Source of the DNA: Chryseobacterium fluminis
GTDB taxonomy: Bacteria > Bacteroidota > Bacteroidia > Flavobacteriales > Weeksellaceae
Length of the DNA stretch: 64,000 bases
Assembly (NCBI RefSeq): GCF_026314945.1
Contig: NZ_CP111121.1
Coordinates: 3,968,001 to 4,032,000 of the forward strand
Direction: 5' to 3'
Under the pieces are notes generated by a model, which was given only the letters and a program-made list of their open reading frames with translations, was not told where the DNA came from and did not search any database. Each line of letters starts with the position of its first letter. Position 1 is the stretch's first letter. This document shows, piece by piece, positions 1 to 64,000 of the stretch. The translations under genes were made by a program, and so were the position numbers.

Positions 1-53
1 TGTTAATTTTAAATTGTTTGTAATTATTGTAATGTGATTGGTTTAGATGCCTG

Positions 54-230
54 TTAAGCAATTCTTGTTTTTACCACAGTGTTTCCACCGCAAGAACACT
101 GTCCGCAAGACTGAGCCGCCGCCTGTAGGCTGTTGGTTCCCCCTTTAAGGCTGGTCATCTGCTCTTCCTGCAGTTTGCTGATTTGTTCTTTGTTGATCTG
201 TAAACCTTTGGTTAATTTGATTTTGTGCAT
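54..230 (-). CDS. GG-leader RiPP-like precursor peptide, copy 1
   Basis: This 58-residue peptide has a charged, helical-looking leader ending in LKGG at about residues 28-31, the double-glycine cleavage site of peptides processed by C39-peptidase exporters in known families. The core that follows has Ser/Thr and the cluster SCGQCSCGG, with three cysteines, and ends in KTRIA. Leaders of this style are typical of class I lanthipeptide-like and other GG-leader peptides in Bacteroidota. The ATG at 228-230 is preferred over an upstream in-frame ATG at 291-293, because translation from there would run through the spacer and the second copy has the same ATG. No modification enzyme or C39 transporter lies in view. 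The peptide may lie on the same transcript as the receptor gene at 551-2950. Confidence 0.75.
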   Translation of the reverse strand: MHKIKLTKGLQINKEQISKLQEEQMTSLKGGTNSLQAAAQSCGQCSCGGNTVVKTRIA

Positions 231-285
231 GATGTTAATTTTTAAATTGTTTGTAAGTATATAATGTGATTGGTGTAGATGTCTG

Positions 286-462
286 TTAAGCAATTCTTGT
301 TTTTACCACTGTGTTTCCACCGCAAGAACACTGTCCGCAAGACTGAGCCGCCGCCTGTAGGCTGTTGGTTCCTCCTTTAAGGCTGTTCATCTGCTCTTCC
401 TGCAGTTTGCTGATTTGCTCTTTGTTGATCTGTAAACCTTTGGTTAATTTGATTTTGTGCAT
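286..462 (-). CDS. GG-leader RiPP-like precursor peptide, copy 2
   Basis: This is a near-identical 58-residue paralogue of the peptide at 54-230. The proteins differ only at residue 26 (Asn here, Thr there), just before the SLKGG site, and the genes show three synonymous changes, so the duplication is recent or the core is held under selection. The Cys-rich core SCGQCSCGG and the tail KTRIA are the same. It starts 88 nt after the end of the receptor gene and on the same strand, so the order acyltransferase, receptor, peptide 2, peptide 1 is a plausible operon. A role as bacteriocin, signal or lanthipeptide-like product is inference from the leader type. Confidence 0.75.
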   Translation of the reverse strand: MHKIKLTKGLQINKEQISKLQEEQMNSLKGGTNSLQAAAQSCGQCSCGGNTVVKTRIA

Positions 463-550
463 GATGTTTAAATTTTAAAATGATTAGTTTCCGGTTATCT
501 TTTCAAGTCTTAAAACCTTTATTGGACCTTACTTGCAAGTATATTTCTGT

Positions 551-2950
551 TTAGTTAACTCTGTTTCTTTCGTCTTCGTTTCCGAAGTTTCTGTCCTGTG
601 CGGACTTCAGATTGTTGTTTCCGAACTTGTAGCTTAGAGAGATCCTGAAGCCTCTTGTGTCACCATAGCTTTTGAAGTCTGTCTTTACGCCATTGGATTC
701 GTAACTGATTACCGGTCTTTGTCCATTCAATAAATCCTGTCCGGTCACCGTTAAGGTTAATTTTTTATCCAGCAGTAAAAATTTCATCGAAATATCCAGG
801 ATATTCATCGTTGAGATATGAAAGATCTGATAACGGCCCGGCAGCTGCAATCCGTAGTTAATGCTGAAAAATGTCGTTTTCGATTTGTTCAGGGTAAAAT
901 CATTGTTTGAATAGAAATAGGCATTATAGCCATCAATGGACCGGATAACATCTGTTTTGGATTTTACATTCTGATAATTGATATTAAATCCCGTAAAACT
1001 GTTCCACCAGGACCATTTATTAAAGTTGTAATAGGTGGACACACCGATCTGATAGGTATTTGCATAGTTCAGAGGAGTACTTCTCGTGATATTGGTATTG
1101 GGATCCAGGATGGCCAGCTCCTGACTGAAATCGGATACCTGCGAATAATAAACCGATGAGGCCCACTTCTGGTTTCTGACATAGGAAAATTCCAGGTTAT
1201 CGATCACCGATGGTTTCAGAAAAGGGTTCCCTTCAGAATAATAATATGGGCTTGTACGGATCACAAAAGGATTCAGATATTCAAAGGTAGGTCTTCGGAT
1301 CCTCCGGCTGTAGTTGAGGGAAAAAGAATTCTGATCATTTGGGTTATACGTCACATAAGCGGTGGGAAAAAGTTTAACATAATCGTTTTTATTCGTCTGG
1401 TTAAGATTCTGAGAATACCCCGTTGTCTGGGTAGCTTCCATTCTCAGTCCTGCCTGGGTTTCCCATTTTTCACCCAGTTTTTTATTTGCCGAAACGTATA
1501 ATGCTTCATTATATTCTTTATAATTAAATACATTGGTCTGATCGGTGTTCAGCACGGGAACGCCCGTCTGTTGGTCAAATACGACCAGGTCATTATCCGT
1601 ATTGGTATAGGTATATTTTCCACCGAAGCTCAGATTTGCCCATTTCAGCGGCATTTCTACATCTACTTTTCCGGAGTAGTTTTCTATGCGGTTTACATTG
1701 GTATTGGTTGCTGAGAAAAAGCTCAGCGGAATGATGTTTTTCTGATTGTCGAGTTCATTGCCTGCAAAGAAACTGTAATCCCTTTTTTTATAATTGAAAT
1801 AATCAAAATCGGTTGTTATTTTTGTACCTGCAGTATCTATCTTAAAGGTATTGTACCAGTTTACAGAATTCATATCAGGCTTATTATTGGCCTCCACATC
1901 AGATGCGATATAGGAATTTACAGCGCCTGTTGTATTATTAATCCTTGTCGTCAGCGGACTGTTCGATGAGGTATCTTTTGTGAAACTTCCAAGATATTTA
2001 GCTCCGGTCGTCCAGGCTTCGCTGATTTTATAATCGATTCCAAATCCCAGGCCCAGGCTGCTTTCCTCAGACTTATTTTTTACATTCATTAACCAGAGTT
2101 CGTCAGGATAATAGATCTTGCTGTCGGAAGTGGTACGCAGTCTCTGGGAGTTGGTATTGGCAGAAACCTGTAATGACAGTTTGTTATAATTATAATTGAA
2201 TATTCCCTGAAGGCCGCCTCCCGCATACGTTTTCTGTGTATAAGACCCTCCGATATTGGCATTCCATGAGTTGGCCTTAGCTTTTTTTAGTTTAATATTG
2301 ATTAATCCGTTGTCCCCTTCCGCGTCGTATTTTGCCGGTGGGGTAGTGATCACCTCAATCGACTGGATATTGTCCGAAGGTATCGACCTTAATAAACCCG
2401 AAAGATCATCCTGCGACATTCTCTGGATCCTGTCATCGATCATCACCAGAACTTCCCCTTTTCCGACAATGGACACTTTTTCGTCCTGTACCCGGACCAA
2501 CGGAGTGGTTTTTAAAGCATCCAGAGCGGTTCCTCCTGTTGCAGACACCGAGTTTTCCACATTAAACACCAGGCGGTCCACTTTTCTCTCTACGAGTTTT
2601 TTCTTTTTACTCAGGGTAACTTCCTGAATTTCTTTGTTGGTAGCAGGGGTGTCTTTGATCGTGTAATTTTCCTTGATATTGCCATCTATCGTGATCCTGT
2701 TCTCCAATACCTGATTTCCGTTCAAAAAGATCTTCAGGGTATACGCATCATTTTTGGGCAGGCTGATGGTAAAATTTCCATTTTCATCGGTAAGCGCGGA
2801 ATAGTTGTTTTTATCTGCTGACAGCATCACTTCGGCATAGGGAATATTTTTCGCCTGTTCGTCAGATACTTTTCCCGAAATACTCTGAGCACTTAAGCTG
2901 ATGCTCATTCCTATGAAGGATAATAGTGATATTAAGTATTTCTGTGTCAT
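551..2950 (-). CDS. outer-membrane beta-barrel receptor (TonB-dependent-like, OMP_b-brl_3 type)
   Basis: This 799-residue protein has a signal peptide (about 1-21, ending LSAQ), a CarboxypepD_reg-like Ig-fold domain (about 22-100), a plug-like region (about 120-220, with VLVMIDDR and the stretch IQSIEVITTPPAKYDAEG) and a C-terminal barrel of some 560 residues. This architecture is that of the outer membrane beta-barrel family relatives of TonB-dependent receptors, larger than a simple porin but shorter than SusC. No SusD partner is adjacent. It lies between a GNAT-like synthase and two GG-leader peptides, and a CTACAC-N4-GTGTAG box lies 84-99 nt before its ATG, so it probably belongs to the same regulon. 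Its ligand is unknown; uptake or release of the island's peptide or acyl product is only a guess. Confidence 0.85.
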   Translation of the reverse strand: MTQKYLISLLSFIGMSISLSAQSISGKVSDEQAKNIPYAEVMLSADKNNYSALTDENGNFTISLPKNDAYTLKIFLNGNQVLENRITIDGNIKENYTIKDTPATNKEIQEVTLSKKKKLVERKVDRLVFNVENSVSATGGTALDALKTTPLVRVQDEKVSIVGKGEVLVMIDDRIQRMSQDDLSGLLRSIPSDNIQSIEVITTPPAKYDAEGDNGLINIKLKKAKANSWNANIGGSYTQKTYAGGGLQGIFNYNYNKLSLQVSANTNSQRLRTTSDSKIYYPDELWLMNVKNKSEESSLGLGFGIDYKISEAWTTGAKYLGSFTKDTSSNSPLTTRINNTTGAVNSYIASDVEANNKPDMNSVNWYNTFKIDTAGTKITTDFDYFNYKKRDYSFFAGNELDNQKNIIPLSFFSATNTNVNRIENYSGKVDVEMPLKWANLSFGGKYTYTNTDNDLVVFDQQTGVPVLNTDQTNVFNYKEYNEALYVSANKKLGEKWETQAGLRMEATQTTGYSQNLNQTNKNDYVKLFPTAYVTYNPNDQNSFSLNYSRRIRRPTFEYLNPFVIRTSPYYYSEGNPFLKPSVIDNLEFSYVRNQKWASSVYYSQVSDFSQELAILDPNTNITRSTPLNYANTYQIGVSTYYNFNKWSWWNSFTGFNINYQNVKSKTDVIRSIDGYNAYFYSNNDFTLNKSKTTFFSINYGLQLPGRYQIFHISTMNILDISMKFLLLDKKLTLTVTGQDLLNGQRPVISYESNGVKTDFKSYGDTRGFRISLSYKFGNNNLKSAQDRNFGNEDERNRVN

Positions 2951-3013
2951 GTCTTTTATTTATTTCAAAAGTATCAGGTTGTGTTTTCTTTCTTGCTACA
3001 CTGTTGGGTAGTC

Positions 3014-3655
3014 TTAGGCGATCTGCTGCAATACTACACTTTGGTGTAGGTCGCTCGCAGGTTTTGACATCAAATGGCAGTTTTTGTCAAGAAACCTTTT
3101 CAATCCGTTATAAGTCAGAAGAACAGCAATCGTTTCAGAGCCTAAATAATGAATCGGCTTGGCCAGAGTGATGGCTTCGATACCCATTAACTTCAAAACT
3201 TTTAAAAGCTTGGCATCACACTCCGCGATGGCAACAGAATTTTCATTTTGGCAAACTTCGTTAAGCGCATAAGCCATTAAAGTTTTGAAAACGCCGAACC
3301 CGGTTTTATCAATTCCTTTTTTGATGGCGAATCTTCCGATATGCCAGATATCGGTGCCTTTGTTTTTGATAATATCCTGAGGATTGATACTGAAAAGTTT
3401 TTCCAATGGCAGAACATCCGTACGATTCCATTTTAGCACCCTGATTGATCCATTAATTTTCTGATCGCTGTCGCGGGATACAAAAATTTTAGAATTATTA
3501 AAACTTTTTTCTTCCTGATAGATGTCATCTACTTCAGCCCTGAACTGCTCCGCGTCTGTGTCATTTTCGTGATGATTAAAATTCTCTGTAACAACGAATT
3601 CTGAGAGTTCGCGCAGGTCTTTATTACTTAAAGAACAAAAGTTAAAATATTCCAT
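3014..3655 (-). CDS. GNAT-fold acyltransferase, LuxI / N-acyl amino acid synthase-like
   Basis: This 213-residue protein has the spacing of autoinducer-synthase-like and N-acyl amino acid synthase-like GNAT proteins: an acidic segment, GSIRVLKW at 69-76, a P-L-x-x-x-F segment, and IGRFA at 106-110, comparable to the conserved Arg and E/C-x-R-F-A regions of LuxI-type enzymes. It lacks a signal peptide. It would transfer an acyl group to an amine, but donor and acceptor cannot be read from the sequence. It is divergent from a LuxR-type regulator, and each of the two genes has its own CTACAC-N4-GTGTAG palindrome, an arrangement reminiscent of luxI/luxR. The 3' end of the gene contains the box serving the downstream receptor gene. 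It could equally be an ordinary N-acetyltransferase. Confidence 0.55.
   Translation of the reverse strand: MEYFNFCSLSNKDLRELSEFVVTENFNHHENDTDAEQFRAEVDDIYQEEKSFNNSKIFVSRDSDQKINGSIRVLKWNRTDVLPLEKLFSINPQDIIKNKGTDIWHIGRFAIKKGIDKTGFGVFKTLMAYALNEVCQNENSVAIAECDAKLLKVLKLMGIEAITLAKPIHYLGSETIAVLLTYNGLKRFLDKNCHLMSKPASDLHQSVVLQQIA
3034..3049. promoter_or_regulatory. palindromic operator CTACAC-TTTG-GTGTAG (box 1)
   Basis: A perfect 6+6 inverted repeat with a 4-nt spacer lies 84-99 nt upstream of the receptor start at 2950 and inside the last codons of the acyltransferase gene. It is one of four copies within 2.4 kb, each in front of an island gene. The symmetric form fits binding by a dimeric HTH protein such as the LuxR-type regulator at 3780-4538. 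Confidence 0.75.
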
Positions 3656-3703
3656 ATTTTTATTATCTTTAGGTAAAATTATTTCACTGAATAGTAAATA
3701 ATG

Positions 3704-3719
3704 CTACACTTTTGTGTAG
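3704..3719. promoter_or_regulatory. palindromic operator CTACAC-TTTT-GTGTAG (box 2)
   Basis: This copy lies 49-64 nt upstream of the acyltransferase start (3655, minus strand). The position is close to that of box 4 before thiF, consistent with activation near the -35 zone. Only 12 nt separate it from box 3, so the divergent promoters may be controlled jointly. Confidence 0.75.
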
Positions 3720-3731
3720 ATTTGTTAAAGT

Positions 3732-3747
3732 CTACACTATAGTGTAG
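3732..3747. promoter_or_regulatory. palindromic operator CTACAC-TATA-GTGTAG (box 3)
   Basis: This copy is a fully symmetric 16-mer 33-48 nt upstream of the LuxR-type regulator start at 3780. It suggests autoregulation by the gene product, either positive feedback or repression; the sequence does not say which. Confidence 0.75.
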
Positions 3748-3779
3748 TCACAGGAAAATCCTCTTTTTAAAACTAAGCC

Positions 3780-4538
3780 ATGGAAGAAATAAATAAATTC
3801 TTTACAACAAAAAACAGTATCCAGAGTATCTCCGAGTCAGAAAGCAATCAGACCGCTGATTACTTAGAAGTCATTAAAGCTTTTTCGAGAATTACCTACA
3901 TGAGTGTGTACGTGATCGATTACCAGAAACAGAACTTCGAATATGTATCCGACAATCCTCTGTTTTTGTGTGATCATACCCCTCAGGAAGTAGAAACCAT
4001 GGGATATGCCTTTTATTTCAGACATGTGAAGAAAGAAGATCTGGAACTGCTCTTAAAGATCAATGAAGTAGGGTTCGATTTTTATGAGAATCTGCCTGTT
4101 GAAGATCGTAAACTATATACCATTTCTTACGATTTCCACTTGATTAACGAAAATAAGAATGCGGTCCTTATCAACCATAAGCTGACGCCGCTTTTCCTTT
4201 CCTCAGAAGGGAAAATCTGGAAAGCCATGTGTCTGGTATCCCTTTCACACAATCATCAGTCAGGAAACATTTCCATTGTAAAACAAGGAACCGATGAGAT
4301 CTGGAACTATGACCTCAGTGAGAGTAAATGGATAAAAGATGAGAAAATTAAACTCTCCGAAAGAGAGGTCGAAATCCTGCGTCTGTATGCACAGGGGCTT
4401 ACGATCAATGAGATCGCAGAAAAAATATTTGTGACAGGAGATACCGTCAAATTCCACAGAAGGAAACTGTTTGATAAAATGGGAGTCAACAATATTACGG
4501 AAGCAATGTCCTATGCTACCAGCTATAAATTGATATAA
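3780..4538 (+). CDS. PAS-like sensor / LuxR-type HTH transcriptional regulator
   Basis: This 252-residue protein has an N-terminal PAS-like domain (about 28-165) and a C-terminal LuxR-type HTH (about 190-252) with the diagnostic LSEREVEILRLYAQG, NEIAEKIF and TVKFHRRKLFDKM elements. There is no receiver-domain Asp pocket and no signal peptide, so it is likely a cytoplasmic one-component sensor. It is divergent from the LuxI-like acyltransferase and flanked by the ThiF gene, which ends only 8 nt away on the opposite strand. Four identical half-site palindromes around the island are its most likely binding sites. The ligand of the PAS domain is unknown; the product of the neighbouring synthase is a reasonable candidate by inference. 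Confidence 0.85.
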   Translation: MEEINKFFTTKNSIQSISESESNQTADYLEVIKAFSRITYMSVYVIDYQKQNFEYVSDNPLFLCDHTPQEVETMGYAFYFRHVKKEDLELLLKINEVGFDFYENLPVEDRKLYTISYDFHLINENKNAVLINHKLTPLFLSSEGKIWKAMCLVSLSHNHQSGNISIVKQGTDEIWNYDLSESKWIKDEKIKLSEREVEILRLYAQGLTINEIAEKIFVTGDTVKFHRRKLFDKMGVNNITEAMSYATSYKLI

Positions 4539-4546
4539 TCTAACTC

Positions 4547-5293
4547 TTAATCCGAAATGGCATTGATGTAGAACTGCGGAAACGTTTTAAAAGGCTTTCC
4601 GGTAGCAATTTTAAACATCACATGCGTGCACATTCCCGCAACGATCCATGAAGCGATGGATAATTGCGGCGGGGGAAGATTCTGCTGTTCTGTTTTGTAC
4701 TCATGGATGATGTTTTCGAGCCATTCATTCGGGCGTTCCCAGAACCGCAGGTATCCGGCGACATATTCGACCATTTTCAGCTCGTTGAAATTTTCATCCG
4801 TAAGGCTGTCCAGCGATAATCCTGTCGGCGTGATGACAGCAACCAGGCCTCCCCAGCCAAGATTGTAAGGATGTAAAATATGCAAGCCTTTTTCCTGGCA
4901 TATCTTGTCAAAAACGATAGGGATATCACTCGTGAAATCGAGCGCATTAATGGCAATGCCATGCCCTTCAATGATGTCGTGCACATTCTCATGGGTGATA
5001 AACTCTTTCCGGAACTGAATATTTGCTCTAGGATTAATGTCTTTCAACCGGTTATAGAGAGTCTCTGCCTTAAACGTAGAGATATCTTTATGAGTATAAT
5101 TCTGTCTGTTAAGGTTGGACTGTTCAATGGTGTCACCATCTACGATCGTAATATTTTCAAAACCAAAACGGAGGGCACATTCGGCAATATTGCTTCCGAT
5201 ACCGCTTCCGGCAAGTAATATCGGAATATTTTTTATCCTGTTCTGTTCTTCTTCGTGTACATAAAGTCTGTTTCGGGTGTATTGTGCTTCCAT
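4547..5293 (-). CDS. ThiF/MoeB/HesA-family E1-like adenylyltransferase
   Basis: This 248-residue protein shows the E1-like Rossmann features: GSGIGSN at 29-35, VDGD at 51-54, NLNRQN at 60-65 with the conserved Arg, and Lys75. Such enzymes activate a carboxyl terminus as an acyl-adenylate. No CxxC zinc pair and no clear catalytic Cys are seen, so it may only adenylate, as in the MccB branch of the family. The ATG at 5291-5293 is chosen over the upstream ATG at 5413, because the operator palindrome at 5340-5355 then falls in the promoter and not in the coding region. No ubiquitin-like or JAMM partner is next to it. By shared operators it belongs with the acyltransferase, regulator and receptor. 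Its substrate is unknown. Confidence 0.8.
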   Translation of the reverse strand: MEAQYTRNRLYVHEEEQNRIKNIPILLAGSGIGSNIAECALRFGFENITIVDGDTIEQSNLNRQNYTHKDISTFKAETLYNRLKDINPRANIQFRKEFITHENVHDIIEGHGIAINALDFTSDIPIVFDKICQEKGLHILHPYNLGWGGLVAVITPTGLSLDSLTDENFNELKMVEYVAGYLRFWERPNEWLENIIHEYKTEQQNLPPPQLSIASWIVAGMCTHVMFKIATGKPFKTFPQFYINAISD

Positions 5294-5339
5294 AACTGAT
5301 GCTTTGATACAAATGTAGGGGGATGTGACATGATACAAG

Positions 5340-5355
5340 CTACACTCTAGTGTAG
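5340..5355. promoter_or_regulatory. palindromic operator CTACAC-TCTA-GTGTAG (box 4)
   Basis: This copy lies 47-62 nt upstream of the preferred thiF-like start at 5293, almost the same distance as box 2 to its gene. It ties the ThiF gene to the same regulon as the receptor, acyltransferase and regulator genes. It also argues against the longer thiF start, which would place the palindrome inside the coding sequence. Confidence 0.75.
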
Positions 5356-5550
5356 TTAACATCTTCTGGTTTTCTTTTTTCTTGATTATTTGATGTATAA
5401 AGGGTAAATTCAATAAAAATAAATCACAATACAGTGTTTTATAAAGAGTGTTTTACCTTTATTTAAAAAATTTCAGAAGTAATTCCAACCTTTTTGCTCC
5501 GGATGACATCTTTAATAGTAATGAGACTCATAAAACAAAAAGAGAATACA

Positions 5551-8526
5551 ATGAAAAACTTATATATTGCATTTCTATTGGTGCTTCCCATATTATATTG
5601 GGCACAGATCCCGGTTATCGAAACACCGGACAGAAAAGGAGGGTTTGATAAGAATACACAGGTTGTACTGCAGAAACTCAGTATTGAAACAAAAATCACG
5701 GGCGGAATTTCGACCAATATCATCACCATGGTATTTAGAAATAAGTCAAGCCGGCTGATGGAAGGCCGACTTACTTTTCCGCTTCCGGAAGGAGTCAATG
5801 TCAGTGGCTATGCGCTGGATATCAACGGAAAGCTCAGAAATGCGGTTCCTGTAGAAAAAGAAAAGGCAAAAGAGGTTTTTGAAACCATCGAAAAAAGAAA
5901 GGTAGACCCGGGTATTCTTGAAAAAGTGGAAGGAAATAATTTCAGAACAAGAATTTATCCGATCAACGCCAACGGGGGAGAAAGAACGGTTCAGATTACT
6001 TACCATTATGAATTAAAAAAGACGGGAAATGATTTTCAGTACTTTTTGCCATTGAATTATCCGGAAACAATTCCCGACTTTACCATAAAGACAAGCATTT
6101 TTCAAAATGCAGTATCGCCGCAGCTGGAAGAAAAACCCGACGGAAGTTTCAATTTCACGAAAAACGGAAACGTCTGGGTTGCAGAAACCCATAAAACCAA
6201 TTACAGACCGTCTCACAATCTTAAAATAAATGTACCTCAGAATGACAGCAATCCAGGCATATTAATGCAGAAAGCATCAGACCGGTCTTCTTATTTTCTT
6301 GCTGATTTGGGAGCCGAAGCAAAGGAAAGAGCAAAAAATCCGGCCAACAGAATAGCTATTGTCTGGGATAATTCCTTAAGCGGATCCAAACGTGATCACA
6401 AAAAGGAATTTGAATTGTTGAATGAATATTTTAAAACAAATAAAAGCCCTGTTGTCAACGTATATTTCATTAACAACAGCTTTGATGAAGGCAAAAAATT
6501 CAGGATCAGCAGAGGAGACTGGACCGAACTTAAGACCTACCTTTCCCAGGCAACATATGACGGAGGTACGGATTTCGGGCAGTTAAAACCCCTCAGGGAA
6601 GACGAAATTTTGTTTTTTACAGATGGTCTTTCGTCTTTCGGAGAGCTGAATCTAGTATGGAAAAATCCGGTGTACACTGTGGCAGCTTCCAATAATGCCA
6701 ATTTTAATCAGTTAAAATTTATCAGCAGTAAAACGGGAGGTGAATTTCTGAACATTAATGAAAATCTACCCTCCAAAGAGGTTAAGAAACTGCTTTATGA
6801 ACCTTTAAAGTTCTTAGGAGTAGAAAAGGATGCTGCTGTTTCAGAAGTATACCCGTCACTTCCGCAGGCGGTTTCAGATCATTTCCTTCTAACGGGTATT
6901 TTAAAAGGAAATCAGGCCACAATAAAAGTGTTATTCGGGTATGGAAATGAAGTGACAGAATCTAAAATAATCCATCTGAATGCAGACAGTCAGACTATTA
7001 CAGATTGGGAAATATCGCAATTCTGGGCTCAGAAAAAATTGAACGAACTGGAAATTTTTGAAAAGAAAAACAAGGCAGATATCAAAAATCTAAGCAGACA
7101 ATTTGGCTTGGTAAGCAATAATATGAGCCTGATGGTGCTGGAGAATATCACGGATTATGTCCGGTATGAAATCACTCCTCCTGCTGAATTACGCCAGGAA
7201 TATGACAGGATCGTAAAAAATAATCAGCAGTTCAAAGATCAGCGGGTAAGTGACCTGATGCAGAGAGCCGAAAGCATTACCGCAAATCTTAAAGCATGGT
7301 GGAATACAGATTTTGAGCAGAGAGAAAAAATATACCCCAAGCCGTCAGGCAGGCAGTCTCAGACAGATACAACGGAGCGTGAAAGAAGAATTGAAGAGGT
7401 GGTCATGCTAGGGTATTCTGCAAAAAGAGCTCCCAATTCGATAGCTACGGTGAGCAGTTCAATCGTCGCAGAATCGGCAGTAGCAGACAGAATCTCAAGT
7501 TTAAAGGGTTCCGTTTCCGGTGTTAATGTGTCAGTAAGAGGAATGAGCTCACTGGGCGATAAGAGAAAAGAGATTCAGGAAAGTGTAATCAGTAAAGGAA
7601 AAATCAGCACGTTTGATGTGAAATCCGATGCGGAATACATGAAGCTCTTTGAAGGCTATAAAAAACCGGCCGAAATTTACCAGACGTACCTTAATAACAG
7701 GCTTGATTATCAGGAAACCCCGCAATATTATTTTGATGTTGCCCAGCTTCTTTTCAAAATGAATGATAAAAAGTCAGGATTAAAGGTATTAAGTTCTATT
7801 GCAGATCTGGATATTGAAAATGAAGAGTTGTATAAATTATTGGGTTACCGGCTAAAGCAGGAGGATATTTTTGATAAAGAGCTTTGGATCAGTCAGAAAG
7901 TGTTGGAGTGGAGGCCTTTTGATCCTCAGAGTTACAGAGATTATGCGTTGGCCCTGGAAGATAACGGAAGATACCAGGAGGCTCTGGATAACTTATATAA
8001 AATTCTGAATCAGACGTATACCCGTGAAATGGCTGCCCGTGATTACGGAATTGAAGAGACCATCATCATGGAGATCAATGAACTGATCAGCAGGCACAGT
8101 GACAGGCTTAGCGTAAAAAATATCAATCCTAAAATTATTGCCGATCTGCCCGTAAATATACGCGTGGTTCTGAACTGGAACAAAGACGATACCGACATCG
8201 ATCTCTGGGTGACGGATCCTAATCAGGAAAGATGTATGTATTCTCATCAATCGACTCAGATCGGAGGAAGAATAAGCAACGATTTTACCGGGGGCTTTGG
8301 CCCGGAGCAGTTTTTACTGAAAAAAGCAGTCAAAGGGAAATATCAGATTCAGACAAATTTCTTTGGAGAAAGGCAGATCAATATCGCAGGACCTACCGCG
8401 ATTATGGCTGAAGTTTATATCAACTATGCCACCGGAAAGCAGGAGCGAAAAATCGTTGTCTTTCAGAATCAGAAAGATCCCGGAGGCAACAGAAACGGTA
8501 TTTTAATAGGAGAATTCGAGTTTTAA
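5551..8526 (+). CDS. VIT-domain / vWA-like / DUF2135 exported protein with a TonB-box and plug-like segment
   Basis: This 991-residue protein starts with a signal peptide (ending YWAQ). A VIT domain spans about 30-160, and a vWA-like region follows from about 268 with a MIDAS-type DNSLSGS. Residues about 613-665 read EEVVMLGYSAKR and, later, LKGSVSGVNVSVRG, which resembles the TonB box and plug start of SusC proteins. A TPR-like helical part (about 690-860) and a C-terminal DUF2135/YfaP-like domain (about 868-985, starting RVVLNWNKDDTDIDLW) complete it. The ATG at 5551 is used because the signal peptide begins there; an upstream ATG at 5494 would give an odd 19-residue extension. Function is unknown; VIT-vWA proteins usually mediate surface or matrix contacts. 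A strong terminator follows. Confidence 0.8.
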   Translation: MKNLYIAFLLVLPILYWAQIPVIETPDRKGGFDKNTQVVLQKLSIETKITGGISTNIITMVFRNKSSRLMEGRLTFPLPEGVNVSGYALDINGKLRNAVPVEKEKAKEVFETIEKRKVDPGILEKVEGNNFRTRIYPINANGGERTVQITYHYELKKTGNDFQYFLPLNYPETIPDFTIKTSIFQNAVSPQLEEKPDGSFNFTKNGNVWVAETHKTNYRPSHNLKINVPQNDSNPGILMQKASDRSSYFLADLGAEAKERAKNPANRIAIVWDNSLSGSKRDHKKEFELLNEYFKTNKSPVVNVYFINNSFDEGKKFRISRGDWTELKTYLSQATYDGGTDFGQLKPLREDEILFFTDGLSSFGELNLVWKNPVYTVAASNNANFNQLKFISSKTGGEFLNINENLPSKEVKKLLYEPLKFLGVEKDAAVSEVYPSLPQAVSDHFLLTGILKGNQATIKVLFGYGNEVTESKIIHLNADSQTITDWEISQFWAQKKLNELEIFEKKNKADIKNLSRQFGLVSNNMSLMVLENITDYVRYEITPPAELRQEYDRIVKNNQQFKDQRVSDLMQRAESITANLKAWWNTDFEQREKIYPKPSGRQSQTDTTERERRIEEVVMLGYSAKRAPNSIATVSSSIVAESAVADRISSLKGSVSGVNVSVRGMSSLGDKRKEIQESVISKGKISTFDVKSDAEYMKLFEGYKKPAEIYQTYLNNRLDYQETPQYYFDVAQLLFKMNDKKSGLKVLSSIADLDIENEELYKLLGYRLKQEDIFDKELWISQKVLEWRPFDPQSYRDYALALEDNGRYQEALDNLYKILNQTYTREMAARDYGIEETIIMEINELISRHSDRLSVKNINPKIIADLPVNIRVVLNWNKDDTDIDLWVTDPNQERCMYSHQSTQIGGRISNDFTGGFGPEQFLLKKAVKGKYQIQTNFFGERQINIAGPTAIMAEVYINYATGKQERKIVVFQNQKDPGGNRNGILIGEFEF

Positions 8527-8562
8527 TATTAATAGGTTAGGTAGAAACACAAATTAGTTCGT

Positions 8563-8589
8563 GCGCCCGCAGAAATGCGGGCGCTTTTT
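8563..8589 (+). terminator. rho-independent terminator
   Basis: An 8-bp GC-only stem (GCGCCCGC / GCGGGCGC) with a 6-nt loop is followed by a T run. It lies 36 nt after the VIT-domain gene. Confidence 0.9.
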
Positions 8590-8648
8590 ATGGAAAGTAG
8601 TGCATCGGGAAATAAATTTTGTATCTTCTATCACAGAATAATACAAAA

Positions 8649-8984
8649 ATGATAAAATGTATCGCCGTACTTTCCTTTTCTGTCCTGACAGCCAATTTGA
8701 GTGCCCAGAAGGTATTTTCCACCCGATATTCAAGCCAGGCAGAGGTAAAAGTTTTTGTGACGGAGTATGAAAGCCAGGCAGATCTGAAAGTCTATAAAGT
8801 AACGTATGACAGCCAGGCCGGAAACAACAATGGAAAATGGTTTTTCACCCAGTATGAAAGTCAGGCGGCGAAAAAAATATATTTTACCGACTACGAAAGC
8901 CAGGCAGATTTAAAAATATTTTTTGTAAAATACGACAGTCAGGCAGGGTGGAGGAATAAAGACAAACAACACCTGATGTATTAA
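8649..8984 (+). CDS. small exported YxSQA-repeat protein (DUF6150-like)
   Basis: This 111-residue protein has a 20-residue signal peptide (ending LSAQ) followed by six imperfect repeats of roughly 14 residues, each built on Y-x-S-Q-A, often continued as D-L-K-V-Y/F. The alternating hydrophobic pattern suggests short beta-hairpins stacked in tandem. The protein matches what is known as the DUF6150 family in Flavobacteriia; its function is not established. The ATG at 8649 is chosen because it opens the signal peptide; the in-frame ATG at 8619 adds ten polar residues. It is a single gene, isolated by a terminator before and a long hairpin after it. Confidence 0.75.
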   Translation: MIKCIAVLSFSVLTANLSAQKVFSTRYSSQAEVKVFVTEYESQADLKVYKVTYDSQAGNNNGKWFFTQYESQAAKKIYFTDYESQADLKIFFVKYDSQAGWRNKDKQHLMY

Positions 8985-9036
8985 AAAGTTCAACAGTTAA
9001 GTTTTCAAAAGCGGCTTGCTGAATATAATTTCACAA

Positions 9037-9077
9037 GTATTTCCGGCGGGCCGTCGCAGACGGCCCGCCGGAAATAC
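9037..9077. repeat. perfect 19-bp GC-rich hairpin with a 3-nt loop
   Basis: The two 19-nt arms are exactly complementary and separated by GCA; the core is very GC-rich in an AT-rich spacer. No T tract follows on either side, so it is not a textbook terminator. It lies in the 314-nt gap between the YxSQA-repeat gene and the pectin genes, which otherwise shows only a possible promoter element. It might be a transcript-end barrier or a mobile palindromic repeat. Confidence 0.7.
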
Positions 9078-9268
9078 CAAGAGCACAGGCAAATGCAGGA
9101 GATATTGTACAGCCTTATTATATTCCAATGCACTACAGACTTTTAAAATTATATATTAACAGGAAGATTTTATGTAACCTTAACAAGTTAATGATAGTCA
9201 GGATCTTAAAATAATGTTAAATTAGAAGGATTAAAGAGCATTTTTTATGCGCACCCGAAAATTATTTT

Positions 9269-9276
9269 TACTTTTG
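9269..9276 (+). promoter_or_regulatory. possible -7 promoter element TACTTTTG
   Basis: It matches the Bacteroidota TAnnTTTG -7 consensus and lies 22 nt upstream of the ATG at 9299. No clear TTG -33 element is seen at the usual distance, so this is tentative. Confidence 0.35.
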
Positions 9277-9298
9277 ATGAAATAACAAATTGAGAAAA

Positions 9299-10498
9299 AT
9301 GATGTTTAAAACTAAATTTTCTTTGCTGGGATTAATGAGTGCAATCGGTTGCATTGGGGTGAACTTTTTACAGGCACAACAATCAATTGAGCTCACCAAT
9401 CCACTTGATTTTCCAAGAAATGAGGTGCTTTCCCTTTCTGTAAACGATTTGAAATCAGTTTTAAAGAAAACAAGAGAAGCAGATCTAAGAATTAAAGACG
9501 AAAATAATAAATTTATTCCAATTCAGTGGATTGATTATGATAATGATGGAAAAAGTGATGAATTGCTTTTTCTGGCCAACATGGATGCGAAGAAATCGGT
9601 CATCTATAAATTAGTGGCCGACTCAAAATCGGTCATCCCTCAGCCAAAAGTTACCACTTACTCCAGACTGGTTCCGGAGAGAGTGGATGACTATGCCTGG
9701 GAAAATGATAAGGTAGCTTTCAGAGTATATGGTCCGAAAGGTCAGAAGGAAGCCGAACAGGGCGTTAAAGGAAGTACACTTTCCAGTGGCGTGGATATCT
9801 GGTTTAAAAAAACAGATCAGCCGGTGATTAATAAATGGTATAAAGGATACCTTACCGATCCGATGTATTATCATAAAGATACAAGGGGAGAAGGGTACGA
9901 TCCGTATCATGTAGGGGACAGCCGCGGAACAGGAGGAATCGGAATCTGGGTCAATGAAAAGCTGCAGGTTTCAAAGAATTTTATCAGCTCAAGAACGATT
10001 GCAGAAGGTCCGTTAAGGACTGTCTTCGAACTGACCTACTTTCCGTGGAGTGATTATAAAGTACAGGAAACAAAAAGAATATCCCTGGACATCGGATCCA
10101 ATTTTTCCAGATTCGAATCTGATTTCATATCCCAGAATCCCGTTCCGAATTATACCATCGGAATCAGTTTACATAAAAACGAAGGGCTTACCAAATTAAA
10201 TGACAGAAAGGGATTTTATCTGCATTGGGAAAAGATAGATGATGCTTTTGTAGGAGAAGGCATTGTCGTCAATCCGAACATCGTCCAGAAATCTGTAGCG
10301 CACAGAACTGAAACCCCCGATCAGAGCAATCTGTTAGTGGTGACAAAACCTCAGAAAAAACTGATCTATTATGCAGGATTTGCATGGCAGAAAAGCGGAC
10401 AGGTTCAGACGCAGGCAGATTGGGAGAAGATCCTGGACAGGCAATCGCAGATCGTAGCTAATCCCATAGCTGTTAAGTTTATTAAAGATGTAAAATGA
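9299..10498 (+). CDS. DUF4861 family exported protein (pectin locus)
   Basis: This protein of about 399 residues has a signal peptide (ending LQAQ) and a beta-rich body typical of DUF4861 proteins, which recur in pectin and rhamnogalacturonan loci of Bacteroidota. Its biochemical role is not settled to my knowledge. A start at ATG 9299 is used; the TTG at 9290 adds only three residues. The end overlaps the next gene by 4 nt (ATGA), so it is translationally coupled to the PL10 lyase and likely works on the same substrate. A second DUF4861 gene is at 24539-25546 on the minus strand. Confidence 0.75.
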   Translation: MMFKTKFSLLGLMSAIGCIGVNFLQAQQSIELTNPLDFPRNEVLSLSVNDLKSVLKKTREADLRIKDENNKFIPIQWIDYDNDGKSDELLFLANMDAKKSVIYKLVADSKSVIPQPKVTTYSRLVPERVDDYAWENDKVAFRVYGPKGQKEAEQGVKGSTLSSGVDIWFKKTDQPVINKWYKGYLTDPMYYHKDTRGEGYDPYHVGDSRGTGGIGIWVNEKLQVSKNFISSRTIAEGPLRTVFELTYFPWSDYKVQETKRISLDIGSNFSRFESDFISQNPVPNYTIGISLHKNEGLTKLNDRKGFYLHWEKIDDAFVGEGIVVNPNIVQKSVAHRTETPDQSNLLVVTKPQKKLIYYAGFAWQKSGQVQTQADWEKILDRQSQIVANPIAVKFIKDVK

Positions 10499-11514
10499 TA
10501 CACATGAAAATTTCAATAGCCATACTTTCTTTGGCTTCTGCTTTATACTTTGCACAGGTGAAAGATACCCTGGCAGAAAAAATGCTGATTTATCAGCTTC
10601 CCAACGGCGGATGGGGAAAACAGCTGAATGATAAATCGGTGGTTGATTATAATGTCCCCATCGACAAAGCCCTCTTAAAGAAAATAAAAGAGACGGGTGA
10701 TGATCATGCCACCATTGATAACAATGCCACTTCAAGAGAAATCAATGCATTGATAAAAGCCTATTCCGAAACTAAAAACAGCCAGTATCTGAAAGCTGCA
10801 GAAAAAGGAATCAGTTATCTTCTTCTTATGCAGTATAAAAACGGTGGTTTTCCGCAGTATTATCCCAATACCGGATTGTACAGAAAACAGATCACCTATA
10901 ATGATAATGCGATGATTAATGCATTGACCGTTTTATACAATGCAGCAGAAGGAAAAAATAATTTTGACGGAGTCAGCCCGGCCCTAAAAGAAAAGTCTAA
11001 AATCGCCGTACAAAAAGGAATTGAATGCATCCTAAAAACCCAGGTTTTGCAAAAAGGAATACCTACCATCTGGGGCGATCAGTACAACGAAATTACCCTT
11101 CAGCCCGATAAAGCCCGGGCTTTTGAGCCTGTTTCCCTGGCCACCGCAGAATCAGTAGGTATTGTCAGGTTTCTGATGATGCAGCCGGTGACTCCCGAAA
11201 TTGAAAAATCAATAGAGTCAGCGGTTACCTGGTTTAAACAACATAAAATAGAAGGCTATAGCTACAATGTAACCAAAGTCAACGGCAAAGCCGTACGAAC
11301 TCTGGCAGAAGATAAAAATTCGGTGATCTGGGCAAGATTCTATGATATCAATACCAATAAACCCCTTTTCGGAGACCGTGACGGAAGTGTAAAATACGAT
11401 TACAACGAAGTTTCCGAAGAAAGACGAAACGGCTACAGCTGGTTCGGTGATTTTGCCGATAAGCTGATCAATAAAGAGTTTCCGAAATGGCTTGATAAAA
11501 ATAAAAAAGTATAA
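10495..11514 (+). CDS. pelA: pectate lyase, polysaccharide lyase family 10
   Basis: This 339-residue exported enzyme has the alpha/alpha-toroid signature of PL10 lyases: the segments LPNGGWGK, DNNATSREI, NGGFPQYYP, TYNDNAMINAL and WARFYDI occur in the usual order. It would cleave de-esterified polygalacturonate by beta-elimination in the periplasm or at the cell surface, giving unsaturated oligogalacturonides. The start is ATG 10495, overlapping the DUF4861 stop; ATG 10504 is a close alternative that opens the signal peptide (ending YFAQ). It forms a two-gene operon with DUF4861, closed by the terminator at 11527-11560, and converges with the minus-strand arm of the pectin locus. Confidence 0.88.
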   Translation: MIHMKISIAILSLASALYFAQVKDTLAEKMLIYQLPNGGWGKQLNDKSVVDYNVPIDKALLKKIKETGDDHATIDNNATSREINALIKAYSETKNSQYLKAAEKGISYLLLMQYKNGGFPQYYPNTGLYRKQITYNDNAMINALTVLYNAAEGKNNFDGVSPALKEKSKIAVQKGIECILKTQVLQKGIPTIWGDQYNEITLQPDKARAFEPVSLATAESVGIVRFLMMQPVTPEIEKSIESAVTWFKQHKIEGYSYNVTKVNGKAVRTLAEDKNSVIWARFYDINTNKPLFGDRDGSVKYDYNEVSEERRNGYSWFGDFADKLINKEFPKWLDKNKKV

Positions 11515-11526
11515 CGACTTACTATG

Positions 11527-11560
11527 CCTGACGGATCTTCAAAACCGTCAGGTTTTTTTT
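11527..11560 (+). terminator. rho-independent terminator
   Basis: The stem CCTGACGG / CCGTCAGG with a 10-nt loop is followed by eight T residues, 12 nt after the PL10 stop. Confidence 0.9.
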
Positions 11561-11595
11561 ATCTTTTTTCTGGAAATATAATGGAATTGACGGGA

Positions 11596-14070
11596 TTACT
11601 TCCCTAAGAAAATATAGGTACCCCCTTTTTCGGTCTCAAAATCAAATACATGGGTTTGTGGGACAGGATACCCTTTCAATGGGGCTTTTTCTGAAATTAA
11701 AGGCGTTTTAATCGAATTGACCTGATAATATTCGTTAGGATTTTCACCTCTTGCCAATTGTAAATTTGCCTTGGTTCTGATTGTAGTATCTCTGGAAATC
11801 CTGATTCTCGCGTTTCCTCCCAAAGAAGATTTTACAACCAGTTTTGTCAGCTTGGAATCTTTCCAGTCGATATCTACTTCAAAACCGGCACGTGCTTTCA
11901 GACCTTTTACTGAACCGTTAGGTAAAGCATCCGGAAGAGCCGGTAAAATATAAAGACAGCCGTCATAACTTTGCAGCAGCATTTCTGCAATTCCTGAAGT
12001 ACAGCCAAAATTTCCATCAATCTGAAAGGGCGGATGCGCATCCAGAAGATTCGGATAGGTACCTCCCGACTGACCTTTGCCTTCCATCGGAGCAGGAGTC
12101 AGCTGATCTGAAATTAATTTAAATGCTCTGTTTCCGTCCAGCAGTCTTGCCCACCAGTTTACTTTCCAGCCCATCGACCAGCCTGTGGATTTGTCGCCGC
12201 GGTAGATCATAGAATTTTTTGCAGCTTCCGTTAAATCAGGATTTCTGAACGGCGAAATCTGTCCCGAAGGAAACAAACCGTATAAATGTGAAATATGTCT
12301 GTGTTTATCATCGGTTCTGTCCCTATCTTCCAGCCATTCCTGTAATTGGGCATGCTGACCTATCTGCATAGGCGGAAGTTGCTTTAAAGCAGACTGAACT
12401 TCATCCGAAAGGCGGTGATCTTCATTTAAAATTTTTGAAGCATGAATAAAGTTGTTAAATACATCAAAAACTAACTGGTTATCCATGGTCGTTCCCGATG
12501 TGATTCCGACACTTTTCATATACGTGTTTTCAGGCGACATAGAAGGAGAAACCACCAGGTATTTCTTCGTAGGGTCCTGTTGAAGAACATCAAGATAAAA
12601 CAAAGCACAGCCTTTTAAAGCAGTATAATATTTCTTTAAAAATTCCTTATCTCCGGTATACAGATAATGATTCCAAAGATGCTGGGTCAGCCAGGCTCCG
12701 CCCATCGGCCACATTCCGTAAAAACCACCGTCTACAATTCCCGTTATTCTCCACAAATCTGTGTTATGGTGCATATTCCAGCCTCTCGCATGGTACATTT
12801 CTCTTGCCGATTCCTGTCCTGTCACCGACAGGTCCTGAATCATATCAAATAAAGGCTCGTGCATTTCGCTGAGGTTGGTGTTTTCAGCAGGCCAGTAATT
12901 CATCTCCGTATTGATGTTCACCGTGTATTTGCTGTCCCAGGCAGGATTCAGCTGATAGTTCCAGATGCCCTGGAGATTGGCAGGCTGAGTTCCGGGTTGT
13001 GAAGAGGAAATCAGAAGATAGCGTCCGAACTGAAAATATAAAGCCACTAAATCCGGATCTTTTGAATTTCCAAACTCCTTTATCCGGAGGTCGGTTGTTT
13101 TTTTGGCCTGCCCGATAGTTCCTAAATCTAAACTTACCCGCTTGAAATATTTCTGATATTTTTCAATGTGAGCTTTTAATTCGGTATCGTATTTTTTAGT
13201 TAAAGCAGATTTTAAATATTCTGAAACTCTTGCATCAGGATTTGCTGAAAGGTCATTATACTTTTTAAAATTCGTCGCTATGGAAACATAAATGACCACT
13301 TCATCCGCTCCGGAGATATCCAGTTGATTTTTTGTTGAGGTTAATTTTCCGCCCTTTAAAACCGGAACAGCCACTGTTTTAAAATTAATTTTACCGGTTT
13401 TATTATCCACCGATCCGCTGGTTCCGGAAACTACCAGTTGGTTTTTCTCTGTAAAAATTGATTTCTGCAGGTGTGGAGTAGAGGCGTTGATGGAAAAATT
13501 CAAACTTCCTTTTCTACTGGAGTACAGTTTAATCATAATTACATGATCTGCAAAAGACGAGAAAATTTCACGTTTGAAAGTCACACCATTTACTTCATAA
13601 GAAACGGTACTGACTGCCTTTTCAATATCTAAAGTGCGGGTATAATTTTAAAAATTTTCATGACCTTTGAAATCCAGGAACAGATCGCCCATGGTCTGGT
13701 AGGGCATTCCGTAATTCAGATCTTTGGGAGCTTGCCTCGGATAGGTTCTGTTGGAAACATTTTGTGCTTCCTGAAATTTACTTTCATTCAGGAGTATTCT
13801 GATCTTCTGAATGCTGTCAAACGTATTTTTCGGAACATTATTTCCCGGTTCTCCTGCCCAGATGGTTTCTTCGTTAAGTTGAAGATGTTCCTGTGAAGCT
13901 CCGCCATAGACCATTGCCCCCAGTTTTCCGTTTCCGATCGGTAAAGCTTCGTTCCAGTTTTCGGCAGGCTTATGATACATTAATTTTAAACTCTGCTGTG
14001 CCTGGACAGAAACTGAAAATACGCTTACGAAAGCTATTGAAAATATTTTATATTGAATGAATTTCAGCAT
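11596..14070 (-). pseudogene. glycoside hydrolase family 95 (alpha-L-fucosidase/galactosidase type), interrupted by an in-frame TAA
   Basis: One reading frame of 824 codons runs from 14070 to 11596 and is broken only by TAA at 13648-13650, after residue 140. Both sides align with GH95: signal peptide (ending VQAQ), LPIGNGKLGAMVYGG and LNEETIWAGEP before the stop; then the (alpha/alpha)6 part with GIWNYQLNPAWDSKYT, NTEMNYWPAENTNLSE, HRHISHLYGLFPSGQ and DGNFGCTSG. The family removes terminal fucose or L-galactose, here probably from rhamnogalacturonan side chains. A single base change (for example AAA to TAA) within a T5A4 run explains the stop. If real, the product is a useless N-terminal fragment unless re-initiation or readthrough occurs; a consensus error is also possible. 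Confidence 0.85.
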
Positions 14071-14250
14071 TTTTTATTTTTTAAAAGGGAGAACATTTAC
14101 GCTATAAAATCCACTCCGTCAGTTCGATTTTTTTTCGAGGCATATTTAAGAAAAATGTATCCGGAGCCGGTGAGAAAAAGACATTATTCCCAATTCAAAA
14201 GTTCTCGATACGCTGTTATATGAACAATTTTTTAACCCAGTTCAGAATTA

Positions 14251-15150
14251 TTATTTAGGTATTGTTTTCAGCCAGTCCGAGCATAACGTTTTCCAATTAT
14301 CCGTAAGCTCAGATTTATTGGTAATCCCGATTTTATGCTCACCCTCAGGGAAAATAAACAGGGCTCCTTTTACTTTATTTTTCACCATTTCTTGATAATA
14401 CATGATGCTGTTCATCACAGGCACTGTTTTATCATTCTGAGCATGAAACAAAATAGTAGGCGGCGTTTTTTCCGTCACCCGGTTTTGCATCGAATATTCT
14501 TTGATTTTATCAGCAGAAGCATTTTCCCCCAGCAGGCTGTTCCGGCTTCCGACGTGAGCAAATTCTCCCAAATCAATAACCGGGGAAACCAGAATAGCAA
14601 AATTGGGAACAGTCGGAATTGGAGCCCAGTCTCCTTTCAGTTCGGTATAGTCTGTAGGAATATTACTTACCGACGCCGCCAGATGTCCGCCTGCGGAAGT
14701 TCCGATGACACCGATCTGGTCCGGTGAAATGCCATACTGGTCAGCATTTTTTCTGAGATATTTTATTGCTGCCTGAATATCCTGCAGCGGAGCAATTTCT
14801 TTTTGTTTCAGATCGGGAGAAGTCGGAAGCCTGTAATTTAAAACGAAAGCCGAAATTCCTTGGGTGTTAAACCATTTGGCAATCTGATAGCCCCCTAGAT
14901 CGTACGTCAGTTTATAATAGCCTCCCCCGGGGATCACAACAACGGCCATCTGTTTTCTCTCTTCCTTCGGAGGTAAAAAAGCAAAGAGTTCAGTTTCCTT
15001 AATCTGTATAATTCTTCCGTCTTTTTCTTCCGTTTTTAATGGTAATCCTTTAGAATTAGGCATCTGACCTTTTGGCCAGACCATTATTTTTTCCTGTGCC
15101 GGTAATTGAATGAAAAGGGAAATTAATACCAGGAAAGCTATTTTTTTCAT
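14251..15150 (-). CDS. exported alpha/beta hydrolase, carbohydrate-esterase-like
   Basis: This 299-residue protein has a signal peptide (ending LPAQ) and a full alpha/beta-hydrolase core: oxyanion motif IPGGGYYKL near 91-99, nucleophile GTSAGG, and late Asp (HAQNDKTVP) and His (EGEHKIG). It looks like the bacterial acetyl-xylan esterase / BD-FAE group that removes acetyl or feruloyl groups from plant polysaccharides. Within a pectin locus with two CE12 esterases, an additional pectin acetylesterase role is likely but inferred. It lies between KdgF and the broken GH95 gene on the same strand. Confidence 0.75.
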   Translation of the reverse strand: MKKIAFLVLISLFIQLPAQEKIMVWPKGQMPNSKGLPLKTEEKDGRIIQIKETELFAFLPPKEERKQMAVVVIPGGGYYKLTYDLGGYQIAKWFNTQGISAFVLNYRLPTSPDLKQKEIAPLQDIQAAIKYLRKNADQYGISPDQIGVIGTSAGGHLAASVSNIPTDYTELKGDWAPIPTVPNFAILVSPVIDLGEFAHVGSRNSLLGENASADKIKEYSMQNRVTEKTPPTILFHAQNDKTVPVMNSIMYYQEMVKNKVKGALFIFPEGEHKIGITNKSELTDNWKTLCSDWLKTIPK

Positions 15151-15182
15151 AACCGATGATTTGGTAAATTATTTATTATTCC

Positions 15183-15218
15183 AACCTTCAGGGTCTCTAA
15201 AACCCTGAAGGTTTTATT
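15183..15218 (+). terminator. hairpin, terminator-like (AACCTTCAGGGT / ACCCTGAAGGTT)
   Basis: A 12-bp perfect stem with a 7-nt loop lies between the KdgF gene and the downstream esterase. The T-rich tail is on the plus-strand side, so for the minus-strand operon it may act as an attenuating or processing hairpin. A related stem occurs at 40503-40534. Confidence 0.55.
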
Positions 15219-15224
15219 TTTAAA

Positions 15225-15566
15225 TTAATCTTTCAGAAAATCTTCTCTGAAAGGGGTAAAAGCGTCAATCAGCTGTCCGGCTTCCAGACATTTTACACCG
15301 TGAAAAATATTGGGCTGGGCAAAAAAACCGTCACCCTGCTGTAAAATTTTAACCTCATCATTTACAGTCACTTCAAACTTCCCTGAAGCAACGTAAGTGA
15401 TCTGGGAGTGAAAATGCTGATGCAATGCTCCTACGGCATCTTCTTCAAACTTTACAATCACCATCATCACCTGAGAATTGTAGCCTATAAACTGTCTTGA
15501 AACACCGGCTCCTAAATCTTCCCAGTCTGAATTCCCATCAAAGAAGGGTTCTTTTTTAAAATTCAT
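15225..15566 (-). CDS. kdgF: cupin KdgF, unsaturated galacturonate linearising enzyme
   Basis: This 113-residue cytoplasmic cupin has the KdgF pattern: GAGVSRQFIGYNSQVM, the metal set HQHFHSQITYVASGKFE, GDGFFAQPNIFHG and FTPFREDFL. KdgF turns 4,5-unsaturated galacturonate, released by lyases and GH105, into the linear keto-uronate used by KduI. It has no signal peptide, unlike its neighbours, and links the extracellular arm to kduI/kduD on the other side of susC. Length and motifs agree with the family. Confidence 0.88.
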   Translation of the reverse strand: MNFKKEPFFDGNSDWEDLGAGVSRQFIGYNSQVMMVIVKFEEDAVGALHQHFHSQITYVASGKFEVTVNDEVKILQQGDGFFAQPNIFHGVKCLEAGQLIDAFTPFREDFLKD

Positions 15567-15732
15567 TGTTTATATTTTTGATATTTTAAACTAAATTATT
15601 CCACATTATCTTTTATGCCGGTTAAGAAGGAATCCAGGTTGGTGACTCCGCTTGCTTCATTCTGAATAATAAACATAGATGAAAAGTGTGGACTATTTTA
15701 AATCAGCGTAATCTGCAGAATCAGCGCGAATT

Positions 15733-16470
15733 TTATTTAATATACTTCTCTAAACCAATTTTCAGAGTCTTCAGATTTTTTACTGCCAGTTTTGCAACAG
15801 ACTCCGCCCCTAATCTTGATAAATGCGTATCATCATCCTTTCCTTTCGGATAATAAGGTTCTTCGCCTTCTTTATAGTGCAAATGTAGCTTTTTGGACTT
15901 TTCCGGACCATAAGAAATTTCCAGTTGTTCTGTCAATAACTGCATATCCACAAACGGGACCTTCAGATCATTGGCTACCATTCTTACCACCAAAGGATAT
16001 TCTTTATGAGTATCTACCAGGACACCGTTCTCCGTAAAGTCTCTTCTGACAATAGAAGTCATCAGAACAGGAGTCGCCCCCTTTGCCCTGGCTTCATTCA
16101 CGTACCTTTCCAGATTGGCTCTGTACTGAGTGTAAGGATTGGTAAACTTCGTCGAATCTTTCACCTTCTGGTCGTTATGCCCAAACTGAATGATTACGAA
16201 ATCTCCTTTTTTCAGTTGTTTTTCCACCTTATCCCATCTGCCTTCCGTCCTGAAACTTTTTGAGCTTCTTCCGTTCATTGCATGATTCTGAATTTCAATT
16301 CCTGTAGTCATAAATTGCCCTAAAACCTGTCCCCAGCCGTGTTCGGGATTTTTTTCAGGATTTTCTTTGTTGGCCATCATAGAATCGCCGATGAGGAAAA
16401 GCGTTGGTTTTTGTTGAGCCAGAATTAAAGTTGATACCGCTAAGGTGAATATTAAAATTATTTTTTTCAT
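15733..16470 (-). CDS. rhamnogalacturonan acetylesterase-like SGNH hydrolase (CE12)
   Basis: This 245-residue exported SGNH hydrolase starts with a signal peptide (ending ILAQ). Blocks are GDSMM (Ser), GRSSKSFRTEGRW (Gly), FGHND (Asn) and DDTHLSRLGA (Asp/His), as in CE12 rhamnogalacturonan and pectin acetylesterases. It would deacetylate pectin so that lyases and GH28 can act. A second CE12 gene, frameshifted, is at 20613-21457, so this copy may carry the function alone. Confidence 0.85.
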   Translation of the reverse strand: MKKIILIFTLAVSTLILAQQKPTLFLIGDSMMANKENPEKNPEHGWGQVLGQFMTTGIEIQNHAMNGRSSKSFRTEGRWDKVEKQLKKGDFVIIQFGHNDQKVKDSTKFTNPYTQYRANLERYVNEARAKGATPVLMTSIVRRDFTENGVLVDTHKEYPLVVRMVANDLKVPFVDMQLLTEQLEISYGPEKSKKLHLHYKEGEEPYYPKGKDDDTHLSRLGAESVAKLAVKNLKTLKIGLEKYIK

Positions 16471-16495
16471 TTTAATTTATTTGTTTAAACTTGAA

Positions 16496-16590
16496 GATGC
16501 TTCGACAGGCTCAGCATCATACCGTTACCGATGTTGCTGAAATGGGACAGTTAATGTTGAGTTGTCATGTTGAGTTGGTTGAAACATTTC
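16496..16590. repeat. dispersed imperfect inverted repeat (TTCGACAGGCTCAG family), copy 1
   Basis: The left arm begins GATGCTTCGACAGGCTCAGC and a degenerate right arm reads TGTCATGTTGAGTTGGTTGA. Related intergenic elements are at 18769-18844 and 36933-37011. Such palindromic units are common between genes in Flavobacteriia and may act as transcript-end structures. Confidence 0.6.
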
Positions 16591-16599
16591 AATAATTTA

Positions 16600-17568
16600 T
16601 TATTTATTTGGATTCCATCCATCAAAAATCTTTTCAATAGTATAATTTTTCAAATCTTTTTTGGTCAGCTGATGCGACCAGCTTACACGTTTTGACGGGT
16701 TTCCGCCTTCACCTTTGCTTCCGGATTCTGCATAATAAGCCGTTTTTTCTTTATCAGGAAACATTTTATCGCCTTTCCAGGGATTCCAGCCTTCCGGAAG
16801 GATGTGTTTTCCCATGTCGGTATTGATAAAAACCGTTTTTGCGTAAGGTCTCCAGGGTCTTCCCAGATAAACCTTTGTAATGCCTTCTTTTGCGATTAAG
16901 GTACAGTCGAAAAATACAAAACCATAGGGTCTGTCGGCTTTTGTAGCGGCTGCGGTAATATAAGAATCTGCAAGACTTTTAATGGTACAGTTTTTAAAAA
17001 CAACAGTGGCCTGGCCGAAAATAAAATCGGTGGTTCCTTCGATATAACAGTTTTCAAAGTATTGTCTGCTGTGATTTGTCGCCGAATAAACCGTATCCTG
17101 GCATCCCAGAATTTTAGCATTTTTAATCATAAAACGGTCACCTTCCACATGAAGAGAAACCGCCTGTCCTTCATTGCATGAAGCGTTTTGAATGGTCAGA
17201 TTGCTGATTTTAATATCATCACCCATGACCAGTAAAGTATAGGAATTGAATGTCGTCATTTTTTCATTGAACGAATCTGATTTTCCGGAAAAATCATTGT
17301 TGGTGATAATCGTATGGTCTTTATTTTCACCTTCCAATGTGATTTTATGTTTTGAAGAGGGAATAACCACCTTTTCATGATACGTTCCTGATTTAATGGT
17401 AATCAAAGCTTCAGCCGGACCCAGATCCCTCACGGAATTGATCGCCTTCTGAATGGAAGTGAAATCCCCGCTACCGTCTTTGGCAACAGTAATTTTGAGA
17501 TAAGGATCATTTCCTGCCAAGAGGAAATTGATCATCGAAATGAATAGAATTAAAAATAATTTTTTCAT
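16600..17568 (-). CDS. pectinesterase (CE8), copy 1
   Basis: This 322-residue protein has a signal peptide (about 1-18) and the beta-helix motifs of CE8: GQAVSLHVEG, CQDTVY (catalytic Asp), EGTTDFIFG (catalytic Asp) and LGRPWRPYAKTV (Arg). It hydrolyses methyl esters of homogalacturonan, making the substrate for PL1, PL10 and GH28. A second CE8 lies at 27040-28062; the two differ enough to be old paralogues and might prefer different methylation patterns. Confidence 0.9.
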   Translation of the reverse strand: MKKLFLILFISMINFLLAGNDPYLKITVAKDGSGDFTSIQKAINSVRDLGPAEALITIKSGTYHEKVVIPSSKHKITLEGENKDHTIITNNDFSGKSDSFNEKMTTFNSYTLLVMGDDIKISNLTIQNASCNEGQAVSLHVEGDRFMIKNAKILGCQDTVYSATNHSRQYFENCYIEGTTDFIFGQATVVFKNCTIKSLADSYITAAATKADRPYGFVFFDCTLIAKEGITKVYLGRPWRPYAKTVFINTDMGKHILPEGWNPWKGDKMFPDKEKTAYYAESGSKGEGGNPSKRVSWSHQLTKKDLKNYTIEKIFDGWNPNK

Positions 17569-17753
17569 AGACTGAATTATTTTTTTGACGCAAAGGTTTT
17601 TATGAAACTTATAATTTTAGAAAACAAAGGCAAATAAAATCTGCTTAGCGAAGCTATGACGATAACTTCATCAAATCAACCTGCTGATTCATCTTTGCCC
17701 ACTAAAAATTCATTAGATTAAATAAATCTTTGCGTTTAAAATCATCATTAATT

Positions 17754-18665
17754 TTACTTTAAAACTTTATCTAAAAAGTCAACCGTTAAATTCAAGGTTT
17801 CTGTAAACCAGGGTTCTGCCGACCAGAAAGAATGGGGGGTATCTTTGATTTCATGAAACTCTGTCGGGATATTATAGCTCTTCAGCTTTTTCATCATATC
17901 ATCTCTTCCGGCATGAAAACGGGGTTGAGAGCTGTTGATGAAAAGAGTAGGAGGCGTATTTTTATCCACATATTCCAACGGTGAGGCTTCTTTCCAGATT
18001 TCCGGATTGTCTTTTTGTGGGTAACCGAGCCAGTAGGCATCATAAGTCCCTTCTTTACCGGATTCCTCATGAACAAAAGAAACCACGCCATCTACATTCA
18101 CAATGGCCTGTAGTCTGTTCTTTTTCTTAACGCCGACCAAAGTCGCCATCTGTGCTCCTGCAGATTCACCCAGCACCGCTATTTTCTTTTTGTTTAAAGA
18201 ATATTTTCTGTGATTTTTTCTCAGCCATTGGATACCTGTTTCGATATCTTCGACGCCGGCAGGGTATTTTGCCACATCAGCCAGCCGATAACCGATAGCG
18301 ATCACGACATAGCCTTTTGAAGCCAGTTCCATGGCCATAAATTTTTCATTTTCTTTGCTTCCTGAGATCCATCCGCCACCATGAACCATGGCAATGCCCG
18401 GATATTTTTTTGACTTATCGAAGGGATAGTATACATCAGATTTTAAAGAAATTCCGTTGATATGGGAATATTCCACATCTTTATCAATCCCGATATTTTG
18501 CGGAACCGGGCGGTCTATGGGAGTGGTAAAAGGATATTTCTTCCTGAATTTTTCAAACGTACCTTCGTTGGTATAAGGAGTAGCATTCGGGCGGTTTACC
18601 TGCCCGAATGCCATGGTCCCTACAAAAAAAATAGAAATATAAGTATGTCTTCTGTTAAAAATCAT
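17754..18665 (-). CDS. exported alpha/beta hydrolase / carbohydrate esterase-like
   Basis: This 303-residue protein has a short signal peptide (ending AFGQ) and carboxylesterase motifs: MVHGGGWISGSKENE (oxyanion hole), GESAGAQMA (Ser), and a late His in IKDTPHSFW. The family includes acetyl-xylan and pectin acetylesterases and BD-FAE-type feruloyl esterases. Its place among pectinases suggests deacylation of pectin or its side chains, but the exact ester is not readable. It is a different subgroup from the hydrolase at 14251-15150. Confidence 0.75.
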   Translation of the reverse strand: MIFNRRHTYISIFFVGTMAFGQVNRPNATPYTNEGTFEKFRKKYPFTTPIDRPVPQNIGIDKDVEYSHINGISLKSDVYYPFDKSKKYPGIAMVHGGGWISGSKENEKFMAMELASKGYVVIAIGYRLADVAKYPAGVEDIETGIQWLRKNHRKYSLNKKKIAVLGESAGAQMATLVGVKKKNRLQAIVNVDGVVSFVHEESGKEGTYDAYWLGYPQKDNPEIWKEASPLEYVDKNTPPTLFINSSQPRFHAGRDDMMKKLKSYNIPTEFHEIKDTPHSFWSAEPWFTETLNLTVDFLDKVLK

Positions 18666-18768
18666 TCGTTTACGAAATTTTTTTAATACTGTTTTTTATT
18701 TTTGATGGGTTGGATTTTCTCAATGACACAAAGTTTTTTTGTTTTTAGAATGTATTTTAAGACTCAAA

Positions 18769-18844
18769 GACCCTTGATAGGCTCAGTGTGACATCTCTAA
18801 TACTAACTGGTCATAATTTGTCATGCTGAGCTTGTCGTAGCATC
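18769..18844. repeat. dispersed imperfect inverted repeat, copy 2
   Basis: The left arm contains TAGGCTCAGTGTGACA and the right arm TGTCATGCTGAGCTTGTCG. It fills part of the 278-nt gap between the GH28 and esterase genes, and is the best preserved right arm of the three copies. Confidence 0.65.
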
Positions 18845-18943
18845 AGTCTAACAAGATTCAGTGTGAAATTTTATCAAAGATAAAATCCTTGTGTCTTAAA
18901 GACATAAAGTATAAAATATCTTTGTGTCTTTGCGATTTACCAA

Positions 18944-20611
18944 CTATTTCACTGCATTTTTCGCAACGTCCGTTCCGATAGAAAGCGAACTTTTATCAGC
19001 TGTAACTTCTTTCGGCAACACTACTGCTCCTGTTTTATTTCCCAAAACTTTCACAACCGGTTTGTTTGAAGATTCAAACTTCACTGTTGAAAGGTTGATG
19101 TTTTTACTGTTGTAAATGGTGGCTCCCGTTCCCTGGGAGTATTTCAGTTTTACGTTTTTCAACTGAATTCCGTCTGCATCTACTATAGTTAAGGCCTTTT
19201 TCGTATCAAACTGTGAATCCTCAATGACAATATTTTTAAGATTCATTTCTGCTAACCCGAATAAGGTAATGGCTTCATCAGAATTCACCGCATTGATATT
19301 TTTAAAGAAAATATTTCTGAAAGTAGGGGTTTCTTCGGTTACCGGGTAAACTTTTTCCGGTGCTTTGTTGCCTTCCTGTTTCTGTCCGTCTTCCAAAACC
19401 GGAGAAGCGCCTTCATAGAACATATTAAAACCAATGGTCTGTGTCGGAATATTGATCATATCAATATTTTTGATGTAAATATTTTCAACAATCCCGCCTC
19501 TCCCGCGGGTTGTTTTAAAACGCAGACCGATATCGGTTCCGATGAAAGTACAGTCGGAAACGTGGATATTTCTTGCGCCACCGGACATCTCACTTCCGAT
19601 AACAAAACCTCCGTGACCGTGATAGACGACATTATTTTTAATGATTACATTTTCAGTCGGCATTCCTCTTTTTCTGCCATCCTCATCTTTTCCGGATTTA
19701 ATACAGATCGCGTCGTCACCGACATCAAACGTATTGTCATAAATCAGAATGTTTTTACAGGATTCCAGATCTACACCGTCGCCATTTTGGGAAAACCACG
19801 GATTTCTAACCGTAAGATTCCTTAAAATCAAATTTGAACACATTAAAGGATGAAGATTCCATGCCGGAGAATTCTGGAAAGTAGGACCATCCAACAACAC
19901 TTTGTCGCAACCCACAAGACTTACCATTACCGGACGGAGAAAATCTTTAACGGACGTTAATTCATCTTTGGAAATTTTATCAGGAACATTGAAGCTCGAG
20001 CTGCTTTCAAATCCTTTTTTATAGCTTTCTGACGGATACCAGTTTTTTCCGTCTGCAGATAATACACCTCCGGATTTTACGATGTTTTTCCATTCAGATT
20101 CTGAAACTTTGCTTTTTTTGATGGCTCTCCACGCATCGCCGCTTCCGTCGATGACCCCTTTTCCCGTAATCGCAATATTGGTTGCATTTTTCGCAGAAAT
20201 AGGGGACTGGCATCGAATGGTGTTTAATCCTTCAAAACTTACATCTACTAAAGGATAATCGTTTTTATCTTTACTGAAAACGATAAAAGCACCTTCCTCA
20301 ACATGAAGATTGATGTTACTTTTCAGCTCGATAGGACCGGTTAACCACATTCCTCTCGGAACAACCAGTTTTCCGCCGCCCTTTTTACTTAAATCGGCGA
20401 TGGCCTTTTTGAAAGCTTCCGTATTTTTTACATTTCCGCCCGCAACGCCTCCATATTGTGTAATGGAAACTGTGTTGGCGGCGAATGATGTTTCGGTAAC
20501 CTGCGGCATTTTAAACTCAATGTTTTTATAAATATCCAGATTCTGAGCACAGATCTGCCCTGAAAATATCATTGCTGCTGCTAAACCGATCACTTTAAGA
20601 GACTTCTTCAT
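18944..20611 (-). CDS. polygalacturonase-like glycoside hydrolase family 28
   Basis: This 555-residue exported beta-helix enzyme has a signal peptide (ending ICAQ) and all GH28 landmarks: NGDGVDLESC, GDDAICIKSG (catalytic Asp pair), GHGGFVIGSEMSGG and RFKTTRGRGG. It hydrolyses alpha-1,4-galacturonate bonds; exo- and endo-acting forms cannot be told apart here, though a rather long C-terminal helix extension favours exo-action. The stop lies only one base before the CE12 gene at 20613 on the same strand upstream, so the two are cotranscribed. Confidence 0.88.
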   Translation of the reverse strand: MKKSLKVIGLAAAMIFSGQICAQNLDIYKNIEFKMPQVTETSFAANTVSITQYGGVAGGNVKNTEAFKKAIADLSKKGGGKLVVPRGMWLTGPIELKSNINLHVEEGAFIVFSKDKNDYPLVDVSFEGLNTIRCQSPISAKNATNIAITGKGVIDGSGDAWRAIKKSKVSESEWKNIVKSGGVLSADGKNWYPSESYKKGFESSSSFNVPDKISKDELTSVKDFLRPVMVSLVGCDKVLLDGPTFQNSPAWNLHPLMCSNLILRNLTVRNPWFSQNGDGVDLESCKNILIYDNTFDVGDDAICIKSGKDEDGRKRGMPTENVIIKNNVVYHGHGGFVIGSEMSGGARNIHVSDCTFIGTDIGLRFKTTRGRGGIVENIYIKNIDMINIPTQTIGFNMFYEGASPVLEDGQKQEGNKAPEKVYPVTEETPTFRNIFFKNINAVNSDEAITLFGLAEMNLKNIVIEDSQFDTKKALTIVDADGIQLKNVKLKYSQGTGATIYNSKNINLSTVKFESSNKPVVKVLGNKTGAVVLPKEVTADKSSLSIGTDVAKNAVK

Positions 20612-20612
20612 T

Positions 20613-21457
20613 TTATTTTTTTTGAGTTTTGATTACTTTTTTAAATTCCTGATATACTATTGACGCCACTGCTTCCGCTCCTTCCGGCTGAAAATGCGTA
20701 TTGTCCTTCTGTCCTTTCGGATAGGCTTCGTACACATTCTCCGGCAGATTCATGAAGTAATGATTTGTTGTGAAATCCTGTCCTTTTTTGGAAAAATATT
20801 CCATGGAGAGACGGTTTAAATCGATGTAAGGAACATTCAGCTCTCTGGCGATATCAATCGGAGCCCGGGCATATTCACCGTGTACATTTTCCAGTTTCCC
20901 GTCTTTCCAGGGATAATTCCTGGCTACGGGTGTTAAGATCACAGGAATCCTCCTTTCTGTCTGGTCTGATTAACAAATAATCTTAAAAATTCTTTATACC
21001 CTTCAATATTTACGTACCGTTCCGTATGCTTTTCAGAACCGTCATTATGACCGAACTGCATGATCACATAATCTTCAGGCTGCAGATGTTCATAAACCGA
21101 TCTCCATCTTCCTTCCTGGAAAAATGTTCTTGTACTTCTTCCGCCATGCGCTCTGTCGATAATGACCACTGAATCTGTTATAAGCCCCGGTTTTAGTGAT
21201 GCCAGACTGTCTTTCACGAAAAAAGGCTGAAAAACCTGGCCCCAACCTGTAATCGGGTAACGGACTTTCATATAATCTTTTCCAGGTTCGTAGTTTCCGG
21301 TATAATCTGCCATTGTGGAATCTCCGATAAGGTAGATATAGGTGATTTTTTTATTGTGTTTTGCCGTTGCCTTTTGGGCATTGTTTTGTGACTGACATGC
21401 CGACAACAGCAAAACAACGAATAAAAATGAAACTATATTATAAATTTTCCTGTTCAT
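20613..21457 (-). pseudogene. rhamnogalacturonan acetylesterase (CE12), frameshifted
   Basis: Two pieces in different frames make one CE12 esterase of about 280 residues. The first piece (21457-20939) has a lipoprotein-type signal (LLSACQSQ), GDSTMADY, HGGRSTRTF and FGHNDGS, and then runs into TGA. The second (20942-20613) continues with ILTPVARN and ends with DNTHFQPEGA. The natural joint needs one extra base near 20946-20950, where GGA-GGA-TTC should probably read GGA-GGA-ATT (I-P-V-I-L-T-P). The gene is therefore short of one A. It may be a true loss covered by the intact CE12 at 15733-16470, or a base-call error. Confidence 0.85.
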
Positions 21458-21513
21458 TGATATATTGGGTTAATCCTTACGAAAACCTATAAAGCTTACA
21501 TTGGAACGCCATC

Positions 21514-23157
21514 TTAATTTTTAGTTATTCTGAACCAGTCAAAATCTGCGTAACCTCCGCGAGGTGCTTTTGTTGTACTTACGCTGTATAAACCGACCTT
21601 TGCACCGATCCATTTTCCCGGTTTGGCCTGAAAAACATCGCCGACTTTTGTGAAGTTTTTCCCATTTTCGCTGTAGCTGAACTGGCACAGGCCATTAGGC
21701 TCGCTCACATTTACTTTCAGATAAGCTTCGTTTCCTTTTAATTTGGTTTCAAATAAAATTTTTTCTTCCCCTCCTTTATCTGCTTTTTCTGCTCTTCTCA
21801 ACTGAAGATAAAATCCGTCAGGTTTGTTGGTAATTACAATGGATTCATGGTCTAATCCCATCACCAGAAGTCCTGCAGTTTTACCTTCTTTAGCATCCTC
21901 CGGGGTTAATTTAACTTTGGTGGAAGCGGCAAAATTCGGAGCCGGGAATTTTTGCGTTAATAAATTCGGGACGTTCCAAAGGTTTTTTTCCCCTTCCGGA
22001 ACTTTTACAGAGAATAATCTTAAAAATTTCTGTCCCGGAAGTTTTGAAGACCAGACCATATTTTCGTTGGCACTCCATTGCCATTGTATTCCTAATTTTT
22101 CACCATCAAATTCATCTGTTTCCTGAGGCGTAACAATAGGATAGGATCGGCCGACGTTTGGTTTTTTGTATGTTAAAACCGGTTCTCCGATTCCGTTCTT
22201 GTTATTGTCAATTCCGATAACAGGCCAGTCTTTTTCCCACTTCATCGGTTGTAAATGGACGATTCTTCCGCCTGCATCCACGTCCTGAAAATGGTAAAAC
22301 CAGTCTTCTCCTGAAGGGGTATCAACCCAGGCTCCCTGATGAGGCCCGTTGATTTTTGATGACCCCTGTTCCAATACGACTTTTTCTTCATAAGGGCCAT
22401 AAATGTTTTTTGATCTTAAAACCAGTTGCCAGCCCGTAGCTACTCCTCCGGCCGGTGCGAAAATGTAATAATAGCCGTTTCTTTTATACATTTTCGGACC
22501 TTCAACGGTAGGGTGGGCATCGTGACCGTCGAAAATATGAACGCCTTTATCTAATACTTTTGTTCCTTCAGGATTCATCTTATTGAGCGTCAGGATACTT
22601 TTTACTCCGGCACGGCTTCCTGCCCAACCGTGAACGAGATAGGCATTCCCGTCTTCATCCCAGAACGGGCACGAATCGATCAGTCCTTTTCCTTCCATCA
22701 CCAAAACAGGCTCGTCCCATTTTCCAAGCGGATCTTTGGTTTTCACCATATAAATTCCGAAATCAGGATCACCCCAATAAATGTAGAACTCTCCCTTATG
22801 GAAACGGATACTTGGCGCCCAAACGGCATCTCCTCTCCTGGGAACGGAGAAATGTTCTTTTGGCAAAACATCCTGAATCGCATAATTAACCAGTTTCCAG
22901 TTGACCATATCCTTCGAATGAAGAATCGGCAGTCCGGGAGTTTCATTGAAGCTGGAAGCGGTCATATAATAATCTTCACCTACACGGATGGCATCCGGAT
23001 CTGAATAATCTGCATAAAGAACCGGATTTCTGTAGTTCTTTCCCTGATCGGCAGTCCACACTTCGGAAACGTAATTTTTTTCCTGTGCATTCAAATAGCT
23101 TGATGCCATTGAAAAAATGGTTACTGAAAGTATATTTACAATGTTTTTCGTCTTCAT
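21514..23157 (-). CDS. glycoside hydrolase family 43 with C-terminal beta-sandwich
   Basis: This 547-residue exported enzyme (signal ending LNAQ) has a five-bladed propeller with the GH43 acids: YSDPDAIRV (base), DSCPFWDEDG (pKa modulator) and HPTVEGPKMYK (acid). From about residue 345 a second, concanavalin-like domain of the GH43 C2/DUF1349 type follows. Activities in this group include beta-xylosidase, alpha-arabinofuranosidase and galactan-acting exo-enzymes, so it probably trims neutral side chains of rhamnogalacturonan. The precise sugar is not evident from sequence. Confidence 0.85.
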   Translation of the reverse strand: MKTKNIVNILSVTIFSMASSYLNAQEKNYVSEVWTADQGKNYRNPVLYADYSDPDAIRVGEDYYMTASSFNETPGLPILHSKDMVNWKLVNYAIQDVLPKEHFSVPRRGDAVWAPSIRFHKGEFYIYWGDPDFGIYMVKTKDPLGKWDEPVLVMEGKGLIDSCPFWDEDGNAYLVHGWAGSRAGVKSILTLNKMNPEGTKVLDKGVHIFDGHDAHPTVEGPKMYKRNGYYYIFAPAGGVATGWQLVLRSKNIYGPYEEKVVLEQGSSKINGPHQGAWVDTPSGEDWFYHFQDVDAGGRIVHLQPMKWEKDWPVIGIDNNKNGIGEPVLTYKKPNVGRSYPIVTPQETDEFDGEKLGIQWQWSANENMVWSSKLPGQKFLRLFSVKVPEGEKNLWNVPNLLTQKFPAPNFAASTKVKLTPEDAKEGKTAGLLVMGLDHESIVITNKPDGFYLQLRRAEKADKGGEEKILFETKLKGNEAYLKVNVSEPNGLCQFSYSENGKNFTKVGDVFQAKPGKWIGAKVGLYSVSTTKAPRGGYADFDWFRITKN

Positions 23158-23264
23158 AAAATCCAGATTTAAATCTGTTGGCTAACTTTTCATATCGGGT
23201 AACCTTTGGTTATCCTTAATTTTTTAAAGCTTTACTTAAAATGGCTTAACTTATTGTTGTTTAA

Positions 23265-24527
23265 TTATTTCTCAAATTCTAAACTTGCCAATATGAAAGG
23301 CCCGGTTCCTTTCCCGTCGTTGGAACGGATTTCCTCATTTACATAATATTCGTATGAGCCGTCTCTGTAAGGTTTTCCTCCCAATCCGGCAACGGCACAG
23401 CATTTATTTAGATTCACCACTCCGTTTTCATCCACCGTGATTAAATTTTTAATAATTCCGTCGTACCCTTTTTTTGCGGCAGCTTTGTATGATTTAGGAA
23501 GATATCCTTCATTCACCGATTTGATGATGGTATACACAAACATGGCAGATGCGGTAGCTTCTTCATAATTCCCGTTTTTGAGGGGTTTGTCTAAAACCTG
23601 ATACCAAAGACCGGAGTTTTTATCCTGCACTTTAATGACAGCATCTGCATAGGATTTCAGATAAGAAATTAATCTTGCTCTTCCCGGGTGATCTTTTGGT
23701 AAATAGTCCAGAACATCTACCATAGCCATCCCATACCAGCCCATTGCTCTGCCCCAGAAATTCGCCGAAAGACCGGTTTCCTTACTGGCCCATGCTTCTT
23801 TTTTACTTTCATCCCAGGCATGATACAGCAATCCCGTTTTTTTATCTAAAAGATTTTTCTGAACAGAATCAAACTGGAACACAATATCATCGTACGCTTT
23901 CTGAGCATCGGCCCCTTTGGTAAAATCTTTCGTATAATGCGTGTAAAAAGGCATTCCCATATACAATCCGTCCAGCCATACCTGGTTAGGATAGATTTTT
24001 TTATGCCAGAAAGACCCTTCATTGGTTCGTGGCTGCCCGTCGATCTGTAAACGCAAAGTCTGAAGGGCCTTCAGATATTTCTCTTTTTTCTCTTTCTCAT
24101 AAAGGTAAAGAAGAACATTTCCGCTGTTAAGCATATCGATATTATATTTCGAAATATCGTAAGTTACAATGGTCCCGTCTTCTTTAATCAAATCTTCACC
24201 GAAACCGCTGATATAGTCATAATATTCCTTTTTACCTGTTTTTGCATATACTTTTTCTGCACCATCCAGAACGATCGCTGACGGGTAAGTCCATTTCGGA
24301 CTTTTACTGAAATCCAGCATCCAGGCTTCAGGGAATCTGTGCATTTCGGAAAGCAGCATTCTTTCGGACCATTTAAGATTGGTCGGAACTTTTTTACCAG
24401 GTTTTGAAGTTTCAGTTGAAGCAGTTTTTGCTGCAGTTGCATTTTTGGTCTGTGCACATGCCAGGAACATTCCTGATCCTAAAATGGCAACGGCGTATAC
24501 TTTTATTGTATGATTGATGAAATTCAT
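23265..24527 (-). CDS. unsaturated rhamnogalacturonyl hydrolase (GH88/GH105), lipoprotein
   Basis: This 420-residue protein begins with a lipobox-like FLAC (Cys at about 24) and carries the (alpha/alpha)6 fold of GH105: DGLYMGMPFY, SANFWGRAMGWYGMAMVDVLDYLP and CCAVAGLGG. The enzyme removes the 4,5-unsaturated uronic acid made at the non-reducing end by lyases; the released sugar feeds KdgF. It is placed between the DUF4861 and GH43 genes with very short gaps on the DUF4861 side (11 nt). Confidence 0.87.
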   Translation of the reverse strand: MNFINHTIKVYAVAILGSGMFLACAQTKNATAAKTASTETSKPGKKVPTNLKWSERMLLSEMHRFPEAWMLDFSKSPKWTYPSAIVLDGAEKVYAKTGKKEYYDYISGFGEDLIKEDGTIVTYDISKYNIDMLNSGNVLLYLYEKEKKEKYLKALQTLRLQIDGQPRTNEGSFWHKKIYPNQVWLDGLYMGMPFYTHYTKDFTKGADAQKAYDDIVFQFDSVQKNLLDKKTGLLYHAWDESKKEAWASKETGLSANFWGRAMGWYGMAMVDVLDYLPKDHPGRARLISYLKSYADAVIKVQDKNSGLWYQVLDKPLKNGNYEEATASAMFVYTIIKSVNEGYLPKSYKAAAKKGYDGIIKNLITVDENGVVNLNKCCAVAGLGGKPYRDGSYEYYVNEEIRSNDGKGTGPFILASLEFEK

Positions 24528-24538
24528 GATTCTAAACT

Positions 24539-25546
24539 TTAAAGTTGATTATTTTTATCTAAAATGTCCAGTTTTTTATCTAAATCCTGATAGAAGGCTT
24601 CTTCTGTTGCCAGGCCGTTTGGTTCCTGTGACCATGCACCCATAAAGTAATACGATACATTTTTCGTTTTTTTAAAAACGACGGTATGAGTAGATTTCGT
24701 AGTGACATATTTATCAAAACTTTCGAGAGGGTAGAAGACGGCCATTCCGAGGTTATCTTCTTTTTTGGCTAAAGTCTGCTGACCGTAAGTGGCTATGTAA
24801 GCCCATTTTTTATTTTTACTGATTCCGTTTTTCAGGGGAATATTTTTGATGGCAACAATGCCGGTGCAGAGACCTGAAATGCTGTTACTCAGGTTCAGAT
24901 CTACTTTTACAAAACGGTCTTTATTAAAGATCGTTAATTTTGAGGTTAAATCGATGGCTTCACCCCAGGTTTTCCAGCCTTTGTAATCAATTGTTGCATA
25001 AGACTGATCTTTTTCATTGACCACTTTTGCCGTTGTATTTTTTACAATTTTAAATGTTTCAACAAAATCATTCTGTTCATCATACCTTCCATAGGAACCC
25101 ACGCCAATTGTCCGTCCGGATTTCAGAATATCCTGTCCCCAGGGTGCATCATGATGATACGACTCAAAACCGTCCTGTCCCACTTCAGGTAAAACCAAAG
25201 TGTTTACTTTTTTACCGAAAATATCCGTTGCATTTCTCCAGTCCAGATATAATCTGTAGGCAATCTGGTTGTTTTCCAGTCCGATACCTTCATATCTGAT
25301 GAAAGTAGAGTGATCGGTATGAGATTCGGGAAGGGTAATTTCCTGAATATTTTTGAATGTTCCGCCAACATATTTATTGCCTTCCCATTTTCCGCCCTCC
25401 TTTACAGAAAGCTCTGCGTATGAAAATGGCATTTTAGGATTCTTTCTGATGCTTTCAATCACAGAATTCTGTGCTGAAAGATTTGAAGATACTAATACTC
25501 CTGCCGTTACTATTTTAAACCAATTGAGTTTCATAATATTTTTCAT
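24539..25546 (-). CDS. DUF4861 family exported protein, second copy
   Basis: This 335-residue protein has a signal peptide (ending LSAQ) and DUF4861-like features such as RYEGIGLENNQIAYRLYLDWRNA and HDAPWGQDILKSG. It is shorter than the copy at 9299-10498 and probably a distinct subgroup. DUF4861 genes accompany GH105 in many pectin loci, as here, which suggests a step on unsaturated (rhamno)galacturonyl oligomers; this remains inference. Confidence 0.75.
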   Translation of the reverse strand: MKNIMKLNWFKIVTAGVLVSSNLSAQNSVIESIRKNPKMPFSYAELSVKEGGKWEGNKYVGGTFKNIQEITLPESHTDHSTFIRYEGIGLENNQIAYRLYLDWRNATDIFGKKVNTLVLPEVGQDGFESYHHDAPWGQDILKSGRTIGVGSYGRYDEQNDFVETFKIVKNTTAKVVNEKDQSYATIDYKGWKTWGEAIDLTSKLTIFNKDRFVKVDLNLSNSISGLCTGIVAIKNIPLKNGISKNKKWAYIATYGQQTLAKKEDNLGMAVFYPLESFDKYVTTKSTHTVVFKKTKNVSYYFMGAWSQEPNGLATEEAFYQDLDKKLDILDKNNQL

Positions 25547-25586
25547 TAGATAACTGATTTTAACAAAGAGTTTTCATGGTTATCGC

Positions 25587-26999
25587 TTATTGTTTCTCAG
25601 TTATTTTTTTTACAATATCATTAAAATAAATTTCGATATTATCGTAATTCTGATCCAGATCTCTTCCGTTGGCATTGGCCACTCTTGGATTTAATTGGTT
25701 CTTCATTTCCCATTCATCAGGCATTCCGTCCTCATCAGAATCGGGTAGAGGTTTTCCTGTTTTCAGATCCGGGAATCCACCTGCATCTTTCTGAGAATCG
25801 ATGATTCCATTGCTGCTGCCTTTTGAACCTTTATAAGTGAAGCTTCCGTTTTTTATATCCTGTAAAACATGAAGATCTACTGCATCTCTCACGAGGCTTG
25901 CCCCTCCAACCTGCAATGTTTTATGATAGGCTTCTTTCGGAGTATCCGTTTTTACATTATTCTGAATAGCATGAGGCTGACTGATTTTTATCTTGCTTTT
26001 ATCCTGAGCCGTCAGGTTATAAGAAGGTTTCATCTGGGCAAAAACGCCTTGTGTCCAGTTGTCTTTTGTGATTTCAGGATTTCCTTCCATCACATTTCCG
26101 CTGATGTAATATTTCCCCCAGATGTTGTAAACTTCGGTTTCGGGTTTTTCATTTTTATCGATGGCCACAATTCGGTCTTTGGTCAGCGTTGCAGGACCCG
26201 GTTTGTAGTAATTATTGACGATGTTTACATTCATTCCTTCACCTCCATACAAATTGTTGTGTCCCCAGTTGTAGATCACATTATTTCTGAAATCCGTAAG
26301 GTCAGTCAGGGCAAATTTACTTCCTGCATACTCTCCGAGTCTTGGATTTCTGCTGTCGTGATGGGCGTAGATATTATGGTGAAAAGATGCAAATTTTCCT
26401 CCTGCAATTCCGCCATATCCGTGAGCGCCTTTCTGATGGGCAGAGTTTCTTAAACTTTCCGTGATGATGCACCATTGAAGGGTTGTATTTTCATTAACAT
26501 AGATCGAAACCGTCTCATCCGTAGACCAGCTCATCGAACAATGATCTACGATCAGGTTTTTTATGAATCTTGCCCCTAACGCATCACCTTCGAAATTTTT
26601 CTGATCACCCATTCTGAAACGCATGTAACGTATAACCACATGATCTGCACCTATAAAAGTTTCGTAGTTGGCCACCGTAATTCCGTCTCCGGGAGCAGTT
26701 TGTCCTGCAATGGTTACATTGCCCTCTTTAATTTTCAATGGCGATTCCAGGTAAATGGTCCCGCCCGTTTTAAAGACAATATATCTTGGCCCTTTCTGGT
26801 CCAAAGCATATCTCAGAGTTCCTTCTGAACCGTCATCCGTTAGTTTTGTCACGAAATAAACCTGTCCGCCGCGGCCCCCTGTAGTATATCTTCCGAAACC
26901 TTCTGCACCCGGGAAACTCAACACTTGCTGAGCATTTGCCCATGTGGAAATACCGGATAAAATTGCTATGGTGGAGAGCTTTATGAAGTGTTTTTTCAT
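25587..26999 (-). CDS. pectate lyase, polysaccharide lyase family 1
   Basis: This 470-residue exported right-handed beta-helix protein (signal ending ANAQ) starts its mature part with FPGAEGFGRYTTGGRGG and carries MSWSTDETVSIY and HHDSRNPRLGEY, the Ca-binding and catalytic Arg regions of PL1. A DSDEDGMPDEWE calcium-loop-like motif near 425-436 resembles a thrombospondin type 3 or dockerin-like loop. It cuts polygalacturonate by beta-elimination. It complements the PL10 enzyme and GH28. Confidence 0.88.
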   Translation of the reverse strand: MKKHFIKLSTIAILSGISTWANAQQVLSFPGAEGFGRYTTGGRGGQVYFVTKLTDDGSEGTLRYALDQKGPRYIVFKTGGTIYLESPLKIKEGNVTIAGQTAPGDGITVANYETFIGADHVVIRYMRFRMGDQKNFEGDALGARFIKNLIVDHCSMSWSTDETVSIYVNENTTLQWCIITESLRNSAHQKGAHGYGGIAGGKFASFHHNIYAHHDSRNPRLGEYAGSKFALTDLTDFRNNVIYNWGHNNLYGGEGMNVNIVNNYYKPGPATLTKDRIVAIDKNEKPETEVYNIWGKYYISGNVMEGNPEITKDNWTQGVFAQMKPSYNLTAQDKSKIKISQPHAIQNNVKTDTPKEAYHKTLQVGGASLVRDAVDLHVLQDIKNGSFTYKGSKGSSNGIIDSQKDAGGFPDLKTGKPLPDSDEDGMPDEWEMKNQLNPRVANANGRDLDQNYDNIEIYFNDIVKKITEKQ

Positions 27000-27039
27000 G
27001 ACTGAAAATTCTTTGGTGTTTCTGAGGTTGGGAGTCGAT

Positions 27040-28062
27040 TTATTTCGGACTTTTTTTAAGGTTCCAGTGATCTTTTCCTCCTAAAATATTCTGCAGGGTG
27101 TATTTCTTTTTTTCTTCCTTTGTCAGCTGGTGCGACCAAGGGACTCTCGTGGAAATCCCGGCTCCGCTTCCTTTTGAATTGAATTCTGCATAGAAAGTGG
27201 TTTTCTCGGCATCAGGCTTATTCCAGTTATGCCACCCTTCAGGTTTTATCGTTGAACTGATTTCACAATCGATGAAAACCGTTTTTGCAAAAGGCCTCCA
27301 GGGTCTTCCTAAATACACGGAGTGTTCCTTAGCATTTCCGGTAATTTTTGAATTGATAAAAACAAATCCGAATTCGTTTTCCTGTGGAGTAGAAGCGGCA
27401 GTCACATAGCTTGCTGTTTCTTTGGAGTAGATGGTGCAGTTTTCAAAAACAGCGGTTCCGGCTCCGAAAATATAATCGGTAGTACCTTCGATATAGCAGT
27501 TTTTAAAATAATTTCTTGAGGGTTTTGTTTTATCAGGTGAATCCTGAGCGCCTTTTAAGTATACCGTATCCTGGTTTCCCAAAAATCTGCAGTTCTCGAA
27601 AATGATCCGGTCACCGGAAGTCAGGATGGTTACAGCCTGTCCGACTCTTCCCGAGCTGTTTTCAAAGGTGATGTTTTTTGCTGTAAAGTCATTGGAATAA
27701 ATAAAAATCGTGGAAGAACCTGTCGTTCCGATATCTTTTCCTTCAGCATTCTTTTTTGAAGCAAAATCATCATAGGTGATGATGGTATTCTGAGGGTTTT
27801 CTCCTTCCAGTATAATGGCCCCTTTTGTTTCAGGGATGATAATTTTTTCTTTATAAACTCCGGATTTTATTATAATTTTTGTTCTTGTCAGAGACCCGTT
27901 TTCAGCTGCATCTACCGCTTGTTGTATGGTGGTAAAGTTGCCTTTTCCGTCTTTTGAAACCACGATTGTTTTATCGGCAGCTTTAAAAGAAAGAAGACTT
28001 AACAATAGTATAGAAAATACTGAAATAAAGGTAAGATTTTTATAAATCCGGGGAGTTTTCAT
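27040..28062 (-). CDS. pectinesterase (CE8), copy 2
   Basis: This 340-residue protein has an N-terminal hydrophobic signal or anchor segment (about 9-28) and CE8 motifs GQAVTILTSGD, GNQDTVYLKG, EGTTDYIFGAG and LGRPWRPFAKTV. It demethylates homogalacturonan. It is the first enzyme gene after susD in the minus-strand arm, so it is expected to be strongly expressed with the importer. Confidence 0.9.
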   Translation of the reverse strand: MKTPRIYKNLTFISVFSILLLSLLSFKAADKTIVVSKDGKGNFTTIQQAVDAAENGSLTRTKIIIKSGVYKEKIIIPETKGAIILEGENPQNTIITYDDFASKKNAEGKDIGTTGSSTIFIYSNDFTAKNITFENSSGRVGQAVTILTSGDRIIFENCRFLGNQDTVYLKGAQDSPDKTKPSRNYFKNCYIEGTTDYIFGAGTAVFENCTIYSKETASYVTAASTPQENEFGFVFINSKITGNAKEHSVYLGRPWRPFAKTVFIDCEISSTIKPEGWHNWNKPDAEKTTFYAEFNSKGSGAGISTRVPWSHQLTKEEKKKYTLQNILGGKDHWNLKKSPK

Positions 28063-28145
28063 AAAGTTTTAAATTTGTTTAAAATACAGACTTAACCTGG
28101 GGCTAAGCCTGTATTCTTAACTTGATATGAATGTACTTTTAATGT

Positions 28146-29969
28146 CTAATAGCCGTAATCCTGAGTAAGATTATAGTTTGAGTTTACCACATCCAACGCT
28201 AATGGAAGCAATTCTTTTCTGTTGGGCTGGAAATAATAGGCATAACTCTTAATGGGGTCACCACTGATGTATGGCTGCGTCATGGCAAGTCTCCAGTTTA
28301 CTTTTGTATAGCCGGAAGGTGTTGCCACACTTTGGTTCGGCGTGTAGAAAATATCTGATTTTGCAACTCCTGTTGCAGTATAGAAATCGATATCCGAAAT
28401 GTTCTGTTGAGCCGTTTTGGTTTTGTCGTAGGCTACTTTCTTATAGAAAATATATTCCGGAACATTCGCGTACTCGCCTGTACCATTCATAAACTGGGTA
28501 AGCTTAGCTCTTGTTTCATTAATTTTGGTTTCTAACAGATTCCAACGGATCAAATCATATTTTCTCAGTCCTTCCCCTCCGAATTCCAATTGTCTTTCCT
28601 TTACAATATAATTGAAGAAGGCGGTTTTGCCTGTAGGAATGGTTCCTACCTGACCTAGATTACCCGTGTACGCTCTTCGTCTCACCGCCATTACTGCGTC
28701 GATCGCTTCCTGGGAAGGAGAGCCGTGCAATTCGTTATCTGCTTCCGCGAACATTAACAGGATATCCGAATATCTTAATAGAGGCCAGTCGATACCCAGG
28801 TTCTGGGAAGTACCGGTAATATTGGACCATGATTTTCTGAATTTCCCGTCATTCCAGTTGATGGAAGTCTGAAGTTCCTCCTGTTTTGTCGTGTTGACTC
28901 TGAAGATGGCAATATTGATATCTCTTCTCAGATCGTATTTGCTGAATTCATAAAAATAAGTCGGGATGGCACTGATACCTCCTGAAGATTTCCAGTCGGT
29001 GTCATCATGTCTGAGACCATTGTAGTAACCGATTTTACTGTCTGTTCTGGAGTTTCCTCCGAATGCTCCGATAGCATAGATAACCTCGTTCGTTGCATCC
29101 TGAGAATTGGTATGTAAAGATCTGAATAAACCTTCGTAGCTTGGATTTAACTGATGCTGTCCGGAATTGATGATATCTTTACATTCATCATAAGCGATCT
29201 GATAATATTTTTGAGGATTGGATCCCTGCAGCATTTGCTGTGGTGCTCTTCTTAATGAGTAACCAGCTCTTGCAAGCGCGATTCGTGCTCTCAGTCCTTT
29301 AACGGCTCCTTTCGAAATTCTCTGAGCAGTGGTGCCTCCTTCTGATCTCCATGGAACCAGACTTTCAGCCCTTAACAAATCATCGAGAATTTTATCATAG
29401 ATGATGTCTCTGTCTGTTTTCGGAAGGTATAAGTCTGGAAGATCTGCTGAAGGAACATCCTGAAAAGGTACATCGCCCCAGTTCTTGATAAGATCAGAAT
29501 AGAACTGAGCTCTAAGCGTTAAAGCTTCACCCAGATACCTGTCCATAAGTTTTTTATCTGCATCGGAACCTGTTTTATAAACCGGTGAAAGCGGAATATT
29601 TTTAATAACAAGGTTGGCTCGCTCAATACCTGCGTAGGTATCTAAAAAAGGTCTTAAAAGTTCTGTATTGGTAGTAATAGCCCCAAAACAGCTGATTCCT
29701 CTTCTGTCATTGGCATTATAGTCTCCGGAAGTTCTTAGATCATCTCCGGATTGGGTAAGGATAAGATTCATTCTCTGGCCATAGGTATTATCACCCATCG
29801 TTGCGTTATAAACGCCAACCAATGCAGAGAAAGTGTCGGAAGCAGAGTCGAATTGTTGTGCTTCTGCGGTGTTGGATAAGCTTTCCACATCCAGATACTG
29901 GTCGCATGAACTTAAAGATATTAATCCTGCAATGGAAAAGACTATAGCTAAAAATTTATTCTTCTTCAT
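28146..29969 (-). CDS. susD: SusD/RagB-family surface glycan-binding lipoprotein
   Basis: This 607-residue lipoprotein (LSSCDQYLD at the N-terminus) has SusD-like helical repeats with KNIPLSPVY, GEALTLRAQFYSDLIKNWGDVPF and, in the C-terminal half, LLRYSDILLMFAEADNE and KERQLEFGGEGLRKYDLIRWN. It would sit on the cell surface as lid of the SusC pore and bind pectin oligosaccharides. It follows the susC-type gene with an 11-nt gap. Confidence 0.92.
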   Translation of the reverse strand: MKKNKFLAIVFSIAGLISLSSCDQYLDVESLSNTAEAQQFDSASDTFSALVGVYNATMGDNTYGQRMNLILTQSGDDLRTSGDYNANDRRGISCFGAITTNTELLRPFLDTYAGIERANLVIKNIPLSPVYKTGSDADKKLMDRYLGEALTLRAQFYSDLIKNWGDVPFQDVPSADLPDLYLPKTDRDIIYDKILDDLLRAESLVPWRSEGGTTAQRISKGAVKGLRARIALARAGYSLRRAPQQMLQGSNPQKYYQIAYDECKDIINSGQHQLNPSYEGLFRSLHTNSQDATNEVIYAIGAFGGNSRTDSKIGYYNGLRHDDTDWKSSGGISAIPTYFYEFSKYDLRRDINIAIFRVNTTKQEELQTSINWNDGKFRKSWSNITGTSQNLGIDWPLLRYSDILLMFAEADNELHGSPSQEAIDAVMAVRRRAYTGNLGQVGTIPTGKTAFFNYIVKERQLEFGGEGLRKYDLIRWNLLETKINETRAKLTQFMNGTGEYANVPEYIFYKKVAYDKTKTAQQNISDIDFYTATGVAKSDIFYTPNQSVATPSGYTKVNWRLAMTQPYISGDPIKSYAYYFQPNRKELLPLALDVVNSNYNLTQDYGY

Positions 29970-29980
29970 AATAATAGGGT

Positions 29981-32900
29981 TTAAAAAGTGATATCAACTC
30001 CGGATAAGATAAATCTGCTGCGTGGATAGGCAGCATAATCTACCCCGGGGGTTAAAGGGTTTCTTCTTGTATTGGCTTCCGGATCATATCCTGAGTATCC
30101 GGTGATGGTAAATACGTTGTTCATGGTAAAATACAATCTGAAATTTGAAAGACCCAGTTGTTTGGTAAATTCTTTTCCAAGGGAATAACCGATAGTAACG
30201 TTATTTAATCTTAAAAAAGAACCGTCTTCGATAGCATACGAGTGTAAGAAATAGGCACCTGCAGGAGGAGTCCATCCGGTAGTATTGGCATTAAGAGCGG
30301 CCAAAGCAGCGGGATCATTCACCTTTTGCCCTGCATCATCAAACCATCTCCATCGGTCTGCCACCTCAGCAAGCATATTGTTGTCTCTATATAAATATTG
30401 AGTTGAATATTCGATTTTATTGGCATTATACACTTTATTTCCGACCGAAAAGTTGAATAGTAAGCTCATGTCCCAGTTTCTGTAACGGAAAGTCTGGTTG
30501 AAACCACCGTAGAACTTAGGTTGTGCATTTCCTAAATCAGTCATATCCTTATTGTCGATGATGCCGTCACCATTCAAATCCTGAAGTTTCAGATCTCCAG
30601 GCTGTACCAGTTTCGCACCATTGGCTGCCGCAGCAGAACTTGGAATACCTGCTTTTAAAGTATATACCTGCGTAGCAGCGTTATAATCGAAATCACTTAC
30701 CTCATATCTTCCTGCCGTCTGGTATCCCCAGTAGGTACCTACAGGCTTACCTACCTGTACCAGGAAGTCATTCAGGCTGTTTTGCCATCCTGAAGGATAA
30801 AGGTAAGAAAAAGAGCTTGGCGAAGCATTGTCACCCAGACTTTGAATGGTATTTCTGTTTGACGAAATATTGGCATCCATTTTCCAGGTGAATTTATCAT
30901 TGCTGATAAGGGTACTTCCTATGGAAAATTCAATTCCTTTATTTGTAGTGCTTCCGGAGTTTTGGTATTGATATTCGTATCCTGTGGTTTTAGGAATCTG
31001 TGCTAAAAGTAACAAGTCTTTGGTGTCGGTCTGATACAAATCAAGGGTTCCGTAAATTCTTCCTTTAAATAATCCGAAGTCTAAACCAATATTTTTAGAC
31101 GTTGCAGATTCCCACTTTACGTTTTTATTCGCCAGGATGTTTCCGGTTGTCGCACCGGGGGTTACATTGCTTCCGAATGCATATCCGTAATCAGAAGATG
31201 TTATAAAGAAGGTATCATACAGGAAAGATCCGATCCTGTTATTTCCTGAAAGTCCGTATCCCAAACGAAGTTTTAATTCGCTGACTGTTTTATTGCCTTT
31301 TAAGAAATCTTCTTCGGTGATCTTCCAGGCTGCAGAAGCGGCAGGGAAATATCCCCATCGGTTTCCGGGCCCGAAAACACTGGAACCATCTGCTCTCATG
31401 GAAGCGGTAAGGATATATTTATTTTTGAAAATATAATTGGCTCTCCCAAAAAATGATGCCAGACGATCGGGGTTTCTTCCCGCTCTCGGTGCATCCTGAA
31501 CCAATCCTCCCGGGGGAGACGCCGACTGAATGTTGGCAAATGCCTCCTGAGCGCTGATAGATTTGGGAAACCACTTAATGGTCATTGCTAACGATTCGCC
31601 GTCAGTTTTTACAATTTCCTGACCGGCTAATAGATCTACTTTATGATTACCGAATGTTTTTCTGTAATTTAAAGTATTGGTATTCGTGATTCTTCTTGTT
31701 TGAGATTTACTTAAAAGAACAACCGGCTGATCGTTATTTTGTCTTGCAACGGATGTTATCGGTCCGGAAAACTGATTGATGTATTCATCTCTCTGTACAT
31801 ATCCGATCACACTTCTGAATGTAAAATCTTTACTGATTTTGTATTCTATGGTCCCGTTAAGTAGTAAATCATTTCTGCCATTTTCCTTGATCTCGTTATT
31901 GGCTAAAAGGACAGGGTTTACAAGATTGGTCTCATTGGCAAACAATGGGTCGAAATCATCCACATCTACTGAAGAACCTCCTTCAAAAGGCTGATACCTG
32001 ACCGCATTTCTAAGCCTGTTGGTACTTTGTGAACCCGTAGATGATGTTCCCGCTCCGAAAATCGTCTGTCTGCTGTACCTGGCATTCAGGGTCATATTCA
32101 ATTTCTTGGAAATCTCGTAATCATACTTGAAGTTGGCCATATTTCTTTTGAAGCCGGATCCGATCATGATTCCGTCTTCCTCCACATTATTTAACGATAA
32201 AGAGAAAGAAGAATTATCAGACCCTCCGGTGACAGAGAGGTTATGAGTAAAGTTAAATGCTTCTCTTCCGAATACTTCATCCTGCCAGTCTCTTTTTTTT
32301 ACGGTCTTGTAGTCTTCAAGCTGATCATACGTACCGTATCTTGCTACAAATGCATCCATATCGGTCTGTACGCCACCCTTATTATATACTTCATACTGAT
32401 AGAGCACAAATTGATAGGGATCTAATACGTCAATGGTATTCTGTATTTTTCTTACGCCTAAAAATCCGTTATAATTAATCAGTGTTTTAGCTCTTTTACG
32501 GCCTCCTTTCGTTGTAATCAAAACAACTCCGTTAGCTCCTCTGGCTCCATAGATATTGGTAGAAGAGGCATCTTTTAAAACCTCGATAGACTCAATCTCT
32601 TTTGGAGATAAGACCGATAGTGCATTATCCATCTGTACTCCATCCACGATATACAGGGGGGCATTGCTCCCCGTAATAGAATTACCTCCACGAATGACGA
32701 TATCCACATCAGCTCCCGGAGAGCCTTCACTTAATGAAACCTGTACCCCGGCCATTCTTCCCTGAATTGCTTCAGCAGCATTGGTGGAAGGCATATCTTT
32801 GATCGCATCTGCTTTTACAGAAGCAACAGAATTGGTAACATCTTTTTTAGAAACTTTGGTATATCCCACCAAAACCACCTCATCAATGTTTTTTTCGATT

Positions 32901-32995
32901 TCCTTTTTCGGTTCTTTTTCTTGAGCCATAGCAAGGACAGGAAGTAGAAAGACAGTTAAATATAACCACTTTATTGAATGTACTCTTTTATCCAT
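29981..32995 (-). CDS. susC: SusC/RagA-family TonB-linked outer-membrane transporter
   Basis: This 1004-residue protein has a signal peptide (ending AMAQ), a TonB-box-like EVVLVGY, a plug with IRGGNSITGSNAPLYIVDGV and VLKDASSTNIYGARGANGVVLITTKGG, and a long barrel. The usual N-terminal CarboxypepD_reg domain before the plug is absent: only about 15 residues separate the signal sequence from the TonB box. It imports oligogalacturonides with the SusD partner. It is the first gene of the minus-strand arm, divergent from kduI, with a LacI-type operator 125 nt upstream. Confidence 0.92.
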   Translation of the reverse strand: MDKRVHSIKWLYLTVFLLPVLAMAQEKEPKKEIEKNIDEVVLVGYTKVSKKDVTNSVASVKADAIKDMPSTNAAEAIQGRMAGVQVSLSEGSPGADVDIVIRGGNSITGSNAPLYIVDGVQMDNALSVLSPKEIESIEVLKDASSTNIYGARGANGVVLITTKGGRKRAKTLINYNGFLGVRKIQNTIDVLDPYQFVLYQYEVYNKGGVQTDMDAFVARYGTYDQLEDYKTVKKRDWQDEVFGREAFNFTHNLSVTGGSDNSSFSLSLNNVEEDGIMIGSGFKRNMANFKYDYEISKKLNMTLNARYSRQTIFGAGTSSTGSQSTNRLRNAVRYQPFEGGSSVDVDDFDPLFANETNLVNPVLLANNEIKENGRNDLLLNGTIEYKISKDFTFRSVIGYVQRDEYINQFSGPITSVARQNNDQPVVLLSKSQTRRITNTNTLNYRKTFGNHKVDLLAGQEIVKTDGESLAMTIKWFPKSISAQEAFANIQSASPPGGLVQDAPRAGRNPDRLASFFGRANYIFKNKYILTASMRADGSSVFGPGNRWGYFPAASAAWKITEEDFLKGNKTVSELKLRLGYGLSGNNRIGSFLYDTFFITSSDYGYAFGSNVTPGATTGNILANKNVKWESATSKNIGLDFGLFKGRIYGTLDLYQTDTKDLLLLAQIPKTTGYEYQYQNSGSTTNKGIEFSIGSTLISNDKFTWKMDANISSNRNTIQSLGDNASPSSFSYLYPSGWQNSLNDFLVQVGKPVGTYWGYQTAGRYEVSDFDYNAATQVYTLKAGIPSSAAAANGAKLVQPGDLKLQDLNGDGIIDNKDMTDLGNAQPKFYGGFNQTFRYRNWDMSLLFNFSVGNKVYNANKIEYSTQYLYRDNNMLAEVADRWRWFDDAGQKVNDPAALAALNANTTGWTPPAGAYFLHSYAIEDGSFLRLNNVTIGYSLGKEFTKQLGLSNFRLYFTMNNVFTITGYSGYDPEANTRRNPLTPGVDYAAYPRSRFILSGVDITF

Positions 32996-33120
32996 TTTAG
33001 TATCCTTATAGTTTTAATTCTTTGTTGAAAGTTTTCTCAATCTTTGTTTTTTTGTGGATTTTGTAAGTATTCTATGTTAATAATAGCGGTCAATATTTTA
33101 GAAGTCGTACGCTTTAGAGT

Positions 33121-33132
33121 GCAATCGATTGC
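33121..33132. promoter_or_regulatory. LacI-type operator GCAATCGATTGC upstream of susC
   Basis: A perfect 12-bp palindrome with central CG, as typical of LacI-family sites. It lies 126-137 nt before the susC start. Related sites precede kduI and xylA. Confidence 0.75.
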
Positions 33133-33804
33133 GTAATTGATCGTAATAAAATATCCTGGCTCCTAAACTAATATTATTTTCCAATACACAAAGAAAAAAA
33201 TATTATTTTTCTATTAATTTGACCGTTTGATTTATTAAAATTAAAAGCACAATCATTTCTTTGGTGAATTTAAATAGTTGTAAATGAATATTTTATATGA
33301 TTTATTAAGTTTAATACAAATTATACTTGAAAAGTAAAAAATCTATTAATTAACTATTTAAAAACTTAAAATTTGCTTAAAAATTGCTTAATTTTTATCA
33401 TAAAAAATTCCCAAAATTGTCAGGAGCGAGCCAAATTTTACTAAGTTACCTGATTTTTATCATCTTTTATAAAGATATAAACGGTCATATTTGATACTTA
33501 ATAATAATTATCGGTATTGTATATAAGATATAGCTTAAATTTCACATATGTTTATCAAATCATTATTCGATAATGACTGTTTTATTTTGGCATGATTTTA
33601 TATTAATACTTTAGTTCAACCTTTATTTTGGTAATTGTTCAATACCTTTTTTTCTCTTAATTTCTATTAAATTGCATAACGATTTTATTTTTTTGAACTG
33701 ACAGTCAGTATTTTATAAATTAAAATTAATTTTTTGTTAACTAATTGAAGAATAATGATATATTTATCCCATAAGTATTTCTATCAGATTTTAGTGTAAT
33801 TTAT

Positions 33805-33816
33805 GCAATCGATTAC
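33805..33816. promoter_or_regulatory. LacI-type operator GCAATCGATTAC upstream of kduI
   Basis: It lies 52-63 nt upstream of the kduI ATG and matches the site before xylA exactly over 12 bases; the symmetric GCAATCGATTGC is at 33121. The flanking bases extend to TGCAATCGATTACGCA. Confidence 0.75.
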
Positions 33817-33867
33817 GCAATGTATAACAGGTTTTGTTAAAACCGCAAAAGAAAAGTATAAAGCAGT

Positions 33868-34703
33868 ATGTTACAGTCAGAATTTCGTTACGCCCATCAT
33901 CCCGAAGATGTAAAAAAGTATACCACTGAAGATCTTAGGAGGGAGTTTCTAATCCATGATTTATTCAGTGAAGATAAAATCAAACTCGTCTATTCTATGT
34001 ACGACAGGCTCATTGTAGGAGGTATCATGCCTTCTGCACAGTCTTTAAGGCTGGAACCTACTGATGATCTGAAGGCTCAGCATTTTCTGGACAGAAGAGA
34101 ATTGGGATCATCAATGTGGGAGATGCCGGAAAAGTAACAGTAGACGGAGAAGTATATGAGCTTGGAAACAAAGAGGCCTTATACATCGGAAAAGGGGCAA
34201 AAGAAGTGGTTTTTGAAAAATCAGGCGATGCACAACCTTATTTTTACATCAACTCAGCGCCTGCACACCACACTTATCCTACCAAAAAAATTACAAAGGC
34301 TGAAGCCGAAATTGTAGAATTGGGTGAAGAAAAGTATGCTAATAAGCGTACCATCAATAAGCTAATTGTAAATTCTGTACTGGAAACCTGCCAGCTTCAG
34401 ATGGGAATGACCGAACTTCATCCTGGAAGCGTATGGAATACAATGCCTGCACATACCCATACCAGAAGAATGGAAGCTTATTTCTATTTCGACCTGGAAG
34501 AAGGACAGACGGTAAGCCACTTCATGGGACAGCCTGATGAAACGCGTCATATCTTTATGACCAACAGGCAGGCAGTACTGTCTCCGGAATGGTCTATTCA
34601 TTCGGGAGTAGGAACTTCCAATTATACTTTTATCTGGGGTATGGCCGGGGAAAATATGGACTACGGTGATATGGACGGTATCAAAACAAACGAACTAAAG
34701 TAA
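33868..34703 (+). pseudogene. kduI: 5-keto-4-deoxyuronate isomerase (KduI), frameshifted
   Basis: Two pieces in different frames together give a full KduI of about 278 residues, the normal length. The first piece (33868-34137) covers EFRYAHHPEDVKKY to FLDRRELG and then goes out of frame; the second picks up as [16 protein letters not shown] and carries the metal-binding [10 protein letters not shown] region to the C-terminus. One base is missing near 34105-34108: GGATCATCAAT should read GGA-ATC-ATC-AAT (G-I-I-N-V-G). KduI isomerises the linear keto-uronate from KdgF to 3-deoxy-D-glycero-2,5-hexodiulosonate for KduD. If real, the lesion would cut the lyase branch while leaving the saturated galacturonate branch; a base-call error is equally possible. 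Confidence 0.88.
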
Positions 34704-34711
34704 TTTTTCTG

Positions 34712-35494
34712 ATGAATTTATTTGATTTATCCGGTAAGGTAGCAGTCGTTACAGGCGGTACTCACGGATTAGGAATGGCCATGGCAGAAGGTCTGGCCGC
34801 TGCAGGTGCTGAACTGGCGATCACCAGTACAACCCCGTCAAAATTAGAGGAAGCTTTAAACTATTACCATTCTAAAGGATACCAGGCAACCGGATACCTT
34901 TTTGACGTAACGGACGAGCTGGAAGCCGCTCAGAAAGTAGCTTTAATGGAAGCTACCCATGGAAAAATAGACATCCTAGTCAACAATGCAGGAATCATCA
35001 AACGTATTCCCGCCATTGAAATGGACGTGGAAGACTTCAGAAAAGTAATTGATGTGGATCTTACGGGACCTTTTATCATGTCGAAATTAATTGGCAAACA
35101 TATGATAAAAAGAAAATCCGGAAAGATCATCAACATCTGCTCGATGATGAGTGAGCTGGGACGCGACAATGTAGTAGCATATGCTTCTGCTAAAGGCGGC
35201 CTGAAAATGCTTACCAAAAATCTGGCTACAGAATGGGCAAAACATAACATCCAGGTAAACGGAATCGGTCCCGGATATTTTGCTACTTCCCAGACAGAAC
35301 CAATACGGGTAGATGGACATCCTTTTAATGATTTTATCATCAGCAGAACGCCCGAAGGAAGATGGGGAAATCCCGAAGACCTTGCAGGAACAGCTATTTT
35401 CTTAGCTTCTGATGCCAGCAGATTCATCAACGGGCAGATTATTTACGTGGATGGAGGCATTTTGGCAACCATCGGGAAACCTGCTAATGAGTAA
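34712..35494 (+). CDS. kduD: 2-dehydro-3-deoxy-D-gluconate 5-dehydrogenase (KduD), SDR family
   Basis: This 260-residue short-chain dehydrogenase has TGGTHGLG (NAD(P) binding, about 15-22), NNAGI, the catalytic Ser (ICSMMSE) and YASAKGG (Tyr-x3-Lys), and ends with INGQIIYVDGGI. It reduces the 2,5-diketo acid from KduI to KDG. It starts 8 nt after kduI and precedes uxaC by 18 nt, so these genes form one operon. Confidence 0.88.
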   Translation: MNLFDLSGKVAVVTGGTHGLGMAMAEGLAAAGAELAITSTTPSKLEEALNYYHSKGYQATGYLFDVTDELEAAQKVALMEATHGKIDILVNNAGIIKRIPAIEMDVEDFRKVIDVDLTGPFIMSKLIGKHMIKRKSGKIINICSMMSELGRDNVVAYASAKGGLKMLTKNLATEWAKHNIQVNGIGPGYFATSQTEPIRVDGHPFNDFIISRTPEGRWGNPEDLAGTAIFLASDASRFINGQIIYVDGGILATIGKPANE

Positions 35495-35512
35495 CAACAG
35501 ATTCAAATTAGA

Positions 35513-36910
35513 ATGAAACCCTTTATAACAGATCAATTTTTATTACAAAATAAATACGCTGAAGAACTCTACTTCAGGTATGCAGAAAAACAACCCATTA
35601 TTGATTATCACAATCACTTGATTCCTAAAGATATTGCAGAAGATACGGTCTTCGAAAATATCTCAAAGGTCTGGATTGCAGGAGACCATTACAAATGGAG
35701 AGCCATGCGTACCATGGGCGTGAATGAAAAATTCATTACAGGAGATGCCTCAGATAAAGAAAAATTTGAAGCATGGGCTAAAACCGTTCCTTACACTCTG
35801 CGAAATCCCCTGTATCACTGGACGCATCTGGAGTTAAAAAGATATTTCGGGATTAATGAATTGCTCAATGCAGATAATGCATCTGAAATTTATGAAAACA
35901 TCACGGCTCAGCTTCAGACGCCTGAAAAATCAACAAGAGGATTATTAAAAATGATGAATGTGGAATCGCTGTGCACAACGGAAGATCCTACAGATATTCT
36001 GAATTATCACCAGGATTTGGCGAAAAGCGATTTTAGTATTAAAGTAAGTACGGCATTCCGCCCGGATAAGGCCATTTTAATCGAGAACCACAATTTTGCA
36101 GATTATATCTCGAAATTGGGAGAATCCGCAGGAATAGAAATTAATTCTTACCAGACCTTGTGTGATGCTTTACTGAAAAGAATTGAGTATTTCCACGAAA
36201 ACGGATGCAGATTATGCGACCACGGATTAAATAATATTTCTTTCGAAGAATTTACAGAAGAAGAAGTAAGCACAATTTTCAATGATAAAATTTCAGGAAA
36301 AGTGATCGCTGAAAAACAGGTGAATCAGTTTAAAACTGCTATTTTATTATTCCTGGGTGAAGCTTACCACCAATACGGCTGGGTTCAGCAGTTCCACCTG
36401 GGAGCTTTGAGAAATAATAATGAAAGAATGCACAGAATTCTGGGTCCGGATACGGGATGGGATTCTATCGGTGACTTCGTGCAGGCTGAAACTCTGTCTA
36501 AGTTATTAAACACTCTGGATGGTAAAGATAAATTAACGAAAACAATCTTATACAATTTAAATCCTGCAGACAATGAGATTTTCGCGACCATGATCGGAAA
36601 TTTCAACGACGGCAGCATCAAAGGAAAAGTACAGTTCGGCTCAGGATGGTGGTTTTTGGACCAGAAAGACGGGATGATCAAGCAGATGAACGCCCTTTCG
36701 AACATGGGGCTGATCAGCTGTTTTGTCGGAATGTTAACGGATTCCAGAAGTTTTCTTTCGTACCCAAGACACGAATACTTCAGAAGAGTATTGTGTAATC
36801 TTTTCGGAGAAGAAATGAAAAACGGCGAACTGCCGGATGATATCGAGCTTATCGGGAAAACCATTTCAGATATCTGTTATCATAATGCTAAAAATTATTT
36901 TGATTTTTAA
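35513..36910 (+). CDS. uxaC: glucuronate/galacturonate isomerase
   Basis: This 465-residue enzyme matches the usual UxaC length (about 470). It shows the amidohydrolase-like metal motif DYHNHL near 31-36, plus GAYHQYGWVQQFHLGALRNNN-type core segments and the C-terminal YPRHEYFRR. It converts galacturonate to tagaturonate (or glucuronate to fructuronate), the first step of the saturated branch. It has no signal peptide. Confidence 0.93.
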   Translation: MKPFITDQFLLQNKYAEELYFRYAEKQPIIDYHNHLIPKDIAEDTVFENISKVWIAGDHYKWRAMRTMGVNEKFITGDASDKEKFEAWAKTVPYTLRNPLYHWTHLELKRYFGINELLNADNASEIYENITAQLQTPEKSTRGLLKMMNVESLCTTEDPTDILNYHQDLAKSDFSIKVSTAFRPDKAILIENHNFADYISKLGESAGIEINSYQTLCDALLKRIEYFHENGCRLCDHGLNNISFEEFTEEEVSTIFNDKISGKVIAEKQVNQFKTAILLFLGEAYHQYGWVQQFHLGALRNNNERMHRILGPDTGWDSIGDFVQAETLSKLLNTLDGKDKLTKTILYNLNPADNEIFATMIGNFNDGSIKGKVQFGSGWWFLDQKDGMIKQMNALSNMGLISCFVGMLTDSRSFLSYPRHEYFRRVLCNLFGEEMKNGELPDDIELIGKTISDICYHNAKNYFDF

Positions 36911-36932
36911 ATAACTAAAGCTGAAAACGATG

Positions 36933-37011
36933 AGATGCTCTGACAGGCTAAGCATGACAGCGTTGAAGTTACACTTAGCACTCGAAATGTCACACTGAGC
37001 CTGTCGACGTG
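36933..37011. repeat. dispersed imperfect inverted repeat, copy 3
   Basis: The arms GATGCTCTGACAGGCTAAGC and CACACTGAGCCTGTCGACGTG mirror each other across a ~28-nt middle. It lies between uxaC and kdgK and may mark a transcript boundary or processing site. Confidence 0.6.
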
Positions 37012-37076
37012 TTTTATCTTTGATTTCAACAAAATTTCAAATTAAAATAGAATAAATTCTATTCAAGTTTAAAAAA

Positions 37077-38084
37077 ATGAGTAACCAAATAGTCACATTC
37101 GGAGAAGTGATCATGCGACTTTCCCCACCCGGAAACAGAACCATGAAACAAAGTCACGAAATGGAGTTCTTTTTCGGCGGAACAGAGCTTAATGTAGCAT
37201 CTTCATTGGCAACCATGGGTTGTGATGTGAGGCATATCAGTAGTGTTTCTGATGATTTTGTGGGAGAATCGGCACTTTCTTTTGTTAAAAGTTTCGGAAT
37301 TGACACCCGTTTTATTTCTAAAAATGAACATCCTTTAGGTTTGTACTTTTTAGAAGTAGGATCGTCAGTGCGTGCCAGCAGAATTGCCTATAACAGGCTG
37401 AACGGCTCTTTTGCCAATATTAAGCCTGAAAAAATTGACTGGAAAAAGGCACTGGAAGACTGTCAGTATTTTCACTGGACAGGCATCAGCCCGGGAATTT
37501 CCCATGCAGCTTACGAAAGTTTGAAAGAAGGTCTACAAACTGCCCGTGAACTGGGAATAGAAGTGACCACCGATCCTGCTTACCGTTCCAATCTTTGGAA
37601 ATATGGTAAAAACGGAAATGAAGTTCTGAAAGAGCTGGTTTCTTTATCAACGATTTTTGTCGGCGGAGTGAATGAAATTAATGAAATATTGGAAACTCAG
37701 TTTCCTTCAGATAAAGAAGGTTTTCTGGAAGCTGCTGAAGAATTAAAGAAGCAATGTCCTTCTGTTCATAAAATCTTCGACAAAATAAGAATCGGTGTTA
37801 CGGCGAGTTCCCAGCAGACGCAGGGACGAGCTTTAGTAAACGGCAATTATTTTGAAACGAATCTTTTGGAAGTGAATCCTGTGGTCGACAGAATCGGAAC
37901 AGGAGATGCTTTCGCAGCAGGTTTAATTTATGGTTTAATGAATTACGATGACGCAAAAGCTCTAAATTTTGCGAACGCGGCATGTGCTATAAAACACACG
38001 ATTTTGGGCGACATTAATTACAGCAGCGCAGAAGATATTCTCGAAGTAATGGACGGAAACTCCGGAGGACGTATCAAGAGATAA
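37077..38084 (+). CDS. kdgK: 2-dehydro-3-deoxygluconokinase (PfkB family)
   Basis: This 335-residue PfkB sugar kinase starts with VTFGEVIMRLSPPG, has FFGGTELNVASSLA (substrate site) and the C-terminal signature RIGTGDAFAAGLIYG with the catalytic Asp. It phosphorylates KDG from both uronate branches to KDPG. It is followed 87 nt downstream by eda. Confidence 0.92.
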   Translation: MSNQIVTFGEVIMRLSPPGNRTMKQSHEMEFFFGGTELNVASSLATMGCDVRHISSVSDDFVGESALSFVKSFGIDTRFISKNEHPLGLYFLEVGSSVRASRIAYNRLNGSFANIKPEKIDWKKALEDCQYFHWTGISPGISHAAYESLKEGLQTARELGIEVTTDPAYRSNLWKYGKNGNEVLKELVSLSTIFVGGVNEINEILETQFPSDKEGFLEAAEELKKQCPSVHKIFDKIRIGVTASSQQTQGRALVNGNYFETNLLEVNPVVDRIGTGDAFAAGLIYGLMNYDDAKALNFANAACAIKHTILGDINYSSAEDILEVMDGNSGGRIKR

Positions 38085-38171
38085 GTTCTCCAAAAAGTCT
38101 TGAAAGAACAGCATACTAAAGGATGGATTTAATCCTATTAAAGATTATTTTCAACAAAATAATTTAATAAA

Positions 38172-38834
38172 ATGACAAAGATTCAATCAGTTACCAATAC
38201 CATCATCAATCAGGGAGCTTTACCTCTGTATTATAATGCTGATGAAACGGTAACTTTAGAGATATTAAGATCACTTTACAAAGCAGGAATCCGTGCAGTA
38301 GAATATACAAGCCGTGGGGAAGCTGCGTTGAGTAATTTCATTAAAATGGTGGAAGTTCGTAACGAGGAAATGCCCGAAATGCTTTTGGGAATCGGAACCA
38401 TAAAAAATCTACAGAAGGCTGAGGAATATTATAAAGCGGGAGCGGATTTTTTCATCAGTCCTGGTTTTGTAGCAGAAGTGGCCGCCTATTTAATTCCCAA
38501 AGATCTGTTATACAGCCCGGGTTGTATGACACCTACGGAAATTATTACGGCTGAAACTGCAGGCGTAACCTTCATTAAATTATTTCCTGGAAATGCTTTG
38601 GGAACAGGTTTTATGAGTGCCATTAAAGATGTTTTCCCAAATCTGAAATTTATGCCTACCGGTGGTGTAGACACCACTAAAGAAAGTATTGCAAGCTGGT
38701 TTAGTGCCGGTGTTGCCGCAGTAGGAATGGGTAGTAAACTGGTAAGCAAAGAATTGATGCTTGCGAAAGACTATCTCACGATAGAAAATGAAACCAGGAA
38801 GGTGCTGGAAATTATTCAGACTTTAAAGCAGTAA
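38172..38834 (+). CDS. eda: KDPG / 4-hydroxy-2-oxoglutarate aldolase
   Basis: This 220-residue class I aldolase has AVEYTSRG (catalytic Glu region), LGIGTI, FFISPGF, SPGCMTPTE and TFIKLFPGN with the Schiff-base Lys, plus MPTGGV. It splits KDPG into pyruvate and glyceraldehyde-3-phosphate, the end of the pathway. Length is normal. Confidence 0.93.
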   Translation: MTKIQSVTNTIINQGALPLYYNADETVTLEILRSLYKAGIRAVEYTSRGEAALSNFIKMVEVRNEEMPEMLLGIGTIKNLQKAEEYYKAGADFFISPGFVAEVAAYLIPKDLLYSPGCMTPTEIITAETAGVTFIKLFPGNALGTGFMSAIKDVFPNLKFMPTGGVDTTKESIASWFSAGVAAVGMGSKLVSKELMLAKDYLTIENETRKVLEIIQTLKQ

Positions 38835-38949
38835 TGGTTCAGCAGGGTAAGGTTCTCTGGAACAGATCGTATTCAATAAATCTTTTCGGACTCTGCACTA
38901 AAATAATTTCATTATCAAAAAAACAATATAACTAATTCAAAATATTATT

Positions 38950-40479
38950 ATGAGTTCGGTTAAATCTCTTAAACCAAGTCAATACAGGTGGACTATCTGT
39001 TTACTGTTATTCCTCGCCACCACTATTAATTATTTAGACCGTCAGGTTTTATCATTGACGTGGAAAGACTTCATCGCTCCGGAATTTCATTGGAATAATA
39101 ATGACTATGGCAATATCACTGCGCTATTCTCTATTTTTTATGCCATAGGAATGCTTTTTGCCGGAAAGTTTGTAGATTGGATGGATACCAAAAGAGGTTT
39201 TCTCTGGGCCATCGGCGTATGGTCTGTTGGTGCAGTTCTGCACGCATTCTGCGGAATGGCAACGGCAGGTATTCTTACAGACAATTGGCTGGCAGGTTTT
39301 CAGGGATCTAAAGACCTGATAGGAACAGTATCCAATACCTCTGCCATCATCAGTACCAGCGTAACTCTGTTTATTTTTGCCCGTTTTGTTTTAGCTATTG
39401 GTGAGGCCGGAAATTTTCCGGCAGCTATTAAAACCACAGCAGAATATTTTCCTAAAAAAGACCGTGCATTTTCTACCAGTATATGGAATGCAGGAGCTAC
39501 GGTAGGAGCTTTGGCAGCACCCATCACAATTCCTTTCATTGCAAAGTCAATGGGCTGGGAATGGGCATTTATCATCATTGGTGCATTAGGATTTGTCTGG
39601 ATGGGACTTTGGGTTTTCGTATACAAGAAGCCCCATTTACACAGAAGAGTTAATGAGCATGAATTAAATTATATCAATCAGGATCAGGACGATCTTCCCA
39701 ACGAAGATACTTCGGTTCCGGAAAAGGTATTTACATTCAGAGAATGTTTCAGCTACAGACAGACCTGGGCTTTTGCCTTCGGAAAGTTCATGACAGACGG
39801 AGTCTGGTGGTTCTTTTTATTCTGGACTCCGGCCTATTTGAGCTCAGTATACAAAATGGATTCCACACAAAGCGCATTCCCGTTATTTGTTCTGTATATG
39901 ATTACGTTGTTGTCTATCATAGGAGGATGGCTTCCGAAATATTTTGTTGAAAAGAAAGGAATGAATGCTTATTCAGGAAGAATGAAAGCCATGTTGATCT
40001 TCGCATTTTTCCCGTTATTGGCATTATTGGCGCAACCTTTAGGTTCAGCGACCTATTGGATTCCGGTTTTAATTATCGGGATTGCAGGAGCAGCGCACCA
40101 GGCATGGTCAGCAAATATTTTCTCTACCGTTGGCGATATGTTCCCTAAAAAGGCGATTGCCACTATTACAGGAATTGGTGGGATGGCTGGAGGAATCGGG
40201 TCATTCCTAATCAATAAATCTTCGGGGTTATTGTTTGATCATGCGCATAAAGCCTGGTCAACGGTTGACGGAATTCCTTTATTGGAAAAATATCCTCAGT
40301 ATATTAATGAAAGATTGCCGGATGGATTTTTTGAGCAATTGGAGAAATCAGGAGCCATTATAAAAGACGGAATTGATAAGGGATATATGATCATTTTTTC
40401 AGTCTGTGCCGTAGCTTATCTTATCGCATGGACGGTCATGAAAACATTGGTTCCGAAATATAAAGTAATAAGTAAATAG
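38950..40479 (+). CDS. exuT: MFS hexuronate transporter
   Basis: This 509-residue protein has about 12 membrane segments and the anion:cation symporter signature TTINYLDRQVLSLTW near its first helix, followed by GNITALFSIFYAIGM and RFVLAIGEAGNFPAAIKTTAEYFP. Its place inside the uronate operon fits uptake of galacturonate/glucuronate monomers across the inner membrane. A long hydrophilic loop near residues 215-260 separates the two halves. Confidence 0.87.
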   Translation: MSSVKSLKPSQYRWTICLLLFLATTINYLDRQVLSLTWKDFIAPEFHWNNNDYGNITALFSIFYAIGMLFAGKFVDWMDTKRGFLWAIGVWSVGAVLHAFCGMATAGILTDNWLAGFQGSKDLIGTVSNTSAIISTSVTLFIFARFVLAIGEAGNFPAAIKTTAEYFPKKDRAFSTSIWNAGATVGALAAPITIPFIAKSMGWEWAFIIIGALGFVWMGLWVFVYKKPHLHRRVNEHELNYINQDQDDLPNEDTSVPEKVFTFRECFSYRQTWAFAFGKFMTDGVWWFFLFWTPAYLSSVYKMDSTQSAFPLFVLYMITLLSIIGGWLPKYFVEKKGMNAYSGRMKAMLIFAFFPLLALLAQPLGSATYWIPVLIIGIAGAAHQAWSANIFSTVGDMFPKKAIATITGIGGMAGGIGSFLINKSSGLLFDHAHKAWSTVDGIPLLEKYPQYINERLPDGFFEQLEKSGAIIKDGIDKGYMIIFSVCAVAYLIAWTVMKTLVPKYKVISK

Positions 40480-40502
40480 TATTCGATAAATAAATTAGTA
40501 TT

Positions 40503-40534
40503 AAACCTTCAAGGTTTTTAAACCTTGAAGGTTT
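40503..40534. terminator. 15-bp hairpin, terminator-like
   Basis: AAACCTTCAAGGTTT and AAACCTTGAAGGTTT pair perfectly across 2 nt, 23 nt after the transporter stop. There is no T run beyond the stem itself, and uxaB follows on the same strand, so it may only partly stop transcription. It is related to the stem at 15183-15213. Confidence 0.5.
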
Positions 40535-40614
40535 GATTTAAAAAATATATATATCAGGTTTTAAAAAGAAACCTTAGCGCCTTTTGTGTTAAAAATAAAA
40601 TCATCAATAAAAAG

Positions 40615-42078
40615 ATGGAAAATCAGACAAAACAAAAATTAAATCGTGAATTACAAGGTTCCCAGGAAAAACTTCCAGTCAAAATTGTACAGTTTGGAGG
40701 TGGGAATTTCATGAGAGGATTCACAGATTACGTAATTGATAAATTAAATAAAGAAGCAGGATTTAATGCAGGAATTGTAAATGTTCAGCCAACGGCGGGC
40801 GGCTCGGTTCATAAACTGGAAGAGCAGGATAATCTGTACACACTTTTTACAAGAGGAATTAAAAAAGGAGAGATCATTGATGAAAAACAGGTAATTTCTG
40901 CAATTCAGAAGTCGATCAATCCCTATACAAATTACGGTGAATTCTTAGCGTTGGCAAAAGAAGAAGAATTAGAATTTATCTTCTCAAACACCACAGAAAC
41001 AGGAATTGCTTACGATGAATCGGAGAATAATTATCTTGGACCGCACAAAAATTTTCCCGCAAAATTAACGGTTTTACTCTATGAGAGATTTAAGCATTTT
41101 AATGGGGCGGGCGATAAGGGCGTCCGAATTATTCCATGTGAGTTAATTGAAGACAATGCCTTTGCATTAAAAGATATTATCCTGAAGTATAGCGAACTCT
41201 GGAACCTAGACCCTGACTTTGTGCAATGGATTAACCAGAATAATTATTTTCATAATACCTTAGTGGACAGGATTGTTCCGGGTTATCCTAAAGATGACGC
41301 AGAATCATACGAGAATCAGTTGGATTACGAAGATCAGATGATGGTGGTTTCTGAGACATTCCTGCTTTGGGTGATTCAGGATGCCGGAAATCTGAGAACC
41401 AGAATCCCTTTTGATCAGATCAATGAACAGATTTTAGTAGTGAACGATATTCAGCCTTATCGCCTGAGAAAAGTGAGAATTCTGAATGGTGGTCATACGT
41501 TAATGCTGGCTCCGGCGGTTTTATCAGGAAAAGAAACAGTAAAGGAATCTATTGAAGATGCGTTTATCGGTAAATTTTTAAAGAAAACCATTTTTAATGA
41601 AGTGAATCCTACTTTAGGGCTAGATGAATCGGAACTGAAGGATTTTGCAGATGAAGTTTTCGACAGATTCAGAAACCCTTTTATTAAGCATTATCAGGCC
41701 AGTATCGCTTTATATTTTGTTTCTAAATTTAAAGTCAGAATTCTTCCGAGCTTGCTGGGTTATGTTGAAATCAACAAAAAATTACCGCTGAATCTGGTAT
41801 TTTCTTTAGCCAGTTTAATCAGGTTCTATCAGGGAAGTTTTGGAGAAAAATCATTACCTGTTAATGATGAGGAAGCTATTGTTGATCGATTCAAAGAAAT
41901 CTGGAAAAATGCAGATTATGAGAAAGTAGCAGAACTGTCATTAGGTGAAACCATCTTTTGGAATCTAGATCTTACACAGATAAACGGACTGAAAGAGGCG
42001 GTGGCAAAAGCCTTGTGGGAAATAGATCACAATGGTGTAGAAAAGGCCTATCACAACTTTATACAATTTTATTCTTAA
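40615..42078 (+). CDS. uxaB: tagaturonate reductase (mannitol dehydrogenase family)
   Basis: This 487-residue enzyme has a Rossmann start (VQFGGGNFMRGFTDYVIDKL), the family's NTTETGIAY and the catalytic KVRILNGGHT segment. It reduces tagaturonate to altronate with NADH. The length fits UxaB, and uxaA follows after 4 nt. Confidence 0.92.
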   Translation: MENQTKQKLNRELQGSQEKLPVKIVQFGGGNFMRGFTDYVIDKLNKEAGFNAGIVNVQPTAGGSVHKLEEQDNLYTLFTRGIKKGEIIDEKQVISAIQKSINPYTNYGEFLALAKEEELEFIFSNTTETGIAYDESENNYLGPHKNFPAKLTVLLYERFKHFNGAGDKGVRIIPCELIEDNAFALKDIILKYSELWNLDPDFVQWINQNNYFHNTLVDRIVPGYPKDDAESYENQLDYEDQMMVVSETFLLWVIQDAGNLRTRIPFDQINEQILVVNDIQPYRLRKVRILNGGHTLMLAPAVLSGKETVKESIEDAFIGKFLKKTIFNEVNPTLGLDESELKDFADEVFDRFRNPFIKHYQASIALYFVSKFKVRILPSLLGYVEINKKLPLNLVFSLASLIRFYQGSFGEKSLPVNDEEAIVDRFKEIWKNADYEKVAELSLGETIFWNLDLTQINGLKEAVAKALWEIDHNGVEKAYHNFIQFYS

Positions 42079-42082
42079 AAAA

Positions 42083-43696
42083 ATGCAAAAGAAAGTACTG
42101 AAATTAAATCCCAGAGATAATGTAGCGGTTGCGCTGGTAGATCTTGCGCAGCGGGAAACGGTTACTTTGGATGAACTGACTTATGAAATCATAAAAGACA
42201 CGAAAGCAAAACATAAATTCGTGACCGAAAACCTCGCCGTAGGTGATTCTATCATCATGTACGGTGTTTTGGTAGGAAAAGCCAGTCAGCCGATCCGGAA
42301 AGGAGAAGTGATTACCACTGAAAATGTAAAACACCAAAGCGCAAAAGTACAAGGAAAAACAGAAACCACTTCATGGACGGCTCCGGATGTGGCTAAATGG
42401 AAAGATAAAACCTTCATGGGCTATCACCGTGAAGACGGACAGGTCGGAACGGAAAACGTATGGCTGTTCTTTCCATTGGTTTTTTGTGAAAATAGAAATG
42501 TCGAGATCTTAAAAGATGTTTTTGAGAAAGAACTGTTGTTTGAAAAAGTGACAAAGCATCAGTTGCTTTTAAGATCACTAATTAATAATTCTGAAGCAGA
42601 AACTCCTGTTGAAGAAGAAAAAGAAACAAAAGTATTTCAAAATATTGATGTTAAATTCATTACACATCAGGGCGGCTGTGGCGGTATTCGTCAGGATGCC
42701 GAAGCACTGGGAAGACTGCTTGCCGGATACGTTAACAATCCGAACGTGGCAGGAGCAACGGTTTTAAGCCTGGGATGTCAGAATTTGCAGGTTCAGATTT
42801 TTAGAGAGGCCTTAGAAAAGATAAGTCCCGATAACAAAAAACCGATCATCGTTTACGAGCAGCAAAAGTCCGGAACGGTAGATGAAATGCTTAACGGAAT
42901 CATCAAAGATTCCTACCAGGCCATCAAACAGGCTAATGAAATAGAAAGAAAACCTGCCCCGATCTCTAAATTGGTTTTAGGATTGGAATGTGGTGGTTCA
43001 GATGGTTTTTCAGGGATTTCTGCCAATCCTGTTTTAGGACAATTGTCGGATTTAATGGCAGGAATCGGAGGTTCAACCATTCTTTCTGAATTCCCGGAAT
43101 TATGTGGAGTAGAACAGGAGCTGGTTAACCGTTGCGTGAATGAAGCTGATGCAGAAAGGTTTTTACAATTAATGAAAGATTTTGAAAATTCAGTCGTTGC
43201 TGCAGGATCTGGCTTTGATATGAATCCGTCGCCGGGGAATATTAAAGATGGACTAATAACCGATGCTATGAAATCTGCAGGAGCGGCTAAAAAAGGCGGA
43301 TCATCGCCAATCAATGATGTGCTCGATTTTACAGAATACATCAGGGAGCCCGGTTTAAATCTGCTGTGCACACCCGGAAATGATGTAGAATGTACGACCG
43401 CTTTGGTCGGTTCCGGCTCCAATGTGGTTTTATTTACCACAGGCTTGGGTACACCTACAGGAAACCCTGTCGTTCCGGTAGTGAAAATTTCTTCAAATAC
43501 AACATTAGCAGAAAGAATGCCTGATATCATCGACTTCAACACAGGTGATGTAATTACCGGTGAAAAGTCGATCGATGAAAAAGCCGAAGAACTGTTGGAA
43601 TTTATTATAGAAGTTGCCAGCGGAGGAGTAAAAACCAAGGCTGCCATTCTTAATCAAAATGATTTTATTCCCTGGAGAAGAGGAGTAAGCTTATAA
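42083..43696 (+). CDS. uxaA: altronate dehydratase
   Basis: This 537-residue protein has an N-terminal SAF-like domain (about 1-95) and a large catalytic domain with GYHREDGQVGTENVW, THQGGCGGIRQDAEALGRLL, LGLECGGSDGFSG and LCTPGNDVECTTALVGSG. It dehydrates altronate to KDG, joining the branch that KdgK and Eda complete. It ends the operon before the hairpin at 43747-43776. Confidence 0.93.
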   Translation: MQKKVLKLNPRDNVAVALVDLAQRETVTLDELTYEIIKDTKAKHKFVTENLAVGDSIIMYGVLVGKASQPIRKGEVITTENVKHQSAKVQGKTETTSWTAPDVAKWKDKTFMGYHREDGQVGTENVWLFFPLVFCENRNVEILKDVFEKELLFEKVTKHQLLLRSLINNSEAETPVEEEKETKVFQNIDVKFITHQGGCGGIRQDAEALGRLLAGYVNNPNVAGATVLSLGCQNLQVQIFREALEKISPDNKKPIIVYEQQKSGTVDEMLNGIIKDSYQAIKQANEIERKPAPISKLVLGLECGGSDGFSGISANPVLGQLSDLMAGIGGSTILSEFPELCGVEQELVNRCVNEADAERFLQLMKDFENSVVAAGSGFDMNPSPGNIKDGLITDAMKSAGAAKKGGSSPINDVLDFTEYIREPGLNLLCTPGNDVECTTALVGSGSNVVLFTTGLGTPTGNPVVPVVKISSNTTLAERMPDIIDFNTGDVITGEKSIDEKAEELLEFIIEVASGGVKTKAAILNQNDFIPWRRGVSL

Positions 43697-43746
43697 TTAA
43701 TTTTAATTTAATAATTATTGTTTTAATTATATAAATATTAGGGTTG

Positions 43747-43780
43747 AAAATGCTTTCCATTGATGGAAGGCATTTTCTTT
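43747..43780 (+). terminator. rho-independent terminator after uxaA
   Basis: A 13-bp stem (AAAATGCTTTCCA / TGGAAGGCATTTT, one G-T wobble) with a 4-nt loop is followed by a T-rich tail. Confidence 0.8.
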
Positions 43781-43883
43781 TGATTTGCCCACAAAAGTAC
43801 AGGCATTTTTAAAATATAGATACTAATAGAAATAAACCAACTTTTAAACTTTGTATATAGTAAATGGGCTTATTCAATAATTT

Positions 43884-44897
43884 CTAGGAAAATTTTTTTA
43901 TTAACCGTCTGGCATTTTTTTCAATTAATTCATATGAAATTGCTGAAAAAATTAATAAAACCAAAACGAAAATAGAAAAGAATTGTAGGTTATTAGTTGG
44001 TATATGATAATGTATACATGCTTTTTCCATTATTACATGAACAGGATATTGAAGTATATATAGTGAATAACTGACTTCTCCTAAATAATGTAATATTTTA
44101 TTATTAAATATTTTTGTTATGTAACCATTATTTGCAGATATCAAAATTATTAGTGGAGCAAATGTTACAGCCAACAAACCATTATGCAGTTGTAATGATG
44201 TGAATTTGAAAATGATAATTGTTATTAATACAAATATTATTATTAAAATGTCATAGTTTTTAACTTTTATTTTTGTTAAAAAAAACAATGCGGATAAATT
44301 TCCAATTAGAAATTCATTTAAATGTATGACTGGAAAATAAAATACAAAATCATGGCTTTTTGAAGGATATCCTTCATAAAAATACATAAGAAAAAAGTGG
44401 GTAAATAACTGGCTTATAATCCAAAATGTAATTATAGCTATTGATACGGTCTTAAAAGTATACTTTTTAAGAAAGTAAAAAATGAGAGGGAATAAGCTAT
44501 AAAAAAATATTTCAACAGAAATAGACCATCCAGGCATATTTAATGTTAAAGGAAATCCGGGGATCCACGATTGTATACCTAAAATATGATAAAGAATCAG
44601 TGTCTTACTGTTATTGTCCGAAATTGTTAAAAACAACAGTAATGCAAAAATGTACATAGGATATATTCTGGCAAATCTGTTTTTATAATAATCAAATGCA
44701 TTAATACTTTTATTATTATAGGCTATAACCATAATAAAACCCGATAAGATAAAAAAATAGCTTACACCAATATTAGCATGAGAAATGATAAAATTGATAT
44801 AATCATTTTCATAAAAAAAAGTATTATGTCCGAAATGAAATATCACAATTGATATTGCAGCTAAAAACCGGGTAAAAGTAATTTGATTTATCATCAT
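43884..44897 (-). CDS. membrane acyltransferase (AT3/OafA type)
   Basis: This 337-residue integral membrane protein has around ten hydrophobic helices, with FTRFLAAISIVIFHFGH at the N-terminus (catalytic His) and GVSYFFILSGFIM after it, the signature of acyltransferase family 3. Such enzymes O-acylate surface polysaccharides. Start at the double ATG near 44897 is preferred because the family begins just before the first helix; an upstream start at 44936 adds a polar tail. The gene is visibly more AT-rich than its neighbours, a hint of transfer. It converges on the uronate operon. Confidence 0.85.
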   Translation of the reverse strand: MMINQITFTRFLAAISIVIFHFGHNTFFYENDYINFIISHANIGVSYFFILSGFIMVIAYNNKSINAFDYYKNRFARIYPMYIFALLLFLTISDNNSKTLILYHILGIQSWIPGFPLTLNMPGWSISVEIFFYSLFPLIFYFLKKYTFKTVSIAIITFWIISQLFTHFFLMYFYEGYPSKSHDFVFYFPVIHLNEFLIGNLSALFFLTKIKVKNYDILIIIFVLITIIIFKFTSLQLHNGLLAVTFAPLIILISANNGYITKIFNNKILHYLGEVSYSLYILQYPVHVIMEKACIHYHIPTNNLQFFSIFVLVLLIFSAISYELIEKNARRLIKKFS

Positions 44898-45054
44898 AAA
44901 ATTTGTGCTACGATTTGATTGTACACAATGCACCAATCCAAACTATAATCTGGCAAAAATAATGAAATTAATAATAATACAAAATTTTTAGTTCGTGTTA
45001 TAAAAGCCTATTGCTCAGGACGGATAATAAACCATTTCTTCCTCGCTGGTAAAT

Positions 45055-45228
45055 GTTAGCGCGGTTAAATGGTGGTGTTAAAATGACAGTGTTAAAATAA
45101 TAGCGAGGGTTTGTTAAAATGATAGCGCGTTAAAATAATAGCGCGGGTGTAAAATGATAGCGTAAAATGATGGCGCGGAGTAAAATGATAGCGCGGTAAA
45201 ATGATAGCGCGGATTTGTAATCCGTGCT
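45055..45228. repeat. degenerate tandem array of TTAAAATGATAGCGCGG-type units ending in a REP-like hairpin
   Basis: About nine or ten imperfect 12-20-nt units built on T(T)AAAATGATAGCGCGG follow one another, and the last one continues into AGCGCGGATT-TGT-AATCCGTGCT, a 10-bp hairpin at 45206-45228. The hairpin's twin lies at 45819-45841 past the RAYT gene. Unit lengths vary, so this is not a CRISPR array. Confidence 0.8.
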
Positions 45229-45776
45229 TAACTAACAACAATAACATTTAACGGACTTTCCAACTCAGCATAGTTTCGGGCACTACTGAAATAGTAATGT
45301 TCCGGTTCTGTCACTATTTTTTGTTTCACAGGATTTTGATGAATGTAATTAATCTTTTGCCTGATCCATTTCTTTGAAAAGATTTCTTCCGCATGATATC
45401 CATCTTGCCATACTTTAAAATTCTGTTGTCTGGACAGATGTTCACACGCTCTGCTGAAATATGCTAACATCCATTCTCTTCTGCTTTCAGCCTCAGAAAA
45501 TATCGTTTCGATAATTTTTTTTGAAGTAAATTTTTTAAAATCACGCATAATTTCGGGTAAGGTATATTTACCATCCGCTTGGCAAAATAAATGCAGATGG
45601 TTTGACATTATACAGTAGGCAAAAATGATGAGACCTTTTTGAGCCTGACAGTATTTTAACGATTCTATAATAACCATTTTTTGAGATAATCTTGTAAATA
45701 CATCGATCCATCCAACAGTAGTTATGGTAATAAAATAGGCCTGATCAATATTCAGGGCTTTGTACTTTGTAGACAT
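45228..45776 (-). CDS. REP-associated tyrosine transposase (RAYT, IS200-like Y1)
   Basis: This 182-residue protein has the HUH motif in MSNHLHLF and the later Tyr in INYIHQNPVK, the two hallmarks of the TnpA-REP group. It is a single-copy, non-classical transposase thought to spread REP palindromes. The flanking GCGCGGATT-TGY-AATCCGTGC hairpins, one against its stop and one 43 nt before its start, are its likely substrates. Confidence 0.88.
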   Translation of the reverse strand: MSTKYKALNIDQAYFITITTVGWIDVFTRLSQKMVIIESLKYCQAQKGLIIFAYCIMSNHLHLFCQADGKYTLPEIMRDFKKFTSKKIIETIFSEAESRREWMLAYFSRACEHLSRQQNFKVWQDGYHAEEIFSKKWIRQKINYIHQNPVKQKIVTEPEHYYFSSARNYAELESPLNVIVVS

Positions 45777-45818
45777 TTGTGTTTTTATTTAAATCTACAA
45801 AATATTTTTGTATTTGAT

Positions 45819-45841
45819 AGCGCGGATTTGCAATCCGTGCT
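45819..45841. repeat. REP-like hairpin upstream of the RAYT gene
   Basis: AGCGCGGATT-TGC-AATCCGTGCT matches the element at 45206-45228 except for one loop base and is in the same orientation. It also sits 15 nt past the end of the LacI gene, where it could act as a transcript end. Confidence 0.8.
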
Positions 45842-45855
45842 ATTTATTATCTAAA

Positions 45856-46884
45856 CTATTGCCTTTTCGAAGACTTCCTGATATAAAGCTGAGGCGCCAG
45901 AACCACTTTTTTCTCGGTAGAAACTCCCGAACCATACTCTTTTACACTTTCCAGGAAAACCTGTCCTGCCATTTTTCCCATTGTCACTGGGGTTTGGTCT
46001 ACAGAACTCATAGGAAGTTCCATAAACTGGGTAAAAGGTTCATTGGAGAAGCCGATAACAGCTACTTCTTCAGGGATTTTGATCTTCCGTTTTTTCAGTT
46101 CCTGACAGGCCCCTAATGCAGCAAAATCACTTGAAGAAAAAATTGCATCAGGAATAGACTTTCGGTCCCATAATTTTTTGATCGCTTCAATGCCGGCATC
46201 AATTGAACTTCCGGTGGTAATGATATTTTCTTCCTTTACTGGGAATTGGTGATCTATTAAAGCCTGTTTGTATCCGTTTAAACGGTTCTGATAGATCTCA
46301 AGATTAAGATCACCGGAAAAATGACAGATATCTTTGTACCCTTCTTTTATAAGATGTTCGGTGGCGATATATCCTCCGCGGTAGTCATCGATAACAACGG
46401 TACTGATTCCGGGAATATCTTTCTTCCTGTCAAAAAACAGGATGGGGGTATTGGTCGTATCTAAAATACTCTGAATATGCTCCGTATCAACGGTCGTCTT
46501 CGAAACCGACATAAAGATCCCGTCTACCTGTGCGTTAAGCAAAGTATTCAGGTGTCTTTTCTCTATAGTAACGTCTTCATGACTCTGACAAATGATCACA
46601 TGATAACCGAACGGCGAAAGCTCTTCCTCAATGCCACGGATGACGGACGAAAAGAAGTTGGTATTCACAAAAGGCACAATGATTCCCACATTTTTTGTTT
46701 CACCGCTTTTTAAAGCTTTGGCCAGATTATTCTGCTTATAATTCATTTCTTTAGCAGTCTTCTTGACCAGGTCTTTGGTTGCCTGGCTTATTCTCGGATG
46801 ATCATTAAGTGCTCTGGAAACAGTGGCCACACTTACATTTAACTTTTTCGAAATATCGTATATGGTGGCACCTTTTTTATTCAT
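45856..46884 (-). CDS. LacI-family transcriptional regulator (probable uronate/xylose regulon)
   Basis: This 342-residue protein has a LacI HTH at about 4-25 (IYDISKKLNVSVATVSRALN), a hinge region (NNLAKALKSG) and a periplasmic-binding-protein-like sensor domain (about 60-335). The ATG at 46882-46884 is chosen because family proteins begin right before the HTH; the in-frame ATG at 46929 would add 15 residues. It is the only LacI-type gene in view, and GCAATCGATT(G/A)C sites occur before susC, kduI and xylA, so it probably represses these until a uronate or sugar effector binds. The effector is unknown. Confidence 0.88.
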   Translation of the reverse strand: MNKKGATIYDISKKLNVSVATVSRALNDHPRISQATKDLVKKTAKEMNYKQNNLAKALKSGETKNVGIIVPFVNTNFFSSVIRGIEEELSPFGYHVIICQSHEDVTIEKRHLNTLLNAQVDGIFMSVSKTTVDTEHIQSILDTTNTPILFFDRKKDIPGISTVVIDDYRGGYIATEHLIKEGYKDICHFSGDLNLEIYQNRLNGYKQALIDHQFPVKEENIITTGSSIDAGIEAIKKLWDRKSIPDAIFSSSDFAALGACQELKKRKIKIPEEVAVIGFSNEPFTQFMELPMSSVDQTPVTMGKMAGQVFLESVKEYGSGVSTEKKVVLAPQLYIRKSSKRQ

Positions 46885-47174
46885 AGATGTTTTTTTCTGG
46901 CTGTTTTCGTATGTCAAAATGAAATACATGATGACGTAAATTTAATCAAATTATATCTATCAAAAATTAAATATTATGTATTTTATAGAAGATGGGTTTT
47001 AACGGCAATTCAAATGCCTGTCATATTTTTTTAAGTGATTGATTATGTTTAAATTAAATTGCGTATTGCTGCGGATAAATGATTTTTTGAACTGAATGAC
47101 AATGGTTGGATAAGACTGAAACAGCTGTTGCTTCTATGGTAAAAGGTGGCAGAAAATAATCATTGGCTCAACTG

Positions 47175-47199
47175 AAAAGGACACCGAAAACCGATGTCC
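47175..47199 (-). terminator. terminator of the xylA-symporter operon
   Basis: Read on the minus strand, GGACATCG-GTTTT-CGGTGTCC (one wobble) is followed by TTTTC, 33 nt after the symporter stop. The rest of the 347-nt gap up to the LacI start shows nothing else. Confidence 0.7.
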
Positions 47200-47231
47200 C
47201 TGAATTACTAAGTATGATGTGAAAAAATATT

Positions 47232-48653
47232 TTATTTCTTCCAGATCTTTTCAATTTCTTCCAATGATTTTCCTTTGGTTTCCGGAACCATCTTCCATAC
47301 AAAAACCAATGATAAAAGGCTCATTACCCCATAAAAACCATAGGTGAAAGCTCCGCTGAATTCCATCATGAACGGGTAGGTTGAAGAAATTAAATAATTT
47401 GCCGCCCACTGAGCTGCTACAGCAATCGCAATGGCAGATCCCCTGATTTTGTTAGGAAAGAGCTCGGAAATTAATACCCAGCAAATCGGTCCCCAGGACA
47501 TCATAAATGAAGCGGTATATACGATGATAAATACTAAAGTAGCAATACCGATAATGTGCAGGTATGAGAAAACCGCGATGGCAAACATTCCAATTGCCAT
47601 TCCGACAGAACCTACGATCAATAAAGGTTTCCGCCCCCATTTATCAACGGTAAAAATGGCGACAACGGTAAAAATGACATTGACCAGTCCCATCACGACG
47701 GTCTGTAGCATCGATGCATCTTTGTGTACCCCCATACTCTCAAAAATCCTGGGCGCATAGTATAATGCAACGTTGATCCCTACAAACTGCTGAAAAACGG
47801 ATAGTAAAATACCAATAATAATAACCGTCTTTCCAAAAGCGAAAATCTCACTTTTATGTGCGGCAACAGTGCTTTTAATCTCATTGAAGATCTGATGTCC
47901 GCGGAGCTGACCATTAATTTTGGTTAAAATTTTAAGCGCTTCATCATCTTTTTTAATCAACGTGAGGTAACGTGGTGTTTCAGGAACGAAGAATAGTAGA
48001 ATTCCGAATAAGGCTGCAGGAATCGTTAATGATAAAAACATATAACGCCATCCGATATCATTGATCCACGCTACCGGTTTTCCGTCGGCAATTCCCCAAT
48101 TCACAAAATAAACGACCAGCATCCCGAAAATAATAGCAAACTGATTTAAGGAGACCAGTCTTCCTCTTACTTCTGCAGGGGCAATTTCTCCGATATACAT
48201 CGGGCACACTGCAGATGCTAGCCCAACACCGATGCCTCCGATAATTCTGTAAAAATTAAACGCCAGTAAAACACCTATTGAATGCTCGCCCTGCCTAAAG
48301 AACAAAAATTCAGGATATGCAGCTCCTAAAGCACTGATAAAAAATAGGAAAGCAGAAAGCATCAATGATTTCTTTCTTCCCAGTTTAGACGAAAAATAGC
48401 CGGAGACCGCTCCTCCGATAATGCAGCCGATTAAGGCGCTGGAAATGGTGGCTCCGTGCGCCAGAGAGCTTAAGCCGAGAGGAATGATGAGGTATTCCTG
48501 AATCGATTTCTCGGCTCCGGAGATCACGGCAGTATCGTATCCGAACAAAAGCCCGCCCAAAGTGGCAACCAGGGTAAGCATAGTAACATAGGTCATATTG
48601 ATTTCCGCCTTGGTTCCGGGGGAGTATTTCGGACCCGAATCTATTATTTGCAT
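47232..48653 (-). CDS. sugar porter MFS transporter, xylose/H+ symporter-like
   Basis: This 473-residue 12-helix transporter has sugar-porter motifs GGLLFGYDTAVISGA, SSKLGRKKSL, PETPRYL, DKWGRKPLL and the terminal VPETKGKSLEEIE. The start at ATG 48651-48653 (MQIIDSG) is preferred over one 54 nt upstream. It lies 117 nt after xylA on the same strand, so xylose is the most likely substrate, though arabinose or glucose cannot be excluded. Confidence 0.87.
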   Translation of the reverse strand: MQIIDSGPKYSPGTKAEINMTYVTMLTLVATLGGLLFGYDTAVISGAEKSIQEYLIIPLGLSSLAHGATISSALIGCIIGGAVSGYFSSKLGRKKSLMLSAFLFFISALGAAYPEFLFFRQGEHSIGVLLAFNFYRIIGGIGVGLASAVCPMYIGEIAPAEVRGRLVSLNQFAIIFGMLVVYFVNWGIADGKPVAWINDIGWRYMFLSLTIPAALFGILLFFVPETPRYLTLIKKDDEALKILTKINGQLRGHQIFNEIKSTVAAHKSEIFAFGKTVIIIGILLSVFQQFVGINVALYYAPRIFESMGVHKDASMLQTVVMGLVNVIFTVVAIFTVDKWGRKPLLIVGSVGMAIGMFAIAVFSYLHIIGIATLVFIIVYTASFMMSWGPICWVLISELFPNKIRGSAIAIAVAAQWAANYLISSTYPFMMEFSGAFTYGFYGVMSLLSLVFVWKMVPETKGKSLEEIEKIWKK

Positions 48654-48770
48654 AGTTTCATAGTTTAAATGGTTAAGCTGTAGGATTTTAGCGTCGGTAA
48701 ACTGCACAGAGATAATTTATTTAAGATACGTTACATCCGTGCGTTTTACCAACAAACACTATCCGGAATA

Positions 48771-50099
48771 TTATAGATACTGATTAATTAAACTTTCCAG
48801 ATATTCCTGTTTTCCGCTTTCTCTTCCCACTTCTCCCAGGCCTTCAGCATGAGCGGCAAGATCTGTTAAAGAAAGCTTTCCGTCTGCGAAATCTTTTCCT
48901 TTTCCGCTATCGAAAGAGGAATATCTGTCGGTTCTGATTTCAGCATATTTAGATTTTTCCAGAATAGCATCCGCAGCAAGAAAAGCCCGTGCAAAATTGT
49001 CCATTCCGCTGATATGTGCAATAAAAATATCTTCTAAATCTGTAGAGTTTCTTCTGATTTTTGCATCAAAATTAACACCGCCGCCCTGAAAGCCCCCGGC
49101 CTGGATGATCACCAGCATGGCCTGAGTCATTTCATATAAATCAACAGGGAACTGGTCTGTATCCCAGCCATTCTGGTAATCCCCGCGGTTGGCATCGATG
49201 CTTCCCAATACATTATGGTCTGCTGCCACCTGAAGTTCGTGTTCAAAAGTATGCTGAGCCAGCGTCGCATGGTTAACTTCAATATTAAGCTTAAAGTCAT
49301 CCAGCAGATCATACTGACGCAGGAAGTTCAGACAAGTGGCGGCATCGAAATCGTATTGGTGTTTTGTAGGTTCCATAGGTTTGGGCTCCAGAAAGAAAAC
49401 TCCCTTGAAGCCCTGGGAGCGGGCATAATCTTTTGCCAGATGTAAAAACTTTGCCAGATGTTCCTGCTCACGCTTCATGTCGGTATTCAGTAAGGACATA
49501 TATCCTTCCCGTCCACCCCAGAAAACATAATTTTCGCCCTCCAGCTTAATGGTGGCATCCAGTGCATTTTTTACCTGCCCGCCTGCATAGGCCAATACAT
49601 CAAAAGACGGATTGGTCGCAGCTCCGTTCATGAATCTTGGGTTGGAAAAACAGTTGGATGTCCCCCACAGTAACTTTACACCGGAAGCAGTCTGCTTTTC
49701 TTTGGCATAGTCCGTGATGAATTCCAGTCTTTTGGTAGACTCTTTGAAATGATCGGCTTCGTCTATCAGATCATAATCATGGAAACAGTAGTAAGGAACC
49801 CCTAATTTGGTGAAAAATTCAAAAGCAGCATCCATTTTTTCGGTGGCTTTCTGTTTTGCGTCTGAAGCTGTAAGCCAGTCAAAATTTTGCGTTCCCACCC
49901 CGAACGGATCTCCTCCTGTGGCACAGAAGGTATGCCAGTAAGCAGTGGCAAATTTAAAGTATTCCTTCATGGTTTTTCCGCGAACCACTTTATTTTCGTC
50001 ATAGAATTTAAAAGCAAGAGGATTATCGGATTCCCTCCCTTCAAATTGGATTTTGCTGATTCCCTTAAAGTATTCTTTGTTACCTAATGTAATTGCCAT
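48771..50099 (-). CDS. xylA: xylose isomerase
   Basis: This 442-residue enzyme has the full set of metal ligands and signatures: [39 protein letters not shown] and [20 protein letters not shown], and FHDYDLI with the catalytic His. It isomerises xylose to xylulose. The start is ATG 50097-50099 ([11 protein letters not shown]); a longer frame from 50162 would run over the operator at 50132-50143. No xylulokinase is in view, so the pathway is completed elsewhere. Confidence 0.94.
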
Positions 50100-50131
50100 T
50101 ATATTTTGTTTAATTAAATTTTCAATTAGAT

Positions 50132-50143
50132 GCAATCGATTAC
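50132..50143. promoter_or_regulatory. LacI-type operator GCAATCGATTAC upstream of xylA
   Basis: It lies 33-44 nt before the xylA ATG and is identical to the site before kduI. This supports control of xylA and the pectin locus by one LacI regulator. Confidence 0.75.
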
Positions 50144-50447
50144 ACTCTGACCGCAATTCCAAAACATCTTTTTATTTAAACAGATAATATTTTGGAGTTT
50201 GTACAGTCCGATTGATTTTTCGATGTCAATTATCAATTAAAACGGATGTTTTATTAATAATTCATAGTCGTTAAATGTAATAATTTTATGTAATATGCAA
50301 TCAAATTTTTACAATATCTTATTTTGTATGATAAGGGTAGGTTTAGTTTATTATTTAACAGTATGTTAATCGTTTTTCTATAACCTTATTTTTAAGATAA
50401 TTTTTCAAATAAAGCAGACAGAAAATGATCTGAGTTCCCCCGAAAAT

Positions 50448-50474
50448 GGAATTACGAAACAATTCCGGCTTTTT
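50448..50474 (+). terminator. weak hairpin with T run
   Basis: GGAATT-ACGAAAC-AATTCC is followed by GGC and seven T residues. It sits in the 423-nt gap before the WG-repeat gene; no plus-strand gene precedes it closely, so an attenuator or chance structure is possible. Confidence 0.3.
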
Positions 50475-50522
50475 TTATGGTTTATTTGAATAGTTTTGTG
50501 AGACTATTAATAATTGTACACC

Positions 50523-51524
50523 ATGAGATGGCAGACTCGGATATTAGGCACTTTTTTAATATTAATATCGTTTTCGGAGAGGATTTCGTCACAGAATCCA
50601 CTTGATAAGTTTAAGGAAAAAACAGATTTCTATTTATTGGAGAATTTTGTTTCCCGGACTATAAATGACAGTATTTTTGTCAGCAGCACATACCAATATG
50701 AGGCACCTGATTCTACCAACGACGGCGATTTTTATTTTCGTGATCGTAAAACGAAAAAAAAACTGTTTCCTTACGGATTTGAAATGGCTTATCCGTTTGT
50801 AGGACAAACAGCTGTTGTAAAATATAAAGGCCGGTGGGGGCTGATTGACCGAAGCGGAAAATTTATTTATTATTCGGAATCCGATTATCCTGTAAAACTA
50901 ACTTCTTACGAGCAATATGCAGTATTTGATAATACCATAATGTATGATCTAAGCTCCGGCACTTTACAAAAACATTCTATTTATTGTGCCGAACCCGCCA
51001 CTCCCGACTATTTTCTGACAACATCGAAAACCGGAAAATATAATTTGAGGAACAAAAAAAATGAAAAGGTATTTAAAACAGAACTGGATACCATCATAGC
51101 CCGTACTGATTTCCTGTATGAAGGAAATTCAGGCAGAAATATATTAATTGTGAAAAAGAAAAATAAATATGGGCTGTTTCACACCAACGGAAGTGAAATT
51201 CTCCAGACACAATATGAAAATGCCAGGTTCATAGGAAATTATATCATGCTGCTCCAAAATAAAAGATGGAATTATTATCTCTATCAAAATAATCAGCTAA
51301 GGCTTATTCTTTCAACTCCGGTAGAATGTATTACGCCTGCCTATCAGGCTAAAGTTATCGGGGCATTCAAAAAAGGCAGCCGATACAATCTGTTAAAAAT
51401 CAACGGAGAAAGTTTAACTGAAAATTTTGATTATATCGGTGGTAATGCAACGTACGGCGTAAAGGAAAACGCTCTTATGATTTTTGATTCTGATGCGAAT
51501 TATTATACTTATACCGAAAAATAA
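50523..51524 (+). CDS. exported WG-repeat protein
   Basis: This 333-residue protein has a signal peptide (about 1-24, ending ISSQ) and several WG/beta repeats, best seen as AVVKYKGRWGLIDRSGKFI and IVKKKNKYGLFHTNGSEI. WG-repeat proteins form open beta structures with unknown binding roles. The ATG at 50523 is chosen over TTG 50514. It starts a three-gene run with the DUF434 gene (15 nt) and the unknown gene after it. Confidence 0.7.
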   Translation: MRWQTRILGTFLILISFSERISSQNPLDKFKEKTDFYLLENFVSRTINDSIFVSSTYQYEAPDSTNDGDFYFRDRKTKKKLFPYGFEMAYPFVGQTAVVKYKGRWGLIDRSGKFIYYSESDYPVKLTSYEQYAVFDNTIMYDLSSGTLQKHSIYCAEPATPDYFLTTSKTGKYNLRNKKNEKVFKTELDTIIARTDFLYEGNSGRNILIVKKKNKYGLFHTNGSEILQTQYENARFIGNYIMLLQNKRWNYYLYQNNQLRLILSTPVECITPAYQAKVIGAFKKGSRYNLLKINGESLTENFDYIGGNATYGVKENALMIFDSDANYYTYTEK

Positions 51525-51539
51525 CGTCTACATTTGATC

Positions 51540-52256
51540 ATGAACAACAGGAATCGCGGAAAAAATACAGGTGACGATATCTTATTTTCTTCGCAAAAAC
51601 AGATTGATAAACTTCAGCATGCAGTTCAGGATATGCACTATCTTTTGGGAAGGAACTACGCCGAAAAAACGTCTTCCGAACTGGTTGGAAATCATTACAG
51701 ACTAAAATCCAGACAAATTCAGGCCGTTCGTGGAGCTTCTGCGTCGGTAAATCAGATTCAGAACAGAAAATCAAAAGAACTGGAAATTTCAGATTTACGG
51801 AATAAGACCATCTACCTCGATGGTTTCAATATTCTGATTTTATTGGAAAGCCTACTCTCAGAAGCCTATATTTTTGAAGGAGCCGATGGCTGTTTTAGAG
51901 ATCTTTCAGGCGTTCATGGGACTTATAAACGAGTAAATCAAACTTTAACTGCCATTGAACTTATTGCATCTTTTTTTCAGAAATCTGGTGCCGGAAAATT
52001 GATCTGGATTTTCGATAAACCCGTTTTCAACAGTGGCAGAATTAAAGAAATTATTATGGAATTTACCGAAGCAGATACTCTGAACTGGGAAGTTGAACTG
52101 GAATTTAATCCGGATAAATTTTTAGCTCAGAATGCCGGAATCGTCGTTTCTTCCGATGCATGGATCCTGGATCACTGTAAAAATTGGTTTAATCTTGCAG
52201 CCTTTCTAACTCACGAAGAACGACTTTCTGTTAATCTGGTAAAAATGTTTTTATGA
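51540..52256 (+). CDS. DUF434 / DUF5616-type protein with a PIN-like C-terminal half
   Basis: This 238-residue cytoplasmic protein has an N-terminal helical DUF434-like region (about 20-75, with LGRNYAEKTSSELVGNHYRLKSRQ) and a second part starting TIYLDGFNILI, with the Asp pattern and SSDAWILD typical of PIN/NYN-like nuclease folds. A nuclease role is thus possible but unproven. The next gene overlaps by 4 nt, implying a linked function. Confidence 0.65.
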   Translation: MNNRNRGKNTGDDILFSSQKQIDKLQHAVQDMHYLLGRNYAEKTSSELVGNHYRLKSRQIQAVRGASASVNQIQNRKSKELEISDLRNKTIYLDGFNILILLESLLSEAYIFEGADGCFRDLSGVHGTYKRVNQTLTAIELIASFFQKSGAGKLIWIFDKPVFNSGRIKEIIMEFTEADTLNWEVELEFNPDKFLAQNAGIVVSSDAWILDHCKNWFNLAAFLTHEERLSVNLVKMFL

Positions 52257-52906
52257 TGAATGTATTCGGGCAATTGGAACCCTATTTCTCTCAGGAATGG
52301 AAAGAAAAATATAATGTAATTTTAGCCGAAGAGCATGTAAAAAGTTTAAGTGAAAATATTCAGAAATTTAAAGAGCGGACGTTAAACTGGGATCAGCCTT
52401 CCTTCATTGATGAACTTAAAATTGATCGGGAGAATAGTTTTAAAAAATTCATTGGTATCTTGGAATCACAAAATTCAGAGGCGTTTAAAACCAAAAAACT
52501 GGAAGAAACTTCTTTTGAACATTGGCTGAATATTTTAGGACAACGCTTAACCCCGGCAAGTCAGCGGGATCAAAATGCCGTTCCGCCATTGAAAGACAGA
52601 TTGATAGAGGCCTGCGAAAAGCCTTTTAATCATGAGATCACCATGGCGCAGAGAGCCTGGGAAAAACATGTGGGAAGAAGAGACGATAGGTTTTGGGGTG
52701 AGATCAAAGGAAATAATCAGCAGAAACAGCAACTCGTCATGGAAAAAATCAGTTATATTCTGGATCATAAAACATGGTGGAACGTATTTTTTCATTACAA
52801 ACACCAACTTGTTTACGAAGTCAGGGAAGAAGGCGGCCATGGAATCCGTTGGAGTCACAGCGGAACAAACCTCATCGGATTTCTGGAAGTTTTTAACAGT
52901 GAATAA
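52253..52906 (+). CDS. protein of unknown function, coupled to the DUF434 gene
   Basis: This 217-residue protein has no signal peptide or membrane segment and is rich in charged residues and Trp (for example HVGRRDDRFWGEI and DHKTWWNVFFHYKHQLVYEVREEGGHG). I do not recognise a family. Its ATGA overlap with the PIN-like gene suggests joint translation, perhaps as partner or regulator. ATG at 52253 or 52256 could be used. Confidence 0.6.
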   Translation: MMNVFGQLEPYFSQEWKEKYNVILAEEHVKSLSENIQKFKERTLNWDQPSFIDELKIDRENSFKKFIGILESQNSEAFKTKKLEETSFEHWLNILGQRLTPASQRDQNAVPPLKDRLIEACEKPFNHEITMAQRAWEKHVGRRDDRFWGEIKGNNQQKQQLVMEKISYILDHKTWWNVFFHYKHQLVYEVREEGGHGIRWSHSGTNLIGFLEVFNSE

Positions 52907-53263
52907 ATTAAAACCTAGGTAAACGAATCATTTTTAAGCAATAAGGTATGATCAGGACAAATGATTTTGATTTTTAGGGATTCAAATCTTATTTGGATAT
53001 TTTGTACTCCTAACATATGTCATTTCCTCATAAAAATATTCCCTGCGTAAAAACATTGCGTATAATACACATAATTTTGCCGATGCAGATACAAAGAAAG
53101 AGGTTTTCCTGATCCAATCTTTTTAAGCACGGAAAGGGGAATCATGTTTTACACTTACATGCCTTAAAGGAATGATGTCTTTTGATTACAAAAATTGATA
53201 AAATTGCTAAAAATATCAGGAAACTCAGAATAAAAATAAAACAAGAAATTTAATTAGATAAAA
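52907..53263. other. 357-nt gap without gene
   Basis: I see no reading frame, strong hairpin or operator in this AT-rich stretch; it should hold the tatD promoter. Confidence 0.5.
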
Positions 53264-54049
53264 ATGAATACATTCATTGACATTGGTATCAATTTAACCA
53301 ATAAACAGTTTCACAACGAACAGGAAGAGATCATCAATCGGGCCCTTGATCAGGGAGTGGAGCAGATGATTCTCACGGGAACAAGTGTCCGTGGAAGTAA
53401 AGAATCCGCGGAAATTGCAGAAGACTATCCGGAAATTTTATTTTCAACAGCGGGAATTCATCCGCACGACTCCAAATCTTTTAATCATGAAAGCATTAAC
53501 GAATTAAGAAAATTGCTGCGAAAGGAACACGTCGTATCTGTCGGAGAATGCGGACTTGATTTCGACAGGGATTTTTCACCGAGACCTGTTCAGGAAAAAT
53601 GTTACCAGGCTCAGCTGGAATTGGCTGTTGAAGTAGGTAAACCTCTTTTTCTTCACGAAAGGTCAGCTTTCAGAAGGTTTAATGAACTGACAGATGAATA
53701 TTTGTCTGAACTTCCAAAAGCGGTCGTCCACTGTTTTACAGGAACTTTAAGTGAAGCTAAAATTTATTTAGACAAAGGATTTTATTTGGGATTTACAGGA
53801 GCAATAAGTGATCGGAACAGATTCGGACATTTGGAAGACATCATAAGATATGTTCCTCTCGACAGGATAATGATCGAAACAGATGCGCCTTTTATGCTTC
53901 CGAAAAATATGCCGCGGGTGCAGAATCGCAGGAATGAACCTTCATTTTTACCTTACGTCGCACAGACGATCGCCGGTTTAAAAAAATTAAGCCTTGCTGA
54001 AGTTGCCGAAAAAACCACAGAAGTCACCCGTCAATTTTTCGGGATATAA
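53264..54049 (+). CDS. tatD: TatD family metal-dependent hydrolase (DNase)
   Basis: This 261-residue enzyme has all TatD metal and active-site motifs: IDIGINLTNKQF, AGIHPHDS, VGECGLDFDRDFS, FLHERSA, VVHCFTG and ETDAPFMLP. The INLT start and the DFDRDFS stretch match the TatD subgroup more than YcfH/YabD. It is a likely cytoplasmic 3'-5' exonuclease for DNA repair or turnover. It stands alone, closed by the terminator at 54050-54084. Confidence 0.88.
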   Translation: MNTFIDIGINLTNKQFHNEQEEIINRALDQGVEQMILTGTSVRGSKESAEIAEDYPEILFSTAGIHPHDSKSFNHESINELRKLLRKEHVVSVGECGLDFDRDFSPRPVQEKCYQAQLELAVEVGKPLFLHERSAFRRFNELTDEYLSELPKAVVHCFTGTLSEAKIYLDKGFYLGFTGAISDRNRFGHLEDIIRYVPLDRIMIETDAPFMLPKNMPRVQNRRNEPSFLPYVAQTIAGLKKLSLAEVAEKTTEVTRQFFGI

Positions 54050-54084
54050 AAAAAGAGTTCTACAGATTGTGTAAAACTCTTTTT
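54050..54084. terminator. bidirectional terminator between tatD and deoD
   Basis: AAAAAGAGTT and AACTCTTTTT pair across a 15-nt loop, with A and T runs on both sides, directly after the tatD stop and before the end of the convergent deoD gene. Confidence 0.75.
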
Positions 54085-54120
54085 ATAACGGTCGGCACAT
54101 GACTTATCCGACATAGATTA

Positions 54121-54831
54121 TTATAAACTTTTCCAGGCGGCTTCCAGAGCCAGTTCCATCATTGGTTTTAATGCTGTTTCTCTCTGGTCTGCTGAAATTT
54201 TTTCGTGGGTAGGGATGATATCTGTCACCGTAAGAATGGTCGCTGCATTTTTTCCTAAATGTTTCGCATTGGCAAACAATCCGAAGGCTTCCATTTCTAC
54301 AGCCGGACAGTTGTATTTTGTAGCGATCGCAGGAACAGCCGGATCTTTTCTGTAGAAAATATCACTGCTGTGAACATTGATGGCTTTTGCTTCTAACGAC
54401 AGTTCAGCCGCTGTAGCATTTATGGTATCAAAAATAGTCCCCTGGTGAGAAAGAAGATCTTCTTCAATTTCCCAGGCATACTTTGCATAAGTACTTTCAC
54501 TGGCTGCGTTTTCAACATTTAAAATGTCAAAAGTTTTCAAATCGGTAGTATAGGCCCCGCAGGTTCCGATTCTGATGATGGTATCCACTTCATACTCTGT
54601 GAATAACTCAAAAGAATAGATGCCGATGCTTGGAAAACCCATTCCGCTTGCACCAACGGTGATCTCCTTGCCTTTATAAAGACCGGTATAATAAAAAATG
54701 CCTCTCGTCTTGCTGACTAATTTTGCATTTTCCAAATAATTTTCAGCAATATACTGTGCACGGAGCGGATCCCCCGGCTGCAACAAAACTTTAGCAATTT
54801 CTCCTTTTTCTGCACTGATGTGAATACTCAT
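54121..54831 (-). CDS. deoD: purine nucleoside phosphorylase, DeoD type
   Basis: This 236-residue protein has the DeoD hallmarks LQPGDPLRAQYIAENYL, GIFYYTGLYKGKEITVGASGMG, RIGTCGAY and AVEMEAFGLFANA, with TVTDI near the C-terminus. It phosphorolyses purine (deoxy)nucleosides in salvage. The start at ATG 54829-54831 (MSIHI) fits the family; the longer frame from 54861 adds ten residues not seen in it. Confidence 0.92.
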   Translation of the reverse strand: MSIHISAEKGEIAKVLLQPGDPLRAQYIAENYLENAKLVSKTRGIFYYTGLYKGKEITVGASGMGFPSIGIYSFELFTEYEVDTIIRIGTCGAYTTDLKTFDILNVENAASESTYAKYAWEIEEDLLSHQGTIFDTINATAAELSLEAKAINVHSSDIFYRKDPAVPAIATKYNCPAVEMEAFGLFANAKHLGKNAATILTVTDIIPTHEKISADQRETALKPMMELALEAAWKSL

Positions 54832-55130
54832 AATTTTATTTTGAATGGACAAAGATAACAATTATCGAAATAGTGGAATGATCTGTCTTAGGTGTCCTTT
54901 GTAATAATTATAGACAATGATATACCAAATAATTAAACATCTTTCAGTTTTAAAAATTTCTGTCTAATGTTAATTATTTAACTTATACAAAAATATCAAA
55001 AGCATTCGTCAAAAATGCTTTTTTATTTACATAATAAGACAAATTAATTCAATATAATGAGAAATATTTTTAAATATAAATTACGGTTTTCCGTACTAAA
55101 TAAGGGACTTAACATAATAAAAAATATCTC

Positions 55131-55158
55131 TTTGATATGAATTAATTGTATATATTTG
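55131..55158 (+). promoter_or_regulatory. Bacteroidota-type promoter before the GG-leader peptide
   Basis: TTTG at 55131-55134 and TATATTTG at 55151-55158 fit the -33/-7 elements (TTG and TAnnTTTG) with a 16-nt spacer, slightly short. They lie 27 nt before the peptide's ATG. Confidence 0.5.
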
Positions 55159-55185
55159 AAACTTAATTTTAAAAAACATACAATT

Positions 55186-55356
55186 ATGAAAAAATTAAAA
55201 AAGTTAACTCGTGAAGACCTTAAAACTGTAAAAGGTGGAGCTAAACAAGTGTGGATTGCAGAATTTTGTGGTCAGACTGCTACAACAACTCAAGATTGGA
55301 CACCACAACAAGCAAATCAGTGGCTGGCTAATCTTGAAGCAAATTACTGTAATTAA
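55186..55356 (+). CDS. bacteriocin-like GG-leader peptide (Chryseobacterium-type leader)
   Basis: This 56-residue peptide has the leader MKKLKKLTREDLKTVKGG, characteristic of many small secreted-type peptides of Chryseobacterium, and a 38-residue core with two Cys (FCGQ and the terminal YCN). The ATG at 55186 is preferred over 55156, as the leader begins there and the -7 element overlaps the upstream start. Its leader differs from that of the peptides at 54-462. It precedes a GLPGLI gene by 80 nt. Confidence 0.8.
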   Translation: MKKLKKLTREDLKTVKGGAKQVWIAEFCGQTATTTQDWTPQQANQWLANLEANYCN

Positions 55357-55436
55357 TATTTGTTCATATTAATTATTTGCACTTATGACCTAATAAAGTT
55401 ATAGGTGCATTTTGCTTTACAATTAAAGATAATTCT

Positions 55437-56288
55437 ATGTATTATTATAAAAAACTATTTCAATTATTAGCCTTATTTTTTAGTATTTTATTTTTTTCTC
55501 AATTGCATAAAAAAGATACTCTGCGTGGTGAATTTACCTATTTATTAAAAGCTAAATTGAATACATTAACTCCTGATTATAAATATGAAGAATTTTTTTC
55601 ATTGCAGATAGGTGATAAACGCGCATTTTTTGCGAGTATTCAATCACTGAAAAGAGATTCAGTATACCAAGCACTTCCAATAAAAAATTTAGAAAATGGA
55701 GCAAAGCTATTAAGTTCAAAAGGAGTATCCGTTCCAAAAACAAAATTTTCCTTTACCATAATACAATCAAATGAAAATATACAGTATTTTAATTTAGTTG
55801 GAATGTCAATACTCACCTATAAAGAACCAATAATAAAAAATTGGAAACTTATAAATGAAACAAAAATTATCAATACAATCAATTGTAAGAAAGCAGAAGT
55901 TACTTTTAAAGGTCGTAATTGGATAGCATGGTATTCTCCTGAAATTCCGCTGCCTTATGGTCCATATAAATTTAGAGGTTTACCAGGATTAATTGTCAAA
56001 ATAACAGACGACAAAGGAGATTATGATTTTGAACTAGTAAAATCTATACCTGCATCTAAATTAAAAAATAAATTAATTACCATTAAGAAAAGTAGGTATA
56101 CCGACGCTATAGAAACTACTCGGCCTAAATTTGAAAAAGCATTAAAAGATGCTAATGCGAATTTAATTGGTGCACTTCAAAGTTCTCAAACAACAATTAT
56201 ACAAGGCCAGGAAATTATAAGACAACGACAAAAAGAAAAAGAAGAAAATAAAAAATACGAAAACCCAATAGAATTAGAACGAGATTAG
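55437..56288 (+). CDS. GLPGLI family exported protein
   Basis: This 283-residue protein has a signal peptide (ending FFSQ) and the family's name motif in YKFRGLPGLIVKITDD, preceded by WYSPEIPLPYGP. The family is confined largely to Bacteroidota and has no established function. The C-terminus is highly charged (REKEEENKKYENP type). It follows the GG-leader peptide and may be cotranscribed with it; both are AT-rich. Confidence 0.85.
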   Translation: MYYYKKLFQLLALFFSILFFSQLHKKDTLRGEFTYLLKAKLNTLTPDYKYEEFFSLQIGDKRAFFASIQSLKRDSVYQALPIKNLENGAKLLSSKGVSVPKTKFSFTIIQSNENIQYFNLVGMSILTYKEPIIKNWKLINETKIINTINCKKAEVTFKGRNWIAWYSPEIPLPYGPYKFRGLPGLIVKITDDKGDYDFELVKSIPASKLKNKLITIKKSRYTDAIETTRPKFEKALKDANANLIGALQSSQTTIIQGQEIIRQRQKEKEENKKYENPIELERD

Positions 56289-56397
56289 CCGCTAGCTAAT
56301 CTTTTTCGTTTGTTGACTTTAAGTTACTCAATGCATCAGTTGAAGAAATATTCTTATAAATGAAGTGATCTTGACTTATTAAAAAAAAATAGATTAG

Positions 56398-57285
56398 TTG
56401 TTTGCTATAAAAAAAGGGATTAGGAAATTAGTGCCGCTAAACAAAAAAAAATCCTATCCCTTGTACCAAGTACTAAGCAAAGATACAATAGAATTAGAAA
56501 TTGCACCTTATATTCCAATTGGAAAAAGAGGTTTCAAATCAAAAGCACCTATTTGTGAGATTATTAACTGTATTTTATATAAACTTAAAACAGGCATTCA
56601 ATGGTATCTTTTACCTGTTTTACAATTGTTCAGTAAAGAAGTTCTACATTATAAGACAGTTTTCGGCTACTACCGTCAATGGTGTAAAGCCGGAATATGG
56701 AGAGCCTGCTGGAGTGGTATTTTACAAAACAATAAATCAATGATCGATTTGTCCAGCGCAGATGTAGACGGCAGCCACACTCCGGCGTTAAGGGGAGGTG
56801 AAGCCGTTGGATATCAGGGTAGGAAAAAGCGTAAAACAACTAATGCCCTTTATTTGTCGGATCGAAATGGCTTGCCACTGGCCATGTCGATCCCTGTGTG
56901 TGGAAATCATAACGATTTGTTTAATATTGAAAAACATTTTACAGAAATGACCAATTTTTTACAGGAGTCGGGTATCTCATTGGATGGTCTTTTTGTGAAT
57001 TTTGATGCCGGATTTGATGCGGAGAATCTACGTTTAAGAGCGTCAGAATTGGGGATAATAGCCAATATTGCTCATAATAAAAGAAACTCTAATACAGATA
57101 ATGACCATTATTTTGATCATCAACTATACAAAGAGCGATACGCCATAGAAAGAACAAATGCCTGGCTGGATAGTTTCAGATCGGTGCTCAACAGGTTTGA
57201 TACCACCATTACCAGCTGGATAGGATTTAATTATTTAGCTTTTATTGTTATTGCCTGTAAAAAGATGATGAAAAAGTCGAGATGA
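56398..57285 (+). mobile_element. IS5-like insertion sequence transposase gene
   Basis: The frame encodes a DDE transposase of up to 295 residues: DVDGSHT (first Asp), FDAGFDAENLR (second Asp) and ERYAIERTNAWLD (Glu), with a YREK-like helix at the end. No ATG opens the frame; TTG 56398 or TTG 56461 (giving about 274 residues starting YQVLSKDTIELEIAPYIP) could serve. I could not find convincing terminal inverted repeats or a target duplication in the flanks, so the element's limits are unknown. It separates the GLPGLI gene from short peptide genes. Confidence 0.8.
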
Positions 57286-57309
57286 GTTCAATATATAAAT
57301 TTCAATAAT

Positions 57310-57459
57310 ATGAAATCCTTAAAAGAATTTATCAACGAACAATTAGAAAGCCCAATCGAAAACCCTATAAAGGAAGAACAAAATCCTGAAGTTAATCAAA
57401 CAAACATTCAAGAAGCTGGATAACCAAATTCTGAAGAACCTGCATCAGAAGAAAAATAA
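57310..57459 (+). pseudogene. short peptide gene MKSLKEFI..., interrupted by TAA
   Basis: A 37-residue frame starting MKSLKEFINEQLES ends at TAA 57421-57423; the same frame then continues PNSEEPASEEK to a second stop at 57459. It would give a 49-residue acidic tail protein without the first stop. Its N-terminus resembles that of the peptide at 57493-57654. I do not know its function. Confidence 0.4.
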
Positions 57460-57492
57460 AGTATTTTTTATAATCTGACGAAATAAGATACT

Positions 57493-57654
57493 ATGAAATC
57501 GTTAAAACAAGCAATACAAGAAAGCCTTCAAATTAACGAAAGCAAGCAATTTGATAGTAAAAAACTATTGTCAACATTAATTGATGAATACCCTTATTTA
57601 AATGATATGAAACTTATAATTATTTTGTTATTTGTTATGATTTTGAAAATTTAA
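57493..57654 (+). CDS. short peptide MKSLKQAI..., unknown
   Basis: This 53-residue peptide opens with MKSLKQAIQESLQINES, echoing the one at 57310, and ends in a hydrophobic stretch (LIIILLFVMILK) that could span a membrane. The shared start suggests a common targeting or docking helix. The C-terminal part may itself be a truncation product of a longer protein. No family is recognised. Confidence 0.4.
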   Translation: MKSLKQAIQESLQINESKQFDSKKLLSTLIDEYPYLNDMKLIIILLFVMILKI

Positions 57655-57766
57655 AATCATCGATTGGTACATCATTATATATAATTATCTTTAAAAAGAA
57701 GAAACAGAAAATACTATTTAATTCATAATGATTCAATTAAAAATTTTATTCTCTCAGAAATAATTT

Positions 57767-57774
57767 TATTTTTG
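57767..57774 (+). promoter_or_regulatory. possible -7 promoter element TATTTTTG
   Basis: It matches TAnnTTTG and ends 4 nt before the ATG at 57779, which would make a nearly leaderless transcript. No clear -33 element is present. Confidence 0.3.
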
Positions 57775-57778
57775 TTAC

Positions 57779-58444
57779 ATGATGCCAACCGAATGTCCCT
57801 TTTTAGATACCCTGTTTCTGCTTCGGAAGGAGGAGTGTATCACTGTTTATACAGATATTCAGGAGATTTCCAGAAAAGAAGAGCAGGACGCTGCAGCATA
57901 TTTTGAATCTGAATTTCAGAAAGAAAGATTGGAATTTCTCTCGGACAGCATAGACTGCGACAGTGAAACGGCAGTGTGGGCGGGAAAAGTGTTTTATCAT
58001 AGTGCACAGCTACATCTGATAAGAGGAAATACCGCAAAAGATTTACATACATTAATTCCGGCATTTAATGGAAAAACAGGCGTATCAGCTATATTATCTG
58101 CAGATCTTTCACTGAGATTTTTACCACAGATGATAGCTGTCCTGAAAAATGCTGACCCACAGGATCCTCTGATAACAATGCTTGAAAATATTTTAAAACA
58201 ATTTCATTATTCAGGAATAGGACTTCAGCTTGATCTGGAAAATGTAAGATGGGAAGAAGAACTAAAAGATAAAACCTACCGGAAATTGTACCTGGAAAGA
58301 ATTGTAGATAAAAAGGCTTATCATCTGGCAGGAATTCCCTATATCTTTCAGTTGCTGACCGCTGAATTCGGAATATATAAGGATATTTTCTGGCGAGAAT
58401 TAAAAATAAACCCAAAGGATAATGAGCAAGGAAACAGTATTTGA
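57779..58444 (+). CDS. unknown protein heading the MoxR-vWA-propeller cluster
   Basis: This 221-residue soluble protein is mostly alpha-helical by composition and has no motif I recognise. It contains segments such as FYHSAQLHLIRGN and LKQFHYSGIGLQLDLENVRWEE. Position and orientation make it the first gene of the MoxR/vWA/bpX run, so it is likely one of that system's accessory components. Start ATG 57779 or 57782. Confidence 0.6.
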   Translation: MMPTECPFLDTLFLLRKEECITVYTDIQEISRKEEQDAAAYFESEFQKERLEFLSDSIDCDSETAVWAGKVFYHSAQLHLIRGNTAKDLHTLIPAFNGKTGVSAILSADLSLRFLPQMIAVLKNADPQDPLITMLENILKQFHYSGIGLQLDLENVRWEEELKDKTYRKLYLERIVDKKAYHLAGIPYIFQLLTAEFGIYKDIFWRELKINPKDNEQGNSI

Positions 58445-58775
58445 TTTGATCAAAGATCTCACAAAAGAAAATTTTCTTACATGCAGAGAATTAGTCATTA
58501 CCAGTCCGGACTAAAATTCTCACTCTGATGACGTGGATATTATGGAAAAGCTTTACCAGATTAAAGAATAAAGAAAAAAACATATTCAGCAGAGGTTAAT
58601 GAAAAATGAAGGTAGATATCCCGATGTTTTAACATTGGAAGACGGATCTGAATTGTATTTTGATATTACCGATGCGCATCAGAGAATCGCCTTTTTGTCT
58701 GGAAAAAAGATAAAGATGCTTAAAATAAAGAAGAAAAACCGGAAAATAAAAACCGGTGGAATTTTTAAAATCTAA
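58422..58775 (+). pseudogene. small cluster gene broken by two in-frame TAA codons
   Basis: From ATG 58422 one frame runs to 58775 (117 codons) and is interrupted by TAA at 58512-58514 and 58569-58571. The three segments read as one plausible protein: MSKETVFDLIKDLTKEN..., then a short acidic part with DDVDIMEKLYQIKE, then MKNEGRYPDVLTLEDG...YFDITDAHQRIAFLSGKKI. The last part (ATG 58599, 58 residues) could be translated alone. It overlaps the preceding gene by 23 nt and moxR follows after 3 nt. Two stops make a single base-call error less likely here than in the other broken genes. Confidence 0.55.
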
Positions 58776-58778
58776 TTA

Positions 58779-59912
58779 ATGACTCAAAACATAGAAAAAT
58801 TAAACACAGTTCTTACCTACGTTAAAGATACCTTTGTCGGTAAAAATGACGTCGTCGACTTATTGGGAATCTGTTTGCTGGCAAGGGAAAATGCCTTTCT
58901 GTACGGTCCTCCCGGAACCGCAAAATCAGCTATTGTAAGAACCTTGGCAAAAACCGTAAAAGACGGTAAAAACTTTGAATATCTTTTGACCCGCTTTACC
59001 GAACCTAACGAGATCTTCGGACCATTTGATATCAGAAAATTAAAGGAAGGCGAACTGCTTACCAATACAGATGGCATGATGCCGGAAGCGTCTATGGTTT
59101 TTCTGGATGAGATTTTCAACGCGAATTCTGCCATTCTGAACTCGCTTTTAATGGCCTTAAATGAAAAGATTTTTAAAAGAGGAAAAGAAACGAAAAATCT
59201 TCCGGCACTGATGTTTGTGGGAGCAAGCAATGTTCTTCCCGAGGATGAAGCACTGAATGCCTTATTCGACCGTTTTCTGATCAGAATTAAAGTAGATTAT
59301 GTGAATCCGGATCTTCTTCAGCAGGTACTTTTAGCCGGAAGGAAACTTGAAAACAATATTTATACGGAAACCCCTGAAATTCTGCCGCATGAGATCACAG
59401 AACTTCAGCATCAGTGTAAAACCATAGATCTTAAACCTATTTATGAGGTATATCTGAACACCATTATCAGTCTCAGGAATACAGGAATAGCGATTTCAGA
59501 CCGAAGAGCCGTAAAACTTCAGAATCTGATTGCGGCAAGCGCTTTAATCTGTGGTCGTGGTGAAGCCATTCTTTCAGATTTGTGGGTTTTGAAACACATC
59601 TGGGATACTGAAGAGCAGATTGAAATTCTTGAAGGAATTATTAACAGAACGATTGAAAAAGAAGATCACCCGGCATCTCATCCGCAGGCTTTGCAGAACA
59701 AGACGCCGAATCCGGAGGAAGTAATGAAAGACATAAAGATTTTGGTGGAAAAATGGAACAGTGAAACTTTGAGCTTTGAAGAACAAAATGTAATTAAAGA
59801 CAAATTGCGATACCTTCAGACACGCTGCGACTGGATCGGAAATTCCGAACAAAAACAATATATTCAACAGGAAATCGAAAGTCTATGGCAAAAGATTCTT
59901 CAGACAGTGTAA
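58779..59912 (+). CDS. MoxR/RavA-type AAA+ ATPase
   Basis: This 377-residue ATPase has Walker A GPPGTAKS (43-50), the MoxR-type TRFTEPNEIFGPFD loop, Walker B MVFLDEIF, sensor GASNVLPEDEALNALFDRF and an arginine/sensor-2 region (ISDRRAVKLQNL). MoxR proteins work with vWA proteins as chaperone-like machines; in bpX ternary systems they pair with vWA and beta-propeller proteins in predicted conflict or signalling roles. The next gene starts 28 nt before its end. Confidence 0.9.
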   Translation: MTQNIEKLNTVLTYVKDTFVGKNDVVDLLGICLLARENAFLYGPPGTAKSAIVRTLAKTVKDGKNFEYLLTRFTEPNEIFGPFDIRKLKEGELLTNTDGMMPEASMVFLDEIFNANSAILNSLLMALNEKIFKRGKETKNLPALMFVGASNVLPEDEALNALFDRFLIRIKVDYVNPDLLQQVLLAGRKLENNIYTETPEILPHEITELQHQCKTIDLKPIYEVYLNTIISLRNTGIAISDRRAVKLQNLIAASALICGRGEAILSDLWVLKHIWDTEEQIEILEGIINRTIEKEDHPASHPQALQNKTPNPEEVMKDIKILVEKWNSETLSFEEQNVIKDKLRYLQTRCDWIGNSEQKQYIQQEIESLWQKILQTV

Positions 59913-60628
59913 AAGAATTCTGGGCAGAGCTTCCCCGGGCAAATAAAGATTTTTTAGGCTCGATACGGGACTGGAAAAATATTCAGATGGCGGTAGAAGA
60001 AGAAGTGATATGGCTGAAAGGTTTTACTGATGAGCAGGCTGCCTCATCACAAATCAGGCAGTTTCCTGATTTTTTGTTGTATGAATTAAGAGAAGGTCTT
60101 CTATTTCGCAGGGATGCCCTGGTACCGAGTAAGAAAGTACGGACAGCTTTGTTTTGGTCACCCATTGACAGAGCTTTAAGACTAACTTTTCCTCCTTCCA
60201 ATCAGAATTTTTTCGGCATTGATGAGAAAATCCAGGTCAGACTGCAGCCCAGTGACGAAGAGCAGCCTGCCTATGCTTTGCTGAGTTCAATAGAGGAAAT
60301 CAAAGAAACGGTTATCGCTTTACCCAAATTCAAAGCGGAAAAAATGAGCTGGATTGTGATTAATGATAAAGCATTATTCCTCGGAACTCCACTGCTGAGC
60401 TTTCCGGGAAAAACCTACTGGACGAAAGACGGACATCTTTTGCCGTCGGGTTTTGATTTCGAATTCAGAAATCTGAGCGTTTTATTACAGAGAAAATATA
60501 ATGCAGATCACGGGCACTGGCTTTTATGGAATGAAAACGGAAGTGTTTTAGCCCTCAGTAAAAAAGATTTCCGGAAACTGTCTGTAAGCTCGTTTCGTCT
60601 GACTGAAAAAGCAAGAGCATGGAACTGA
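59885..60628 (+). CDS. bpX-like component of the MoxR-vWA-propeller system
   Basis: This 247-residue protein overlaps moxR by 28 nt and the vWA gene by 10 nt, so the three are coupled. It has a hydrophobic/beta pattern with LVPSKKVRTALFWSPIDRALRLTFPPSNQNFFG and a final part like a propeller-type WIVINDKALFLGTPLLSFPGKTYW. Placement and character fit the bpX small subunits of MoxR-vWA-beta-propeller ternary systems; the subgroup cannot be fixed without a profile search. Confidence 0.65.
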   Translation: MAKDSSDSVKEFWAELPRANKDFLGSIRDWKNIQMAVEEEVIWLKGFTDEQAASSQIRQFPDFLLYELREGLLFRRDALVPSKKVRTALFWSPIDRALRLTFPPSNQNFFGIDEKIQVRLQPSDEEQPAYALLSSIEEIKETVIALPKFKAEKMSWIVINDKALFLGTPLLSFPGKTYWTKDGHLLPSGFDFEFRNLSVLLQRKYNADHGHWLLWNENGSVLALSKKDFRKLSVSSFRLTEKARAWN

Positions 60629-63018
60629 TAGAATATTTCCAATCGTATGAAAATTATTTCTGGGAATGGGAGACCGATAACGATCTCCGTGACAATTCCG
60701 GGTACCATGAAAATAACCTTGTTTCTATTCCGAATGTAGGAACCATTGCCTACAGACCCTATCTAATCGAGATTTTAAAGGAACTGCAGGGGCAGGGAAT
60801 TCCTCCGTTGGGGTCCTTACTTTTGGTAATGTACGCCACTCAGGAAGGATATTTAAATCTTGATGGAGTTTTTTATTTTTTAAGAAGATTAAAAAAAGAG
60901 GAAAACAATCAGATTAATGATAACATAAAAGATGCCTGCTTATTTTTAGAAAATTTAAGTAAAATAGGAAGATCTCTTAAAAAAGGACAGAACAGGATCA
61001 ATCTTTTGCAGACTATTTTCAAAGATTCTCATTATTTGATGTCTGCAGAAAAATCCGGATATATCATCAAGAGCTTCAATAGAGGGCCTCAGGAATTATT
61101 TCATGCGGCCATTAAAATCCCGCTGACTGATGCTGTAATATCAAAAGATATCCGGACGCTTTCGTTACTCTATAAAAAATATCCCACGACAGAAGCGATA
61201 GTAAATGCCATGCAGGGAATAGGGAGCGAGCCTGAGCTTGATGCAGAAATTACAGATGAAGTGGTCGCTGCAGAATCAGGCCGTGGTTTTATTGAAGAAT
61301 TGACTGAAGAGCCTAAAACTTTTCAGGTCGGAAGCTTAATTAAAAGAATATGGAGCGGACTGAAAATCCCCATGCGCGATCTTTCACCGGGAGAACAGCC
61401 CATTGGAGGAATTTCCGATATGGCAAATAAAGGTGAGTTCCACAGAATGCTTTTATCCGAATTTGCCAATGAAGATGAGGTCTTCATGAACCGCGTGGCC
61501 AATAACGAAGCCTTATATATTCAAAGGGAAATTCCGCCGGAAGAGAATGTTTTTGAAAGAATTATTTTAATAGATACTTCCCTGAAAAATTGGGGAACGC
61601 CGAAGGTTTTGGCTTTTGCATCGGCTATTGCAGTAGTCAGACATCCGAAAGCACATTCAGAATGTAGAGTTTTTGCGCTGGGACAGACCGCGATCCCTGT
61701 TTCCCTGAATAATATCAGCGAGGTCATCGAAAATCTGAATCTTGTCAGCGGAATTCTGGATATCTCGGAAACGCTGGAGACTTTTTTTCAAAAAGTGCAT
61801 ACCGAAAAAGATCTGGAGGTATTTTTTATAACCCATCATGAAAATCTGGTCCATGAAAAATTACAGAAGGTCATTCAGAAAAACAGGAATAAACTTAAAT
61901 TTCTAATCACCACGTCTGCTGACGGTGAACTGAATTTTTATAAACACCATCAGGGAACCAGAAAGCATGTCCAGAGAATAGTGCTGCCTTTACAGGAATT
62001 GTGGTCGGATCCGCCTAAAAATAAACACAAAAGATCAAATACCTCCACTCAGAAAGGCAATAAAACGGAGGTGCCTCAGAATTACCCGATATTGTTTCCG
62101 ACTCCTCAAAATCAGATCACCCGATTTATGCATGAAGGAGAGTACTTTATTCTGAGCAGTAAAAAACAACTGTTAAGAACGTATTTATCAGATAATTATT
62201 ATAACAAAACGTATTATGATCACTATAGGACATTCCACGGATGCTCCGTGTTGTTTGATGAAATTTCCATAAAAGATAAAGGCATATTTGCCCTGGCGAA
62301 AAATAAACAGCATGAATTTATACTGTGCCAGTATCAACCGGATAAAAAGCTGCTCTCAAAACTTAATATCAATACAAAGGAATATTCTGAGCTGAATGTA
62401 ACAGGGTGGCATATCCCTTCCCATTTTGAATTGATTTATTTTAATAAACATTTTTACCTGTACGGAGAGAAAGCAGATTCGTTTTTTGAAATTAATATAG
62501 AAGGGGATGTTTCTTTACAGGCCGTGGATCGTGATCCGGAAATTGAGAAAAATACAGCTAAAGTGAAGGTTGAGGTAGGAAAATTACTGAATAATAAACA
62601 TCAAATTCTAAGCAACTTTACGCAGATCGGAATCAATAAAAATGATAATCTGGTGATTTCACAAAGTGAGCTGATGACCATGTATAACAGTTCTATCTGC
62701 TTATACAGAAATAAATCGGCCATGAAAGTTGTGGCCAGTCAGAATAAAAATAAATTTACTTTTTCAGATGGAAGTGAGATCATTGCCGATTCCCGGGGAA
62801 TGCTGACTTTCAGAAGTATCAATGCCAATATCCCGATATTTTATATGCCCACTGTAAAATTCAGTGCTGCGGCGCTGGCAACGGAAACCGAATTTGGAGG
62901 ATCTGAGTATTATTTGCCTGAAAGCACCTTGTTAAAAGTGAAGACGATACAGGAAATGTGCGAAGATTATTTACATAAATTTATAGATCACGTGCTGAGT
63001 TATGGAGTTGAGAATTAA
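60619..63018 (+). CDS. vWA-beta-propeller protein of the MoxR system
   Basis: This 799-residue protein has a helical N-terminal third (about 1-270), a vWA domain from about 310 with a degenerate MIDAS (LIDTSLKNWG, where the usual DxSxS is D-T-S-L-K), a Lys/Thr-rich linker near 470-485, and a beta-rich C-terminal half with repeated short strands (YFILSSKKQLLRTY, GIFALAKNKQHEFILCQY, HFYLYGEKADSFFEIN), as expected of a propeller. No signal peptide. It would be the MoxR client or adaptor in the ternary complex. Confidence 0.78.
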   Translation: MELIEYFQSYENYFWEWETDNDLRDNSGYHENNLVSIPNVGTIAYRPYLIEILKELQGQGIPPLGSLLLVMYATQEGYLNLDGVFYFLRRLKKEENNQINDNIKDACLFLENLSKIGRSLKKGQNRINLLQTIFKDSHYLMSAEKSGYIIKSFNRGPQELFHAAIKIPLTDAVISKDIRTLSLLYKKYPTTEAIVNAMQGIGSEPELDAEITDEVVAAESGRGFIEELTEEPKTFQVGSLIKRIWSGLKIPMRDLSPGEQPIGGISDMANKGEFHRMLLSEFANEDEVFMNRVANNEALYIQREIPPEENVFERIILIDTSLKNWGTPKVLAFASAIAVVRHPKAHSECRVFALGQTAIPVSLNNISEVIENLNLVSGILDISETLETFFQKVHTEKDLEVFFITHHENLVHEKLQKVIQKNRNKLKFLITTSADGELNFYKHHQGTRKHVQRIVLPLQELWSDPPKNKHKRSNTSTQKGNKTEVPQNYPILFPTPQNQITRFMHEGEYFILSSKKQLLRTYLSDNYYNKTYYDHYRTFHGCSVLFDEISIKDKGIFALAKNKQHEFILCQYQPDKKLLSKLNINTKEYSELNVTGWHIPSHFELIYFNKHFYLYGEKADSFFEINIEGDVSLQAVDRDPEIEKNTAKVKVEVGKLLNNKHQILSNFTQIGINKNDNLVISQSELMTMYNSSICLYRNKSAMKVVASQNKNKFTFSDGSEIIADSRGMLTFRSINANIPIFYMPTVKFSAAALATETEFGGSEYYLPESTLLKVKTIQEMCEDYLHKFIDHVLSYGVEN

Positions 63019-64000
63019 ACCGTTTCCGAAAAATAAGTACCCCAGAAAAGGACTTTTAGTTAAAGGTGCGTCACCATTGGTATGGCTTAGGGAAATCGAT
63101 GCTCTTGCTATTGACATCAGTGTGGTAAAATCTTTTGCAGTTCCTTCCAACGAGCCGAATGTTCTGTATGGCTGCTTTTTGATTTTTGATCAGAATATTC
63201 CGGCAGAAATTGGGAAGAATGCCTATTTCCAGTGTTTTGATGATATGCTGTTTATCCCCGAAAATACAGACTTTTATCCAAAAATAAATGCAGAGGACTG
63301 GCAAAATGCAGACACCGAATATTTAATTATTCATCCTGAATTCGGATTGGTAAAGTTAAAGGAACCCATAGACTGGGTTTCTCTGCTGCAGGAATCTCCG
63401 AAAGCTGAAGATCTCGTCAGAAAACCGTTGAACGGTGTACCCATTCCTCAGGAGATCAAAACATTTCTGGTGGAGATGAATGATGACCGTCTCTTGGAAG
63501 AGCTGGAAAAACCCCAGACGGATGAAGAGTGGATGAAAAATCTTCCATTTGACAAAAAGAAGCTCCTGGAGGGAAATCAGGAAGAAATTGAAAAATACCT
63601 TGCTTATATTACCAGGTATCCCGAACGGGCAATTTATCTTGGAATTCCTTTAGATATCGGCGGCACATTCCGGGGAGATGGATTTGGCAATTTTAATTTT
63701 GACCCGGGTTGGTTTGCCGGTCTTTTCGGAAATGCTCTTCCGGAGGGAGATCACAGTCAGCCAGAATCAAATAACAGCCCGAAGAGAAAATCAAAAGATT
63801 ACCATAAAATTCTGATGGCCGTATTACTTCTTGTTATTGTCGTGGGATTTGCGGTAGGTTCGGATCATAAGAGCAGAATAAAATCAGAATCAGCGGATCT
63901 TTACAGCGATTCTGCAGTGGAGACGGCTCCGACCGGTGATGAGAAGATGGCAACACTGGCATTTGAATCCGGATTTACGGAAATTGATATGAAAATAGAT
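63002..64000 (+). CDS. bpX-like membrane-anchored component, cut by the window end
   Basis: A frame opens at ATG 63002, overlapping the vWA gene by 17 nt, and stays open for 333 codons to the window edge. It starts with ELRIKPFPKNKYPRKGLLVKG and has short beta-type segments, an acidic helical part (DEEWMKNLPFDKKKLLEGNQEEIEKYLAYI), then after about 268 residues a single membrane helix (KILMAVLLLVIVVGFAVG) and a region likely outside. Coupling to the vWA gene makes it part of the same complex, which it may tether to the inner membrane. The 3' end is not visible. Confidence 0.65.
   Translation, partial: MELRIKPFPKNKYPRKGLLVKGASPLVWLREIDALAIDISVVKSFAVPSNEPNVLYGCFLIFDQNIPAEIGKNAYFQCFDDMLFIPENTDFYPKINAEDWQNADTEYLIIHPEFGLVKLKEPIDWVSLLQESPKAEDLVRKPLNGVPIPQEIKTFLVEMNDDRLLEELEKPQTDEEWMKNLPFDKKKLLEGNQEEIEKYLAYITRYPERAIYLGIPLDIGGTFRGDGFGNFNFDPGWFAGLFGNALPEGDHSQPESNNSPKRKSKDYHKILMAVLLLVIVVGFAVGSDHKSRIKSESADLYSDSAVETAPTGDEKMATLAFESGFTEIDMKID

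Follow-up and report, generated by a model that had tools for sequence, protein, structure and literature searches.

A cassette consisting of a FeeM/LuxI-like acyltransferase, a ThiF/E1-like adenylating enzyme and a LuxR-type regulator in Chryseobacterium fluminis very probably (we put the probability at about 0.8) constitutes a quorum-sensing system of the N-acyl-cyclolysine (ACL) kind that drives a class I lanthipeptide cluster. The DNA analysed here, called the window, is the 64,000-nt stretch from 3,968,001 to 4,032,000 of contig NZ_CP111121.1 in the 5.07-Mb genome. A sequence-only reading had placed a LuxI-like synthase, a LuxR regulator, an E1-like enzyme, a receptor and Cys-rich GG-leader peptides in one regulon under four perfect CTACAC-N4-GTGTAG palindromes (boxes). 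The genes and the four palindromes, at 3034, 3704, 3732 and 5340, were found as claimed, and profile matches agreed with the gene assignments. A single regulon is well supported by co-occurrence, by association of the box with LuxR and by promoter geometry.

Gene organization and protein families

The features of the right part of the island, which is the part contained in the window, are as follows.

54..230, minus strand: class I lanthipeptide precursor 2 (NF038153, 42.6 bits)
286..462, minus strand: class I lanthipeptide precursor 1 (NF038153, 43.7 bits, cut-off 22; TIGR04149 above cut-off)
551..2950, minus strand: outer-membrane beta-barrel receptor, first gene of the output operon (PF14905, E 5e-94; PF00593)
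2966..2973, minus strand: receptor operon -7 element TACTTTTG, 22 nt beyond box 2996
2996..3011: receptor operon proximal box, one mismatch, -7 element 22 nt on
3014..3655, minus strand: acyltransferase (proposed signal synthase), 213 aa, FeeM/LuxI-like from the FeeM/LuxI matches of its relatives; AlphaFold2 model pLDDT 86
3034..3049: receptor operon distal box, perfect, 38 bp from the proximal box
3674..3681, minus strand: synthase -7-like element TAATTTTA, 22 nt beyond box 3704, last base off consensus
3704..3719: synthase-proximal box, perfect
3732..3747: second box of the synthase-luxR intergenic region, perfect, 28 bp from box 3704
3780..4538, plus strand: one-component LuxR-type regulator, 252 aa (PF00196 GerE, E 5e-17, residues 192-246)
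4547..5293, minus strand: ThiF/E1-like adenylating enzyme, proposed signal cyclase, 248 aa (PF00899, E 2e-32; PDB 9egb/9egc/9egd, E 2e-104)
5310..5317, minus strand: thiF -7 element TACATTTG, 22 nt beyond box 5340
5340..5355: thiF box, perfect

The nearest box lies 48, 32 and 46 bases from the start codons of the synthase, LuxR and ThiF genes, respectively (the thiF ATG ends at 5293). The box nearest to the receptor start codon is the one-mismatch site at 2996 (45 bases) and not the perfect site at 3034 (83 bases). The latter sits inside the 3' end of the synthase gene.

At E up to 1, neither Pfam nor NCBIfam gave a match for the window synthase. Of 420 candidates from a database search, 328 were relatives at E up to 0.001, and the named sources among the best 120 of the 328 were Chryseobacterium, Tenacibaculum, Bergeyella and other Bacteroidota; within the best 80 of 119 loci, the closest named relatives by synthase were Chryseobacterium. 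Among 39 aligned relatives, 23 matched FeeM (PF21926, best 1e-8) and three matched LuxI (PF00765, best 0.005), both at E up to 1. A conserved stretch of the alignment, HIGRFA (residues 105-110), resembles the E-x-S-R-F-A of LuxI. The AlphaFold2 model was confident (pLDDT 86, pTM 0.83), and sequence and profile comparison with solved structures gave no match beyond chance. Judged by these alignments the family is FeeM/LuxI-like; an AHL synthase proper was rejected, as FeeM fits better (23 versus 3 of 39).

The window ThiF protein matched PDB entries 9egb, 9egc and 9egd at E 2e-104. Over the printed stretch, 9egc was 97% identical to the ThiF protein of Tenacibaculum larymnensis (L042) and 60% identical to that of the window, and it kept 48/48 residues that are invariant across 69 members of the ThiF family. 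That these three entries belong to the ACL paper discussed below is our guess. Matches of the regulator were confined to the LuxR helix-turn-helix at its C terminus and further helix-turn-helix models. Its N-terminal part had no Pfam PAS match, and the autoinducer-binding domain of LuxR was likewise not matched in Pfam; we take this part as a PAS-like sensor, as the sequence-only reading did and as it appears by eye.

Co-occurrence of the synthase, ThiF and LuxR genes

Co-occurrence of the families in relatives had been proposed as a check. The synthase was found in 23 of 118 genus genomes, a set taken from a larger group, and ThiF in the identical 23. A close LuxR (E up to 1e-75) was present in 64 of the 118, comprising all 23 synthase genomes and 41 synthase-less ones. 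Across the phylum (395 genomes), 11 had the synthase, and ThiF occurred in those 11 plus one other (G344).

At the level of loci (the best 80 of the 119 found, many of them closely related), LuxR was divergent from the synthase and within 1.6 kb of it in 78/80, the misses being L039 and L070. ThiF was adjacent in 63/80; the other 17 included five with ThiF elsewhere in the locus DNA examined and 12 with none there. By record titles, 78/80 loci carry Bacteroidota names or Bacteroidota MAG labels. The remaining two are a Candidatus Zambryskibacteria record (L060, a 6.5-kb MAG contig) and a Cytophagales chromosome, which is inside the phylum.

Association of the palindrome with LuxR

The window contained six sites with up to two mismatches versus 0.61 expected, and none of 100 shuffles reached six. 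The entire genome has five perfect sites, four of them inside one 2.3-kb stretch. As a control, the reversed palindrome pattern had no site in the C. fluminis genome; it was found in 3/118 genus genomes and four times in total in the 80 loci. These loci contained 190 boxes with up to one mismatch, of which 189 lay in three control regions (84 between luxR and synthase, 77 around the synthase end and 28 before an adjacent thiF), leaving a single box in the remaining 1.40 Mb. The palindrome is therefore not scattered at random, and a chance origin was rejected from the shuffles, the LuxR association and this confinement. Neither a lack of co-occurrence nor a random spread of the palindrome, both named beforehand as grounds for refutation, was observed. 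One site with one mismatch (C2:2505084) was attributed to chance: it lies at an ORF start (L010, 5073-6572) and has no -7 element 22 nt to either side.

A perfect box was present in 61/64 LuxR-positive versus 2/54 LuxR-negative genomes of the genus (Fisher 3e-27) and, considering synthase-less genomes only, in 39/41 with versus 2/54 without LuxR (Fisher 9e-22); these values ignore kinship, the counted genomes and loci being relatives and hence non-independent events. The exceptions were G083, G057 and G111, which have LuxR and no perfect box (G083 has the cassette), and G017 and G105, which have the box and no close LuxR. Because the table counts genomes, G114 is box-positive by virtue of a site in region L094, where the LuxR protein is only 35% identical; the box adjoining its close LuxR (L156) has one mismatch. 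Twenty box regions were inspected, 19 of them from synthase-less genomes, and 14 of these 19 had a close LuxR beside the box and one (L094) the 35%-identical LuxR. LuxR was missing from L099, L104, L107 (box at the end of a 513-aa ORF) and L106 (box inside a 996-aa ORF). As far as comparison of genomes can support it, the palindrome goes with the LuxR family, with or without the synthase.

Position of the box relative to the -7 element

Between neighbouring boxes (up to two mismatches, within 100 nt) the spacing was 38 bp in 63 of 83 pairs and 28 bp in 10. TAnnTTTG is the -7 element of Bacteroidota promoters. It was found exactly 22 nt past the gene-proximal box in 29/76 synthase, 35/38 thiF and 36/49 cargo promoters, and the relaxed form TAnnTT(T/A) in 64/76, 35/38 and 46/49, respectively. 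When the promoters were pooled, the exact element occurred at 22 nt in 100/163, the next-best offset having nine (at 60 nt, i.e. 22 + 38). All three promoters of the window have the element at 22 nt, the synthase copy with a changed last base. On the luxR side the exact element was never at 22 nt (65 loci).

Because the -7 element starts 22 nt beyond the box, the box centre would fall near -42, which is where LuxR-type activators are usually centred. Relative to the -7 element the box thus suits the position of an activator, going by spacing. From this fixed distance and the position of LuxR activators we infer that the synthase, thiF and cargo genes are activated; this does not extend to luxR itself, toward which the -7 element is absent at 22 nt. 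Alternatively, the LuxR protein could be a repressor that sits at the boxes until the signal releases it. The box 32 nt from the luxR start in the window fits such a role, as binding there could repress luxR. At the synthase, thiF and cargo promoters, however, a constant distance separates the box from the -7 element downstream of it, and the box replaces the usual -33 element, a placement that suits an activator, as in LuxR systems. We consider repression improbable.

The lanthipeptide operon and other cargo

The island continues leftward beyond the window for about 10 kb. This flank carries, on the same strand, four more precursors, two LanC-like proteins, a luciferase-like (LLM) oxidoreductase, a full-length LanB and a C39 peptidase-ABC exporter. 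The best NCBIfam match of the oxidoreductase was the MsnO8 family, below cut-off. The GG-leader peptides that had been noticed in the window are real, and are class I lanthipeptide precursors (NF038153) with six copies in total, two of them in the window. All six carry SCGQCSCGG after the GG site. The two that were scanned matched the NF038153 leader and TIGR04149 (rSAM-modified), both above cut-off; no radical SAM gene was present among the flank genes scanned. The class I set is complete: NF038153 precursors, LanB (PF04738 and PF14028), PF05147 twice, and an exporter with PF03412, PF00664 and PF00005.

The left flank (L008) contained no further box with up to two mismatches and, on the operon strand, no strict TTTG-N17-23-TAnnTTTG promoter. 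The operon is therefore likely to be read as a single long transcript from the receptor promoter. The last precursor is separated from the first lanC by a hairpin followed by a U run (-17.6 kcal/mol, z -2.66, 3/200 shuffles as good), which would lower expression of the enzymes relative to the precursors.

Elsewhere the cassette stands beside other genes. Relatives of the window-type LanB and LanC were found in 12/80 loci and a full-length C39-ABC exporter in 27/80; 66 of the 80 had more than 9 kb downstream, and some loci end too early to show LanB/LanC. A scan of ten picked downstream proteins gave NRPS modules (L041, L042), a radical SAM protein (L025), an AraC-type regulator with two export proteins (L047), a CarbopepD_reg domain (L033), DUF7005 (L074), an O-antigen-ligase domain (L089) and, for one protein (L068), no match. 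Since synthase, LuxR and ThiF stay together beside these differing downstream genes, ThiF is most likely part of the signalling side, with the peptides forming the output. The earlier suggestion that the synthase, the E1-like enzyme and the peptides together yield one peptide-derived product is not supported, the cassette being kept beside quite different downstream genes.

The related possibility that the acyltransferase and ThiF act in tailoring the lanthipeptide instead of making a signal draws on their position next to the peptide genes and on the E1-like enzymes that work in other peptide pathways. It is countered by the small number of loci with LanB/LanC relatives, even allowing for the short ones, and by the same cassette elsewhere with exporters, NRPS and other genes, and we judge it very improbable.

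LuxR genes without a synthase

The 41 synthase-less genomes with a close LuxR contain 42 solo luxR loci (G100 has two). No synthase or ThiF gene was present in the DNA examined around any of the 42. A box with up to two mismatches lay within 400 nt before luxR in 42/42, and was perfect in 38. The exact TAnnTTTG started 22 nt from a box in 33/42 when read away from luxR, and in 0/42 when read toward it. ykuD followed luxR within 400 nt in 34/42, and a divergent ORF of at least 60 codons started within 200 nt in 19/42. One divergent protein, of 131 aa, is secreted-looking and had one Pfam match, below cut-off. It was alignable over at least 125 residues in 15 loci including its own, with fragments in five more; the L092 copy is shortened by a stop. 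In many loci the promoter is thus retained although an intact gene of this kind is missing. In a tree of 93 LuxR proteins, 14 solo and five cassette proteins formed a group of 19 (support 0.65), and the L094 protein fell outside it.

None of the 23 sender genomes had a second close LuxR, versus a solo in 41 of 95 non-sender genomes (Fisher 2e-5, ignoring kinship). The fifth perfect box of the C. fluminis genome, like that of G042, lies 132-134 nt before ykuD without luxR, with TACTTTTA or TATTTTTA 22 nt away on the side facing away from ykuD. ykuD as the target of this box was rejected: the gene is in 23/23 sender genomes and is boxed in 2/23 only (up to two mismatches, in the 1.2 kb upstream). 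Because the box is present in only 2/23 sender genomes, it is probably the scar of a lost solo luxR, and perhaps still a promoter. A search next to the ykuD box for remains of the divergent 131-aa protein found none.

The solo proteins may listen to the signals of neighbours and switch on the divergent transcript, which in some of them would encode a small secreted protein, by way of the same box and 22-nt spacing, with gain of the cassette accompanied by loss of the solo and a scar left at ykuD. We hold this reading at even odds.

Proposed mechanism and comparison with known systems

In the ACL-kind mechanism that we favour, the FeeM/LuxI-like enzyme would N-acylate an amino acid, most likely L-lysine, and ThiF would adenylate the carboxylate of the acyl product with ATP, leading to ring closure and a diffusible signal. 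The LuxR protein would bind this signal and act through the CTACAC-N4-GTGTAG box ending 22 nt before the -7 element. Turning on synthase and thiF would provide positive feedback, and turning on the output operon would supply the receptor, six precursors, two LanC proteins, the LLM oxidoreductase, LanB and the C39-ABC exporter, whose peptidase would cut the leader after GG.

LuxI/LuxR AHL quorum sensing has a synthase beside a LuxR-type regulator, a palindromic box near -42 and positive feedback. The cassette would follow the same logic, its positive feedback being deduced, but ring closure would require a second enzyme, relatives of the synthase match FeeM much more often than LuxI and the regulator had no match to the autoinducer-binding domain. 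For the ACL system, Linares-Otoya et al. (Nature 2025, 646:423) reportedly described acylation of lysine, cyclisation that depends on ATP, autoinduction and a transcription factor named AclR, alongside co-localised operons for secreted molecules. The features in common with that reported system are the Bacteroidota hosts and an acyltransferase, an ATP-dependent cyclising enzyme and a transcription factor near secreted-molecule operons. The combination by which an ACL cassette is reportedly characterised, acyltransferase with ThiF-type cyclase and LuxR-type regulator, was found in 23/118 genomes, and a secreted-molecule operon accompanies it, for lanthipeptides here and with exporters, NRPS and other genes elsewhere. 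The difference is that the output here is a class I lanthipeptide cluster; the likeness to ACL is one of description, not protein by protein.

The sequence-only reading had called this a new type of signalling. It had the kind right, but an N-acyl-cyclolysine system was published for Bacteroidota in 2025, according to the accessible part of a 2026 review (PMC13419125), which states that N-acyl-cyclolysines are found in Bacteroidota and describes the ACL system as widespread among samples of gut and oral microbiomes. The Nature 2025 ACL article also appears among the references of PMC12561686. The cassette is most likely a further example of this published kind, with a lanthipeptide output. In the literature searched on quorum sensing, LuxI, ACL, FeeM, oxazolones and lanthipeptides, the primary ACL article apart, we found no report of solo receptors or of the box geometry; the promoter geometry and the solo receptors of 41 synthase-less genomes are possibly new.

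The circuit could be the same but use another signal: an acyl-oxazolone of the oxz/tyz type, for instance, or a lactone, or an N-acyl amino acid left uncyclised. N-acyl amino acids are the products of FeeM, and acyl-oxazolones are made by ThiF homologues together with FeeM-like partners: in the portion of PMC10404671 available, amino acids are acylated by TyzA, and TyzB, a ThiF homologue, then cyclises the product with ATP. The oxz/tyz pathways therefore share with the cassette a FeeM-like acyltransferase and a ThiF homologue that cyclises an N-acyl amino acid. They also employ, by the same portion of PMC10404671, a flavin-dependent nitroreductase-type desaturase, whereas the present system has a LuxR regulator and boxes, and no such desaturase was seen among the cassette genes of the window or the flank genes scanned. 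As the signal reported for Bacteroidota is a ring-closed acyl-lysine (PMC13419125, in part), another signal is unlikely and we prefer the ACL kind.

On the output side, the LanA, LanB and LanC proteins of Chryseobacterium sp. OV715 gave a dehydrated, cyclised peptide in E. coli, as described in the section of PMC9993889 at hand. That cluster shares LanA, LanB and LanC with the present one, within the same genus; here there are six precursors, two LanC proteins, an LLM oxidoreductase and a signalling cassette. The terms 'LuxR' and 'ThiF' are absent from the main text of that article.

Bacteroidota circuits of the ACL kind have only recently been discovered. The fixed spacing between box and -7 element would make the target genes of such a circuit, here a lanthipeptide cluster, readable from DNA alone, and the box geometry suggests which inducer might activate silent peptide clusters. 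With the solo receptors, eavesdropping among members of one genus can be put directly to the test; if the solo proteins do listen to neighbours, receptors outnumber senders in Chryseobacterium.

Lanthipeptide operon and neighbouring ORFs

The left flank of the window (L008), which carries the rest of the class I lanthipeptide (lan) operon, contains the following features:
L008 7941-8150 (-), 69-aa peptide adjoining the exporter, NF047798 match
L008 13754-14704, luciferase-like oxidoreductase of the lan operon
L008 17039-17118 (-), attenuator-like hairpin separating the last precursor from the first lanC

L048, L055, L059 and L067 likewise carry a luciferase-like oxidoreductase in their lan operons; by analogy with LanJ, this enzyme is perhaps a reductase of dehydro residues. 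NF047798, matched by the 69-aa peptide, is the 'bacteriocin-like protein' leader of Chryseobacterium. Within the window, a 121-aa ORF (8619-8984) repeats a YESQA-like unit.

Boxes outside the synthase cassette

Solo LuxR genes with the box (CTACAC-N4-GTGTAG) were found in genomes lacking the synthase, accounting for 14 of the 20 box regions fetched (L091-L110) and occurring also in L134-L161. At these loci a -7 element (TAnnTTTG) lies 22 nt from the box and is oriented away from luxR, where it often faces a gene for a secreted-looking protein of 125-131 aa. At other solo luxR loci this gene is decayed or absent; nevertheless, the promoter is kept.

Further perfect boxes, one of them listed together with its LuxR gene, are:
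L009 7828-7843 (G000:C2:4403827-4403842), the fifth perfect copy in the genome that contains the window
L109 5001-5016 (G025:C1:3009890), perfect box in G025
L094 4220-5016 (G114), LuxR protein with only 35% identity to that of the window, and its perfect box

The ykuD gene, which frequently follows solo luxR, begins 132 nt from the fifth box. On the opposite side, TACTTTTA is found at 22 nt, and the nearest ORF, encoding a 548-aa NUMOD4 protein, is 456 nt away. The G025 box is ~30 kb from the synthase of the same genome; the two long ORFs flanking it appear NRPS-like by eye.

Three synthase-less genomes carry the palindrome CTACACGAAAGTGTAG, or the complementary sequence, near position 5001 of L099, L104 and L107, where a 513-aa ORF ends; the gene of a secreted-looking protein starts ~91 nt past the palindrome. 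This palindrome may reflect coding conservation.

In L094 a perfect box is located 32 nt ahead of the start of this distantly related LuxR gene, suggesting that the same box may be used by a second regulator group.
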